NCBI GenBank assembly: GCA_021797815.1
Contig: JAJZYZ010000023.1
Span: 1 to 38,792, forward strand
DNA length: 38,792 nt
Direction: 5' to 3'
From: Bacillota bacterium
GTDB lineage: Bacteria; Bacillota; Sulfobacillia; Sulfobacillales; JAIMBI01
This document shows positions 1 to 38,792 of the stretch, piece after piece. The number at the start of each line of letters is the position of its first letter. Position 1 is the stretch's first letter. Both the position numbers and the translations under genes were made by a program. The notes under the pieces were generated by a model that was given only the letters and a program-made list of their open reading frames with translations, had not been told where the DNA came from and did not search any database.

Positions 1-620
1 GGCTCTCCCACCATGCCCACCGTCCAGGCGGCCAGGTCGCGGACATCGATGAACTGGATGCGGCGGTCAGGCCGTCCGGGCGCCAGGATGTCGCCGCCGC
101 GGGCCACGCGGTAGGGCCAGTACGTGAAGCGGTCTGTCGGATCCCAGGGTCCGACGATAAGGCCGGGGCGGATAATGAGGGCGGCAGACCCATAGGCGTC
201 GCTCACGGCCTCTTCGCACAGCGCTTTCAGGGCGCCGTAGTCACGCGGGATGTCCTCCGAGCCCTCCTCGGACAGAGGCAGGAGGGGGCCCTCCTCATCT
301 ACGCCAATCACCGACAGGTCGCTGTACACCGAAATAGTAGAGATGAACGTGTAATGCTCGGTCATGCGCCGCAGGGCCGAAACGCCCTCGCGCACGATGC
401 GGGGCAGGTAGCCGGAGGTGTCAATCACCGCTTCGAACCGGCGGCCGGAGAGCCTCCCGAGATCGGTCGCCCGATCCCCATGCACCTGCTCCACGTCCGG
501 AAAAAGGCCCGGGTTGCTCTGGCCGCGATTGAAGAGGGTGACCTCGTGCCCAGCGCGAACCGCGGCCTCCACCAGATGCCGTCCGAGAAAAACTGTGCCA
601 CCCAGGACCAATATCCGCAT
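1..620 (-). CDS. NAD-dependent epimerase/dehydratase (extended SDR), 3'-truncated by window edge
   Basis: The 206 visible residues form an extended short-chain dehydrogenase/reductase N-terminal domain. The nucleotide-binding loop GGTVFLG is at residues 7-13, after the beta strand MRILVL. The conserved TFISTISVYSD strand is near residue 91, and the catalytic Tyr-x-x-x-Lys pair is Y128/K132 (DYGALK). Later text (RPGLIVGPWDPTDRF, then FIDVRDLAAW) matches the substrate-side part of the epimerase family. The ATG at 620 follows a GGAGGAT ribosome site at 631-625. The C-terminus lies beyond base 1. The substrate cannot be named; relatives act on nucleotide sugars or are of unknown function. It is on the same strand as uppP, 171 nt downstream, with an A+T-rich tract (742-753) between that could hold its promoter or the uppP terminator. 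Confidence 0.85.
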   Translation of the reverse strand, partial: MRILVLGGTVFLGRHLVEAAVRAGHEVTLFNRGQSNPGLFPDVEQVHGDRATDLGRLSGRRFEAVIDTSGYLPRIVREGVSALRRMTEHYTFISTISVYSDLSVIGVDEEGPLLPLSEEGSEDIPRDYGALKALCEEAVSDAYGSAALIIRPGLIVGPWDPTDRFTYWPYRVARGGDILAPGRPDRRIQFIDVRDLAAWTVGMVGE

Positions 621-791
621 CAGAATCCTCCCCATGCCGCGATTCGACCCTCCGTGCAGAACCCCTGCCGTAGCGCTCGGGGCAATTGAGGGTACGCTTC
701 GCCACCCGGGTCAGCGCCGCGATGGGGGAGCGTGACGTCGGCATAAAAATATAGTCTGGCCGCTCAACGGCTCCTGGCGCACCTCGTGCCG

Positions 792-1610
792 CTAGCGGAC
801 CAACACCAGTGCCAGGACCCCGATGACGAAGCTGATGGCGGCGAGTCCGGCAAGGCCTCCCCGCCGGAAATAGCGCAGGAGGAAATGGGTGGAGAGCCAG
901 GCCACTATCCCCGCGGTCAGGCCCCCTACGAGTGCTGGCGTCCTCATGCCAACCATGCTGTGGTGCATAAGATGGGGCAGTTCGAGGAGTGCCGCCGCCC
1001 CGATAATGGGCGTTGCCATCAAGAATGCGAGTCGGGCGGCGTCTTCCATGGAGAGCTTCTGGCCAAGGCCTCCCGCCATGCTGAGGCCATCCCGGGACAG
1101 GCCTGGGATAAGTGCGAACATCTGAAACAGTCCCACTTTCAGGGCCTGCCCGAGCGTCATATCGCGAAGCCGCCCCCCGTGCCGGTTTCGTCGCCGCCAG
1201 CGCTCGCCCACCCACAGAACGCCGGCATTTACCAGGAGGAAGAGGGCCGCGATCCGGGGCGCGACGAACAGCCCCTCCAACCGGTGCTTCAACAAGAGCC
1301 CCACGATGCCAGCGGGAATCGTCGCGACGATGATGACCCAAAAAAGCCATCCGTCGGAATTATGGCTCCCGCCAAGCCATCGGAGCCAGCCCCCCACGAG
1401 GCGGATCCAGGTCTTTCGAAAGTACAGGAGAAGCGCGAGCGCGGTCCCCACGTGCAAGGCCACCACGAACGGCAGGTAGCGGGCTCCTGTCTGACGGAAC
1501 GGAATATGAAGGACATGAGGCAGAACGACCAGGATGCCGAGGCTCGAGAAGGGGAACAACTCCGAGATGCCCTGGCTCAACCCGAGCCAGAACGCGAGTG
1601 CGATCGACAC
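792..1610 (-). CDS. uppP: Undecaprenyl-diphosphatase (UppP/BacA family), divergent active site
   Basis: This 272-aa, strongly hydrophobic protein has about eight membrane spans and belongs to the UppP family, which dephosphorylates undecaprenyl diphosphate to recycle the cell-wall lipid carrier. The (E/Q)xxxE motif is visible as QGISE at residues 13-17, followed by LFPFSS. The second motif, PGxSRxG, appears as PGLSRDG near residues 168-174. Two departures stand out: the usual SSxGH becomes SSLGI, so the conserved His is Ile, and PGTSRSG has Asp in place of the second Ser. I chose GTG at 1610 because GGGAGG lies six bases upstream; the GTG at 1616 abuts that site. It may be a genuine phosphatase or a paralogue with altered activity. 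It is transcribed divergently from surE. Confidence 0.85.
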   Translation of the reverse strand: MSIALAFWLGLSQGISELFPFSSLGILVVLPHVLHIPFRQTGARYLPFVVALHVGTALALLLYFRKTWIRLVGGWLRWLGGSHNSDGWLFWVIIVATIPAGIVGLLLKHRLEGLFVAPRIAALFLLVNAGVLWVGERWRRRNRHGGRLRDMTLGQALKVGLFQMFALIPGLSRDGLSMAGGLGQKLSMEDAARLAFLMATPIIGAAALLELPHLMHHSMVGMRTPALVGGLTAGIVAWLSTHFLLRYFRRGGLAGLAAISFVIGVLALVLVR

Positions 1611-1675
1611 CTGCACCCTCCCATGGCCTTATTGTGAGCCACGATCCGTGTTCCAGGCAAAGCCGTACCCAGATC

Positions 1676-1703
1676 TTCGCGAAGTCTTCACCATCTCTTC
1701 ACC
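1676..1703 (+). promoter_or_regulatory. Three 11-nt-spaced TTCACC-like direct repeats between uppP and surE
   Basis: TTCGCG at 1676-1681, TTCACC at 1687-1692 and TTCACC at 1698-1703 recur with an exact 11-nt period. Phased hexamers of this kind resemble PhoP/PhoB-type Pho boxes. The flanking genes encode two phosphate-releasing enzymes, which makes phosphate control conceivable. This is inference; the first repeat is degenerate. Confidence 0.25.
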
Positions 1704-1816
1704 CGGCGATCCCGCGACCTTAACGATGCAGGCATAGCATCGGTCGCAGAAGATTCAGGATGAGAGCAAAAATTGAGGACTCCGGGATGGCCCGGGAAGG
1801 CAGGAGGAATAGAATC

Positions 1817-2557
1817 GTGAGAATTCTGGTGACAAACGACGACGGCATCCGCGCGCCCGGCCTGCTTGCGCTGTGTGACGTGCTCCTCAGTCTAGGACAC
1901 AAGGTGAGTGTCATTGCCCCGTCCCGTGATCAGTCAGGCCGCTCGCAGGCGGTCTCCATCCAAACGCCCGTGCGCGCGCATCGGGACTTTGTCCTCCCCG
2001 GGCTGGACGAAGCCTTCGCCGTAGAAGGCACGCCCGCCGACTGCGTCCGCATCCATGCCGGACTCTTGGACGAGCTGCCGGAGCTCGTCATGTCGGGCAT
2101 CAATCACGGAGCCAATCTCGGGGCAGACGTGTTTCGCTCCGGGACCGTCGGCGCCGCCCGCGAGGCGGTACTGGCCGGACTGCCGGCCGTGGCCCTTTCC
2201 GCTCTTTCCGAAGTGCCATCCCCGGGCGTTCTGCGCTGTCATGTCCCTGAAGCGGCGTACCTGGCCATCGCGTCGCCCGGCTTTATCATCAACGTCAACT
2301 TTCCGGTCCTGCCTAACCTCATTCGGGTCATCGCGCCGCTGTCGACCAATGGCTATCGGGACGACGTCGCCGCCCATGAAGTTGAAGACGGCGTATACGA
2401 CGTGAGCATGCACCGGACGCTGGCTCCGGAAGACGCCGAGATCACCGATCTGCGGGCCGCCTTCATGGGCTACGTGTCTGTTAGCCGACTGCCGGTGCGC
2501 GATCCGGCCGTGGCGCCGTCGCTGGCCGTCTCCAGTGCGGTCGGGAGGCGCGGCTAG
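1817..2557 (+). CDS. surE: 5'/3'-nucleotidase SurE
   Basis: This 246-aa protein is a clear SurE, a metal-dependent cytoplasmic phosphatase that removes phosphate from nucleoside monophosphates (and often polyphosphate). It opens with VRILVTNDDGI, giving metal ligands D8 and D9. It continues with PSRDQSG (S40) and SGINHGANLG near residue 95, the other metal and active-site loops of the family, and the RSGTVGAAREA signature. Length is typical. I start at GTG 1817, which directly begins the family N-terminus and sits seven bases after AGGAGGA (1802-1808). The upstream ATG at 1760 would add 19 unrelated residues. Its stop overlaps the stop of the convergent mntP-like gene (bases 2554-2557, CTAG). 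Confidence 0.95.
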   Translation: MRILVTNDDGIRAPGLLALCDVLLSLGHKVSVIAPSRDQSGRSQAVSIQTPVRAHRDFVLPGLDEAFAVEGTPADCVRIHAGLLDELPELVMSGINHGANLGADVFRSGTVGAAREAVLAGLPAVALSALSEVPSPGVLRCHVPEAAYLAIASPGFIINVNFPVLPNLIRVIAPLSTNGYRDDVAAHEVEDGVYDVSMHRTLAPEDAEITDLRAAFMGYVSVSRLPVRDPAVAPSLAVSSAVGRRG

Positions 2558-3162
2558 ATCCCGACGCCGCCGAGGATAATCACAACGGCGGCCGCCAGAA
2601 GGAGCGCCAGGCCGCCGGCCAGCTCTCCGTAGCGGCCGGCCAGTCGTCTGAGGCGTTGTCCGGCTGCGAGACCCAATAGGGTAAACAAGATTGCCTGAAC
2701 CACAAGGGCGGGCACCAGGATCCGGAGATCCAGCCGGGCCGCACCGGCGGCCAGGCCCGCGCCAAGCTCGTCGAGACTCACCGCAAGCCCGGCGCCGAGG
2801 AGCGCCCCGCGTGACCGGGCCTGTGAAAGCGCCTGCACCGCCTTCCCTTCTGCCTCTTCTTCCGACTCTGGCTGACCGTCATCCTGCCGGTAGTTCGTCC
2901 GAAGCTCCCGGACGCCGTCGGCGATCTCCCGCACGGCCAGGACAATGAGCAGCGCCGCCGGCAGGTAGACGACATCCGCCACAAAGTGGGAGAGCTCAGT
3001 GCCCAAGAAGGCGCCGAGAATCGGCATCCCGCCTTCAAAGGCCGCGAGCGTCAACGCAAGCCGCCAGCGCCTCGCATGATCTCCGGTCCCCAGCCCCACC
3101 GCGACTACCAGCGTGTCGATGCCGAAGGCGGGCACGACCAGAAGAACCGCCGCCTGAGCCAT
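2554..3162 (-). CDS. MntP-like manganese efflux pump family membrane protein
   Basis: A 202-aa protein with six hydrophobic helices in two pseudo-repeats, matching the MntP (YebN) exporter family. Helix 1 carries FGIDTLVVAVGLG, helix 2 FEGGMPILGAFLG, and the second half repeats the Asp-containing motif as AVSLDELGAGLAAG. These intramembrane Asp and Gly residues are where MntP proteins bind and pass Mn2+. A charged acidic cytoplasmic loop (DDGQPESEEEAEGK) joins the halves. I chose ATG 3162 because GGGGGG lies about six bases upstream; an in-frame ATG at 3180 would add MTRGAS. I looked for a yybP-ykoY manganese riboswitch upstream and did not find one. Metal specificity is inferred from family only; sequence identity to characterised MntP looks modest. 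Confidence 0.7.
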   Translation of the reverse strand: MAQAAVLLVVPAFGIDTLVVAVGLGTGDHARRWRLALTLAAFEGGMPILGAFLGTELSHFVADVVYLPAALLIVLAVREIADGVRELRTNYRQDDGQPESEEEAEGKAVQALSQARSRGALLGAGLAVSLDELGAGLAAGAARLDLRILVPALVVQAILFTLLGLAAGQRLRRLAGRYGELAGGLALLLAAAVVIILGGVGI

Positions 3163-3495
3163 AGATGCCCCCCGAGTCATGGCTGTGCGCGCGTGCGTGC
3201 GTGCACGGATAGCTTCTGGAATGGGTGCCCTCAATTCCTGGTTCCCCGTCTCTGACGGGGCATGCGTCGGCCCCGGTGCGGGCCGAGACCCGCTCCCGAT
3301 AAGGTCGTAGCACATTGCGGGGAACGATCGCCACGGGGCGGCATCGGTGTGCCTCGGACACGATCCGAACGCCGGGATCGGGCATGGCCGCTCCGCCGGG
3401 CGAGCCCTCGGGGTCAATGGTGTTTCACAATTTGACCGAGGGCAGGGGCTTTGGGACCCGACCGCGAATGCGGCGGATGACAGGAGGCGAAGGTC
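3163..3495. other. 333-nt divergent intergenic region (mntP-like / GH15)
   Basis: No gene is visible. It holds an alternating purine-pyrimidine run (TGTGCGCGCGTGCGTGCGTG, 3184-3203), a perfect 7-bp hairpin CCCCGTC-TCT-GACGGGG (3244-3260) lacking a T-run, and an inverted repeat GGTCAA (3412-3417) / TTGACC (3432-3437) about 60 nt before the GH15 start. The last is a plausible operator; no consensus promoter is obvious for either gene. Confidence 0.5.
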
Positions 3496-5856
3496 ATGGC
3501 GAGTGAGGCATTTGGGTCGCCGGGCGTGCCGGGCCGCTGGACGTCTGCCCAGAAGAGCGGCGTCGGGGCGGCATTCGAAGGAAGTCCGATCTGGTTCACG
3601 CTGTCGCATGGCATTGTGAACGAGGTGTACTGGCCGCGGATGGACCAGGCGGCGATCCGAGACCTTGGCTTTATCGTCACCGGGCCCGACGGGTACTTTG
3701 TCGAGGAAAAGCGGCAGGCCGCTTCCGTCACCACGCTGGCGGATCCTGGGGTTCCCTGCTACCGCATCATAAGCACCGCCCCAGGCGGAGAGTGGGAGAT
3801 TGAAAAAGAGGTCCTAAGTGATCCCCTCCGGCCGGTAGTGCTCCAACGGGTGTCGCTGCGGGTCAAGCAGGGCAACCCGGAAGACTTTCACCTTTATGCG
3901 ATTCTAGCGTCGCACCTGGACAATCACGGGGCCGGCAACTCCGCCTGGCGGGAGAATTTCAAGGGAGCGCCGGCGCTCTTTGCCGCACGCGACTCGTATG
4001 CGCTGGCCCTCATGGCGGACCCCGACATGCGCGACGGATCGGTCGGCTTTGTAGGCTACTCGGACGGCTGGCAGGACCTCCGCCAGCATGGCAGCCTCCA
4101 ATGGCACTTCGATCGGGCCGACAACGGCAACGTGGCGTTGACCGCCGAGCTTGACGTGGGAAACGGGCCCGTCACGCTGGCGCTGGGGGCCGGAAGGACG
4201 GCGGCCGAGGCCGCCGTCCAGGCGCGGGGTGCGCTTGCCGCCGGATTCGACCACGCGCGAGGCAGTTACGTGGCCCCCTGGAAGCGGTGGCAGAAGAGTC
4301 TCCGCTCCGCCCCCGGCCGATCCCTGTATCCCGTCAGCGCTATGGTTGTGCGGGTCCACCAGTCGGAGCTGGTACCGGGCGGCATCCTGGCCAGCCTTTC
4401 CGTTCCGTGGGGCTCCAGCAAGGGCGACGGAGATCTCGGCGGCTACCATCTGGTGTGGTCTCGCGACATGGTGGAGGCCGCAAGCGGCCTTCTTTCCACG
4501 GGCGACGAGACCGGGGTGCAGCGGGCGCTCGAATATCTGCGGGCCGTACAGGAATCTGACGGGCACTGGCATCAGAACATGTGGCTCGACGGCACCCCCT
4601 ACTGGTCGGGCATTCAGATGGACGAGACGGCGCTTCCAATCCTGCTGTTCGAGCTGGCACGTCGCGAGGGGGCGCTCGGGCCCGAGGCCCTGCACGACTT
4701 CTGGCCGATGATCCGGCGGGCAGTGGAGTATGTGGTCCAAAACGGCCCCGTAACCCAGCAGGATCGCTGGGAAGAGGACGGCGGCTATACGCCGTTTACC
4801 CTCGCCGCTGAAATTGCCGCCCTGCTTGCCGCCGCCGAGCTGGCCGAGCTCGTGGGCGAACCCGCCCTGGCGCCTTATCTGCGCGAGACGGCCGATGCCT
4901 GGAACGCCCAGATCGACCATTGGCTCTATGTGGAGAACACCGAGACGGCGCGGCTCGTCGGCGTCGACGGCTACTATGTCCGCATTACGCCCGCCGACTA
5001 CGACGACGGCGGGAGCCTCGTCGCCATCAAGAACCGTCTGGGGCCGTCCTCCATCCGGGCCGCGTCGGCCGTTATCAGCACGGATGCACTGGCGTTTGTC
5101 CGGTTTGGCCTGCGGGCGGCGGACGACCCCCGCATCGTGAACACCGTGAAGGTCATCGACGCTCTCCTGCGCACCGAGACCCCATCGGGTCCCTCGTGGC
5201 ACCGGTACAACGAAGATGGCTACGGTGAGCACGAAGACGGGAGTCCCTTTGACGGTACGGGAGTCGGGCGCCTGTGGCCGCTCTTGACGGGCGAGCGCGC
5301 TCACTACGCTCTGGCTGCCGGCGACCTGACCGAGGCCGACCGTCTCTTAAAAGTGCTGGAGAGCTTTGCCGGGGAAGGCGGCCTCTTGCCGGAGCAGATC
5401 TGGGACACCGAGGACATCCCCGAGCGAGAACTGTACTTCGGCCGTCCATCAGGCTCGGCCATGCCCCTCGTCTGGGCCCACGCCGAGTACCTGAAACTCG
5501 TGCGTTCGCGGGCCGAGGAGCGGGTGTTTGACATGCCGCCGCAGACGGTGGCCCGCTATCTACATCAGACCCCGCCCGCGGCGGTGTGTGCCTGGCGCTT
5601 CAATCATAAGATCCGGCAGATAGAGCCCGGCTCGCGCCTCCGAGTCGAAACGCTCGCGCCTGCCCGGGTGCATTGCAGCATCGACGGCTGGGCCACCACC
5701 ATGGAGCTGGAGACAACAGACACCGGCCTGGGTATACAATACGCAGACGTGCCGACCGCCGGCCTTGCGGCCGGCGATCGCGTGCTGTTTACGTTTTTCT
5801 GGCCGTCGACCTCCAACTGGGAGGGCACCGACTTTGAAGTGATGGTGACCGGCTAG
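3496..5856 (+). CDS. Glucan 1,4-alpha-glucosidase (GH15 glucoamylase/glucodextranase type)
   Basis: This 786-aa enzyme should release glucose from the non-reducing ends of alpha-glucans. Residues 1 to about 270 form the beta-rich glucodextranase-type N domain (GSPIWFTLSHGIVNEVYWPRMD near residue 30). About 280-690 is the (alpha/alpha)6 GH15 barrel with GGYHLVWSRDMVEAA and DGHWHQNMWLDG. The catalytic acid is probably E426 in DRWEEDGG and the catalytic base E633 in LLPEQIWD; their spacing fits the family. About 690-786 is a beta-rich C-terminal domain. No signal peptide is present, so it probably acts inside the cell on glycogen or imported maltodextrins. GGAGG precedes ATG 3496. Its stop codon overlaps the stop of the convergent disulfide oxidoreductase gene. 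Confidence 0.93.
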   Translation: MASEAFGSPGVPGRWTSAQKSGVGAAFEGSPIWFTLSHGIVNEVYWPRMDQAAIRDLGFIVTGPDGYFVEEKRQAASVTTLADPGVPCYRIISTAPGGEWEIEKEVLSDPLRPVVLQRVSLRVKQGNPEDFHLYAILASHLDNHGAGNSAWRENFKGAPALFAARDSYALALMADPDMRDGSVGFVGYSDGWQDLRQHGSLQWHFDRADNGNVALTAELDVGNGPVTLALGAGRTAAEAAVQARGALAAGFDHARGSYVAPWKRWQKSLRSAPGRSLYPVSAMVVRVHQSELVPGGILASLSVPWGSSKGDGDLGGYHLVWSRDMVEAASGLLSTGDETGVQRALEYLRAVQESDGHWHQNMWLDGTPYWSGIQMDETALPILLFELARREGALGPEALHDFWPMIRRAVEYVVQNGPVTQQDRWEEDGGYTPFTLAAEIAALLAAAELAELVGEPALAPYLRETADAWNAQIDHWLYVENTETARLVGVDGYYVRITPADYDDGGSLVAIKNRLGPSSIRAASAVISTDALAFVRFGLRAADDPRIVNTVKVIDALLRTETPSGPSWHRYNEDGYGEHEDGSPFDGTGVGRLWPLLTGERAHYALAAGDLTEADRLLKVLESFAGEGGLLPEQIWDTEDIPERELYFGRPSGSAMPLVWAHAEYLKLVRSRAEERVFDMPPQTVARYLHQTPPAAVCAWRFNHKIRQIEPGSRLRVETLAPARVHCSIDGWATTMELETTDTGLGIQYADVPTAGLAAGDRVLFTFFWPSTSNWEGTDFEVMVTG

Positions 5857-6503
5857 CCGCCGAGCGCCTGCCGCACCGTACGCATGAGCTGCGCCTCGGG
5901 CACGGCTCCGGTGACCTGTGCCTTGCCGTTCACCACCGTCATCGGGACACCCGACACGCGGTAGCGATTGGAAAGCCGGTCAAAGCTTCCGGCGTCCACC
6001 ATGTCCGCGACCACATGCGTCGGGTTCAACCGCGCGATGTCATGTGCCAGGCTAACTGCCTGGGGGCAATACGGTCAGGTAGGCGTCACAAACACCTGGA
6101 GATGCAGTGGCTTTTCCAGATTCTCAATAAAGTGCACGGTCTCCGGACTCAGTTCGGGGGCCACCCGGCTGGAGATGCCCACCACGTCCTGCAGAAACGT
6201 GCCGAACTCGCGGCCGCCCGGGAATCCGAGATAGCGCACGCCGGTCGGCTGCCCGTTGGTCGTGAAAACGCTGACGGAACTGGTCATTTCGTCATCAAGA
6301 TCGGGGGCCACAAGCGGGGCCGCTCCCTCCTGACGCTTGACGGATACCTTCGGGTTCACATCCGACAGGTCGTGAAGGAGTTCATTCATCGCGTCTGACG
6401 CGGCGTCGCCCGCCTTCGGATAAAACAGGACCTCCACCGGGTCCACCATCTGGTCGAGAAGGGCCGCCACTTCCTTTTTTAGCGACTCATCCAGCATCGG
6501 CAT
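5853..6503 (-). CDS. Protein disulfide oxidoreductase (PDO, double thioredoxin fold); putative selenoprotein with in-frame UGA at the first active-site Cys
   Basis: Read through one TGA, this frame encodes 216 aa matching the PDO/glutaredoxin-like family (two thioredoxin folds, about 220 aa). The first 142 codons end in LHLQVFVTPT. Then comes TGA (6077-6075, codon 143), then PYCPQAVSLAHDIARL and the cis-Pro loop SGVPMTVVNG, ending at TAG 5853. PDOs have TPTCPYCP here, so the TGA replaces exactly the first Cys of CxxC, giving UPYC. A hairpin follows at once (separate entry). TGA acts as a stop in neighbouring genes, so genetic-code reassignment is unlikely. The N-terminal fold has lost its CxxC (FYPKAGDAAS). 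AGGAGG lies six bases before ATG 6503. Alternatives are a point mutation or a sequencing error making a pseudogene. The frame is otherwise intact for 73 codons. Confidence 0.75.
6041..6071 (-). promoter_or_regulatory. Candidate bacterial SECIS hairpin just downstream of UGA
   Basis: On the minus-strand transcript, CCAGGC (6063-6058) pairs perfectly with GCCTGG (6052-6047) around the five-base loop AGTTA. After a CCC bulge the stem extends by TG/CA, then by TAT/ATG with one G-U pair. The loop begins 17 nt after the UGA and has G at its second position followed by U. This agrees with what is known of bacterial SECIS elements: a stem-loop inside the coding region, with the apical loop roughly 16-37 nt from UGA and a G early in the loop. 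The hairpin is seen directly; its function is inferred. Confidence 0.55.
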
Positions 6504-6570
6504 GGGCCACCTCCTCAGTGTCCTTATGATACACCGCCGGGTGGCGGCGCCGGACGACTCCAGATCTGAA

Positions 6571-6590
6571 AGTATACCCCAACGGGTACT
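6571..6590. promoter_or_regulatory. Interrupted inverted repeat in the PDO/diiron divergent promoter region
   Basis: AGTA-TA-CCC and GGG-TACT flank a short centre, forming a dyad between the divergent PDO-like and diiron genes. It could be an operator serving both promoters. Evidence is limited to the symmetry. Confidence 0.2.
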
Positions 6591-6673
6591 TCTGCCATAC
6601 AGGGTCGGCGTATGCGCCGTTCGGCCCATCGCAAGTGGGCCATTCGGCCATATCGAGTATGCGTCGATGGTCC

Positions 6674-6679
6674 TAGCGT
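6674..6679 (+). promoter_or_regulatory. TAGCGT element (candidate -10) upstream of the diiron protein gene
   Basis: The context CCTAGCGTGGATG matches elements before the USP, HpnE-like and hydroxyproline epimerase genes. It lies 56 nt before the start. No convincing -35 hexamer is seen. Confidence 0.3.
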
Positions 6680-6735
6680 GGATGTGTCCGAATGATGCGC
6701 TGGTGTCCCCAGTCTGCCACGTCCCCAGGGAGGTC

Positions 6736-7533
6736 ATGACAGCCGTGCTAAAGGTTCATCCAGAACTCAGCGATGACCGGCTCCTAAAACTGTTCGAGTC
6801 CGGAGTGGAGAGGCAGTGGAGTGGCGAGCTCCTGCAGTGGACAGAACCGGAAACATGGGATCGGGTGTCCTTGCAGGCGCTCGGCGCTCTTTTGACACCG
6901 GTGTACCTCGGCGAACAGACCGCCATGCTGGGGGTCTCGATGGTTCTGCCCAAGCTGGCGCTGGCCCATGATACCGAGGCCACTTTGTACCTTTCCACCA
7001 TGGGGCTTGACGAGGCGCGTCACTTCCGGAACCTCTCTCATCTCTACCAGGCGCTCGACATGAAACCCTGGGCAACTCGCCAGGTGCCCGAGATGTGGCG
7101 CTATCACACCCGGCTTATGAAAAGCGGCGACCCCATCGACTGGCTGTGGGGCATCCTCATCAGCGACCTCTTTGCGCGACTGTTCTACGGCCGGCTCCGT
7201 GACCAGTACCCGGATCGCATCGTCGGCCGTCTCGCGCGGCGCACGCTCGTGGATGAAGCGCGGCACCAGGCGTTCGCCGATCTTTACCTGTCGCCGCGTC
7301 TTCGCCATATCTCACAAGAGCGCCGGGATGCGCTCCTCAACCTCCGCGACGACCTCTTTCGCACCATGGATCAGCTGACCGTGCGCCTTGCCGGTCCGCT
7401 CGACGATCTGGGCTGGTCGGGCCAGGCGTTCTTGGAAGAGTTGTGGGACGACACCGAACACTGGGCGGAGCGTCTCGGCCTGGTTGTTCCGTCGAAGCCG
7501 CCGGTGCCGGTGCCAGCCGCCGTTACGGATTAG
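6736..7533 (+). CDS. Ferritin-like diiron protein (two DEARH motifs)
   Basis: A 265-aa helical protein with the four-helix-bundle diiron pattern: E60 (YLGEQ), E93 and H96 in DEARH (92-96), D144 (ISDLFARLF) and E174/H177 in a second DEARH (173-177). Spacings of 33 and 30 residues within the two halves fit ribonucleotide-reductase-R2/oxygenase-like ferritin superfamily members. One usual Glu ligand appears to be Asp. Such proteins activate oxygen with a di-iron or Mn/Fe centre; the substrate is unknown. ATG 6736 lies only two bases from AGGGAGG, so GTG 6745 is a possible alternative start. The gene is divergent from the putative selenoprotein PDO, which could suggest a redox partnership, but that is only inference. 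The 3' end overlaps the convergent histidine kinase gene by 11 nt. Confidence 0.75.
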   Translation: MTAVLKVHPELSDDRLLKLFESGVERQWSGELLQWTEPETWDRVSLQALGALLTPVYLGEQTAMLGVSMVLPKLALAHDTEATLYLSTMGLDEARHFRNLSHLYQALDMKPWATRQVPEMWRYHTRLMKSGDPIDWLWGILISDLFARLFYGRLRDQYPDRIVGRLARRTLVDEARHQAFADLYLSPRLRHISQERRDALLNLRDDLFRTMDQLTVRLAGPLDDLGWSGQAFLEELWDDTEHWAERLGLVVPSKPPVPVPAAVTD

Positions 7534-8908
7534 GCTCGGGCACGAGCGGCGCGTCAAGCGTCACCTCGGTTCCCTGTCCGGGTGTGGAATGAAGCTCGAA
7601 GTGTCCGCCCAGGGCGCGTGCGCGCTCGCGCAAGTCCATGAGCCCGTAGTGGCCGACGCGCTCCGCGTTCTCGGGTTCGAACCCCGTGCCGTTGTCCTCT
7701 ACGCTGATGTGAAATCGTGCGGTGTCGGATCGCCACATGACCCGCACCGACGAGGCGCGCGCGTGGCGGGCCACATTGGTCAGCGCCTCTCGGATCCAGC
7801 CCTCCAGCTGCTCGGACGCGATGTCAGGCAGCGCGCGATAGCCGGCGTCGGCAGCGTCCACTCTCACCAGGGTCCCGATCCCGAGCTCCTGGGCGATGCG
7901 GGCGACGGCGGCCGGCAGATCTTCGCGCTCCTGCCGCAGGTCAAACACGTAGTGGCGGATATCGTTGGTGATGCGTGAAAGGCGGTCTCCCAGGTCATCC
8001 AGCACCTGCCGGATGTGACGTTCCTCTTTCGGAATCTTGGGCAGGAGAGTGTCGATGGCCAGCGTGACCCCGTATAGGGACTGGATCGTCCCATCGTGCA
8101 GGTCCATGCCGATGCGCTGCCGTTCCTCAACCACCGCCAGCCGTTCCACCTGCCGGTTCAGGCGGGCATTGGTCACGAGGGCGGCCGTCTGGGCCGCCAG
8201 GAGACTCACCACATCCTCGTCATCCGCGCTGAAGGGCCCGCCCACTTTGTCTGTGAGATACAGGTGGGCAACAACCTGGTCGCCAAACAGCGCCGGCACA
8301 CCGAGAAACGTAGTCATGACCGGATGACCGGACGGAAATCCCGAGGAGCTCGGGTGGCGGCTCATATCATCCACCCGCAGTGCCTGGCGGCTCTTGATAA
8401 CCTCGCCAAGCAGACCGTCCCCACGCGGCAGGTGGGTGATGGCCGCCTTTTCCGCATCGGTGAGGCCGGTGGTAATGAAGCGGCCGATCCCCCCCTCGTC
8501 GTCCAGAACCGCGAGCGCCCCGTAGCGCGCGCCCGTCAGCTCGCACGACAGCTCCACCACGCGTCTTAGGATGACCTCCCAATCCCGCTCGCCCGCGATG
8601 GTGGCCATAGCCTCATGAAGGAATCGCAGCCGATCCCGCTGCTCCTCGGTAGTCTTCAAGAAGGTGGCGCTCTCTGCCGACACCAGCTTTATGCGCCGCA
8701 GGAACACATGGGAGTACGCAATCGTCAGCACCACGGCTACCCCGAACACCCAGGGATCGGTGGTGGAAGCCGGCCATCGGCGGCTCAGAAGGCCACGGTC
8801 GAGAGCCGCCAGGGCGGCCAGCGCCGCGGCCGGACCCACGTACGCCAGCCAGTAACCGGCCCGTGTCAGGGGTGCAAGCGACGGGGGCCGCGCGCCGCCT
8901 TCCGGCAT
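7523..8908 (-). CDS. GAF-domain sensor histidine kinase (NarL-type, HisKA_3)
   Basis: This 461-aa kinase has two or three N-terminal hydrophobic segments (AGYWLAYVGPAAALAALAAL and PWVFGVAVVLTIAYSHVF). A GAF domain of about residues 100-245 follows (TGARYGALAVLDDEGG to LLAAQTAALVTNARL). The dimerisation helix is ERQRIGMDLHDGTIQSLYG with phospho-accepting H271, and the HATPase domain has REALTNVARHA as N box and DNGTGF as G1 box. It should autophosphorylate and pass phosphate to the regulator encoded just upstream. The regulator's TGA and this ATG overlap (TGATG), implying translational coupling. The GAF ligand (haem, cofactor or small molecule) cannot be told. A universal stress protein gene next door resembles GAF-kinase stress systems such as DosS, but that link is inference. 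Confidence 0.93.
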   Translation of the reverse strand: MPEGGARPPSLAPLTRAGYWLAYVGPAAALAALAALDRGLLSRRWPASTTDPWVFGVAVVLTIAYSHVFLRRIKLVSAESATFLKTTEEQRDRLRFLHEAMATIAGERDWEVILRRVVELSCELTGARYGALAVLDDEGGIGRFITTGLTDAEKAAITHLPRGDGLLGEVIKSRQALRVDDMSRHPSSSGFPSGHPVMTTFLGVPALFGDQVVAHLYLTDKVGGPFSADDEDVVSLLAAQTAALVTNARLNRQVERLAVVEERQRIGMDLHDGTIQSLYGVTLAIDTLLPKIPKEERHIRQVLDDLGDRLSRITNDIRHYVFDLRQEREDLPAAVARIAQELGIGTLVRVDAADAGYRALPDIASEQLEGWIREALTNVARHARASSVRVMWRSDTARFHISVEDNGTGFEPENAERVGHYGLMDLRERARALGGHFELHSTPGQGTEVTLDAPLVPEPNP

Positions 8909-9585
8909 CAGCTCTCCGAGCGCCGATCCGCGCCCACCTCGCGGCGGGCCAGGTACGCCGCCGCCTCGGCGCGGCGCGCCAGGCCCAGTTTCGCCAGGAT
9001 GTTGCTGACATAGTGCTTGACCGTCTTCTCACTTAAGAACACCTGCGCGCCAATCTCCCGATTGGTGAGACCATCGGCAATCAGGCTCAGAATCCGGCGC
9101 TCCTGGGCGGTCAGGGTGTCGATGGGATCGGTCGGCGCGGAGTGGGTGGCCCGCTGCAGCACCCTGTCCGTCAGAGAGGGATCAAGGATGGATCCTCCTT
9201 CGGACACGGTACGGATCGCGTCCACCAGCTGCGGGCCTCGAGCGCTTTTCAGCAAATAACCCGACGCTCCTGCCGCCAGCGAGTTAAACAGGAGCTCATC
9301 GTCGCCGAAAGACGTGAGCATGATGACACGTGTTTCAGGCTGAGCCTCTTTCCAACTCCGACAGACCTCTACTCCCGATCCCCCCGGAAGACGCACATCC
9401 AGCAGGAGTACGTCCACCGGCGTGCTCTTCATCATCTGCATCGCTTCGGAAATCGTGCCGGCCTGCCCGACGAGCGAGAAGTCCGACTGTTCTTGCAAGA
9501 GTCCGGCCAGCCCCATGCGCACCACCTCGTGGTCATCTACCAGGGCGACACGAATGACCTCCGGACCCTCTTCCCCGACGTTCAT
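8908..9585 (-). CDS. LuxR/NarL-family response regulator
   Basis: A 225-aa two-domain regulator. Residues 10-130 are the receiver: acidic pair D17/D18, phosphoacceptor D63 in LLLDVRLPGGSG, T91 and K113 (YLLKSA). Residues 155-215 are a LuxR-type helix-turn-helix (LTAQERRILSLIADGLTNRE, then LSEKTVKHYVSNILAKLGL). It is the cognate partner of the downstream kinase. ATG 9585 has GAGG only one base upstream, which is unusually close. The true start could lie slightly downstream, before IRVALVDDHE. Likely targets include the divergently transcribed universal stress protein, since dyad sequences lie in the shared intergenic region. Confidence 0.93.
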   Translation of the reverse strand: MNVGEEGPEVIRVALVDDHEVVRMGLAGLLQEQSDFSLVGQAGTISEAMQMMKSTPVDVLLLDVRLPGGSGVEVCRSWKEAQPETRVIMLTSFGDDELLFNSLAAGASGYLLKSARGPQLVDAIRTVSEGGSILDPSLTDRVLQRATHSAPTDPIDTLTAQERRILSLIADGLTNREIGAQVFLSEKTVKHYVSNILAKLGLARRAEAAAYLARREVGADRRSES

Positions 9586-9678
9586 TCCTCGTTAGAGCCT
9601 CCGATCCGTAGACTGTCGGTCACACGTCACAACCCCGTGAATGGCGGACCCATGGCCTGGAGCCCCTACTGAGCGCAT

Positions 9679-9738
9679 CGTACCATGCGTACGCCGTCTC
9701 GCGGCTGTCCGGCAAGGTGCCAAACGTCCCCCCGTTTG
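9679..9738. promoter_or_regulatory. Two dyad sequences in the response regulator/USP intergenic region
   Basis: CGTAC-CATGC-GTACG (9679-9693) and CAAACG-TCCCCC-CGTTTG (9721-9738) are perfect inverted repeats of 5 and 6 bp. The second, an 18-bp dyad lying 63 nt before the USP start, has the size of a response-regulator operator. Neither has a T-run, so they are not terminators. Confidence 0.3.
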
Positions 9739-9776
9739 CACACCGATCGACCATAGCGTCCGGATGGGCCCGAGCC

Positions 9777-9782
9777 TAGCGT
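9777..9782 (+). promoter_or_regulatory. TAGCGT element (candidate -10) upstream of the USP gene
   Basis: Lies 19 nt before GTG 9802 in the context CCTAGCGTGGGATG. A second copy, TAGCGTCCGGATGGG, starts at 9754, so the two form a 23-nt-spaced direct repeat. Confidence 0.3.
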
Positions 9783-9801
9783 GGGATGGGGAGGGAAGTT
9801 C

Positions 9802-10272
9802 GTGACCGCGGAGCACCAGGGAATGATCCGCGTGGCGTTGGCGTCGGACGGAAGCCCCGATGCTCTGGAAGCGGCCGCCTTCATCGCCGACCGACTTTCC
9901 CCCTCGGCCATCTCCTGCACCGTGCTGACGGTGGTCGAGCGCAACTGGGACAAAGGCGGCGGCGACCACGAAGCGCCGGTGGACGCCGAAAAGTCGTGGG
10001 CCCTCCCCGCCGCGCGGCGGACGGCTCTCCGGCTTCACGGAATTCCGGTCACCATCCGGATCCTATACGGCGACGCCGTGCGGGAAGTCTTGCGGGAACT
10101 GCGCGATCACCCGTCCGATTTGCTGGTCGTGGGCCACCGCGGCGCGCATGGGATGGGCGGCCGGGTGATGGGGAGCGTCTCACAGGCGCTCGTTCATTAC
10201 GCCCCGGTGCCGGTCCTGGTCATCCCCCCACCCCCCACATCCAAGGCGACCGGCCCGGCCTCGCCTGCCTGA
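9802..10272 (+). CDS. Universal stress protein (UspA family), ATP-binding type
   Basis: A 156-aa single-domain Usp protein. It starts with the beta strand IRVALASDGSPDALEAAAF and ends with the nucleotide-binding signature G-2x-G-9x-G-S (GHRG, nine residues, GS in VMGSVSQALVHYAPVPVLVI), so it should bind ATP. GTG 9802 is preceded by GGAGGG at a good distance; an in-frame ATG at 9781 lies upstream of that site. It is divergent from the two-component genes and followed by the MBL-fold gene on the same strand. Role is inferred as stress or dormancy adaptation. Confidence 0.9.
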   Translation: MTAEHQGMIRVALASDGSPDALEAAAFIADRLSPSAISCTVLTVVERNWDKGGGDHEAPVDAEKSWALPAARRTALRLHGIPVTIRILYGDAVREVLRELRDHPSDLLVVGHRGAHGMGGRVMGSVSQALVHYAPVPVLVIPPPPTSKATGPASPA

Positions 10273-10347
10273 TGCGCCTCCCCCTTCACAGGGGCCGATC
10301 AAATCCCGCTCCGAAAGCATTATATGATGGGCGCTGAGGGGATAGCC

Positions 10348-11328
10348 GTGCCACACACCGTCCGAGGCCCATCCGTGCTTCCGATCCAGATCCCGGTCCC
10401 ACTGCCGCTCCGGTTCGTGAACAGCTACCGCCTCGGCCCCCAAGATGGCCCGTGGCTCCTGGTGGACGTCGGCATGGACACCGAGGCGGCCCGCTCCGCG
10501 TTTCGCGAGCACTGGAACCGCTTCGGCCGCGACGCATACGAGGCGGTGTTCCTGACCCACTACCACCCGGACCATACCGGTCTGTCTGGCTGGATCGCCG
10601 ACGAGCTTGGGGTACCGGTCACCATGCTGGCCGAGGAACGGGATCTGACATACCGGGTGTTCGGGCCCGGCGAGCGATCGGGCGATCGTGTAGCCAGCTA
10701 CTTCCGCGACCACGGGATGCCGGAATCGCTGAACGTTCGAATATTTGAGAGCCACGGCGACAGTACGACCCATATCCGCCTCCCGGATGAGATGGCGGGG
10801 CTGCCGGCGGGGCATGTGTTCCGGCTGGGAGACGAGTCGTGGACGATCCTGCGGGCGGCCGGCCACACGCCGAGCCAGGGACTTCCCTATCGAGCGGACG
10901 ACGGCACGCTTCTCGGCGGAGACCAGATTCTGCCCCGCATCACGCCCAACATCTCGCGCTGGCCGGGCGAGCCGCACGACCCGCTGAAGCTCTATCTCGA
11001 CTCCCTGGGAGAGCTCCGGACGCTTCCCCTCTCCGTTGTCTGGCCGGCCCACGGTCACCGCATCGACAATCCTCTCGTCCGGATCGACGAGATTCTCCAA
11101 CATCATGTCGAGCGCCTGGACATCATGGCGGCCGTGCTCGAACAGGGACCGCAGACGGCCTACGACGTGGCGCGGGCCGTGTTCCGCCCCAACCTCTCGG
11201 CCCACGAATGGCGATTCGCCGTGGGCGAATCGCTGGCACATCTCGTCCATCTGGAAGCGCTGGGACGGGCCCGGGAACTTCCCGGTGGTCCACCCTATCG
11301 GTTCGCGGCGCGAACCTCCCGTGACTGA
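10348..11328 (+). CDS. MBL-fold metallo-hydrolase with C-terminal winged-helix-like region
   Basis: A 326-aa metallo-beta-lactamase-fold hydrolase. The metal motif HxHxDH is THYHPDHTG (H71, H73, D75, H76). Further metal-site elements are AAGHTPSQG, GGDQIL and VVWPAHGH. The last 75 residues (IDEILQHHVERLDIMAAVLE onward) resemble the winged-helix tail of the glyoxalase II-like and LACTB2-like subgroup. Substrate is unknown; thioesters, nucleic acids and phosphoesters are all possible in this group. GTG 10348 follows GAGGGGA at six bases and is preferred over ATG 10324, which has no ribosome site. The gene converges on the enoyl-CoA hydratase gene with a 21-nt gap. Confidence 0.88.
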   Translation: MPHTVRGPSVLPIQIPVPLPLRFVNSYRLGPQDGPWLLVDVGMDTEAARSAFREHWNRFGRDAYEAVFLTHYHPDHTGLSGWIADELGVPVTMLAEERDLTYRVFGPGERSGDRVASYFRDHGMPESLNVRIFESHGDSTTHIRLPDEMAGLPAGHVFRLGDESWTILRAAGHTPSQGLPYRADDGTLLGGDQILPRITPNISRWPGEPHDPLKLYLDSLGELRTLPLSVVWPAHGHRIDNPLVRIDEILQHHVERLDIMAAVLEQGPQTAYDVARAVFRPNLSAHEWRFAVGESLAHLVHLEALGRARELPGGPPYRFAARTSRD

Positions 11329-11349
11329 ACAAGCTGAACACGGCCACGA

Positions 11350-12153
11350 TCAGCGTCCCTGAAACGCCGGACGCCTCTTTTCCAAAAATGCCTGCACGCC
11401 TTCCTGGTGGTCCGCCGTTTGAGCGGCGACCGCCTGCAGCCAGGCCTCGTACTCGAGTGCCTCGCGGAAACCTTTTTCCGGTCCGCGGTGGAGACCGCGC
11501 TTGATAAGCCGCATGGCCACCGGCGGCCCGGCGGCCAGCCGGCCCGCCAGGGCATGTGCCGCCTCCATCAGCTCGACGTCCGGCACTACCCGGTTCACGA
11601 GTCCGAAGCGCAGGGCGTCAGCGGCGTTGACGGACTCGCCCAACAGCGAAAGTTCCAGCGCACGGGAGAGTCCTATAAGCTGCGGCAGGAGATAGGTGGA
11701 TCCCGAGTCCGGGACCAGACCCACATGCACGAAAGCCTGCACGAAGCGGGCGCTCTCAGCGGCAATTCGGAAGTCGGCCGCCAGAGAGAGACTCATGCCG
11801 GCCCCGGCCGCGACGCCATTCACGGCCGCGATGGTCGGCTGATCGAGATGATAGAAGCGGTCCAGGACGGGATTATAGTGATGCTCGAGATGGCTTCCGA
11901 TGGACGCGGCCCCGCCGGTGTTGACATGCTCTTTCAAGTCCTGTCCGGCAGAGAACGCCCGCCCCTGTCCTGTCACGATGAGGACCCGCACCTCGCGGTT
12001 TTGAGCCACTGCATCCAGAACCTGCCGGATTTCGTCCAGCATCTCGGTCGTAAACGCGTTCAAGGCTTCCGCCCGCATGAGGGTGAGAACTCCAACCCCT
12101 TCCGATTCCGTGAAGCTGACGGTGTTGAGTCCTTCCAGACCCGAACTGGCCAT
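11350..12153 (-). CDS. Enoyl-CoA hydratase/isomerase (crotonase family, PaaG-like)
   Basis: A 267-aa crotonase-fold protein. The first oxyanion-hole segment is GRAFSAGQDLKEH, the second is VNGVAAGAGMSLSLAADFRI, followed by GLVPDSGSTYLLPQLIGLSRALEL. The Asp in GLVPDSG rather than a second catalytic Glu resembles PaaG-type ring isomerases and related enoyl-CoA isomerases, so the reaction may be isomerisation, not simple hydration. ATG 12153 has GGGAGA seven bases upstream. It lies 41 nt downstream of the unrecognised gene 12195-13034 on the same strand and may be cotranscribed with it. No other fatty-acid or phenylacetate genes are visible nearby, so the pathway is undefined. Confidence 0.88.
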   Translation of the reverse strand: MASSGLEGLNTVSFTESEGVGVLTLMRAEALNAFTTEMLDEIRQVLDAVAQNREVRVLIVTGQGRAFSAGQDLKEHVNTGGAASIGSHLEHHYNPVLDRFYHLDQPTIAAVNGVAAGAGMSLSLAADFRIAAESARFVQAFVHVGLVPDSGSTYLLPQLIGLSRALELSLLGESVNAADALRFGLVNRVVPDVELMEAAHALAGRLAAGPPVAMRLIKRGLHRGPEKGFREALEYEAWLQAVAAQTADHQEGVQAFLEKRRPAFQGR

Positions 12154-12194
12154 CGTTCCATCTCCCTCCGTTGGCTGGCTTTGTGCTTCGCGAT

Positions 12195-13034
12195 CTAAGA
12201 CGGGTCTCCTGCCATCAGCAAGAGGCCCAGGCGATAGGCGGCCTCCTGCAGAAGATGCCGTTCGCGCCGCTCCAGCTGCCTTATCGACATGGGCTCTTTC
12301 GTGATGGGATAAAGCTTGAGAGGGCCGTGCCGGAGAACATCCTGACGCTCCCGTCCCGCCTCGGCCACCAGGACCCACAGGGGTCGGCGCGCCTCCCGAC
12401 AGGCGGCCGCCACCCAGGCCAGAAGGGCCGCTTCGAGGGCGCGCGCGGTTCGCGACGTGTTGACCACCATCCAGCCGGTGTCGGCGGCGGCCAGGCGCTG
12501 GCGGAGGCTCAGTACCTCCGCCAGCTGCGAGGCTGGGTTCCTGGCCGATAGGAGATGCGACCACCAAAGATCGGAAACATCCCCGCGCCCGGACGTCGAT
12601 GCATGGAGATGCTGGAGGGGAATGGGCAGATCTTCCGGCCCGTGAGCCTCCCCATATGCCTCGATAAAGCCGCGGCCCCCATCGTGTCGCAGTCCGAAGG
12701 GCAAGAGCAGCCAGGCGGTGGCCGCACCTCGTGCCGCCGCCTCCTGGAGCGCCGCCGCCACACCCAGCGTGGAGTGATGGATGACGCAGGAGCCGTCGAT
12801 GACGGCGGTCCGGTCGGGCAGGATCGCGAAGTGTCCGTCTTCGAAGCCGCGGCGTTCGAGCTGATAGACACGCCCTCCGACCTGGCGGACCAAGAGGGCC
12901 GCGCTGCCCGGCTCCCCTGTCGGCACCGCGGCCGCGTCGAGCTCCAGACCGGCCCGCCGAAGGCCGGCTCGGGCCTGCGTCAGCACGGCCGCCGCACCTA
13001 GGTGCGGTCCCCGGCCGACAAACAGTCCGGCCAC
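12195..13034 (-). CDS. Conserved-looking protein of unknown function
   Basis: I do not recognise this 279-aa protein. It has no membrane segment or signal peptide. Features seen: an N-terminal hydrophobic strand (VAGLFVGRGPHLGAAAV), a DGS motif (TAVIDGSCVIHHSTLGVAAAL) near residue 95, an alternating region ending GWMVVNTSRTARALEAALLAWV, and an Arg/Glu-rich C-terminus (IRQLERRERHLLQEAAYRLG). The DGS strand recalls the start of NurA-type nucleases, but the other NurA motifs are not convincing. The start is uncertain: GTG 13034 has no ribosome site, whereas GGGGGTGAT (13063-13055) lies further up before non-standard codons. Extending to ATG 13196 would run under the acylphosphatase start. Base composition matches neighbours. 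Confidence 0.55.
   Translation of the reverse strand: MAGLFVGRGPHLGAAAVLTQARAGLRRAGLELDAAAVPTGEPGSAALLVRQVGGRVYQLERRGFEDGHFAILPDRTAVIDGSCVIHHSTLGVAAALQEAAARGAATAWLLLPFGLRHDGGRGFIEAYGEAHGPEDLPIPLQHLHASTSGRGDVSDLWWSHLLSARNPASQLAEVLSLRQRLAAADTGWMVVNTSRTARALEAALLAWVAAACREARRPLWVLVAEAGRERQDVLRHGPLKLYPITKEPMSIRQLERRERHLLQEAAYRLGLLLMAGDPS
12992..13007. repeat. 16-bp perfect palindrome CCGCACCTAGGTGCGG
   Basis: It lies inside the 5' end of the unknown gene, about 27 nt into its coding region and 120 nt from the divergent acylphosphatase start. It could be an operator for one of the two genes, or chance. Confidence 0.3.
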
Positions 13035-13127
13035 GTGTCTGACGTCGCTGACGATGAGATCACCCCCAAAGCCGCTCCGGCAAGGGCCCCCGATCGGATG
13101 GCTATCATGGTATCCGGGGGGAGCTTC

Positions 13128-13400
13128 ATGCCGCGCATCGCCTTTACGGTTCGGGGCCGCGTCCAGGGAGTCGGGTTCAGGGCGGCCGCCGCCCACGAGG
13201 CGGAGCGCCTACATCTCTCAGGGTTCGTACGCAATCACCCGATCATGGCGGACCGGGTCGACGGCGAGGCCGAGGGCGCGCAGGCTTCGCTCGACGGCTT
13301 CCAGCAGTGGCTTCGGCGCGGACCCCGCCTCGCCCGCGTTACGGCCGTGAGCGTGTCGGACCTGCCCGAACAAGAAGACCACGCCTTCATTATTCGCTGA
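13128..13400 (+). CDS. Acylphosphatase
   Basis: A 90-aa protein of exactly the family length. It begins MPRIAFTVRGRVQGVGFR, carrying the phosphate-binding loop and catalytic R18. The catalytic Asn is N36 in GFVRN, followed by GEAEGAQASLDGFQQWL and a C-terminal FIIR. The enzyme hydrolyses acyl phosphates such as carbamoyl phosphate or 1,3-bisphosphoglycerate in the cytosol. A small oddity is that the usual NxxDGxVE turn is lengthened (NHPIMADRVDGEAEG). ATG 13128 follows GGGGGGAG at a good distance. Its stop is three bases from the stop of convergent glcF. Confidence 0.92.
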   Translation: MPRIAFTVRGRVQGVGFRAAAAHEAERLHLSGFVRNHPIMADRVDGEAEGAQASLDGFQQWLRRGPRLARVTAVSVSDLPEQEDHAFIIR

Positions 13401-13403
13401 CCG

Positions 13404-14639
13404 TCACACCAGCCGGTCACGAAGATAGCTGGACAGATGCATCACCCGCGCTGAGAGGCCCGCCTCTCGCGCGCCGCGCTCGCACTGCAGCGCACACCCG
13501 GGATTGTTCATGATCCAGACGTCGACCCCGTGCTCCCGGACCTCGCGCAGATGGGGTTCAAGAATGCGGGCCGCCATGGCGGGCTGATTCAGATTGTAGA
13601 CGCCCCCCGACCCGCAGCACCGATCCTGGCCCGGAAGCGTGACGAACCGATCCCCCGCCACCGTGGCGAGGAGCGTCGGCGGGGCGCTGCCTTCCTGCAT
13701 GCCATGGATGAGGTGGCAGGAGTTCTGCAGGGCGACGGTCGCACCCTGGCCGCGGAACTGGAGGCCATTCGGCAGGGACGACAGGGCGGTCGCCAAGTCA
13801 TGGACCTGCGATGCCCAGTGCTCGGCACGGCTCGACAGTTCGGGATCATCCCGCAAGAGCCGCGGGTACTCGCGGATCATGGCCCCGCACCCGCCGGCGT
13901 CGGTCACGATGAGGGCTTCCGGGGGGAGCATGGCGTCGAATCTCCGCACGGCCGCCCGCGCCAGGCCGACGGCCGCCTCATAGTCGCCCGTGTGGAGGTG
14001 AAGGGCGCCGCAGCATCCCTCGCGGGTATCCTCCGGCAGGACCCGCGCGCCCGCCGCCGCGAGCAGAAAGCGCGCGTCGTGGTTCGCGTCCGGATATGCC
14101 GCATCCATCACGCAGGTGCCCATCAAGTAGACCGGCACCTCCCCGCCGGGTCGGGGGACCGGCGCCTGCCCGGGCAGGGACTGTCCGGATTCCCGGGGCA
14201 CGAGCGCCAGGGTTCCCTTCAGCCCGGCAGGAAGAGGAAGGGCCCCCATCACACGCCCCGCCCGAAGGGCGGCCCGGAGCCAGGATCGACGCGTTACCAG
14301 AGTGAGAAGCGGCACCGTCATGCGATTCTGGACCACGTAGCGGCGGGACTGGCGCCTCAGATCGCGCCGCGCGTGCGTCAACACCACGCCATACTGGACG
14401 CCGGATGGGCAGGCGGTCTCACAGGCGCGGCACCCGATGCACCACGAGAGCGCCTCGGCAAGGCCCGCACCTGGCTCCAGCTCACCTCGCCAGGCCGCCT
14501 CCACCAGTGACAGGCGGCCACGGGGCGAGTGGGCCTCGAGTCCCGTCTCCCGATAGGTTGGGCAGGCCGGCAGGCAGAAGCCGCACTTGTTGCAGTGCTC
14601 GAATTCGCGTACGGCCTCGTCAGGCAGGAGAAGACTCAT
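13404..14639 (-). CDS. glcF: Glycolate oxidase iron-sulfur subunit GlcF
   Basis: A 411-aa protein with two [4Fe-4S] motifs near the N-terminus (CNKCGFCLPACP and CIGCRACETACP) and two cysteine-rich CCG domains (GCCGALH near residue 210 and RCCGSGGVYN near 342), the standard GlcF layout. It carries electrons from the flavin subunit to the membrane quinone pool during oxidation of glycolate or another 2-hydroxy acid. Its ATG overlaps the end of the glcDE fusion gene by 20 nt, so the two are coupled. Neighbours make assignment as a 2-hydroxy-acid oxidase subunit secure; the exact acid is not certain. Confidence 0.93.
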   Translation of the reverse strand: MSLLLPDEAVREFEHCNKCGFCLPACPTYRETGLEAHSPRGRLSLVEAAWRGELEPGAGLAEALSWCIGCRACETACPSGVQYGVVLTHARRDLRRQSRRYVVQNRMTVPLLTLVTRRSWLRAALRAGRVMGALPLPAGLKGTLALVPRESGQSLPGQAPVPRPGGEVPVYLMGTCVMDAAYPDANHDARFLLAAAGARVLPEDTREGCCGALHLHTGDYEAAVGLARAAVRRFDAMLPPEALIVTDAGGCGAMIREYPRLLRDDPELSSRAEHWASQVHDLATALSSLPNGLQFRGQGATVALQNSCHLIHGMQEGSAPPTLLATVAGDRFVTLPGQDRCCGSGGVYNLNQPAMAARILEPHLREVREHGVDVWIMNNPGCALQCERGAREAGLSARVMHLSSYLRDRLV

Positions 14640-17058
14640 GGGTCTGCCCTCCGCTCAGGATCCGGTCCGGGTCGAAGACGTCTACGATGCCCCGCTCCAG
14701 CCGGGCGACCAGCGGGTCGACGACCGGGTAGGATCCGGTTCCGGAAACATCCAGCACGACACCGGAGAATGGCCACCAGCATACATAGGAACCCTTTGGA
14801 GCCGTGCCCCGCTCCAGGCGCACCCACAAGCCTGACCGGCCGAGCGCCTCTCGCAGTGTGGATGCGAGTTCCGCGCGGGGATCGGCGATAGGGTCGCCGA
14901 CACCACCCGCAGGCGGCGTGGCCCATGCGGTGATGATCTGGCCCGGGCGGCTCAGGATCGCCTCCGGCCGCGCGAAGTCGGAAAGAAGCTCCCACGCACG
15001 ATTCGAGATGTGGTCGCGAGGAAGAGACAGCGCGCGCCACTGGAGAGATCGGCGGGGTCTAAGCCGCAGATCCGCCCGACAGAGGATCCCGAGCCGGCCC
15101 CGGCTTCCTACGAGTAGTTTCGTCACATCGTAGCCGGCCACGTTCTTCAGCACGGGGCGTCCGAAACGAAGGTAGCGGCCGGCGCCGTCCACCATCTCGA
15201 CCCCCAGGACCTGGTCGCGCACGGGACCGGGACCCGTGTCTCTGAGAGCCGGCATACCGCCGGCAATCACGCCTCCCAGGGTCTCTTCGGGGTCCAGCGC
15301 ATCGACGGCCCACTCGAGCCCGAGCGGCATCAGCACGCCGTCAAGTTCGGCCACCGTCACACCGGCCCCGACCCGGGCGGTGAGGTTGTCCCTGTCGACC
15401 GAAATGGCCCCCGCGCCTGAAAACATCGCCCCGACCCGCAAGATCCGGCCAGGCGGCGCCGGACACTGGATGGAGGATCCGCGTATGAAAAGCGGCGTGC
15501 CAGTCGCGCGCGCCTCAGCGATGGCCGCCATGAGCAGGCGGACTCCATCGGACGGGGCGCGCATCGCCTGGGAGGAACGGTCCAGGTCCTCTCCCGTCCA
15601 GATGGCCTTGCCCGGATTGAGTCGCAGGTTCGGATCGAAGACCCGTTTCAGCTGCTTCATCACCGCCAGTTCGGCGGCCGAGTACATGAGGGGCAAGTGT
15701 TCCAATTTGTCGATGCCGATCCCGTGCTCACCGGTTATAGACCCGTCACGGTCGGCTGCACGCCTGAGAATCTCCCCATCGGCGGCGTGGAGCCGGTGAA
15801 GCTGGTCCGGGTCCGCGGGGTCGTAAGCGATTGACGGATGGAGGTTCCCGTCGCCGGCATGGGCCACCGTGGCAATGACCAGGTCGAAACGGCGTCCGAT
15901 TTCCGTGACCTCCGCCATCATCTCGGCGAGGTGCGGACGCGGCACCGTGACATCCTGCACGAAGATGTGGGCGCTTTTCCGCGCGAGGGCGCCGTACGCG
16001 GCCCGACGTCCCCGCCAGAGGCGCTCGGCCGCCTCGGCGCTGGTGGCGCTTCGAAACTCCAGCCGTCCGGCGCCCGCGCTGGTGCTATCAAGCTCGTCCA
16101 GTCGGTCGGACAGGTCCTCGACCCGGCCCTCCACTTCCACCAGGAGCACGGCCTCCGCCGCGGTGGGATACCCGGCATGGACAAACGGTTCCACAAGCTC
16201 CATCGACACGCGGTCCAGAAGTTCCAGCGACGACGGCTCCAGCCTTGCCGCCACAATGGCCGCCACCGCGTCCAGGGCGGCTGCCACGGAGGCGAAGGCG
16301 ATGAGGGCGGTGGCGGTGGCCGGCGGGCGGACACGCAGGGACAGATCTGCCGCGATGCCGATGACCAGCGTGCCTTCGGAACCGATGACGAGTCCCAGCA
16401 GATCAAGCTCTCCCGGTATGGCCGGGCGGCACAGGCGGAGGGGAGTCCCGTCCGCCAGAAATCCAAAAAGCGCATCCACGTGGCTTGCGGTCACGCCGTA
16501 CTTCACGCAGTGGGGGCCGCCCGAGTTTTCCTGGACGTTGCCGCCTAGGGTGGAGATGCGGTGACTCGACGGGTCCGGGGCGAAAAAGAGGCCTTCCGGT
16601 GCGAGTCGCTCCTGCAAATCGGCGTTTACCACCCCGGCCGGCACACGGGCCGACAGGTGACGCCGGTCGACCGTCAACGGACCCTGAAGCCGTTGGAGAG
16701 CCAGCACCGCTCCGCCATAAAGAGGCATGGCCCCGCCGGAAAGATTGGTGCCCGCCCCACGAGCGAGGACCGGCACCCCGGCGACGGCCGCAAGCGACAG
16801 GGCGGTCCCCACCTCCCCCGCCTCATCCGGAACCACCACCACGCGCGGCAGATGACGCTCCCCGGTCGCGTCGTAGCTGTACGCCATCAAGGACCCGGGA
16901 TCGCGGAGCACGCGATCCCGGCCGAGCGACCGCATGAGGCTGTCCGAAAGCGCCTCCCAGGCCGCATCGAGAACAGTCGGGACCAAAGAGACCATGGCAG
17001 GAAGGCCCGGACGCATGAGCTGCCCGTACAGGGACCCAGCTGGTTCTTGAACAGCCAT
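14620..17058 (-). CDS. Fused glycolate oxidase GlcD-GlcE (two FAD_binding_4-type modules)
   Basis: This 812-aa polypeptide joins two normally separate subunits. Residues about 30-510 are GlcD: FAD-binding VLARGAGTNLSGG, TLGGNVQENSGGPHCVKYG, VIGSEGTLVI, metal-site HAGDGNLHP and ITGEHGIGIDK. After the NPGKAIWTGEDL end, residues about 520-812 are GlcE: ETLGGVIAGGMPALRD, RDQVLGVEMVDGAG and VLKNVAGYDVTKLLVGSRGRLGIL. The first FAD loop of the GlcE half (FIRGSSIQ) departs from the usual RGGGSK. It should form the flavin part of a glycolate or lactate-type dehydrogenase with GlcF. ATG 17058 is used; ATG in LMRPG or AMVSLVP a little further on is possible. It starts 22 nt after the acetamidase stop, suggesting one operon. 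Confidence 0.9.
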   Translation of the reverse strand: MAVQEPAGSLYGQLMRPGLPAMVSLVPTVLDAAWEALSDSLMRSLGRDRVLRDPGSLMAYSYDATGERHLPRVVVVPDEAGEVGTALSLAAVAGVPVLARGAGTNLSGGAMPLYGGAVLALQRLQGPLTVDRRHLSARVPAGVVNADLQERLAPEGLFFAPDPSSHRISTLGGNVQENSGGPHCVKYGVTASHVDALFGFLADGTPLRLCRPAIPGELDLLGLVIGSEGTLVIGIAADLSLRVRPPATATALIAFASVAAALDAVAAIVAARLEPSSLELLDRVSMELVEPFVHAGYPTAAEAVLLVEVEGRVEDLSDRLDELDSTSAGAGRLEFRSATSAEAAERLWRGRRAAYGALARKSAHIFVQDVTVPRPHLAEMMAEVTEIGRRFDLVIATVAHAGDGNLHPSIAYDPADPDQLHRLHAADGEILRRAADRDGSITGEHGIGIDKLEHLPLMYSAAELAVMKQLKRVFDPNLRLNPGKAIWTGEDLDRSSQAMRAPSDGVRLLMAAIAEARATGTPLFIRGSSIQCPAPPGRILRVGAMFSGAGAISVDRDNLTARVGAGVTVAELDGVLMPLGLEWAVDALDPEETLGGVIAGGMPALRDTGPGPVRDQVLGVEMVDGAGRYLRFGRPVLKNVAGYDVTKLLVGSRGRLGILCRADLRLRPRRSLQWRALSLPRDHISNRAWELLSDFARPEAILSRPGQIITAWATPPAGGVGDPIADPRAELASTLREALGRSGLWVRLERGTAPKGSYVCWWPFSGVVLDVSGTGSYPVVDPLVARLERGIVDVFDPDRILSGGQTHESSPA

Positions 17059-17080
17059 CGCGTACGCTCTTTTCCGGGCA

Positions 17081-18004
17081 TCAGAAGTCGAGCAGGGCCG
17101 TCTCCAGATGCATGCCCACCACCCAGTTGGGGGCGTCCACAACCTCCTGAAGCTTCAGATCGCCCGCTATGCTGCACAAGAGGTAGGCATCTACGGGCGA
17201 AAGTCTGGTGCGCCGCATGATTTCCTCGATCATACCCGCGGTCGCGTCGCGTGCAGCGGTCATTAGGTCCGGTCCCACGCCCATGGAGACCAGAAACGGC
17301 CCCCGGCGGTCCGAGATCGGATGGGTCTCCAAAAAAGGAAACCGAAGTCGGCGGTTCTTCACGACATCGACGCGGAGCGTGACCGACGCTCCCACCTCAA
17401 TGGCCGTGCCGCATACCTCGCCATCACCCTGCGAGGCATGACAGTCGCCCAGCGAGAGGAGCCCTCCCGGCACCTCCACCGGGAGGTAAAGACGCGATCC
17501 CGGCGCAATGAAGCGGGTGTCCATATTGCCGCCGACCCGGCGGGGCGGAATGATGGAATGCGAGCCGGGTTCTTCGGGCGCCAGACCGATGGTACCCACA
17601 AAGGGCATTGTGGGAAGCCGGATGCCGTTGTCCATCACGATGTAGGAACCCGCACGATACGAGTGGACCAGGTGCGGGTCCGGAAACTGATCGGCCAGGA
17701 GGCCGAAGCCGGGAATGTTGGCGGTCCATCCCCACGGGCCTACGGCGATGTCGATGATGGTGACGCGGATGGCGTCGCCCGCTTCGGCCCCCTCAACAAA
17801 GATGGGGCCGGTGACGGGATTTACCCCCGCAAAGTCCAGGGCGCGAAGATCCTCGCTCTGGCTCTCGCGCGACAACTGCCCGCCCGACGCGTCAAGGGTC
17901 TCCACCTCGATGGTGGTTCCCGAATCTACCGTAATGACGGGCGTGAGGGCCGGATCCCAGGCGCGATGAATGGTCTCCGTGGTCAGATGCACTTGCGTTG
18001 ACAT
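17081..18004 (-). CDS. Acetamidase/formamidase family protein (FmdA/AmdA)
   Basis: A 307-aa protein matching the FmdA_AmdA family, cytoplasmic hydrolases that split formamide or acetamide to ammonia and the acid. Family hallmarks seen are NPVTGPIFVEGAEAGDAIRV, IIPPRRVGGNMDTR, and GDCHASQGDGEVCGTAIE with the metal-site Asp and His, then VDAYLLCSIAGDLKLQEVVDAPN near the C-terminus. ATG 18004 is the natural N-terminus (MSTQVHLT), but GGGAGGG directly abuts it. A start a few codons downstream (GTG of CAAGTG) or upstream (ATG in DMVGLRQK) cannot be excluded. It is first of a three-gene minus-strand unit with glcDE and glcF. The real amide and its link to glycolate are unknown. Confidence 0.88.
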   Translation of the reverse strand: MSTQVHLTTETIHRAWDPALTPVITVDSGTTIEVETLDASGGQLSRESQSEDLRALDFAGVNPVTGPIFVEGAEAGDAIRVTIIDIAVGPWGWTANIPGFGLLADQFPDPHLVHSYRAGSYIVMDNGIRLPTMPFVGTIGLAPEEPGSHSIIPPRRVGGNMDTRFIAPGSRLYLPVEVPGGLLSLGDCHASQGDGEVCGTAIEVGASVTLRVDVVKNRRLRFPFLETHPISDRRGPFLVSMGVGPDLMTAARDATAGMIEEIMRRTRLSPVDAYLLCSIAGDLKLQEVVDAPNWVVGMHLETALLDF

Positions 18005-18058
18005 CCCTCCCGACCCACATTTCTGCCGAAGACCCACCATGTCCTTCATCGTCCTAGC

Positions 18059-18087
18059 TTTACGCCGCCTAAGCCGCCTGCTAGCGT
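18059..18087 (+). promoter_or_regulatory. Candidate promoter of the hpnE-like gene (TTTACG-17-TAGCGT)
   Basis: TTTACG at 18059-18064 and TAGCGT at 18082-18087 are 17 nt apart; the gene starts 20 nt further on. The -10 is one copy of the recurring TAGNGT element. Confidence 0.4.
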
Positions 18088-18107
18088 GGACGCGAAAGAA
18101 GGGCGGC

Positions 18108-19412
18108 ATGGCGCGTGCAATCGTGATAGGCGCCGGTCTGGCCGGACTGAAGGCCGCGCTCGATCTCCGGGAGGCCGGCCTCGACGTCCTTGTCTTGGAG
18201 GCGCGGGCCCGGGTGGGCGGGCGGACTTTTTCGTTTCGCGATCCCGAAGACGGTACGGTCCTCGACAACGGCCAGCATGTGATCCTCGGATGCTGCACCG
18301 AGTTCTTGAAGCTCACCCACGACGTCGGCGTGCCGGATGCCGTGGCCCTGCCGCCCAAGCTGGCCGTTCCGGTGTACAAAAACGGGAAACGCTCCATGCT
18401 GGCGTCGCTGCCCGCCGCCGGCCCCCTTCACCTCGCCGCCGGCATGCTTCGCTACCGACACTTGAGCCCCCGCGGGCGCATCACGGCCCTGAAGGCCGCC
18501 GCCCGTCTGGCTCGCGGAGCTCCGGTTGGTCCCTTGACCTTCGCCGACTGGCTTCGGAGTCAGGGCCACGACACGGACGACATTGCCTCTTTGTGGAATC
18601 TCCTGGCCGTATCGGTGTTCAACGCCGATGCGGCCGAACTTGATGCGGGCGCGGCTATCCGCGGCTTCCGATTCGGTTTCGAGGGCGGTCCGGCCAACGC
18701 GGCGCTTGGACTCATGCGCCGGCCGCTGGGTGACGTAGCCGACGCCGTCCACCAGGCGCTTATCCGCGACGGGGTGCCGGTGCGCCTTCGCTCGCGGGTT
18801 GACTCCCTGGCTTTTGAGCAGGGGCGCGTGCGGGGCGTCCATCTGGCCGGCGGCCAGACGTTATTGGCGGACGTGGTCGTGGCCGCGGTTCCCCCGGCTC
18901 AACTCTCCCGCCTCGTCCGTCCGCTGCCCGACAGTGCGGATCTGACGGGCGATCTGGACCAGTTTGGCGTCAATCCCATCCTCAATGTGTATTTGTGGTT
19001 CTCGCGGGCGGTCATGAACGATGTGGCCGTGGCCACGGTTAAGAGTCCTCTCCAATTCGTCTTTAACCGCGGTGAGCTTGTCGGCGGCCCTGCCGGCCTC
19101 ATTGCCCTGTCCCTGTCGGCGGCGCGCGAATGGGTGGGGATCGATAAAGGCATGATTCTGAATCGGCTCCTGCCGGAGCTTCGGCGCATTCTGCCTGACA
19201 TCGGCTCGGCGTCGCTGGAGCGCGCGCGCCTCGTGTGGCAGTCGGACGCCACCGTCGTCCTGACCCCGGACGCCGCCCGCCGCCGCGCCCGCCCCGAGAC
19301 CGCCTGGCCCGGACTGACACTGGCCGGAGACTGGACCGCCACCGATTGGCCCTGCAGCATGGAAAGCGCGATCATAAGCGGCGCGCGGGCCGTGCGGGCG
19401 GCCCTCGCTTAA
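18108..19412 (+). CDS. HpnE-like FAD-dependent desaturase (hydroxysqualene dehydroxylase / phytoene desaturase family)
   Basis: A 434-aa flavoprotein of the amine-oxidase/carotenoid-desaturase superfamily. The N-terminal FAD motif is VIGAGLAGLKAALDLREAG, with E at the end of the next strand, then GGRTFSFRD. DNGQHVILGCCTEFLKL is the segment that best marks the HpnE subgroup, which makes squalene from hydroxysqualene in hopanoid synthesis. The C-terminal FAD motif is LAGDWTATDWPCSMESAIISG. ATG 18108 begins the Rossmann strand and is preceded by AAGAAGGGCGG. No hpnC, hpnD or squalene-hopene cyclase lies in this window, so a carotenoid role is also possible. A GGCGG/CCGCC hairpin (19413-19426) directly follows the stop but lacks a T-run. 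Confidence 0.8.
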   Translation: MARAIVIGAGLAGLKAALDLREAGLDVLVLEARARVGGRTFSFRDPEDGTVLDNGQHVILGCCTEFLKLTHDVGVPDAVALPPKLAVPVYKNGKRSMLASLPAAGPLHLAAGMLRYRHLSPRGRITALKAAARLARGAPVGPLTFADWLRSQGHDTDDIASLWNLLAVSVFNADAAELDAGAAIRGFRFGFEGGPANAALGLMRRPLGDVADAVHQALIRDGVPVRLRSRVDSLAFEQGRVRGVHLAGGQTLLADVVVAAVPPAQLSRLVRPLPDSADLTGDLDQFGVNPILNVYLWFSRAVMNDVAVATVKSPLQFVFNRGELVGGPAGLIALSLSAAREWVGIDKGMILNRLLPELRRILPDIGSASLERARLVWQSDATVVLTPDAARRRARPETAWPGLTLAGDWTATDWPCSMESAIISGARAVRAALA

Positions 19413-19661
19413 GGCGGACAGCCGCCGTCCCTCGTCCGCGGACCCGTGGTGCGCGGTGGCCGCGATGGCGGTTTCGAAAGCTAGAGGCGCAGGGTGACGT
19501 CGCGGATCACAAGCCGGCCCGTGATGGCTGGAGAAACGCCCATTCCTATGCCACACTGCTGTCAACGACTCACCCCCGGAACCCCGTTCGCCCGCAGTAC
19601 GCGGAGTTTGTGGGAAGTCTCACCAACGCGGCGCTCAATTCGCGAGCAGGAGGTTGTGACC

Positions 19662-20522
19662 ATGTTCCAGGGCATCTATGTTGCCATCACCACGCCCTTT
19701 GACCCAGGGTTTGCCATCGATGAGCCCCGACTGCGCGAACACGCCGACTGGCTCATCCGCCAGGGCGTGCACGGCCTCGTGCCCACGGGAACCTGCGGCG
19801 AGTATCAAAGCCTGTCCGTGGATGAGCGCGAGCGGGTCATCCGCATCATTGCCGAGGTGGCCCGCGGACGCGTGCCCCTTCTGGTCGGGGTGGCGGCGCC
19901 CACGACCGAGCAGGCCCTCAGATGGGCCAGGCTTGCCCGGGAGCTTGACGCGGAGGGCATCATGGCACTTCCTCCCATTGGATATCGGGCCACATGGAAC
20001 GAGACGGTGGCGTACTACCGGGAACTTTCGCGGCCCGGCCTTCCCATCGTCGTCTACAACAATCCCTTTGACACGGCGGTAGACCTTACCCCCGACCGCC
20101 TGCAGGCGCTCTCCCAGATACCCGAGGTCATGGCCGTGAAGGAGTTCAGCGGTGACGTGCGCCGGATTCCGGAGATTCTGGGTGAAACAAGGCTACAGGC
20201 CATCGCCGGGGCCGATGATCTGGCATTGGAAGGGCTGTCGGCCGGTGCCACCGGGTGGATCGCGGGTCTCGCCAACATCGTGCCCCAAAAGAGCCTCGAG
20301 CTGTACGAGCTCATCACCACCGGCCAGAGCGAGGCAGCGTGGACGCTTTATCGACAGCTGCTGCCTCTCTTCCGATATGATTCCACTCCTCGGCTCGTTC
20401 AGGTCATCAAGTACGGACTCGACAAGATCGGCCGCCCGGTCGGCGGCTGTCGGCCGCCACGCCTCCCGCTGGAAGAGTCGGAACAGGCGTCGGTCGATCG
20501 CGCGCTCTCCCTGGCCCTCTGA
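19662..20522 (+). CDS. DHDPS/NAL-family lyase, probable 1-pyrroline-4-hydroxy-2-carboxylate deaminase
   Basis: A 286-aa TIM-barrel class I aldolase-type enzyme. Schiff-base K160 lies in VMAVKEFSGD, Y132 in IVVYNNPFD, and the substrate loop is GTCGEYQSLS near residue 44. In hydroxyproline clusters this family removes ammonia from 1-pyrroline-4-hydroxy-2-carboxylate to give 2-oxoglutarate semialdehyde. The other genes here support that over dihydrodipicolinate synthesis. GGAGG lies eight bases before ATG 19662. It is the first gene of a plus-strand operon, and the next start (20524) is one base after its TGA. The 249-nt region upstream shows no clear promoter consensus. Confidence 0.88.
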   Translation: MFQGIYVAITTPFDPGFAIDEPRLREHADWLIRQGVHGLVPTGTCGEYQSLSVDERERVIRIIAEVARGRVPLLVGVAAPTTEQALRWARLARELDAEGIMALPPIGYRATWNETVAYYRELSRPGLPIVVYNNPFDTAVDLTPDRLQALSQIPEVMAVKEFSGDVRRIPEILGETRLQAIAGADDLALEGLSAGATGWIAGLANIVPQKSLELYELITTGQSEAAWTLYRQLLPLFRYDSTPRLVQVIKYGLDKIGRPVGGCRPPRLPLEESEQASVDRALSLAL

Positions 20523-20523
20523 C

Positions 20524-21771
20524 ATGGCCGTCCATCTCACCTCCGAGGAAGACGCCATGCGGCGGGGCGAGCGTGGTCCCGCCGTGCAGTTTGCCCTCGA
20601 GGTACTGGTGCGCATGGCGGAGCTCACCGACGCTCCGCGCTTTGTTCCCATCGTCAGCGCGCACGTCGACGGATGCCTCTATGAAGGCGACGCGGTGGTG
20701 GACTTCGTGGACCACCTCACTGCCCTCGGGGCGCAGGTGGCGGTCCCTACCACGCTGAACGCCATCTCGGTCGAACTCTCCGGGTGGCGGGCACAGGGCG
20801 TCCCCGCGGCGTTTGGCGACCCGGCGGAACGCATCGTCGCCGGGTATCTGGGCATGGGCGCGCGCCCGTCCTTTTCCTGCGCCCCGTACGCCATCGGCCA
20901 CACGCCCGCATTCGGCCAGCACGTGGCCTGGGGTGAGTCCAACGCCATTGCCTACGCCAACTCGGTCCTCGGTGCCAGGACCGATCGTTACGGCGACTTT
21001 CTCGATATTCTGGCCGCGATCGCGGGCCGAGTGCCCGAACAGGGGCTGCACCGGACCGAGCGGCGCCGGGGAGAGCTCCTGTTCGTCCTGGGGGACGATG
21101 TGGACGTCTCCGACCCAGCGCTCTATCCCCTGGTCGGTTATGCCATGGGCCTTCTGACCGGCGGAGCCGTTCCCGTAGTGGAGGGACTGCCTCCGGACGC
21201 GCGCCCCGATGATTTAAAAGCGCTCCTGGCAGCGGCAGCCTCCTCGGGTGCGGTCGCGCTCGCGCACCTGGTGGGCCTGACGCCGGAGGCCCCCGACGTG
21301 TCGACGGCCTGTCAGGGCAGGCGCCCGGACTCTGTTATCAGCCTGACCGCGGCCCGATTGCGAGAGGCTCGCCGGGCCCTCTCGACCCGGTCCGATGGGC
21401 GGGTCGACGCGGTTGCCCTGGGCAGTCCCCATTTTTCGGTCGGGGAGTTCCGCGAGCTTGCAAGTCTGGTTCGTGGACGCCGCATGGCGCCACACATGCG
21501 GCTTGTGGTCACGACGAGCCAGTTCATGCGGGATCGGGCACAAGAAGAGGGGCTGTTGGAGCCGCTCCGGGCTTTCGGCGGAGAGGTGATCACGGACACC
21601 TGCATCCTCCTCTCCCCTCTTCTCGCAAACAGCGTGCGCACGGTCATGACCAACTCCGGCAAATACGCACATTACATCCCGTCGCTGCTTCAGAAGGACG
21701 TGGTCTTCGGCTCGCTCGCCGAGTGCGTGGCGGCCGCCGAGTCCGGGTCCGTCCTCGAGCAAACCTCATGA
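20524..21771 (+). CDS. Aconitase X large (catalytic) subunit, probable cis-3-hydroxy-L-proline dehydratase
   Basis: A 415-aa aconitase X (AcnX) large subunit. The hallmark is WGESNAIAYANSVLGARTDR (GESNA at 138-142); possible iron-sulfur or active-site cysteines are C119 (SFSCAPY) and C360 (TDTC), and TNSGKYAHY near the C-terminus is also conserved. Characterised bacterial AcnX enzymes dehydrate cis-3-hydroxy-L-proline to 1-pyrroline-2-carboxylate. Some archaeal relatives act on mevalonate 5-phosphate, but the surrounding hydroxyproline genes argue for the former. The small swivelling domain is a separate gene here, overlapping by ATGA. The gene begins one base after the deaminase stop, with no strong ribosome site of its own, so translation is probably coupled. 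Confidence 0.9.
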   Translation: MAVHLTSEEDAMRRGERGPAVQFALEVLVRMAELTDAPRFVPIVSAHVDGCLYEGDAVVDFVDHLTALGAQVAVPTTLNAISVELSGWRAQGVPAAFGDPAERIVAGYLGMGARPSFSCAPYAIGHTPAFGQHVAWGESNAIAYANSVLGARTDRYGDFLDILAAIAGRVPEQGLHRTERRRGELLFVLGDDVDVSDPALYPLVGYAMGLLTGGAVPVVEGLPPDARPDDLKALLAAAASSGAVALAHLVGLTPEAPDVSTACQGRRPDSVISLTAARLREARRALSTRSDGRVDAVALGSPHFSVGEFRELASLVRGRRMAPHMRLVVTTSQFMRDRAQEEGLLEPLRAFGGEVITDTCILLSPLLANSVRTVMTNSGKYAHYIPSLLQKDVVFGSLAECVAAAESGSVLEQTS

Positions 21772-22178
21772 AAGGACGGGTGGCCGTGGGCGGGGCGGCC
21801 GGTCCGGCTTCCGTCATCTTCACGTCGGACGCCCTATCTCTGTGGGGCGGATTCGATCCCGCCACCGGCCTCGTGATTGACACCCACCATCCGCTCCGGG
21901 GCCTCTCTCTCTCCGGGCGGATCGTCGTCATGCCGGCCGGACGGGGATCCAGCACCTCCTCCGCCATTCTTCTCGAATCGGTTCGGGCGGGCACGGCCCC
22001 GGCCGGGTTTATGTTCCGGCGGCTCGACCCTATCTTCGCCATCGGTTCGCTGGTGGCGGAGAAGCTTTATGGGCGGGCCGTTCCTATCGTGATTGTGGAG
22101 GACGAGGGGGCCTTTTCGGCTCTGGCCGCCGCGAGCGAGGCCTCGTGGGACACGGACGGCTTCATCTCCGTTCGATAG
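21768..22178 (+). CDS. Aconitase X small (swivelling-domain, DUF126) subunit
   Basis: A 136-aa protein equivalent to the C-terminal swivelling domain of one-chain AcnX enzymes. Diagnostic segments are LSLWGGFDPATGLVIDTHHP, LSGRIVVMPAGRGSSTSSAI and LDPIFAIGSLVAEKLYGRAVPIVIV. PAGRGSSTSS is the anion-binding loop expected to reach into the active site of the large subunit. The start codon overlaps the stop of the large-subunit gene (ATGA), supporting a fixed-ratio heterodimer. Length is normal for the type II (split) form. Confidence 0.9.
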   Translation: MKGRVAVGGAAGPASVIFTSDALSLWGGFDPATGLVIDTHHPLRGLSLSGRIVVMPAGRGSSTSSAILLESVRAGTAPAGFMFRRLDPIFAIGSLVAEKLYGRAVPIVIVEDEGAFSALAAASEASWDTDGFISVR

Positions 22179-22196
22179 AAAGGCGGGGAGGATCCC

Positions 22197-23171
22197 ATGC
22201 GCTATCTGTCCGGTACCCTGATCCGCGAGCATGTCACCGTCCGCGACCTGGTACCGGTGGTGGCGGAAGGGCTGGCGGCCGTGGCCGCGGCGGGTTCCGA
22301 GCATCCGCAGCGTCTAGTCTTTCCCGTGGGCGACGGAGGAACCGTCCTTTTGATGCCGGCCTATCTAGCCCCGCTGCCGGCTCTCGCGGCCAAGTACGTG
22401 GCCGTGTTTCCGCAAAACGCGGCGGCCGGGCTTGCCACCACCCCGGGCGTTCTGGTATACGCCGATGCCCACACCGGCGAGCCGCTGGCCGTGATGGACG
22501 GGGGCGTCGTCACCCAACTCCGGACCGGGGCGGTCGCCACGCTGGCCACGGACCGTATGGTGCGGGCCGACGCGAGCGGGCTTGGCATCATCGGCGCCGG
22601 CGTCCAGGCTCTCGGCATCGCGGAAGGCATTCTTGCGCTGAGACCCATTCGCCGGCTGCGGGTGTTTGCCCGAGACCCCCGCCACCGGCACGTGTTTGTC
22701 GAATCGCTGTCGGCCCGGCTCCAGCAGATCGGCCTTGGCGGGTCGGTCCATATGGAGGAAGCGTCCACCGCCGAGGAGGCGGTCCTGGGCATGGATATCG
22801 TGGTGCTGGCGACCACGTCCGCCACGCCGGTGGTCGACCCCGACGCGATCGCGGACAATGCCCATGTAAACGGGGTGGGAGCGTTCCGGGCGGACATGAA
22901 GGAGATTCCTCCCGCCCTCTTCGCCCGAGCGGCGCGGGTAGCGGTGGAAGCGCCGGAAGCTGCCCTGCAGGAGGCGGGTGATCTGATGGCCGCCGTCGCG
23001 GCGGGCCATGTACGGGCGGATGCGCTCGAGGTGCTGACAGACCTGAGTCCCGGGGGAGCCACCGGCGGCCTCAGTATCTTCAAGTCAGTCGGAGTGGCCG
23101 CGCTGGACGCGGCCGTAGCCCGTTATCTTGATGAACGGCTGGCCGGCGCGGGTCTGGAGCTCCCGGATTGA
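22197..23171 (+). CDS. Ornithine cyclodeaminase/mu-crystallin family, probable 1-pyrroline-2-carboxylate reductase
   Basis: A 324-aa protein of the OCD/mu-crystallin family. K66 lies in ALAAKYVAVFP, the following loop is TQLRTGAVATLAT, the Rossmann motif is GIIGAGVQALG near residue 133, and VNGVGAFRADMKEI holds the family Asp near residue 228. In hydroxyproline clusters this enzyme uses NAD(P)H to reduce 1-pyrroline-2-carboxylate, the product of 3-hydroxyproline dehydratases, to L-proline. That fits its place directly after the AcnX genes. GGGGAGG lies five bases before ATG 22197. Its TGA overlaps the TTG start of the next gene. Ornithine cyclodeaminase activity is less likely but cannot be excluded. 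Confidence 0.87.
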   Translation: MRYLSGTLIREHVTVRDLVPVVAEGLAAVAAAGSEHPQRLVFPVGDGGTVLLMPAYLAPLPALAAKYVAVFPQNAAAGLATTPGVLVYADAHTGEPLAVMDGGVVTQLRTGAVATLATDRMVRADASGLGIIGAGVQALGIAEGILALRPIRRLRVFARDPRHRHVFVESLSARLQQIGLGGSVHMEEASTAEEAVLGMDIVVLATTSATPVVDPDAIADNAHVNGVGAFRADMKEIPPALFARAARVAVEAPEAALQEAGDLMAAVAAGHVRADALEVLTDLSPGGATGGLSIFKSVGVAALDAAVARYLDERLAGAGLELPD

Positions 23172-24331
23172 GCGCGCCTCTCAGGGTGGCCGTGGTCGGA
23201 GCCGGGGTAATAGGCGCGGCCATCGCCTATTACCTGCAGACCGGTGGCGCGCAGGTGACCCTTTTCGATCGCGGCGACGTGGGCGGCGGCACCTCTTCCC
23301 GGTCTGATGGCAACGTTTTGGCGATCGATAAGGAGCCCGGGTACGACGGGACGCTCGCGCTTGCAAGTCAGGATCTCCTGGCCAGGCTGGCCGACGATCT
23401 GGGCGCCTTCGAGTACCGGGCCCCGGGAAGCTATCTCGTGCTGGACAACGACGGCGAACTGGACGCCGCCAGGAGCTGGGTCGACCAGGAGCGGGCGTTC
23501 GGCCTTCCCATCCGGTTTCTGGAGCGCGAGGCCATTCATGCCGAGCTGCCCGACCTCGCCGACGATGTGCCGGGCGGTCTTTTCTGTGCGTCCGACGCCA
23601 CGTTGAATCCCCTTCTCTACACGCGCCGCATGGTTGAGGCGGCCCGTGAGCGGGGGGCCCTCGTGCGTCCGCACACGCCGGTGGCCCTGATCGTGGAGGA
23701 CGGGCGCGTGTCAGGAGTTTCCACGGCGGCGGGCGAGCGGTACGCCGTGGACGTCACCGTCGCAGCGGCGGGAGTCTGGACCCCGGCCCTCACCGAGGCG
23801 CTGTCGATGCCCCTGCCGATCCGTCCGCGCAAGGGGACGCTTTTGGTCGGCGCGCGCGGCCCGCTGCACGGGACGGCCAAGGTTATGGAGTTCGGCTATT
23901 TGATGGCCAAGTTTGGCCGGACGCGCATCGCAGCCCCGGAACTTGAGCGCTATGGAGTGGCGCTGGTCTACGAGCCGACCGCTTCGCAGAACTTTCTTCT
24001 CGGAAGCTCCCGGGAGTTTGTGGGGGAAGACGTCACGCCCAGAGAACCGGTGATGTCGCTCATCGCCCGGAGAGCGCTCCGCTTCTACCCGGGGATGGCG
24101 CAGAGTCTCTTCATCCGCGCCTATGCCGGCCTGCGTCCCTGGACTCCCGATCACTTCCCCCTGGTCGGTCCGGCCCGAGGGGTGCCAGGACTCGTCCTAG
24201 CGGCGGGTCATGAAGGCGACGGCATCGGACTTGCCGCGGTGACCGGGCACCTGGTTGCCGATATGGTCCTTGGCCGTCCGGCCATCGTGGATCCGGCGCC
24301 GCTCGATCCCGGACGTTTCGCGAGTGCGTAG
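23168..24331 (+). CDS. DAO-type FAD oxidoreductase, probable D-hydroxyproline dehydrogenase catalytic subunit
   Basis: A 387-aa D-amino-acid-oxidase-fold flavoprotein with the N-terminal motif VAVVGAGVIGAAIAYYL (G11xG13xxG16), the GGGTSSRSDGNV flavin loop, and C-terminal IRAYAGLRPWTPDHFPLVG and LAAGHEGDGIGLAAVTG. In heteromeric hydroxyproline dehydrogenases this beta-type subunit oxidises cis-4-hydroxy-D-proline. The three following small and large electron-transfer genes support a multi-subunit dehydrogenase rather than an oxygen-using oxidase. The start is TTG 23168, overlapping the preceding stop (TTGA), with GGAG about eight bases upstream. A 78-nt gap follows. Confidence 0.88.
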   Translation: MSAPLRVAVVGAGVIGAAIAYYLQTGGAQVTLFDRGDVGGGTSSRSDGNVLAIDKEPGYDGTLALASQDLLARLADDLGAFEYRAPGSYLVLDNDGELDAARSWVDQERAFGLPIRFLEREAIHAELPDLADDVPGGLFCASDATLNPLLYTRRMVEAARERGALVRPHTPVALIVEDGRVSGVSTAAGERYAVDVTVAAAGVWTPALTEALSMPLPIRPRKGTLLVGARGPLHGTAKVMEFGYLMAKFGRTRIAAPELERYGVALVYEPTASQNFLLGSSREFVGEDVTPREPVMSLIARRALRFYPGMAQSLFIRAYAGLRPWTPDHFPLVGPARGVPGLVLAAGHEGDGIGLAAVTGHLVADMVLGRPAIVDPAPLDPGRFASA

Positions 24332-24409
24332 GCAACGGCCCGGCCGAACGCGAAACGACAGGCATCGGGTCACCGAATTATGGAACAGCCGGAGAGGAGG
24401 CCGTAGAGG

Positions 24410-24703
24410 GTGTCGACTCCAGGTCCGGAGCAGGACGTCATCATCTGCCGCTGCGAGCGCGTGACTCTGGGGGCGCTCATGCGGGCCCGGCGCGATTTCG
24501 AGGTTTCCTCGGGCCGGGAACTCAAGCTGGCGACCCGTGCCTCCATGGGGATTTGCCAGGGGCGCGTGTGCCACGCGTCGTTGGAGGCGCTCTACGCCCG
24601 CTGGTTTCCGCCCGGACGTGATGTCGCGCGCCCCCGTACCCCGGCGCGTGCCGTTCCCTTCGGCGTTCTGCGGGCGCTCGCAGGAGAAGACGCCGATGAG
24701 TGA
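24410..24703 (+). CDS. Free-standing BFD-like [2Fe-2S]-binding protein of the hydroxyproline dehydrogenase
   Basis: A 97-aa protein with the bacterioferritin-associated-ferredoxin-like pattern C13-x-C15 (IICRCERVT) and C49-x4-C54 (MGICQGRVC), expected to hold one [2Fe-2S] cluster. In many related dehydrogenases this module is the C-terminal domain of the large FAD/NAD(P)-type subunit. Here it is its own gene, and the large subunit lacks it. GTG 24410 follows GGAGAGGAGG at nine bases; the upstream in-frame ATG hits a stop. Its end overlaps the next start by 8 nt (ATGAGTGA). It should relay electrons inside the complex. Confidence 0.85.
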   Translation: MSTPGPEQDVIICRCERVTLGALMRARRDFEVSSGRELKLATRASMGICQGRVCHASLEALYARWFPPGRDVARPRTPARAVPFGVLRALAGEDADE

Positions 24704-25001
24704 GTCGCCGGCCGATTCGGTGTCGTTCACGTTTGACGGGGTCACGTATCAGGGAAGAGCCGGTATGCCGGCAGGCATCGCTCTGTACGCGCTCGGTATC
24801 AAGCGTCTTGGGGACAACGAGGTCGACGGAGCTCCCCGGGGCCTTTACTGTCTTATCGGCCAGTGCTTCGAGTGCCGGGTGCTGGTAGGGGGCGAGGTGC
24901 GGCGCGCCTGCCTCCTGCCGCTGTCTGAAGGACTTGCATTCGAATCGTTGAGGGCTGAGCCGCCGCTCCGCACCAACCCGGGGCGGCCCTCCCATGACTG
25001 A
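24696..25001 (+). CDS. Small (2Fe-2S) ferredoxin-like subunit (HcnA/LhpF type)
   Basis: A 101-aa protein of the Fer2_4 type. Cluster ligands are C52, C57, C60 (GLYCLIGQCFECRV) and C72 (RRACLLP). The N-terminal half (VSFTFDGVTYQGRAGMPAGIALYALG) is the usual beta-grasp fold. It matches the small subunit of heteromeric amino-acid/opine/hydroxyproline dehydrogenases and should pass electrons to or from the flavin subunits. Its ATG overlaps the upstream gene by 8 nt (ATGAGTGA) and its own end overlaps the next by 8 nt (ATGACTGA), so the three electron-transfer genes are tightly coupled. Confidence 0.9.
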   Translation: MSESPADSVSFTFDGVTYQGRAGMPAGIALYALGIKRLGDNEVDGAPRGLYCLIGQCFECRVLVGGEVRRACLLPLSEGLAFESLRAEPPLRTNPGRPSHD

Positions 25002-26202
25002 GCGCGTCGACGTCGCCATCGTGGGCGCCGGCGCCGCTGGTCTGGCGGCCGCAAGCGCCCTTGCGGAGCAGGACATGGTGGTGCGCGTCTTTGACGAATA
25101 CCCTGAGGCCGGCGGCAGACTACTCGGCCAGCACTACCGTCTCGGGCGGCGCCGGTGGAACGGGAGTGAGGTGGCGGGAGCCCTGCTTCAAAGTCTCCAC
25201 GGGCGGGGCCAGGTCTCAATCGCCGTCGGGGTCACCGTGTATGAGGTGGCAGACGTCGCCCAATCGGGGTTCCTGGTTCGTACACACCCGGCAGGCAATC
25301 TGACGGCATCGCGGGTGCTGGTCGCAACCGGAGCCGGGGAAAATGCAATCCCGCTTCCCGGCTGGACCCTTCCCGGTGTCCTGACGGTCGGGGCCGCCCA
25401 GGTAATGAGCGTCGTGCACCGGGTGCCGCCGGGGCGGCGTGGCCTCATCATCGGCACGGGTGTGCTCTCCTTTGCGATAGCCGCGGAATTGCAGGAGGCC
25501 GGGGTGGAGTGGCTCGGCATCGTCATGGCGCCCGAGTCGGATGCCACGGCTCACCTCGGGAGCGTGCCTGAGCGCTGGGAGGCCCTTTCGCGTCTTGATG
25601 CCGCGGCACCGTCCTGGATGCGTCCAATCGTAAGAGGACTTGGACGACCTGCCCTCCGTCCTTTCCTCATGGGCCGGTATCCGCGAGCCGGCGTGGCCAT
25701 CGCCGGCACGCACGTATATCTCAATCAGATGGCGACGCGGGTCGTGGGTAGCCGGGACGCCGCGGCCGTCGAGCTTCGATACCTCGACGGCCACGGACAT
25801 CCCACGGGTCCTTCCCGTCTCATCCCCGTCGACTTCGTCCTCTTGTCGGGCGGGCTCTCGCCCATCACCGAGCTTCTCGACCCGCTCGGCGTTAAGATGA
25901 CGGAGTCTCCCGCGCTTGGCGGGCGCGTTCCGGTTCTCTCTCCCGCCGGGGAAACGTCCCATTCCGGCCTATATGTGGCCGGGAGCGCCGGCGGGATCGA
26001 AAGCGGCGCCGTGGCCGTCGCCCAGGGGCGCCTCACCGGCCTACACATCGCACACTCGCTCACCGGGTCGCGCCCGGAGCTGGTCTCGGCCATCGAGGCC
26101 GCGCGGCAGAAGCTTTCAGAGGCGCGGCGCGACGCCCCGTTCGAATTCAACCCGGGCGCGAGGGCAGAAGTCTCGAGACTATCCCAGGATTCACGGTCCT
26201 AG
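24994..26202 (+). CDS. FAD/NAD(P)-binding large subunit of hydroxyproline dehydrogenase (HcnB/LhpE type, lacking BFD tail)
   Basis: A 402-aa pyridine-nucleotide-disulfide-reductase-fold protein. The N-terminal dinucleotide motif is VAIVGAGAAGLAAASALAEQ (G11xG13xxG16), then FDEYPEAGGRLLGQ. A second dinucleotide fold starts at GLIIGTGVLSFAIAAELQEAG near 150, and the C-terminal flavin motif is GLYVAGSAGGIESGAVAVAQGRLTG. Members normally end with a Cys-rich BFD domain; this one stops in a Cys-free tail (FNPGARAEVSRL), because that domain is encoded separately at 24410. It is likely the second flavin centre carrying electrons from the DAO-like subunit to an acceptor. Confidence 0.88.
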   Translation: MTERVDVAIVGAGAAGLAAASALAEQDMVVRVFDEYPEAGGRLLGQHYRLGRRRWNGSEVAGALLQSLHGRGQVSIAVGVTVYEVADVAQSGFLVRTHPAGNLTASRVLVATGAGENAIPLPGWTLPGVLTVGAAQVMSVVHRVPPGRRGLIIGTGVLSFAIAAELQEAGVEWLGIVMAPESDATAHLGSVPERWEALSRLDAAAPSWMRPIVRGLGRPALRPFLMGRYPRAGVAIAGTHVYLNQMATRVVGSRDAAAVELRYLDGHGHPTGPSRLIPVDFVLLSGGLSPITELLDPLGVKMTESPALGGRVPVLSPAGETSHSGLYVAGSAGGIESGAVAVAQGRLTGLHIAHSLTGSRPELVSAIEAARQKLSEARRDAPFEFNPGARAEVSRLSQDSRS

Positions 26203-26205
26203 CGT
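26200..26205 (+). promoter_or_regulatory. TAGCGT element (candidate internal -10) before the hydroxyproline epimerase gene
   Basis: The context GGTCCTAGCGTCGA nearly repeats that at 6671. It overlaps the upstream stop codon (TAG 26200-26202) and lies 28 nt before GTG 26234. An internal promoter is possible; no good -35 is seen. Confidence 0.25.
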
Positions 26206-26233
26206 CGAAGGCTCGCTCTCAGGGAGGGCACCG

Positions 26234-27247
26234 GTGCAATTTCGCCATGTGATCCGAACCATCGAGACCCATACCGGCGGCAACCCGACCAGGACCGTGA
26301 TTGCGGGTGCCCCCGCGCTTCGCGGCGACACGATGATGGCGAAGATGGAGTCGATGCGCGAGCACGCGGACTGGATGCGGACCGTCCTCACATACGAACC
26401 GCGGGGCATGAGCGTCATGTCCGGTGCCGTATTAACCGAGCCGGTCCATCCGGAAGCAGACTTCGGCGTGGTGTATTTCGAGGTCGGTGGTTATCTCCCG
26501 ATGTGCGGACATGACACCATCGGCCTCATCACGGCACTTTTGGAAACCGGGCAAGTGGCGATGGTGGAGCCGGAGACGGTTGTCGTGCTGGACACCCCGG
26601 CCGGACTCGTGCGGACGGTAGCCCGGGTGGAGGGCGGGCGGGTGCGGGAGGTCTTCTTTGACAACGTCCCGGCCTTCGTACTGGTCCGAGACCTCGTGGT
26701 GCCGCTGGACGGGGGCGACGTCGACCAGGTCCGCCTCGACATCGCCTGGGGTGGCAATTTTTACGGGATCGTGGAGGCGTCCAAGGTGGGCGTCCGGCTG
26801 GACCGTGACCACGCCGCCCGCGCCATCGAGGTGGCCCGACGCATCCGCGCCGCGGTGGACGCGTGCGTGGACGTGGTGCATCCGGAATTCTCCAATGTGC
26901 GCGGCCTCACGCATATCGAGTTCTACGGGCCGCCGGATGACGGCGACGCTGACGTGAAGAACCTGGTCATCGTGCCGCCGGGCGGTGTCGACCGCTCCCC
27001 GTGCGGAACCGGCACGGCGGCCAAGACGGCGGTGCGGGTGGCGCGGGGCGAGATGGCCATCGGCGACAGCTTCCGGCATGCGAGCGTAACCGGGGCTGTC
27101 TTTGCGGCCACGGCGCTGGAGGAGGTGCCGGTCGGCCCCTATGACGGCGTGCGGGCACGCATCGCCGGCCGCGCGTACCTGCATGGAGACTCCACCTTCG
27201 TGGTGGAGTCCGGTGACCCGCTCTGGCAGGGTTTTCTGCTTGGCTGA
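26234..27247 (+). CDS. Proline racemase family enzyme, probable 4-hydroxyproline 2-epimerase
   Basis: A 337-aa proline-racemase-fold protein with both catalytic cysteines: C91 in LPMCGHDTIG and C257 in DRSPCGTGTAAK. Also typical are HTGGNPTR near the N-terminus and IAWGGNFYGIVEASKVG in the middle. The two-Cys arrangement supports racemase/epimerase chemistry: interconversion of trans-4-hydroxy-L-proline and cis-4-hydroxy-D-proline, feeding the dehydrogenase encoded just upstream. Proline racemase activity is the main alternative. GTG 26234 follows AGGGAGGG at a suitable distance. It is 31 nt after the dehydrogenase large-subunit gene. Confidence 0.9.
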   Translation: MQFRHVIRTIETHTGGNPTRTVIAGAPALRGDTMMAKMESMREHADWMRTVLTYEPRGMSVMSGAVLTEPVHPEADFGVVYFEVGGYLPMCGHDTIGLITALLETGQVAMVEPETVVVLDTPAGLVRTVARVEGGRVREVFFDNVPAFVLVRDLVVPLDGGDVDQVRLDIAWGGNFYGIVEASKVGVRLDRDHAARAIEVARRIRAAVDACVDVVHPEFSNVRGLTHIEFYGPPDDGDADVKNLVIVPPGGVDRSPCGTGTAAKTAVRVARGEMAIGDSFRHASVTGAVFAATALEEVPVGPYDGVRARIAGRAYLHGDSTFVVESGDPLWQGFLLG

Positions 27248-27264
27248 TCCCGCCCAGGCGCGGA

Positions 27265-27293
27265 TTGACGCCCCCTGCCGATGGCTTTAGTGT
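27265..27293 (+). promoter_or_regulatory. Promoter before the M28 peptidase gene (TTGACG-17-TAGTGT), possibly leaderless
   Basis: TTGACG (27265-27270) and TAGTGT (27288-27293) are separated by exactly 17 nt. Only six bases separate the -10 from ATG 27300, so transcription would begin at or next to the start codon. This explains why the gene lacks a ribosome binding site. Confidence 0.5.
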
Positions 27294-27299
27294 CAGGCT

Positions 27300-28631
27300 A
27301 TGGACAACAACACCCCCCGGATCACCGACGCCCAGAAGGAAGCGGCCGGCCGCATCCTTGGGAGCGCCCTCGGAAGCCACGCCGCTTGGGAACGCACGGC
27401 CCTGTGGACCGATACATTTGGCCCGCGCCTGTCGGGCTCAGACGCTCTGGAACGAGCCATTGACTGGGCGCTTGAGGCCCTTCGAGAAGATGGATTTCAA
27501 AACGTTCAGGGGGAGCCGGTCATGGTCCCGCACTGGGTGCGGGGTGAAGAGTCAGCCACCCTCCTACAGCCGCGGGAGGCCCGGCTGGTCATGCTGGGCC
27601 TGGGCGGCAGCGTGGGAACACCCCCCGGCGGCATCACCGCACCGGTCCTGGTGGTGACTTCGTTCGATGAGCTTGAGCGGCGCGCCGCAGAGGCTCACGG
27701 CAAGATCGTGCTCTTTGATGTTCCCTTCGAGACCTATGGCAAGACGGTCCGCTACCGTGCCCAGGGCCCGGTGGCCGCGGCCCGCGCCGGTGCCGCCGCC
27801 TGCCTCATCCGCACCGTCGGCTCCGGATCCATCCGAAGTCCCCACACCGGCGGGCTTCGCTACGATGAAAGCGTGACCAAGATTCCCGCCGCCGCCCTCT
27901 CAATCGAGGACGCGATGCTGCTGCACCGCTTCTCTGACCGCGGGGTCGAGGTGGTGGTGCATCTGCAGATGGAGGCCGAGATGCTGCCGGACGCACCTTC
28001 CCGCAATATCGTCGCCGATCTGCCCGGCTCCGAGCACCCCGAGGAAGTGGTGGTCTTGGGCGGCCACATCGACTCCTGGGACGTCGGTCAGGGTGCTATG
28101 GACGATGCGGGTGGCTTCATGGCCGCCTGGGAGGCGGTGAACGTCATTCGCCGTCTGGGCTTAAAGCCCCGGCGCACGCTGCGGTTAGTGGGCTGGACCA
28201 ATGAGGAGAACGGGCTTCGCGGAGGGCTCGGATACCGGGATGCCCACGAGGGAGAGCTCGACCGGCATGTGATGGCGATGGAATCCGACGCCGGCTTCTT
28301 TCGACCGACAGAGCTGTCGTTCAGCGGGCAGGCCGAGTCGTTTACGGTGATCGAGCAGATTGCCGAGCTCATGCGGCCGGCCGGCCCCTTTTCCGTGGCC
28401 CCCGGCGGTCCCGGCGCCGACATCGGGCCCCTCATGCGGCGCGGCGTGCCGACCCTGTCACTTCACTCGGACGCGTCTCGCTACATGCTCTATCACCACT
28501 CTCACGGCGACACGCCCGACAAGCTCGATCCGGACGACGTGGCGCACGGAGTGGCCGTCCTTGCCCTATACGCCTATGTTCTGGGCGACCTGGATGGCCG
28601 CCTCGGGGGCAATCCCCCGCAAGACGCCTGA
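27300..28631 (+). CDS. M28-family zinc aminopeptidase/carboxypeptidase Q-like, cytosolic
   Basis: A 443-aa co-catalytic zinc peptidase. A protease-associated insert spans about residues 110-215. The M28 core gives ligands H256 (GGHIDSWDVG), D268 (MDDAGG), E302/E303 (TNEENG, catalytic plus metal), D330 (ESDAGF) and H400 or H402 (YHHSHGDTPDK). Overall order resembles mammalian plasma glutamate carboxypeptidase/CPQ. There is no signal peptide, although M28B enzymes are usually exported, so it probably cleaves short, perhaps hydroxyproline-containing, peptides in the cytosol. ATG 27300 has no Shine-Dalgarno but sits just after a good promoter. A strong terminator follows 10 nt after its stop. Confidence 0.88.
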   Translation: MDNNTPRITDAQKEAAGRILGSALGSHAAWERTALWTDTFGPRLSGSDALERAIDWALEALREDGFQNVQGEPVMVPHWVRGEESATLLQPREARLVMLGLGGSVGTPPGGITAPVLVVTSFDELERRAAEAHGKIVLFDVPFETYGKTVRYRAQGPVAAARAGAAACLIRTVGSGSIRSPHTGGLRYDESVTKIPAAALSIEDAMLLHRFSDRGVEVVVHLQMEAEMLPDAPSRNIVADLPGSEHPEEVVVLGGHIDSWDVGQGAMDDAGGFMAAWEAVNVIRRLGLKPRRTLRLVGWTNEENGLRGGLGYRDAHEGELDRHVMAMESDAGFFRPTELSFSGQAESFTVIEQIAELMRPAGPFSVAPGGPGADIGPLMRRGVPTLSLHSDASRYMLYHHSHGDTPDKLDPDDVAHGVAVLALYAYVLGDLDGRLGGNPPQDA

Positions 28632-28641
28632 GCATCAACCG

Positions 28642-28674
28642 GGGCCCGGCGCCGCTGGCGTCCGGGCCCTTTTT
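28642..28674 (+). terminator. Rho-independent terminator after the M28 peptidase gene
   Basis: GGGCCCGG (28642-28649) pairs with CCGGGCCC (28662-28669). An inner CGCC-GCT-GGCG extends the stem, leaving one bulged T, and TTTTT follows at 28670. The T-run ends only 16 nt before the next start codon. Confidence 0.9.
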
Positions 28675-28690
28675 GGAATCGAGGGCATGG

Positions 28691-29704
28691 ATGGACGTCC
28701 GTGAAGTCTTTCATGTAGTGGACCTGCACGCCGGCGGCGAGCCTTTGCGTTTAATTGTGGATGGCTACCCGCCTATCCCGGGCGGCACGATTCTGGAGCG
28801 CCGGGCCTACCTGCAAGAACACCTCGACCACTACCGCCGCCGCCTCATGTGGGAGCCATGGGGACACGAGGACATGTACGGCTGCCTTCTCCTGCCGCCC
28901 GAACGAGAGACCAGTGACTTTGGCCTCATCTTCATGCACAACGCCGGGTACAGCACGATGTGCGGCCACGCGGTCATCGCCGTCACGCGCTATTTAGTTG
29001 AGACCGGCCGCGTCGCACCCGGGCCCGGGCGAGCCATCGAGGCCACGGTCCGGTATGACGTGCCAAGCGGCGTCGTGACCGCCCACGCGGTGATAGAAGA
29101 CGGTCACGTCGCCTCCGTCTGGTTTGAGAATGTGCCCGCCTGGGCGGAAGTGCTGAACGAGACCGTCCAGGTTGAAAACCGCGTGCTTCCCATCGACATC
29201 GGCTACGGCGGCGCCTATTACGCCCTGGTTGAGGCGGACGCCCTCGGGCTCACGGTCGAGCCGGCGGCGGTCCCGGCCCTGAAAGAGGCGGCACGCCGCA
29301 TCCGCCGGGCGGTCGAGACCGAGCGCGTCCTTCGCCACCCGGTCGAGCCCGCCATCGAGGGCCTCTATGGCGTCATATTTACGGCCCCACCGCGCGATCC
29401 CCGCCACCGGGCGCGTCATGTCACCGTATTTGCGGACCGGGAAGTGGACCGCTCGCCGTGCGGGAGCTGCGTGTCGGCGCGCATGGCGGTCGAGCACGCG
29501 AAGGGCCTTCTCCACGTGAACGAGCCCTACGCTGTCGAAAGCGTGCTGGATACCGTCTTTGAGGGCAAGGTTCTGGGACCCGGGCCGCATGCGGGCCCAC
29601 ACCAAACGGTGCGCACGACCGTGGCGGGCACCGCGTACATAGTGGCCTTCCGGCGCTTCTACCTCGATCCCACGGACCCCTTGCCCCCGTTTTTGATTCG
29701 CTGA
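28691..29704 (+). CDS. Proline racemase family protein, probable trans-3-hydroxy-L-proline dehydratase or epimerase
   Basis: A 337-aa paralogue of the 26234 gene with cysteines at the same positions: C91 in STMCGHAVIAV and C257 in DRSPCGSCVSAR. Several segments (VDLHAGGEPLRLI, FMHNAGYSTMCGHAVIAV, DIGYGGAYYALVEADALGL) look closer to trans-3-hydroxy-L-proline dehydratases of the L3HYPDH type than to epimerases. Those dehydratases usually have Thr at the second Cys position, whereas this protein keeps Cys. Function is therefore ambiguous between 3-hydroxyproline dehydration, giving substrate for the reductase at 22197, and epimerisation. GAGGG lies before ATG 28691. The start is 16 nt after the operon terminator, so expression needs readthrough or an overlapping promoter. 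Confidence 0.87.
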   Translation: MDVREVFHVVDLHAGGEPLRLIVDGYPPIPGGTILERRAYLQEHLDHYRRRLMWEPWGHEDMYGCLLLPPERETSDFGLIFMHNAGYSTMCGHAVIAVTRYLVETGRVAPGPGRAIEATVRYDVPSGVVTAHAVIEDGHVASVWFENVPAWAEVLNETVQVENRVLPIDIGYGGAYYALVEADALGLTVEPAAVPALKEAARRIRRAVETERVLRHPVEPAIEGLYGVIFTAPPRDPRHRARHVTVFADREVDRSPCGSCVSARMAVEHAKGLLHVNEPYAVESVLDTVFEGKVLGPGPHAGPHQTVRTTVAGTAYIVAFRRFYLDPTDPLPPFLIR

Positions 29705-30190
29705 CAACCGGCGACTGTACCGGTGTCGTCTCCCCTGCGTGAGAGCGGGTGCCGCCGGCGGCCGTCCCGTCTTATGAACCGACGCCGGGGGAGGCGTGGC
29801 CCCCGCGCGTTTTCTGGCCGCGGGCCGCGAAAAGCGCACGGTCCCTCCGGCTATGACGCGTGAATCAGCACGCCCTGTCCATGGCTCATCCCCGAATCGG
29901 CGCTTGCGGAGCGACGAGGGTCCCCCCGCCAAAAGGACCGTCACCTTGCGATCGGCGGACCGCATCGCCCGACCGCGCGGACGGGAGGTGCCCGGTGACG
30001 TGAAGCCAGGGTGGTGGACATCCCGCTCTGGCCAGGATGCGTCCGGGACCACGCCGGAAGGCGCGACCGGCCCGTCATGGAGTCCGGGGCGATGTCCTGG
30101 ACATCAGATGGACTTGTGACTCTCCGGGGGCGCGCTCCGCATCACGGATAGACGTCAGCCGGGCGTCGCCGCCGCATGGCTTCCATGCTC
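29705..30190. other. 486-nt intergenic region with no convincing gene
   Basis: It lies between two convergent units. Open frames here have no ribosome sites or family resemblance and look like random high-GC frames. It contains the palindrome GCCGCCGGCGGC (29751-29762) and a weak terminator-like hairpin, listed separately. Confidence 0.5.
29786..29813 (+). terminator. Possible terminator downstream of the second racemase-family gene
   Basis: CGGGGG (29786-29791) pairs with CCCCCG (29800-29805) around an 8-nt loop, followed by CGCG and TTTT. The four-base spacer before the T-run weakens the call. Confidence 0.4.
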
Positions 30191-30727
30191 TTAGGGTGCC
30201 TCCCCGGGCAGCTCCGTGCCGAAATGCTCCCCGTACCGGACGCGAAGCGCGTCGTAGCCGTGGCTCTCGGCGTTCTGGCCCACCATGCTTGGCATGTCCC
30301 GCCCCGCCAGCAGGCCGCCAAGGCCCGAAAGACAGAGGTGCCAGCCCGCTCCGTAGCGCGGTGCGTCGGCGCGGTTCCGCAGCTGGTGGCGGAGGACCAG
30401 CCGGCTTCCCGCGTTCGTCTCCTCGATTTCCCAGCGCAGCATGTCGTCGCCCCACCTCATGACCAGCAGACGCGGCGGTTCTACTTCAAACACTTCGCCA
30501 TTCCGCTCCGGCGCATCGGGCATGGCGATGTGGGCAAGACGCACGGGCCCTGTGGTCACGAGGTCGCGCGCCGGATCGTAGGGCCCCCACCGCGTGATCT
30601 GCTTCCGTTGTGTGAGGGCCGCCCAAATCCTCGCCACCGGCACCGGGAAATACCGCTCGATTACCAGCACCCATCCGTCCCGATCCTTCCGGAGCCGCGC
30701 GCTTTCAATCGATTCCGGGTCCTCCAC
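30191..30727 (-). CDS. SRPBCC/AHSA1-domain protein
   Basis: A 178-aa START-like (SRPBCC, activator of Hsp90 ATPase homologue 1 type) protein. VLVIERYFPVPVARIWAALT begins the fold, ITRWGPYD follows, then the strand series VFEVEPPRLLVMRWG and SRLVLRHQL, and a C-terminal helix GAGWHLCLSGLGGLL. The domain has a hydrophobic ligand pocket; its ligand is unknown. AGGAGG lies nine bases before GTG 30727. The gene overlaps the 3' end of the ArsR gene by 23 nt. ArsR-SRPBCC pairs are common and are thought to be self-regulated stress or detoxification units. Confidence 0.87.
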   Translation of the reverse strand: MEDPESIESARLRKDRDGWVLVIERYFPVPVARIWAALTQRKQITRWGPYDPARDLVTTGPVRLAHIAMPDAPERNGEVFEVEPPRLLVMRWGDDMLRWEIEETNAGSRLVLRHQLRNRADAPRYGAGWHLCLSGLGGLLAGRDMPSMVGQNAESHGYDALRVRYGEHFGTELPGEAP

Positions 30728-31055
30728 GTTTTTCGGCCTCCTCTTGCCCCGCATTGTCGTCCCCAAGCATCACGGCCAGCCGGTCCATGTGGCCCTCCCA
30801 CATCTCGCGATAGGCTTTAAGCCATCCGTCGACACCCACAAGCGGCACCGGGTTCAGGGCATAGAGGCGGCGGGCCCCATCCTGCCGCACCGAAACCAGG
30901 CCGGTCTGCCGCAGGACCGTCAGGTGTTTCGAAGTGGCCGGCTGAGACATGCCGACAGTAGTCTGCAGCTCGGTCACCGTGGCCTCGGCCGTCGTCCGGA
31001 GGTGGTCCAAGAGCTTGCGGCGGACAGGCTCGGCGATCGCCATGAACGCGTCCAC
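30705..31055 (-). CDS. ArsR-family transcriptional regulator
   Basis: A 116-aa winged-helix regulator: AIAEPVRRKLLDHLRTTAEATVTEL, then recognition helix region MSQPATSKHLTVLRQTGLVSVRQDGARRLYAL. No metal-binding Cys/His cluster of the ArsR/SmtB type is visible, so it belongs to the non-metal branch often paired with SRPBCC proteins. GTG 31055 has GGAGG nine bases upstream, the same arrangement as the SRPBCC gene; ATG 31073 would lie upstream of that site. It probably represses its own promoter, which carries matching A+T-rich dyads. Confidence 0.9.
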   Translation of the reverse strand: MDAFMAIAEPVRRKLLDHLRTTAEATVTELQTTVGMSQPATSKHLTVLRQTGLVSVRQDGARRLYALNPVPLVGVDGWLKAYREMWEGHMDRLAVMLGDDNAGQEEAEKRGGPGID

Positions 31056-31070
31056 GATCCTGCACCTCCC

Positions 31071-31112
31071 CATATATATTCCACAATAGTTATATGTCTG
31101 TCACGGAATATT
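31071..31112 (-). promoter_or_regulatory. Promoter and operator-like dyads of the arsR-SRPBCC unit
   Basis: On the minus strand GTGACA (31104-31099) and AATATA (31080-31075) are 18 nt apart. Around them lie inverted repeats CATATA/TATATG, with 14 nt between, and ATATTCC/GGAATAT, with 22 nt between. The high A+T content contrasts with the surroundings. The dyads are likely ArsR sites covering the -10. Confidence 0.55.
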
Positions 31113-31700
31113 ATCGGTTGCAAGGCCGCCTCCCCGCGTGCTGTCAGGCCGATGCCACCCGGCGCGGGAAAAAACACGGCGGTGGAAAGCCCGCCGCGTC
31201 ACCAACCAGCCTGGCCATCCCGCCTGACCTGAAAGGAAGTGCGCCTCGAAAGACGGCAGGAGCCCTTTTTAGCTGGCTGTCGTCTGGCTCGCGCCGGTGA
31301 AAGTCATCGAGCCCGCACGCCTCGGACCCGACGGCGCCATGCCGCCTAGCGATGTGATAGTGCTGATGCCAATCCTTCCGGTGGAGCCGGCCCATGGTCA
31401 TCATGTGTGGGTGCGGTGGGACCTGGTCCAGTTTTTTCGTCCCTTCGCCTCGGAGTACCCGCACACGTGCATGCGCTGTTGATGGCGTGTCTCTGGTGCT
31501 GGTCCGTGTTCGCATGACGGCGGGCGCGTCTTGCAGGCCGGCCACGATGGCTCACGTGCCCCATGCCGTCCTCCCGGACGACCGGCCCCCGCTACGACGC
31601 GCTTGCCGCAAGATGTCGTCGGCAAATCCGGTAAGGCGCTTGGCGTCACGGTGGAAGCGTGCCTTTAATCGGATCGGTCGGTGCGGTGAGGGGGTGACAT
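31113..31700. other. 588-nt intergenic region, no gene recognised
   Basis: A hairpin with a U-rich loop is present at 31252-31284: GACGGCAG pairs with CTGTCGTC, with one G-T pair, plus an inner AGC/GCT. A 61-codon GTG frame at 31297-31482 lacks a ribosome site and shows no known domain. I compared the region with cobalamin, c-di-GMP and TPP riboswitch motifs by eye and saw no match. Confidence 0.45.
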
Positions 31701-32777
31701 ATGGGGGGCATGTCCACGGGGGTCCATCCCGACGGATCCAACGTCACGCTGTTTTATCTCGCGCTCCTCACGGCCGGTGTGGCGCTGTCATTCCTCCTGC
31801 TGGCCGCCCGACCCTGGGTGCGCCGCAACCTGACCGCCGGCACCTCCCCGGACGACGAGGCCGCGCGGCTCCGTAACCGTCTTTCGTACTGGCTTGGCGC
31901 GCTGTGGCTCTTCGACGCCTTCTTGCAGCTGCAGCCTCAGATGGTGAACCGGTTTATCGGCGGCGTGCTCGCTCCGCTCCTCGCGGGCCAGCCGCCGGCG
32001 GTGCACGCGGTGGTCGAGGGCGGGCTTTGGCTCTGGAGCCTCAGTCCGCTCTGGTTCAACGTCGGGGCCGTCATCATTCAGACGGTCATCGGCCTCTCCC
32101 TCCTGTTTACGCAGGACGGCGCCCCCTTGCGGCGGTATGCCCTCTGGCTGTCGGTTGGATGGGGGCTTCTGGTGTGGGGCGGGGGTGAGGCTTTCGGGAG
32201 CGTATTTGCGAGAGGCGGGCCGCTCGTCGGCAGCCCCGGATCGGCCTTCCTATATGTGCTGGGGGCCGCCTTGCTGCTGCTGCCCCGAACGGCTTGGGAC
32301 CATCCGTCTTTCTGGCGCAGGATCTCGTACGCGGCCGGGGCTTTCCTTGTCCTGATGGCCCTGTTAGCGGCGTGGCCGCCCAACGGATGGTGGACGCGAA
32401 GCGGGTCGGCGTGGGTGCAAACCATGGCTGCCATGCCGCAGCCAGCGATTGCGGCCCGTCCGCTGCTCCTCGCCGCCCACAGCTACGCCGCGCATCCCGT
32501 GGCCTGGAATGCATCCATCACGGCAGCCACCCTGTTGCTGGCATGCGGCTGGTTCTTCCGCCCGGGCCGTGCGGTTTTGTGGGCCAGCGTCATCTGGGCC
32601 TGTTTCATGTGGTATGTGGGCCAGGACTTCGGAGTTCTGGGAGGGATGGGCACCGACCCCAATACAGGCGGCGTGCTTCTGGTGTTTCTCCTACTCTGGC
32701 GACAGCATCTTCAGGCGTCAAGAACGAAAGCCGGCTCGCCGGAGACGGCCGCTCTGTCCCTCCGGCATCCCCGCTGA
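31701..32777 (+). CDS. Multi-pass integral membrane protein of unknown function
   Basis: I do not recognise the family. This 358-aa protein has about eight or nine hydrophobic helices, among them FYLALLTAGVALSFLLLAA near 18-36, WLGALWLFDAFLQLQ near 63-77, FNVGAVIIQTVIGLSLLFT near 117-135, YALWLSVGWGLLVWGGG, SAFLYVLGAALLLL, GAFLVLMALLAAW, ITAATLLLACGWFF and AVLWASVIWACFMWYVGQDFG. Conserved-looking loops are LQLQPQMVNRF after helix 2 and GVLGGMGTDPNTGG before the last helix. No cofactor motif is obvious. ATG 31701 follows AGGGGGT at a good distance. It stands alone and converges on the Xaa-Pro peptidase gene with 120 nt between. Confidence 0.8.
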   Translation: MGGMSTGVHPDGSNVTLFYLALLTAGVALSFLLLAARPWVRRNLTAGTSPDDEAARLRNRLSYWLGALWLFDAFLQLQPQMVNRFIGGVLAPLLAGQPPAVHAVVEGGLWLWSLSPLWFNVGAVIIQTVIGLSLLFTQDGAPLRRYALWLSVGWGLLVWGGGEAFGSVFARGGPLVGSPGSAFLYVLGAALLLLPRTAWDHPSFWRRISYAAGAFLVLMALLAAWPPNGWWTRSGSAWVQTMAAMPQPAIAARPLLLAAHSYAAHPVAWNASITAATLLLACGWFFRPGRAVLWASVIWACFMWYVGQDFGVLGGMGTDPNTGGVLLVFLLLWRQHLQASRTKAGSPETAALSLRHPR

Positions 32778-32897
32778 TGCTTGCGTCCTGGTCGACGGGT
32801 CATGCGCGTACGTCCCGGTGTTCTTGTCCCGGCACATCCGCGGCATCGCCTCTCGGATGCGCCGCCAAGGCCTTCGGCCACGAGCGACGTTCGGATG

Positions 32898-33980
32898 TTA
32901 GTAAGTCTGCCAGCGTTTCGGAAACCCCGTAAGCCGCTCCGCGCCCGTTTCCGTCACCACCAGCGTGTCCTCGAGCCGCACCCCGCCGATCCCGGGAATG
33001 TAAATGCCCGGCTCCACCGTAATGGTCATGCCCGGAGCGAGGACCCACTCCCGCCCACGGGGCGACGCAAAGGGCGCTTCGTGCACCTCGAGGCCGACGC
33101 CGTGGCCGGTGCCGTGCCCGAACTGTTCCCCGTAGCCTGCCCTGTCGATGTGATCACGACAGGCCTGGTCCACATCCCGGCTTGATGCACCGGGGCGCAC
33201 CTGGGCGATGCCCCGCTGCTGCGCTTCGGACACGATGTCAAACAGCGAGCGCAGCTCGGCGGACAGCTGACCCACCCCGACCGTCACGGTTTCATCGGAG
33301 TGATAGCCGTTAATGCGGGCCCCGAAGTCTATGGTCACGAGCTCACCCGCTTCTATCACCTTGGGCGACGGCTGACCGTGGGGAAGCGAGCCGCGGGAAC
33401 CGGACACGACGATCGTGGGGAAGGCGAGTGCGTCCGCGCCCTCGCGCCGCATGGCCACTTCGAGGTCAACGGCTACATCACGCTCGCGCCGGCCCTTCAA
33501 TGTCGAGATGACAGACAAGAGGGCGCGGTCCGCCACCTCGGCGGCCCGGCGGATGGCCTGGACCTCCGCCGCGGTCTTGACGAGCCGCATCTCCTCCACC
33601 AGGCCGCGAAGCGGCTCGAACTCGGCGGAAGAGAGATGGTCCTGCCATTCCTGAAACATGGAGACCGGCACCTTGTCGGCCTCAAAGCCGATGCGGCGAA
33701 AACCCTGGCCTTCCTGCAGCTCGCGCAGCGCCTGTACGTAGGGAACGCCGTGCCGCACGATCTCGAAGTCGGGCGCCTCTTTCTTCGCCTGTTCGGTGTA
33801 CCGGAAATCGGTCAAAAGGTATGCACTGGTTGTCCCCACCAGCAGGTAGCACGAAGAGCCGGAAAATCCACTCAGATACCGGGTGTTGGTGGAAGGCAGC
33901 TGTTCAGGCGCGGCGAAGAGCGCCGCGTCAAGCCCCCGCTCCCGAAGCTTCGCCTGCAGTCGCGTCACAATCTCGCCCAC
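32898..33980 (-). CDS. Xaa-Pro peptidase (M24B, PepQ/PepP-like)
   Basis: A 360-aa creatinase-fold metallopeptidase. Residues 1-125 are the N-terminal creatinase domain (YLSGFSGSSCYLLVG). The C-terminal pita-bread domain supplies all five metal ligands: D218 (TIDFG), D229 (HSDETVTVG), H293 (GHGTGHGVG), E323 (TVEPGIY) and E337 (RLEDT). It should cleave the Xaa-Pro bond in short peptides and so could release proline or hydroxyproline, linking it loosely to the catabolic cluster 3 kb away. GTG 33980 has GGAGG six bases upstream. Dipeptidase versus aminopeptidase specificity cannot be decided from sequence. Confidence 0.93.
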   Translation of the reverse strand: MGEIVTRLQAKLRERGLDAALFAAPEQLPSTNTRYLSGFSGSSCYLLVGTTSAYLLTDFRYTEQAKKEAPDFEIVRHGVPYVQALRELQEGQGFRRIGFEADKVPVSMFQEWQDHLSSAEFEPLRGLVEEMRLVKTAAEVQAIRRAAEVADRALLSVISTLKGRRERDVAVDLEVAMRREGADALAFPTIVVSGSRGSLPHGQPSPKVIEAGELVTIDFGARINGYHSDETVTVGVGQLSAELRSLFDIVSEAQQRGIAQVRPGASSRDVDQACRDHIDRAGYGEQFGHGTGHGVGLEVHEAPFASPRGREWVLAPGMTITVEPGIYIPGIGGVRLEDTLVVTETGAERLTGFPKRWQTY

Positions 33981-34057
33981 GTTCCGCCTCCTTGAGCCTT
34001 CCTATGGTACCGTCTTCGAGAACGACCGCCAATGCCTTGGCGACTGCGCATGGCCTT

Positions 34058-34063
34058 TAGGGT
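34058..34063 (+). promoter_or_regulatory. TAGGGT element (candidate -10) upstream of the murJ-like gene
   Basis: Preceded by TTGGCG (34037-34042) at a short 15-nt spacing and lying 33 nt before ATG 34097. One of the TAGNGT series. Confidence 0.25.
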
Positions 34064-34096
34064 GCGGCCCGGGTATGCTCGTCCCGGGAGGTACGA

Positions 34097-35479
34097 ATGA
34101 GCGACGCCGGCCTCCGCGCCCGCCTGGCCCGCCTCTCCCGCTCGGCCGACAGCCGGGCGGCACTGGGTCTTCTGGCCGCCTCTCTGCTAAGCCGCGTCCT
34201 CGGCTATGTGCGCGAGCTGTTGATGGCGGCGTATTTTGCCACCTCGGCCGCCACCGATGCCTGGCTCATGGCCAGCATCGTGCCGAACCTCCTCATCCAG
34301 GCCCTCTCCAACGCGCTTGACAACGTCCTGATTCCGATGCTGGTTCGGATCAAAGAAGCTGACGGCGAGCATTCGGTGGCCCGGTTCGCCGCCGACCTGT
34401 TCGGATGGCTGACCGTGATGGGAGCGGCGGCAAGCGCCCTCCTCGAGTTGTTCATGCCCGTCATCATCCGCCTCCTTGCGCCTGGTTTTCACGGCCACGA
34501 GTACCGCCTTTCGATCCAGTTGGCCCGCATTATGGTCCCCCTGTTTCTCTTCTGGTTGTGGCGGGCGGTGGCGCTCGGCATGCTGCAGGCGGCCGGTTCA
34601 TATGTCGCGACCGGCTGGACGCAGGTTGTGCAGAATGTGGGACGCATCGCTCTCATCGTGATCCTGGCTCCCACCCTGGGCATCCGGGCCGCGGCACTGG
34701 GATTTGCGGCCGGAACCGCCGCGCAGCTTTTGGTCATCGTACCCGAGTTGAAACGCGCCGGGCTTCTCCACCGGCCGACCCTGGGACCATTCAACGCCGC
34801 CGTGGGTCTCTTTTTCCGACGGGCCTGGACCGCTATCGTCTCCTCCGTGGCCAACACGGGTGGCATCGTCGTCGACCGGATCCTGGCGTCCACACTGCCA
34901 ACCGGCAACATCGCCGGACTCAACTTCGCGATCGTGCTGGTGCAGGTGCCGGTGAGCCTGGTCCTGCAGGCCGCCGTCACCCCGCTTTTCACCCGGCTCT
35001 CCACCTATCAGGCCCGGGGCGAGCATGCACGGTGGGCCCGCCTGGTTCGCCAACTGCTCATCGGTGCGGCCGTGCTGATGGCGGCCATCGCGGTGGGTAT
35101 CTCGCTCTTCTCGCATCCTCTCATCAGCCTGGCGTACAGCCGCGGCGCCTTCGGACAGCGCTCGGTAATGCTGACGGCGCGCCTGGTGCCTTTTTTCGCT
35201 CTTGGCCTGCCAGGAACCGCGCTTAACCTGATCGGACGGAAGGCGGCGTATTCCCGAGGCGACGTCGTACGACCGGCCCGCTGGGCCATCGCGTCGGTCG
35301 CCCTCACCATCATCGCGGACCTTCTTCTGATCGGGCCGCTCGGCGCGCGCGGGCTGGCCCTCGGTACCAGCCTCGGTGTGACGTTCGCGGCGACCGGCAT
35401 TAGCTGGCCGTTGTGGACGGGCCGGAACCCCTACCCGCTGGTGAGTCAGGAAGCACCGGAAGAACCTTTCCCGGAGTGA
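34097..35479 (+). CDS. murJ: MurJ/MviN-type lipid II flippase
   Basis: A 460-aa polytopic protein of the MVF (MurJ) branch of the MOP superfamily. Typical segments are SLLSRVLGYVRELLMAAYF with TDAWLMASIVPNLLIQAL (helices 1-2), ALDNVLIPMLVRI, LLAPGFHGHEYRLSIQLARIM, and VDRILASTLPTGNIAGLNFA. About 12-14 helices fill the chain. MurJ flips undecaprenyl-linked peptidoglycan precursor across the membrane. It is somewhat shorter than E. coli MurJ, and a polysaccharide-lipid flippase role is possible. GGGAGG lies six bases before ATG 34097. No other wall genes adjoin. Confidence 0.88.
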   Translation: MSDAGLRARLARLSRSADSRAALGLLAASLLSRVLGYVRELLMAAYFATSAATDAWLMASIVPNLLIQALSNALDNVLIPMLVRIKEADGEHSVARFAADLFGWLTVMGAAASALLELFMPVIIRLLAPGFHGHEYRLSIQLARIMVPLFLFWLWRAVALGMLQAAGSYVATGWTQVVQNVGRIALIVILAPTLGIRAAALGFAAGTAAQLLVIVPELKRAGLLHRPTLGPFNAAVGLFFRRAWTAIVSSVANTGGIVVDRILASTLPTGNIAGLNFAIVLVQVPVSLVLQAAVTPLFTRLSTYQARGEHARWARLVRQLLIGAAVLMAAIAVGISLFSHPLISLAYSRGAFGQRSVMLTARLVPFFALGLPGTALNLIGRKAAYSRGDVVRPARWAIASVALTIIADLLLIGPLGARGLALGTSLGVTFAATGISWPLWTGRNPYPLVSQEAPEEPFPE

Positions 35480-35803
35480 CGCGCGACCCGGCCCCTCGAA
35501 ACCCACCGTGGTCTTGGCGCGGGTCGGCATCGGCAGGTCCGCCCGGTCAAACCGTTTGCCGGTAGCCGGGCGGCACGGCTCACGTGGCGCGACCATCCGC
35601 GCGCCCTCTTGCGGACCCCCCGGCGGCGGGGTGTCTCCGCGGCGGTTTGCCGGCTTGAGGGCTCGCGGACCCTCGGTCGGCTGGCAGCGCTTGCCGGGCC
35701 CAACACCATCTCCTTCGGGATCGGTGTCGGGCGTACACGTTCACGGGTTTACTGAGGGAAGCGCACCAGGAGCCTCTCTTGGTGCCTGATGAAAGGGGGC
35801 CCC
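35480..35803. other. 324-nt intergenic region between convergent murJ and lysR
   Basis: No gene is supported. A hairpin GCACCA (35762-35767) / TGGTGC (35779-35784) and the palindrome GGGGCCCC (35796-35803) lie next to the lysR stop. They could help end transcription from either side, but no T-run follows on either strand. Confidence 0.4.
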
Positions 35804-36709
35804 TTACGGATAGTCCTTGGTCCATGTGGTCCGCAGGCCCTCCAGAAAAGCTGCCACGGCTACGGACGGCGCCTCGTCCGGATGACGTATGAGGCCCATG
35901 CGGCGCGGGGGCAGCGGTGGCTCGATCATGACCTCGTATAGGGTATGGGCACGGAGATCCGACTCGATGAAGTTCCGCACCGCCACACCAACGCCGAGAC
36001 CCTGTCGGGCAAAATCTACGACCAGGTCAAGACTCCCCAACTCGATTTCCGGCCGCAGGGCGATGCCCTGGTTCCTGAATACGCCGTCGATGTAGTCGCG
36101 GGTCACGCTCCCCGGCTCCAGGAGAATGAGGGGTTCCTCGGCTACCTCCGCCAGCGAGACCGCTCCCCGCTTCCAGCCCCGCTTGTCTGGCGATACCACA
36201 AAGCAATCGTAGAGAAGGGGACCCGGTTCGACCCGCACGCGGGCATCCCCATCCTCCGGCAGCGGCAAATTGACGAGCCCGAAGTCGATGAAGCCACGGT
36301 GCAACAGGCCCATCGTTTCCCGACTCGTCCCGTTGGTCACGTGCAGGTGGATGCCAGGATAGTCGCGGTGGAAGCGCGCCAGGTAGGGCAGCAGGTAGTG
36401 CCGGCAGAGGGCCTCACTGGCTCCGATGCGGACCTCGCCCCCGGCCAGGCGCTTCATGTCGCGCACCTGGCGCTCCCCGTCTTCGATCCACCGGTAGGCC
36501 TGGGTCAGATGGTCGTAAAGGATCTGGCCTTCGGCCGTGAGCGCGACGCCCCTCGCATGGCGAAGGAGAAGGGCACAGCCCACCTCCTCTTCCAGCTTCT
36601 TCACCGCATGGCTGAGTGCCGGCTGCGATACGTAGATCTGCTCGGCCGCACGTGAAAAACTGCCCGACCGGGCCACATGGTAGAACGCTTGGTAACGCTG
36701 GAGGGCCAT
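35804..36709 (-). CDS. LysR-family transcriptional regulator
   Basis: A 301-aa LysR protein. The N-terminal winged helix is LQRYQAFYHVARSGSFSRAA and VSQPALSHAVKKLEEEVGCALL. A linker helix (YRWIEDGERQVRDMKRL) leads to the effector-binding domain from about 90 (GEVRIGASEALCRHYLLPYL, LLEPGSVTRDYIDGVF, DFARQGLGVGVAVRNFIESDL). The signature resembles CysL/CbbR-like members, but the effector is unknown. GAGGAG precedes ATG 36709. It is divergent from a possible transcript carrying a long leader, the 64-aa protein and the aminotransferase, which are its most likely targets. Confidence 0.92.
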   Translation of the reverse strand: MALQRYQAFYHVARSGSFSRAAEQIYVSQPALSHAVKKLEEEVGCALLLRHARGVALTAEGQILYDHLTQAYRWIEDGERQVRDMKRLAGGEVRIGASEALCRHYLLPYLARFHRDYPGIHLHVTNGTSRETMGLLHRGFIDFGLVNLPLPEDGDARVRVEPGPLLYDCFVVSPDKRGWKRGAVSLAEVAEEPLILLEPGSVTRDYIDGVFRNQGIALRPEIELGSLDLVVDFARQGLGVGVAVRNFIESDLRAHTLYEVMIEPPLPPRRMGLIRHPDEAPSVAVAAFLEGLRTTWTKDYP

Positions 36710-36736
36710 GATATGTATTCTCCTCTGTTATGGAAG

Positions 36737-36782
36737 GCATGACAACTATGCAATACGTTTTTATCTCCGGGGCCTCTATACT
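36737..36782 (+). promoter_or_regulatory. LysR-type binding site and divergent promoter
   Basis: GCAT-N7-ATGC (36737-36751) is a dyad of LysR T-N11-A style. Downstream, a near-consensus -10 TATACT (36777-36782) has a poor -35 17 nt upstream (TACGTT), as is usual for activator-dependent promoters. Confidence 0.4.
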
Positions 36783-36993
36783 GGCCGCAGGTGGTGCGGG
36801 AACCTAAGTGACCGTCCCCGTCTTAACAGGCGTGAATGGCGCAGATGACGGGCGAGGTGGTGTCCCGGATGGATTCGCCCCGGCGTCGACGACAACGTGC
36901 CATGGCAAGACCGCGAGTGTGTCGGGAGAGTGCCGGGTAACGGCCCGGCCATGACCTCTCGTACTGAATGGCGATGTGGGAAGGGGGCATCCC
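36783..36993 (+). other. Long probable 5' leader of the 64-aa protein gene, no gene seen
   Basis: About 210 nt separate the candidate promoter from the next start. A stem GCCGGG-TAACGG-CCCGGC (36932-36949) is enclosed by GAGAG (36926-36930) and CTCTC (36956-36960). The segments GGGAACC and GGCGTGAAT recall part of ydaO-type c-di-AMP riboswitches, but the conserved 3' core is missing. Confidence 0.3.
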
Positions 36994-37188
36994 GTGCGCG
37001 TCCGTGTATATGGCGCTCTCGACCCTGAGACGCTGCCCCGGTTTCGTGAGTATATGACAGACAGCTCAGCCCGTTACGAAGGATGGGTGTCGCCGGAGAG
37101 TCCGACGTACTACCAGGTCAGCGTCGACTATTTCGACGCGTTCCGGCGAACAGCGGCGACATTTGGACTGCGCGTCGAGCCGCATTGA
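36994..37188 (+). CDS. Small protein of unknown function (64 aa)
   Basis: Unrecognised. The sequence starts VRVRVYGALDPETLPRFREY, continues with GWVSPESPTYYQVSVDYFDAFR and ends ATFGLRVEPH. It has an alternating beta-alpha-beta look reminiscent of a small ferredoxin-like or ACT-like fold, is rich in Tyr, Phe and Arg, and has no Cys or membrane segment. GTG 36994 follows AAGGGGG at a good distance, and codon usage resembles its neighbours, supporting a real gene. It lies 177 nt before the aminotransferase gene on the same strand and downstream of a LysR-type promoter region. No function is proposed. Confidence 0.6.
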   Translation: MRVRVYGALDPETLPRFREYMTDSSARYEGWVSPESPTYYQVSVDYFDAFRRTAATFGLRVEPH

Positions 37189-37255
37189 ACGTGACGGTTG
37201 CTTTGAGACTCCACGGCGTCGACGGGTCCCACTGTTCTAGGCCGACCGGGGCAAC

Positions 37256-37280
37256 AGGGTTAGGTGCACACCAGAACCCT
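37256..37280 (+). other. Hairpin in the aminotransferase leader
   Basis: AGGGTT (37256-37261) pairs with AACCCT (37275-37280), with an inner GGTG/CACC. There is no T-run. No T-box antiterminator core was found nearby. It could be a leader structure or stabiliser. Confidence 0.3.
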
Positions 37281-37365
37281 GGCTTCGGCGGCCCTGGCTC
37301 AACACGCGATGGTCAGCCAACACCCCTCTGAGCGCACGCTCGGTTCGAAGGAGGAGCGGAAGGTC

Positions 37366-38592
37366 GTGGAAATTTCGAAGCGCGCGGCCGGCGTCAAGCC
37401 GTCGCCTACCCTGACCCTTGACCGGGAGGTCAAGTCTCTTACGGCCGCTGGCCACGACATCGTGAACTTCGGCATTGGCGAGCCCGACTTCGATACGCCA
37501 GATTTTGTCATCGAGCAGGCCATCTCCGCGCTCCATGGCGGCGCCACGAAGTATACCGCCACGGAAGGCACCCCTGGTCTCAGGCTTGCAATCCGCACCT
37601 ATCTGGAGCGTCAGGTCGGACTTTCGTATGGCCCGGACGAGGTGATGGCGACGGTCGGGGCCAAGCACGCCCTCGCCAATGCCCTCCTGGCGTTGGTAAA
37701 TCCGGGTGACGGCGTCTTGGTGCCTGCTCCTTATTGGGTTTCATATCCCGAGCAAATCCGTTTCGCGGGCGGTACCCCGGTGTTCGTTGCCACATCGGCG
37801 GAACGCGGCTACCGCTTTGCTGTGCAAGACCTGGAACGGGCCTACACAGGCCGTGTGCGAGGCCTCATCTTGAACTCCCCCAACAATCCTACCGGGGCCA
37901 TCATTGATCCGGAGACCCAGGAAGCCGTCGCGCGGTTCGCCATGGATCGTGACCTCTGGGTCATTTCCGACGAGATCTATCACCGTCTGGTCTATGGTCC
38001 TCAAGCCACCTCGATCGCCCGCGTGGCCGGCATGCGGGACCGGACGGTAGTGATCAACGGGGTCTCCAAGTCGTATGCCATGACCGGCTGGCGCATCGGG
38101 TTTGCGGCCGGTCCGGCACCGGTGATTCAGGCCATGATCCGCATCCAGGGACAAATGACCTCCAATCCAGCCACGATCGCGCAGGCGGCTGCTGAAGCCG
38201 CGCTTCAGAGCCAGGAAGGCGTGGTGGAGGCGATGCGGGCACGCTTTCAAGCACGGCGAACGGTGATGCTTCAGGGGCTGGCCCGGTTCCCCCATCTCCA
38301 GACGGTTCCGCCGGACGGCGCCTTCTATGTGTTTGTGGGCACGGCGGGACTGCGGGGTCAGGTCTGGCAAGGGAAGAGTCTCGCCCATGGTGCGGTGTTA
38401 GCCCACGTGCTGCTGAACGAGTGCGGGGTCGCCGTCGTGCCTGGCGGCGGGTTCGGAGAGCCCGAGGCGATTCGCCTCTCGTTCGCGCAAGGAGAAGACC
38501 GGATCCGGGAGGGCCTGAAGCGCATGGGGCAAATCTTGAGCTCGACCGCAACCCCTGTTGACGAGCCAGGCATGGTGGCGGAGTCGTCGTAA
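37366..38592 (+). CDS. Class I PLP-dependent aminotransferase (aspartate aminotransferase, Ib type)
   Basis: A 408-aa fold-type I aminotransferase. The PLP lysine is K235 in NGVSKSYAMTGWRIGFAAG. Also seen are substrate-loop FGIGEPDFDTP near residue 36, KYTATEGTPGLR, NSPNNPTGAIID, the pyridine-nitrogen Asp in ISDEIYHRLVY, and the C-terminal Arg in AIRLSFAQGEDRI. It should swap amino groups between aspartate (or prephenate/other amino acids) and 2-oxoglutarate. GTG 37366 follows AAGGAGG at ten bases and starts the family-like EISKRAAGVKPSPTL; the upstream ATG 37264 adds 34 unrelated residues. With 2-oxoglutarate as a hydroxyproline end product it could dispose of nitrogen, but it is constitutively common. 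Confidence 0.93.
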   Translation: MEISKRAAGVKPSPTLTLDREVKSLTAAGHDIVNFGIGEPDFDTPDFVIEQAISALHGGATKYTATEGTPGLRLAIRTYLERQVGLSYGPDEVMATVGAKHALANALLALVNPGDGVLVPAPYWVSYPEQIRFAGGTPVFVATSAERGYRFAVQDLERAYTGRVRGLILNSPNNPTGAIIDPETQEAVARFAMDRDLWVISDEIYHRLVYGPQATSIARVAGMRDRTVVINGVSKSYAMTGWRIGFAAGPAPVIQAMIRIQGQMTSNPATIAQAAAEAALQSQEGVVEAMRARFQARRTVMLQGLARFPHLQTVPPDGAFYVFVGTAGLRGQVWQGKSLAHGAVLAHVLLNECGVAVVPGGGFGEPEAIRLSFAQGEDRIREGLKRMGQILSSTATPVDEPGMVAESS

Positions 38593-38707
38593 CGATGTGC
38601 CGGGCCTCCTCCAGGCAAGGGTCTGGCTCGAGAGAACAGAATCCTGCTGCAAGACGGGAATCAGCTGTTTTGGCTCTAGCTTTGTGACATCAGTCTGACT
38701 CAGATTC

Positions 38708-38726
38708 TCCGCCAGAGAGAGGCGGA
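38708..38726 (+). other. Hairpin downstream of the aminotransferase gene
   Basis: TCCGCC-AGAGAGA-GGCGGA is a perfect 6-bp stem, preceded by a small TCTG/CAGA stem near 38693-38704. Together with the following terminator the last 100 nt are well structured. Confidence 0.35.
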
Positions 38727-38757
38727 CGCGTGTCGTCAATGAGTGCCAGTATAGGGC

Positions 38758-38786
38758 CCGGGGGCCTCCGCGCCCCCGGAATTTTT
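38758..38786 (+). terminator. Rho-independent terminator
   Basis: CCGGGGGC (38758-38765) pairs perfectly with GCCCCCGG (38772-38779) around CTCCGC, followed by AA and TTTTT. It lies 165 nt after the aminotransferase stop and probably ends that transcript. Confidence 0.85.
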
Positions 38787-38792
38787 CGTGGA

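Follow-up and report, generated by a model that had tools for sequence, protein, structure and literature searches.

Does the TGA codon that interrupts an otherwise open minus-strand frame in the Bacillota contig analyzed here (the window, 38,792 nucleotides in all) end a gene, or is it read as selenocysteine (Sec)? Comparisons among related genomes indicate, with near certainty, that the in-frame UGA is genuine and encodes Sec at the active site of a protein with a thioredoxin fold, in a bacterium of the acid-mine type. The features discussed below are listed in Table 1.

Table 1. Location of the predicted selenoprotein gene, of its parts and of the neighboring genes in the window
Feature	Position	Strand	Evidence or remarks
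Predicted Sec-containing protein disulfide oxidoreductase (PDO) gene, 216 aa, TAG stop	5853..6503	(-)	translation, TIGR02187 profile, homologues, PDO alignment
In-frame TGA, probably read as Sec, first position of CPYC	6075..6077	(-)	translation, homologues, PDO alignment
Region upstream of UGA: degenerate N-terminal thioredoxin-like domain without CxxC, start of second domain	6078..6503	(-)	
Remainder of C-terminal thioredoxin domain after UGA, including cis-Pro segment VSGVPMTV	5856..6074	(-)	
Bacterial SECIS-like hairpin CCAGGC-AGUUA-GCCUGG	6047..6063	(-)	folding, silent-site codon test, pairing across UGA genes
Convergent glycosyl hydrolase 15 family gene	3496-5856	(+)	3' end overlaps selenoprotein gene end by four bases
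Divergent neighbor, 343 aa	6502-7533	(+)	no Pfam match
GAF-domain histidine kinase and LuxR-type response regulator pair	7523-9585	(-)	

The minus-strand translation of 6503-5853 reads MPMLDESL...LQVFVTPT*PYCPQAVSLAHDIARLNPTHVVADMVDAGSFDRLSNRYRVSGVPMTVVNG...RQALGG*. As stated in the first-pass annotation, the frame contains one internal TGA only (6077-6075), and is closed by a regular TAG at 5855-5853. The ATG at 6503 is preceded by the Shine-Dalgarno-like sequence GAGGAGGTG, which by eye makes a good ribosome site. The protein is made of two tandem thioredoxin-like domains with a single active site. The N-terminal unit, FYPKAGDAASDAM, has no Cys and hence no CxxC; in the C-terminal unit the context of the TGA is TPT-TGA-PYCP, which gives a UPYC motif at the catalytic site. 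The placement of the UGA at the first Cys of CPYC was borne out, as the codon aligns exactly with the first Cys of TPTCPYCP in the Pyrococcus PDO.

The window was scanned for TGA codons having a Cys codon three positions away and long open frames at both sides. Five were found, and only that at 6077-6075 has, by eye, protein-like surroundings. The other four lie in what looks by eye like low-complexity, wrong-frame sequence, and appear to be chance occurrences. In the divergent neighbor, the motifs EATLYLSTMGLDEARH and DEARH look by eye like those of a ferritin-like diiron protein.

Conservation of the UGA and selection downstream

Homologues of the window protein were searched for in 61 genomes, its own and those of relatives, which include "Bacillota" metagenome genomes as well as Sulfobacillus acidophilus AMDSBA3, and were identified in 47. 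Judging by the names of these relatives, the organism belongs to the order of Sulfobacillus. Thirty homologous genes were extracted for codon comparison, and they come from a single order, that of Sulfobacillus and its kin. All 30 read [U/C]PYCP. Sought in these relatives, the UGA recurs at the same codon in 27 genes (TGA), the remaining three carrying a Cys codon (TGC). The TGA-bearing genes span many independent assemblies, single-contig and two-contig genomes included; sequencing errors and a local pseudogene are thereby excluded.

Substitutions were monitored by comparing the gene with that of a sister species, whose protein shares 90% identity. In the 71 codons read 3' of the TGA, 17 changes were found, all in third position and none in positions 1 or 2. 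The corresponding values (dN 0.006, dS 0.37, dN/dS about 0.02) denote stronger constraint than that measured before the TGA (dN 0.066, dS 0.72, dN/dS about 0.09), and the only sensible reading of this difference is that the downstream part is translated. A gene decaying from a nonsense mutation at the TGA, or a TGA introduced by sequencing or assembly, could be reconciled with the fact that selA and the tRNA-Sec are not seen in the assembly of this organism (see below), but is refuted by the conservation of the codon, clashes with the strong purifying selection acting after it, and is regarded as highly improbable.

Many distant thioredoxin-fold paralogues of the order also feature one TGA in frame, which suggests that its Sec-containing thioredoxin-like proteins form a large set.

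The SECIS-like hairpin

The hairpin located 3' of the UGA has a 6-bp stem and a loop of the xGUxx type, which begins 17 nt after the codon. All six stem pairs are formed in 25 of the 27 UGA genes, four pairs in the other two, and the loop GU is present in all 27. Pairing falls from 97% to 13–52% when the arms are slid by 1–3 bases. The stem codons +4 (Pro), +5 (Arg), +8 (Arg) and +9 (Leu) are each represented by one codon in nearly all genes, with shared-codon probabilities of 0.86, 1.0, 0.92 and 0.85, respectively, versus expected values of 0.35, 0.30, 0.30 and 0.24. Codons flanking the stem are mostly free at silent sites, two Ser codons being the only ones flagged among those tested outside the stem. 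In the three Cys genes the +9 codon is TTG or TTA, instead of CTG.

The folding energy is mildly low relative to synonymous recoding (median z -1.3), and is not lowered in the three Cys genes (z about 0). For the single hairpin of the window the difference is not significant (z -1.3, p 0.11), so that the case for a SECIS element is carried by the constraint at silent sites. No double compensatory changes were found in the stem, covariation being limited to exchanges of A-U with G-U and of G-C with G-U pairs.

Sec machinery and its distribution

The genome in which the gene resides (G000) is a 2.9 Mb draft in 142 contigs, 97.75% complete. Part of the Sec machinery was located in it. SelB (G000:C139, 354 bits summed over matches in one frame) and SelD (G000:C15, 362 bits) were found, but neither selA nor the tRNA-Sec was detected in the draft. 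For the latter, the covariance model gave below-cut-off matches only, and those inspected correspond, according to ARAGORN, to Ser, Arg, Gly and similar tRNAs.

The selD gene (G000:C15:19166-20098, L016) is itself a selenoprotein gene. It reads TGKSGUGCKLGP, the UGA sitting on the catalytic position (GUGC). The UGA might be decoded as another amino acid, through a genome-wide change of the code or a suppressor tRNA. Nothing specific speaks in favor of such decoding, which seems improbable in the extreme: in PDO as in SelD, the two genes examined, the internal UGA falls exactly on the catalytic Cys position, that of PDO is followed by a constrained hairpin, and homologues carry at the site Cys and no other residue.

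Among the 26 genomes searched, SelA was found over cut-off in 24 and tRNA-Sec in 22; the sister species has both. Its tRNA-SeC (anticodon TCA) was confirmed by ARAGORN and lies at contig ends. Its selA is located between etf-like genes and a run of hem genes (names assigned by eye from translations). In G000, contig C126 starts at base 1 inside hemB and covers the hem side only, and selA and the etf side of the sister locus have no match in the genome. The place occupied by selA in the sister species thus falls off the assembly, and the missing selA looks like an assembly gap. The sister DNA flanking the tRNA-Sec is almost absent from G000, and the tRNA too is likely missing through a gap. Single Sec genes are commonly absent from drafts in this order; G015, as an example, carries selA and the UGA form of the gene, and lacks selB.

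The three Cys genes are unevenly placed with respect to the machinery. Both genomes of genus g12 (G018 and G026) carry the Cys form (L037 and L027, respectively); in both, SelB was not found at the strict limit used, nor SelA over cut-off, and in G018 no tRNA-Sec exceeded the cut-off. Protein form and Sec machinery go together in this genus, from which the Sec trait has apparently been lost. The third Cys gene resides in G039, a 59% complete genome having selA and selB, and the Cys form therefore occurs beside the machinery too.

These data bear on the chance that the species analyzed is losing, or has just lost, its Sec system, in which case the UGA would now be the end of the gene, a recent relic. 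Both the failure to detect selA and tRNA-Sec in its genome and the example of genus g12, which uses Cys and has no selA or selB over cut-off, lean towards a loss of this kind. Yet the genome has an intact selB as well as an intact selD of the Sec type, selA may lie just beyond the hemB end of C126, and the closely related sister species has a full Sec set. Such a recent loss is accordingly considered very improbable.

Taken together, conservation of the UGA, purifying selection downstream, the SECIS-like hairpin and the Sec genes support the claim of the first-pass annotation that the locus encodes a UPYC selenoprotein. With high confidence, the gene is best explained as a putative selenoprotein of the TIGR02187 UxxC family, a predicted UPYC thiol-disulfide reductase in which Sec insertion would depend on SelB and the hairpin.

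Family placement and proposed role

Residues 6-212 of the window protein match positions 2-208 of the 209 in the NCBIfam profile TIGR02187 (PDO_seleno_TRX), with an E value of 5.3e-53, and no other family comes near in score. Reading U as C, the match scores 179.5 bits, 5.5 below the curated NCBI cut-off of 185, so that automatic naming may miss the protein. Among homologues, L048 scores 201.8 and five others 166–184.

The assignment to the PDO family holds for the thioredoxin fold, given the matches to TIGR02187 and to the solved PDOs 1a8l and 1j08, which extend over both domains and in which the UGA falls on the catalytic Cys, but the N-terminal CxxC of the archaeal type is missing. Like the archaeal-type enzymes (1a8l and 1j08 from Pyrococcus, 2ayt from Aquifex), the protein has two tandem thioredoxin-like units, and the C-terminal TPTCPYCP of the Pyrococcus PDO aligns with its TPTUPYCP. 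It differs from them as Sec replaces the first Cys and a CxxC motif in both units, the mark of two-site archaeal PDOs, is not found. The missing N-terminal motif places the protein, as judged by sequence, nearer to the single-site subgroup resembling the N-terminal domain of AhpF than to archaeal PDOs. The AhpF N-terminal domain has a single redox site, a feature shared with the window protein. AhpF residues 1-187 (1zyn, 1hyu) align over residues 3-202, and the plasmid matches listed are AhpF proteins, about 26–29% identical to the window protein. Unlike AhpF, the latter is free-standing, lacks the flavin reductase part, and is predicted to contain Sec.

Published compilations of bacterial selenoproteins include selenium forms of the family (PMC1794560, from 2006; PMC9312934 and PMC13188914, reviews of 2022 and 2026). 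UxxC selenoproteins of the TIGR02187/AhpF-N-homolog type are known in Carboxydothermus and Symbiobacterium (PMC1794560). The window protein resembles them in the full-length profile match and in the UxxC motif with Sec in first position; the host group, the Sulfobacillus order, is new as far as the literature found shows. The gene is therefore new, as had been proposed, but not the type of selenoprotein, since the family has been published since 2006 and is listed in NCBIfam under a name denoting selenium. What is new is the example in the Sulfobacillus order, of which the most interesting aspects are the use of Sec throughout that order and the switch between Sec and Cys. Use of Sec in the Sulfobacillus group was already known from passages reporting a Sec peroxiredoxin upregulated in ore-grown Sulfobacillus thermotolerans (PMC7409299) and Sec formate dehydrogenases in every Sulfobacillus genome covered by one study (PMC4378227); the window protein is not discussed in these passages.

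SelB, bound to the hairpin just 3' of the UGA, would help the ribosome to insert Sec. The product would be a cytoplasmic thioredoxin-fold thiol-disulfide reductase with one UPYC redox center in the C-terminal domain; the UPYC site, the cis-Pro segment and the family together suggest a reductase of disulfides or oxidized peroxiredoxins. Going by the chemistry of the family, the Sec selenolate would attack the substrate disulfide or the oxidized peroxiredoxin, the resolving Cys of PYC would close a Se-S bond, and this bond would be reduced again by a TrxR-type flavin reductase. The enzyme would likely deliver electrons to peroxiredoxins and repair oxidized thiols in an aerobic, acid, metal- and sulfide-rich setting.

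Recognition of the Sec codon corrects the annotation of an enzyme that standard gene callers would cut short or divide in genomes across the order, bioleaching species included. The closely related Sec and Cys forms found in the order may be useful for testing the benefit of Sec in acid, metal-rich aerobic cells; in one genus, absence of the machinery matches the Cys form. We give an even chance to the hypothesis that Sec-PDO is ancestral throughout the Sulfobacillus order, a group of acidophiles with many Sec-containing proteins of the thioredoxin fold, and that a genus went back to Cys on losing its Sec system. If true, the order would serve as a natural experiment on the reasons for which acidophiles retain Sec.
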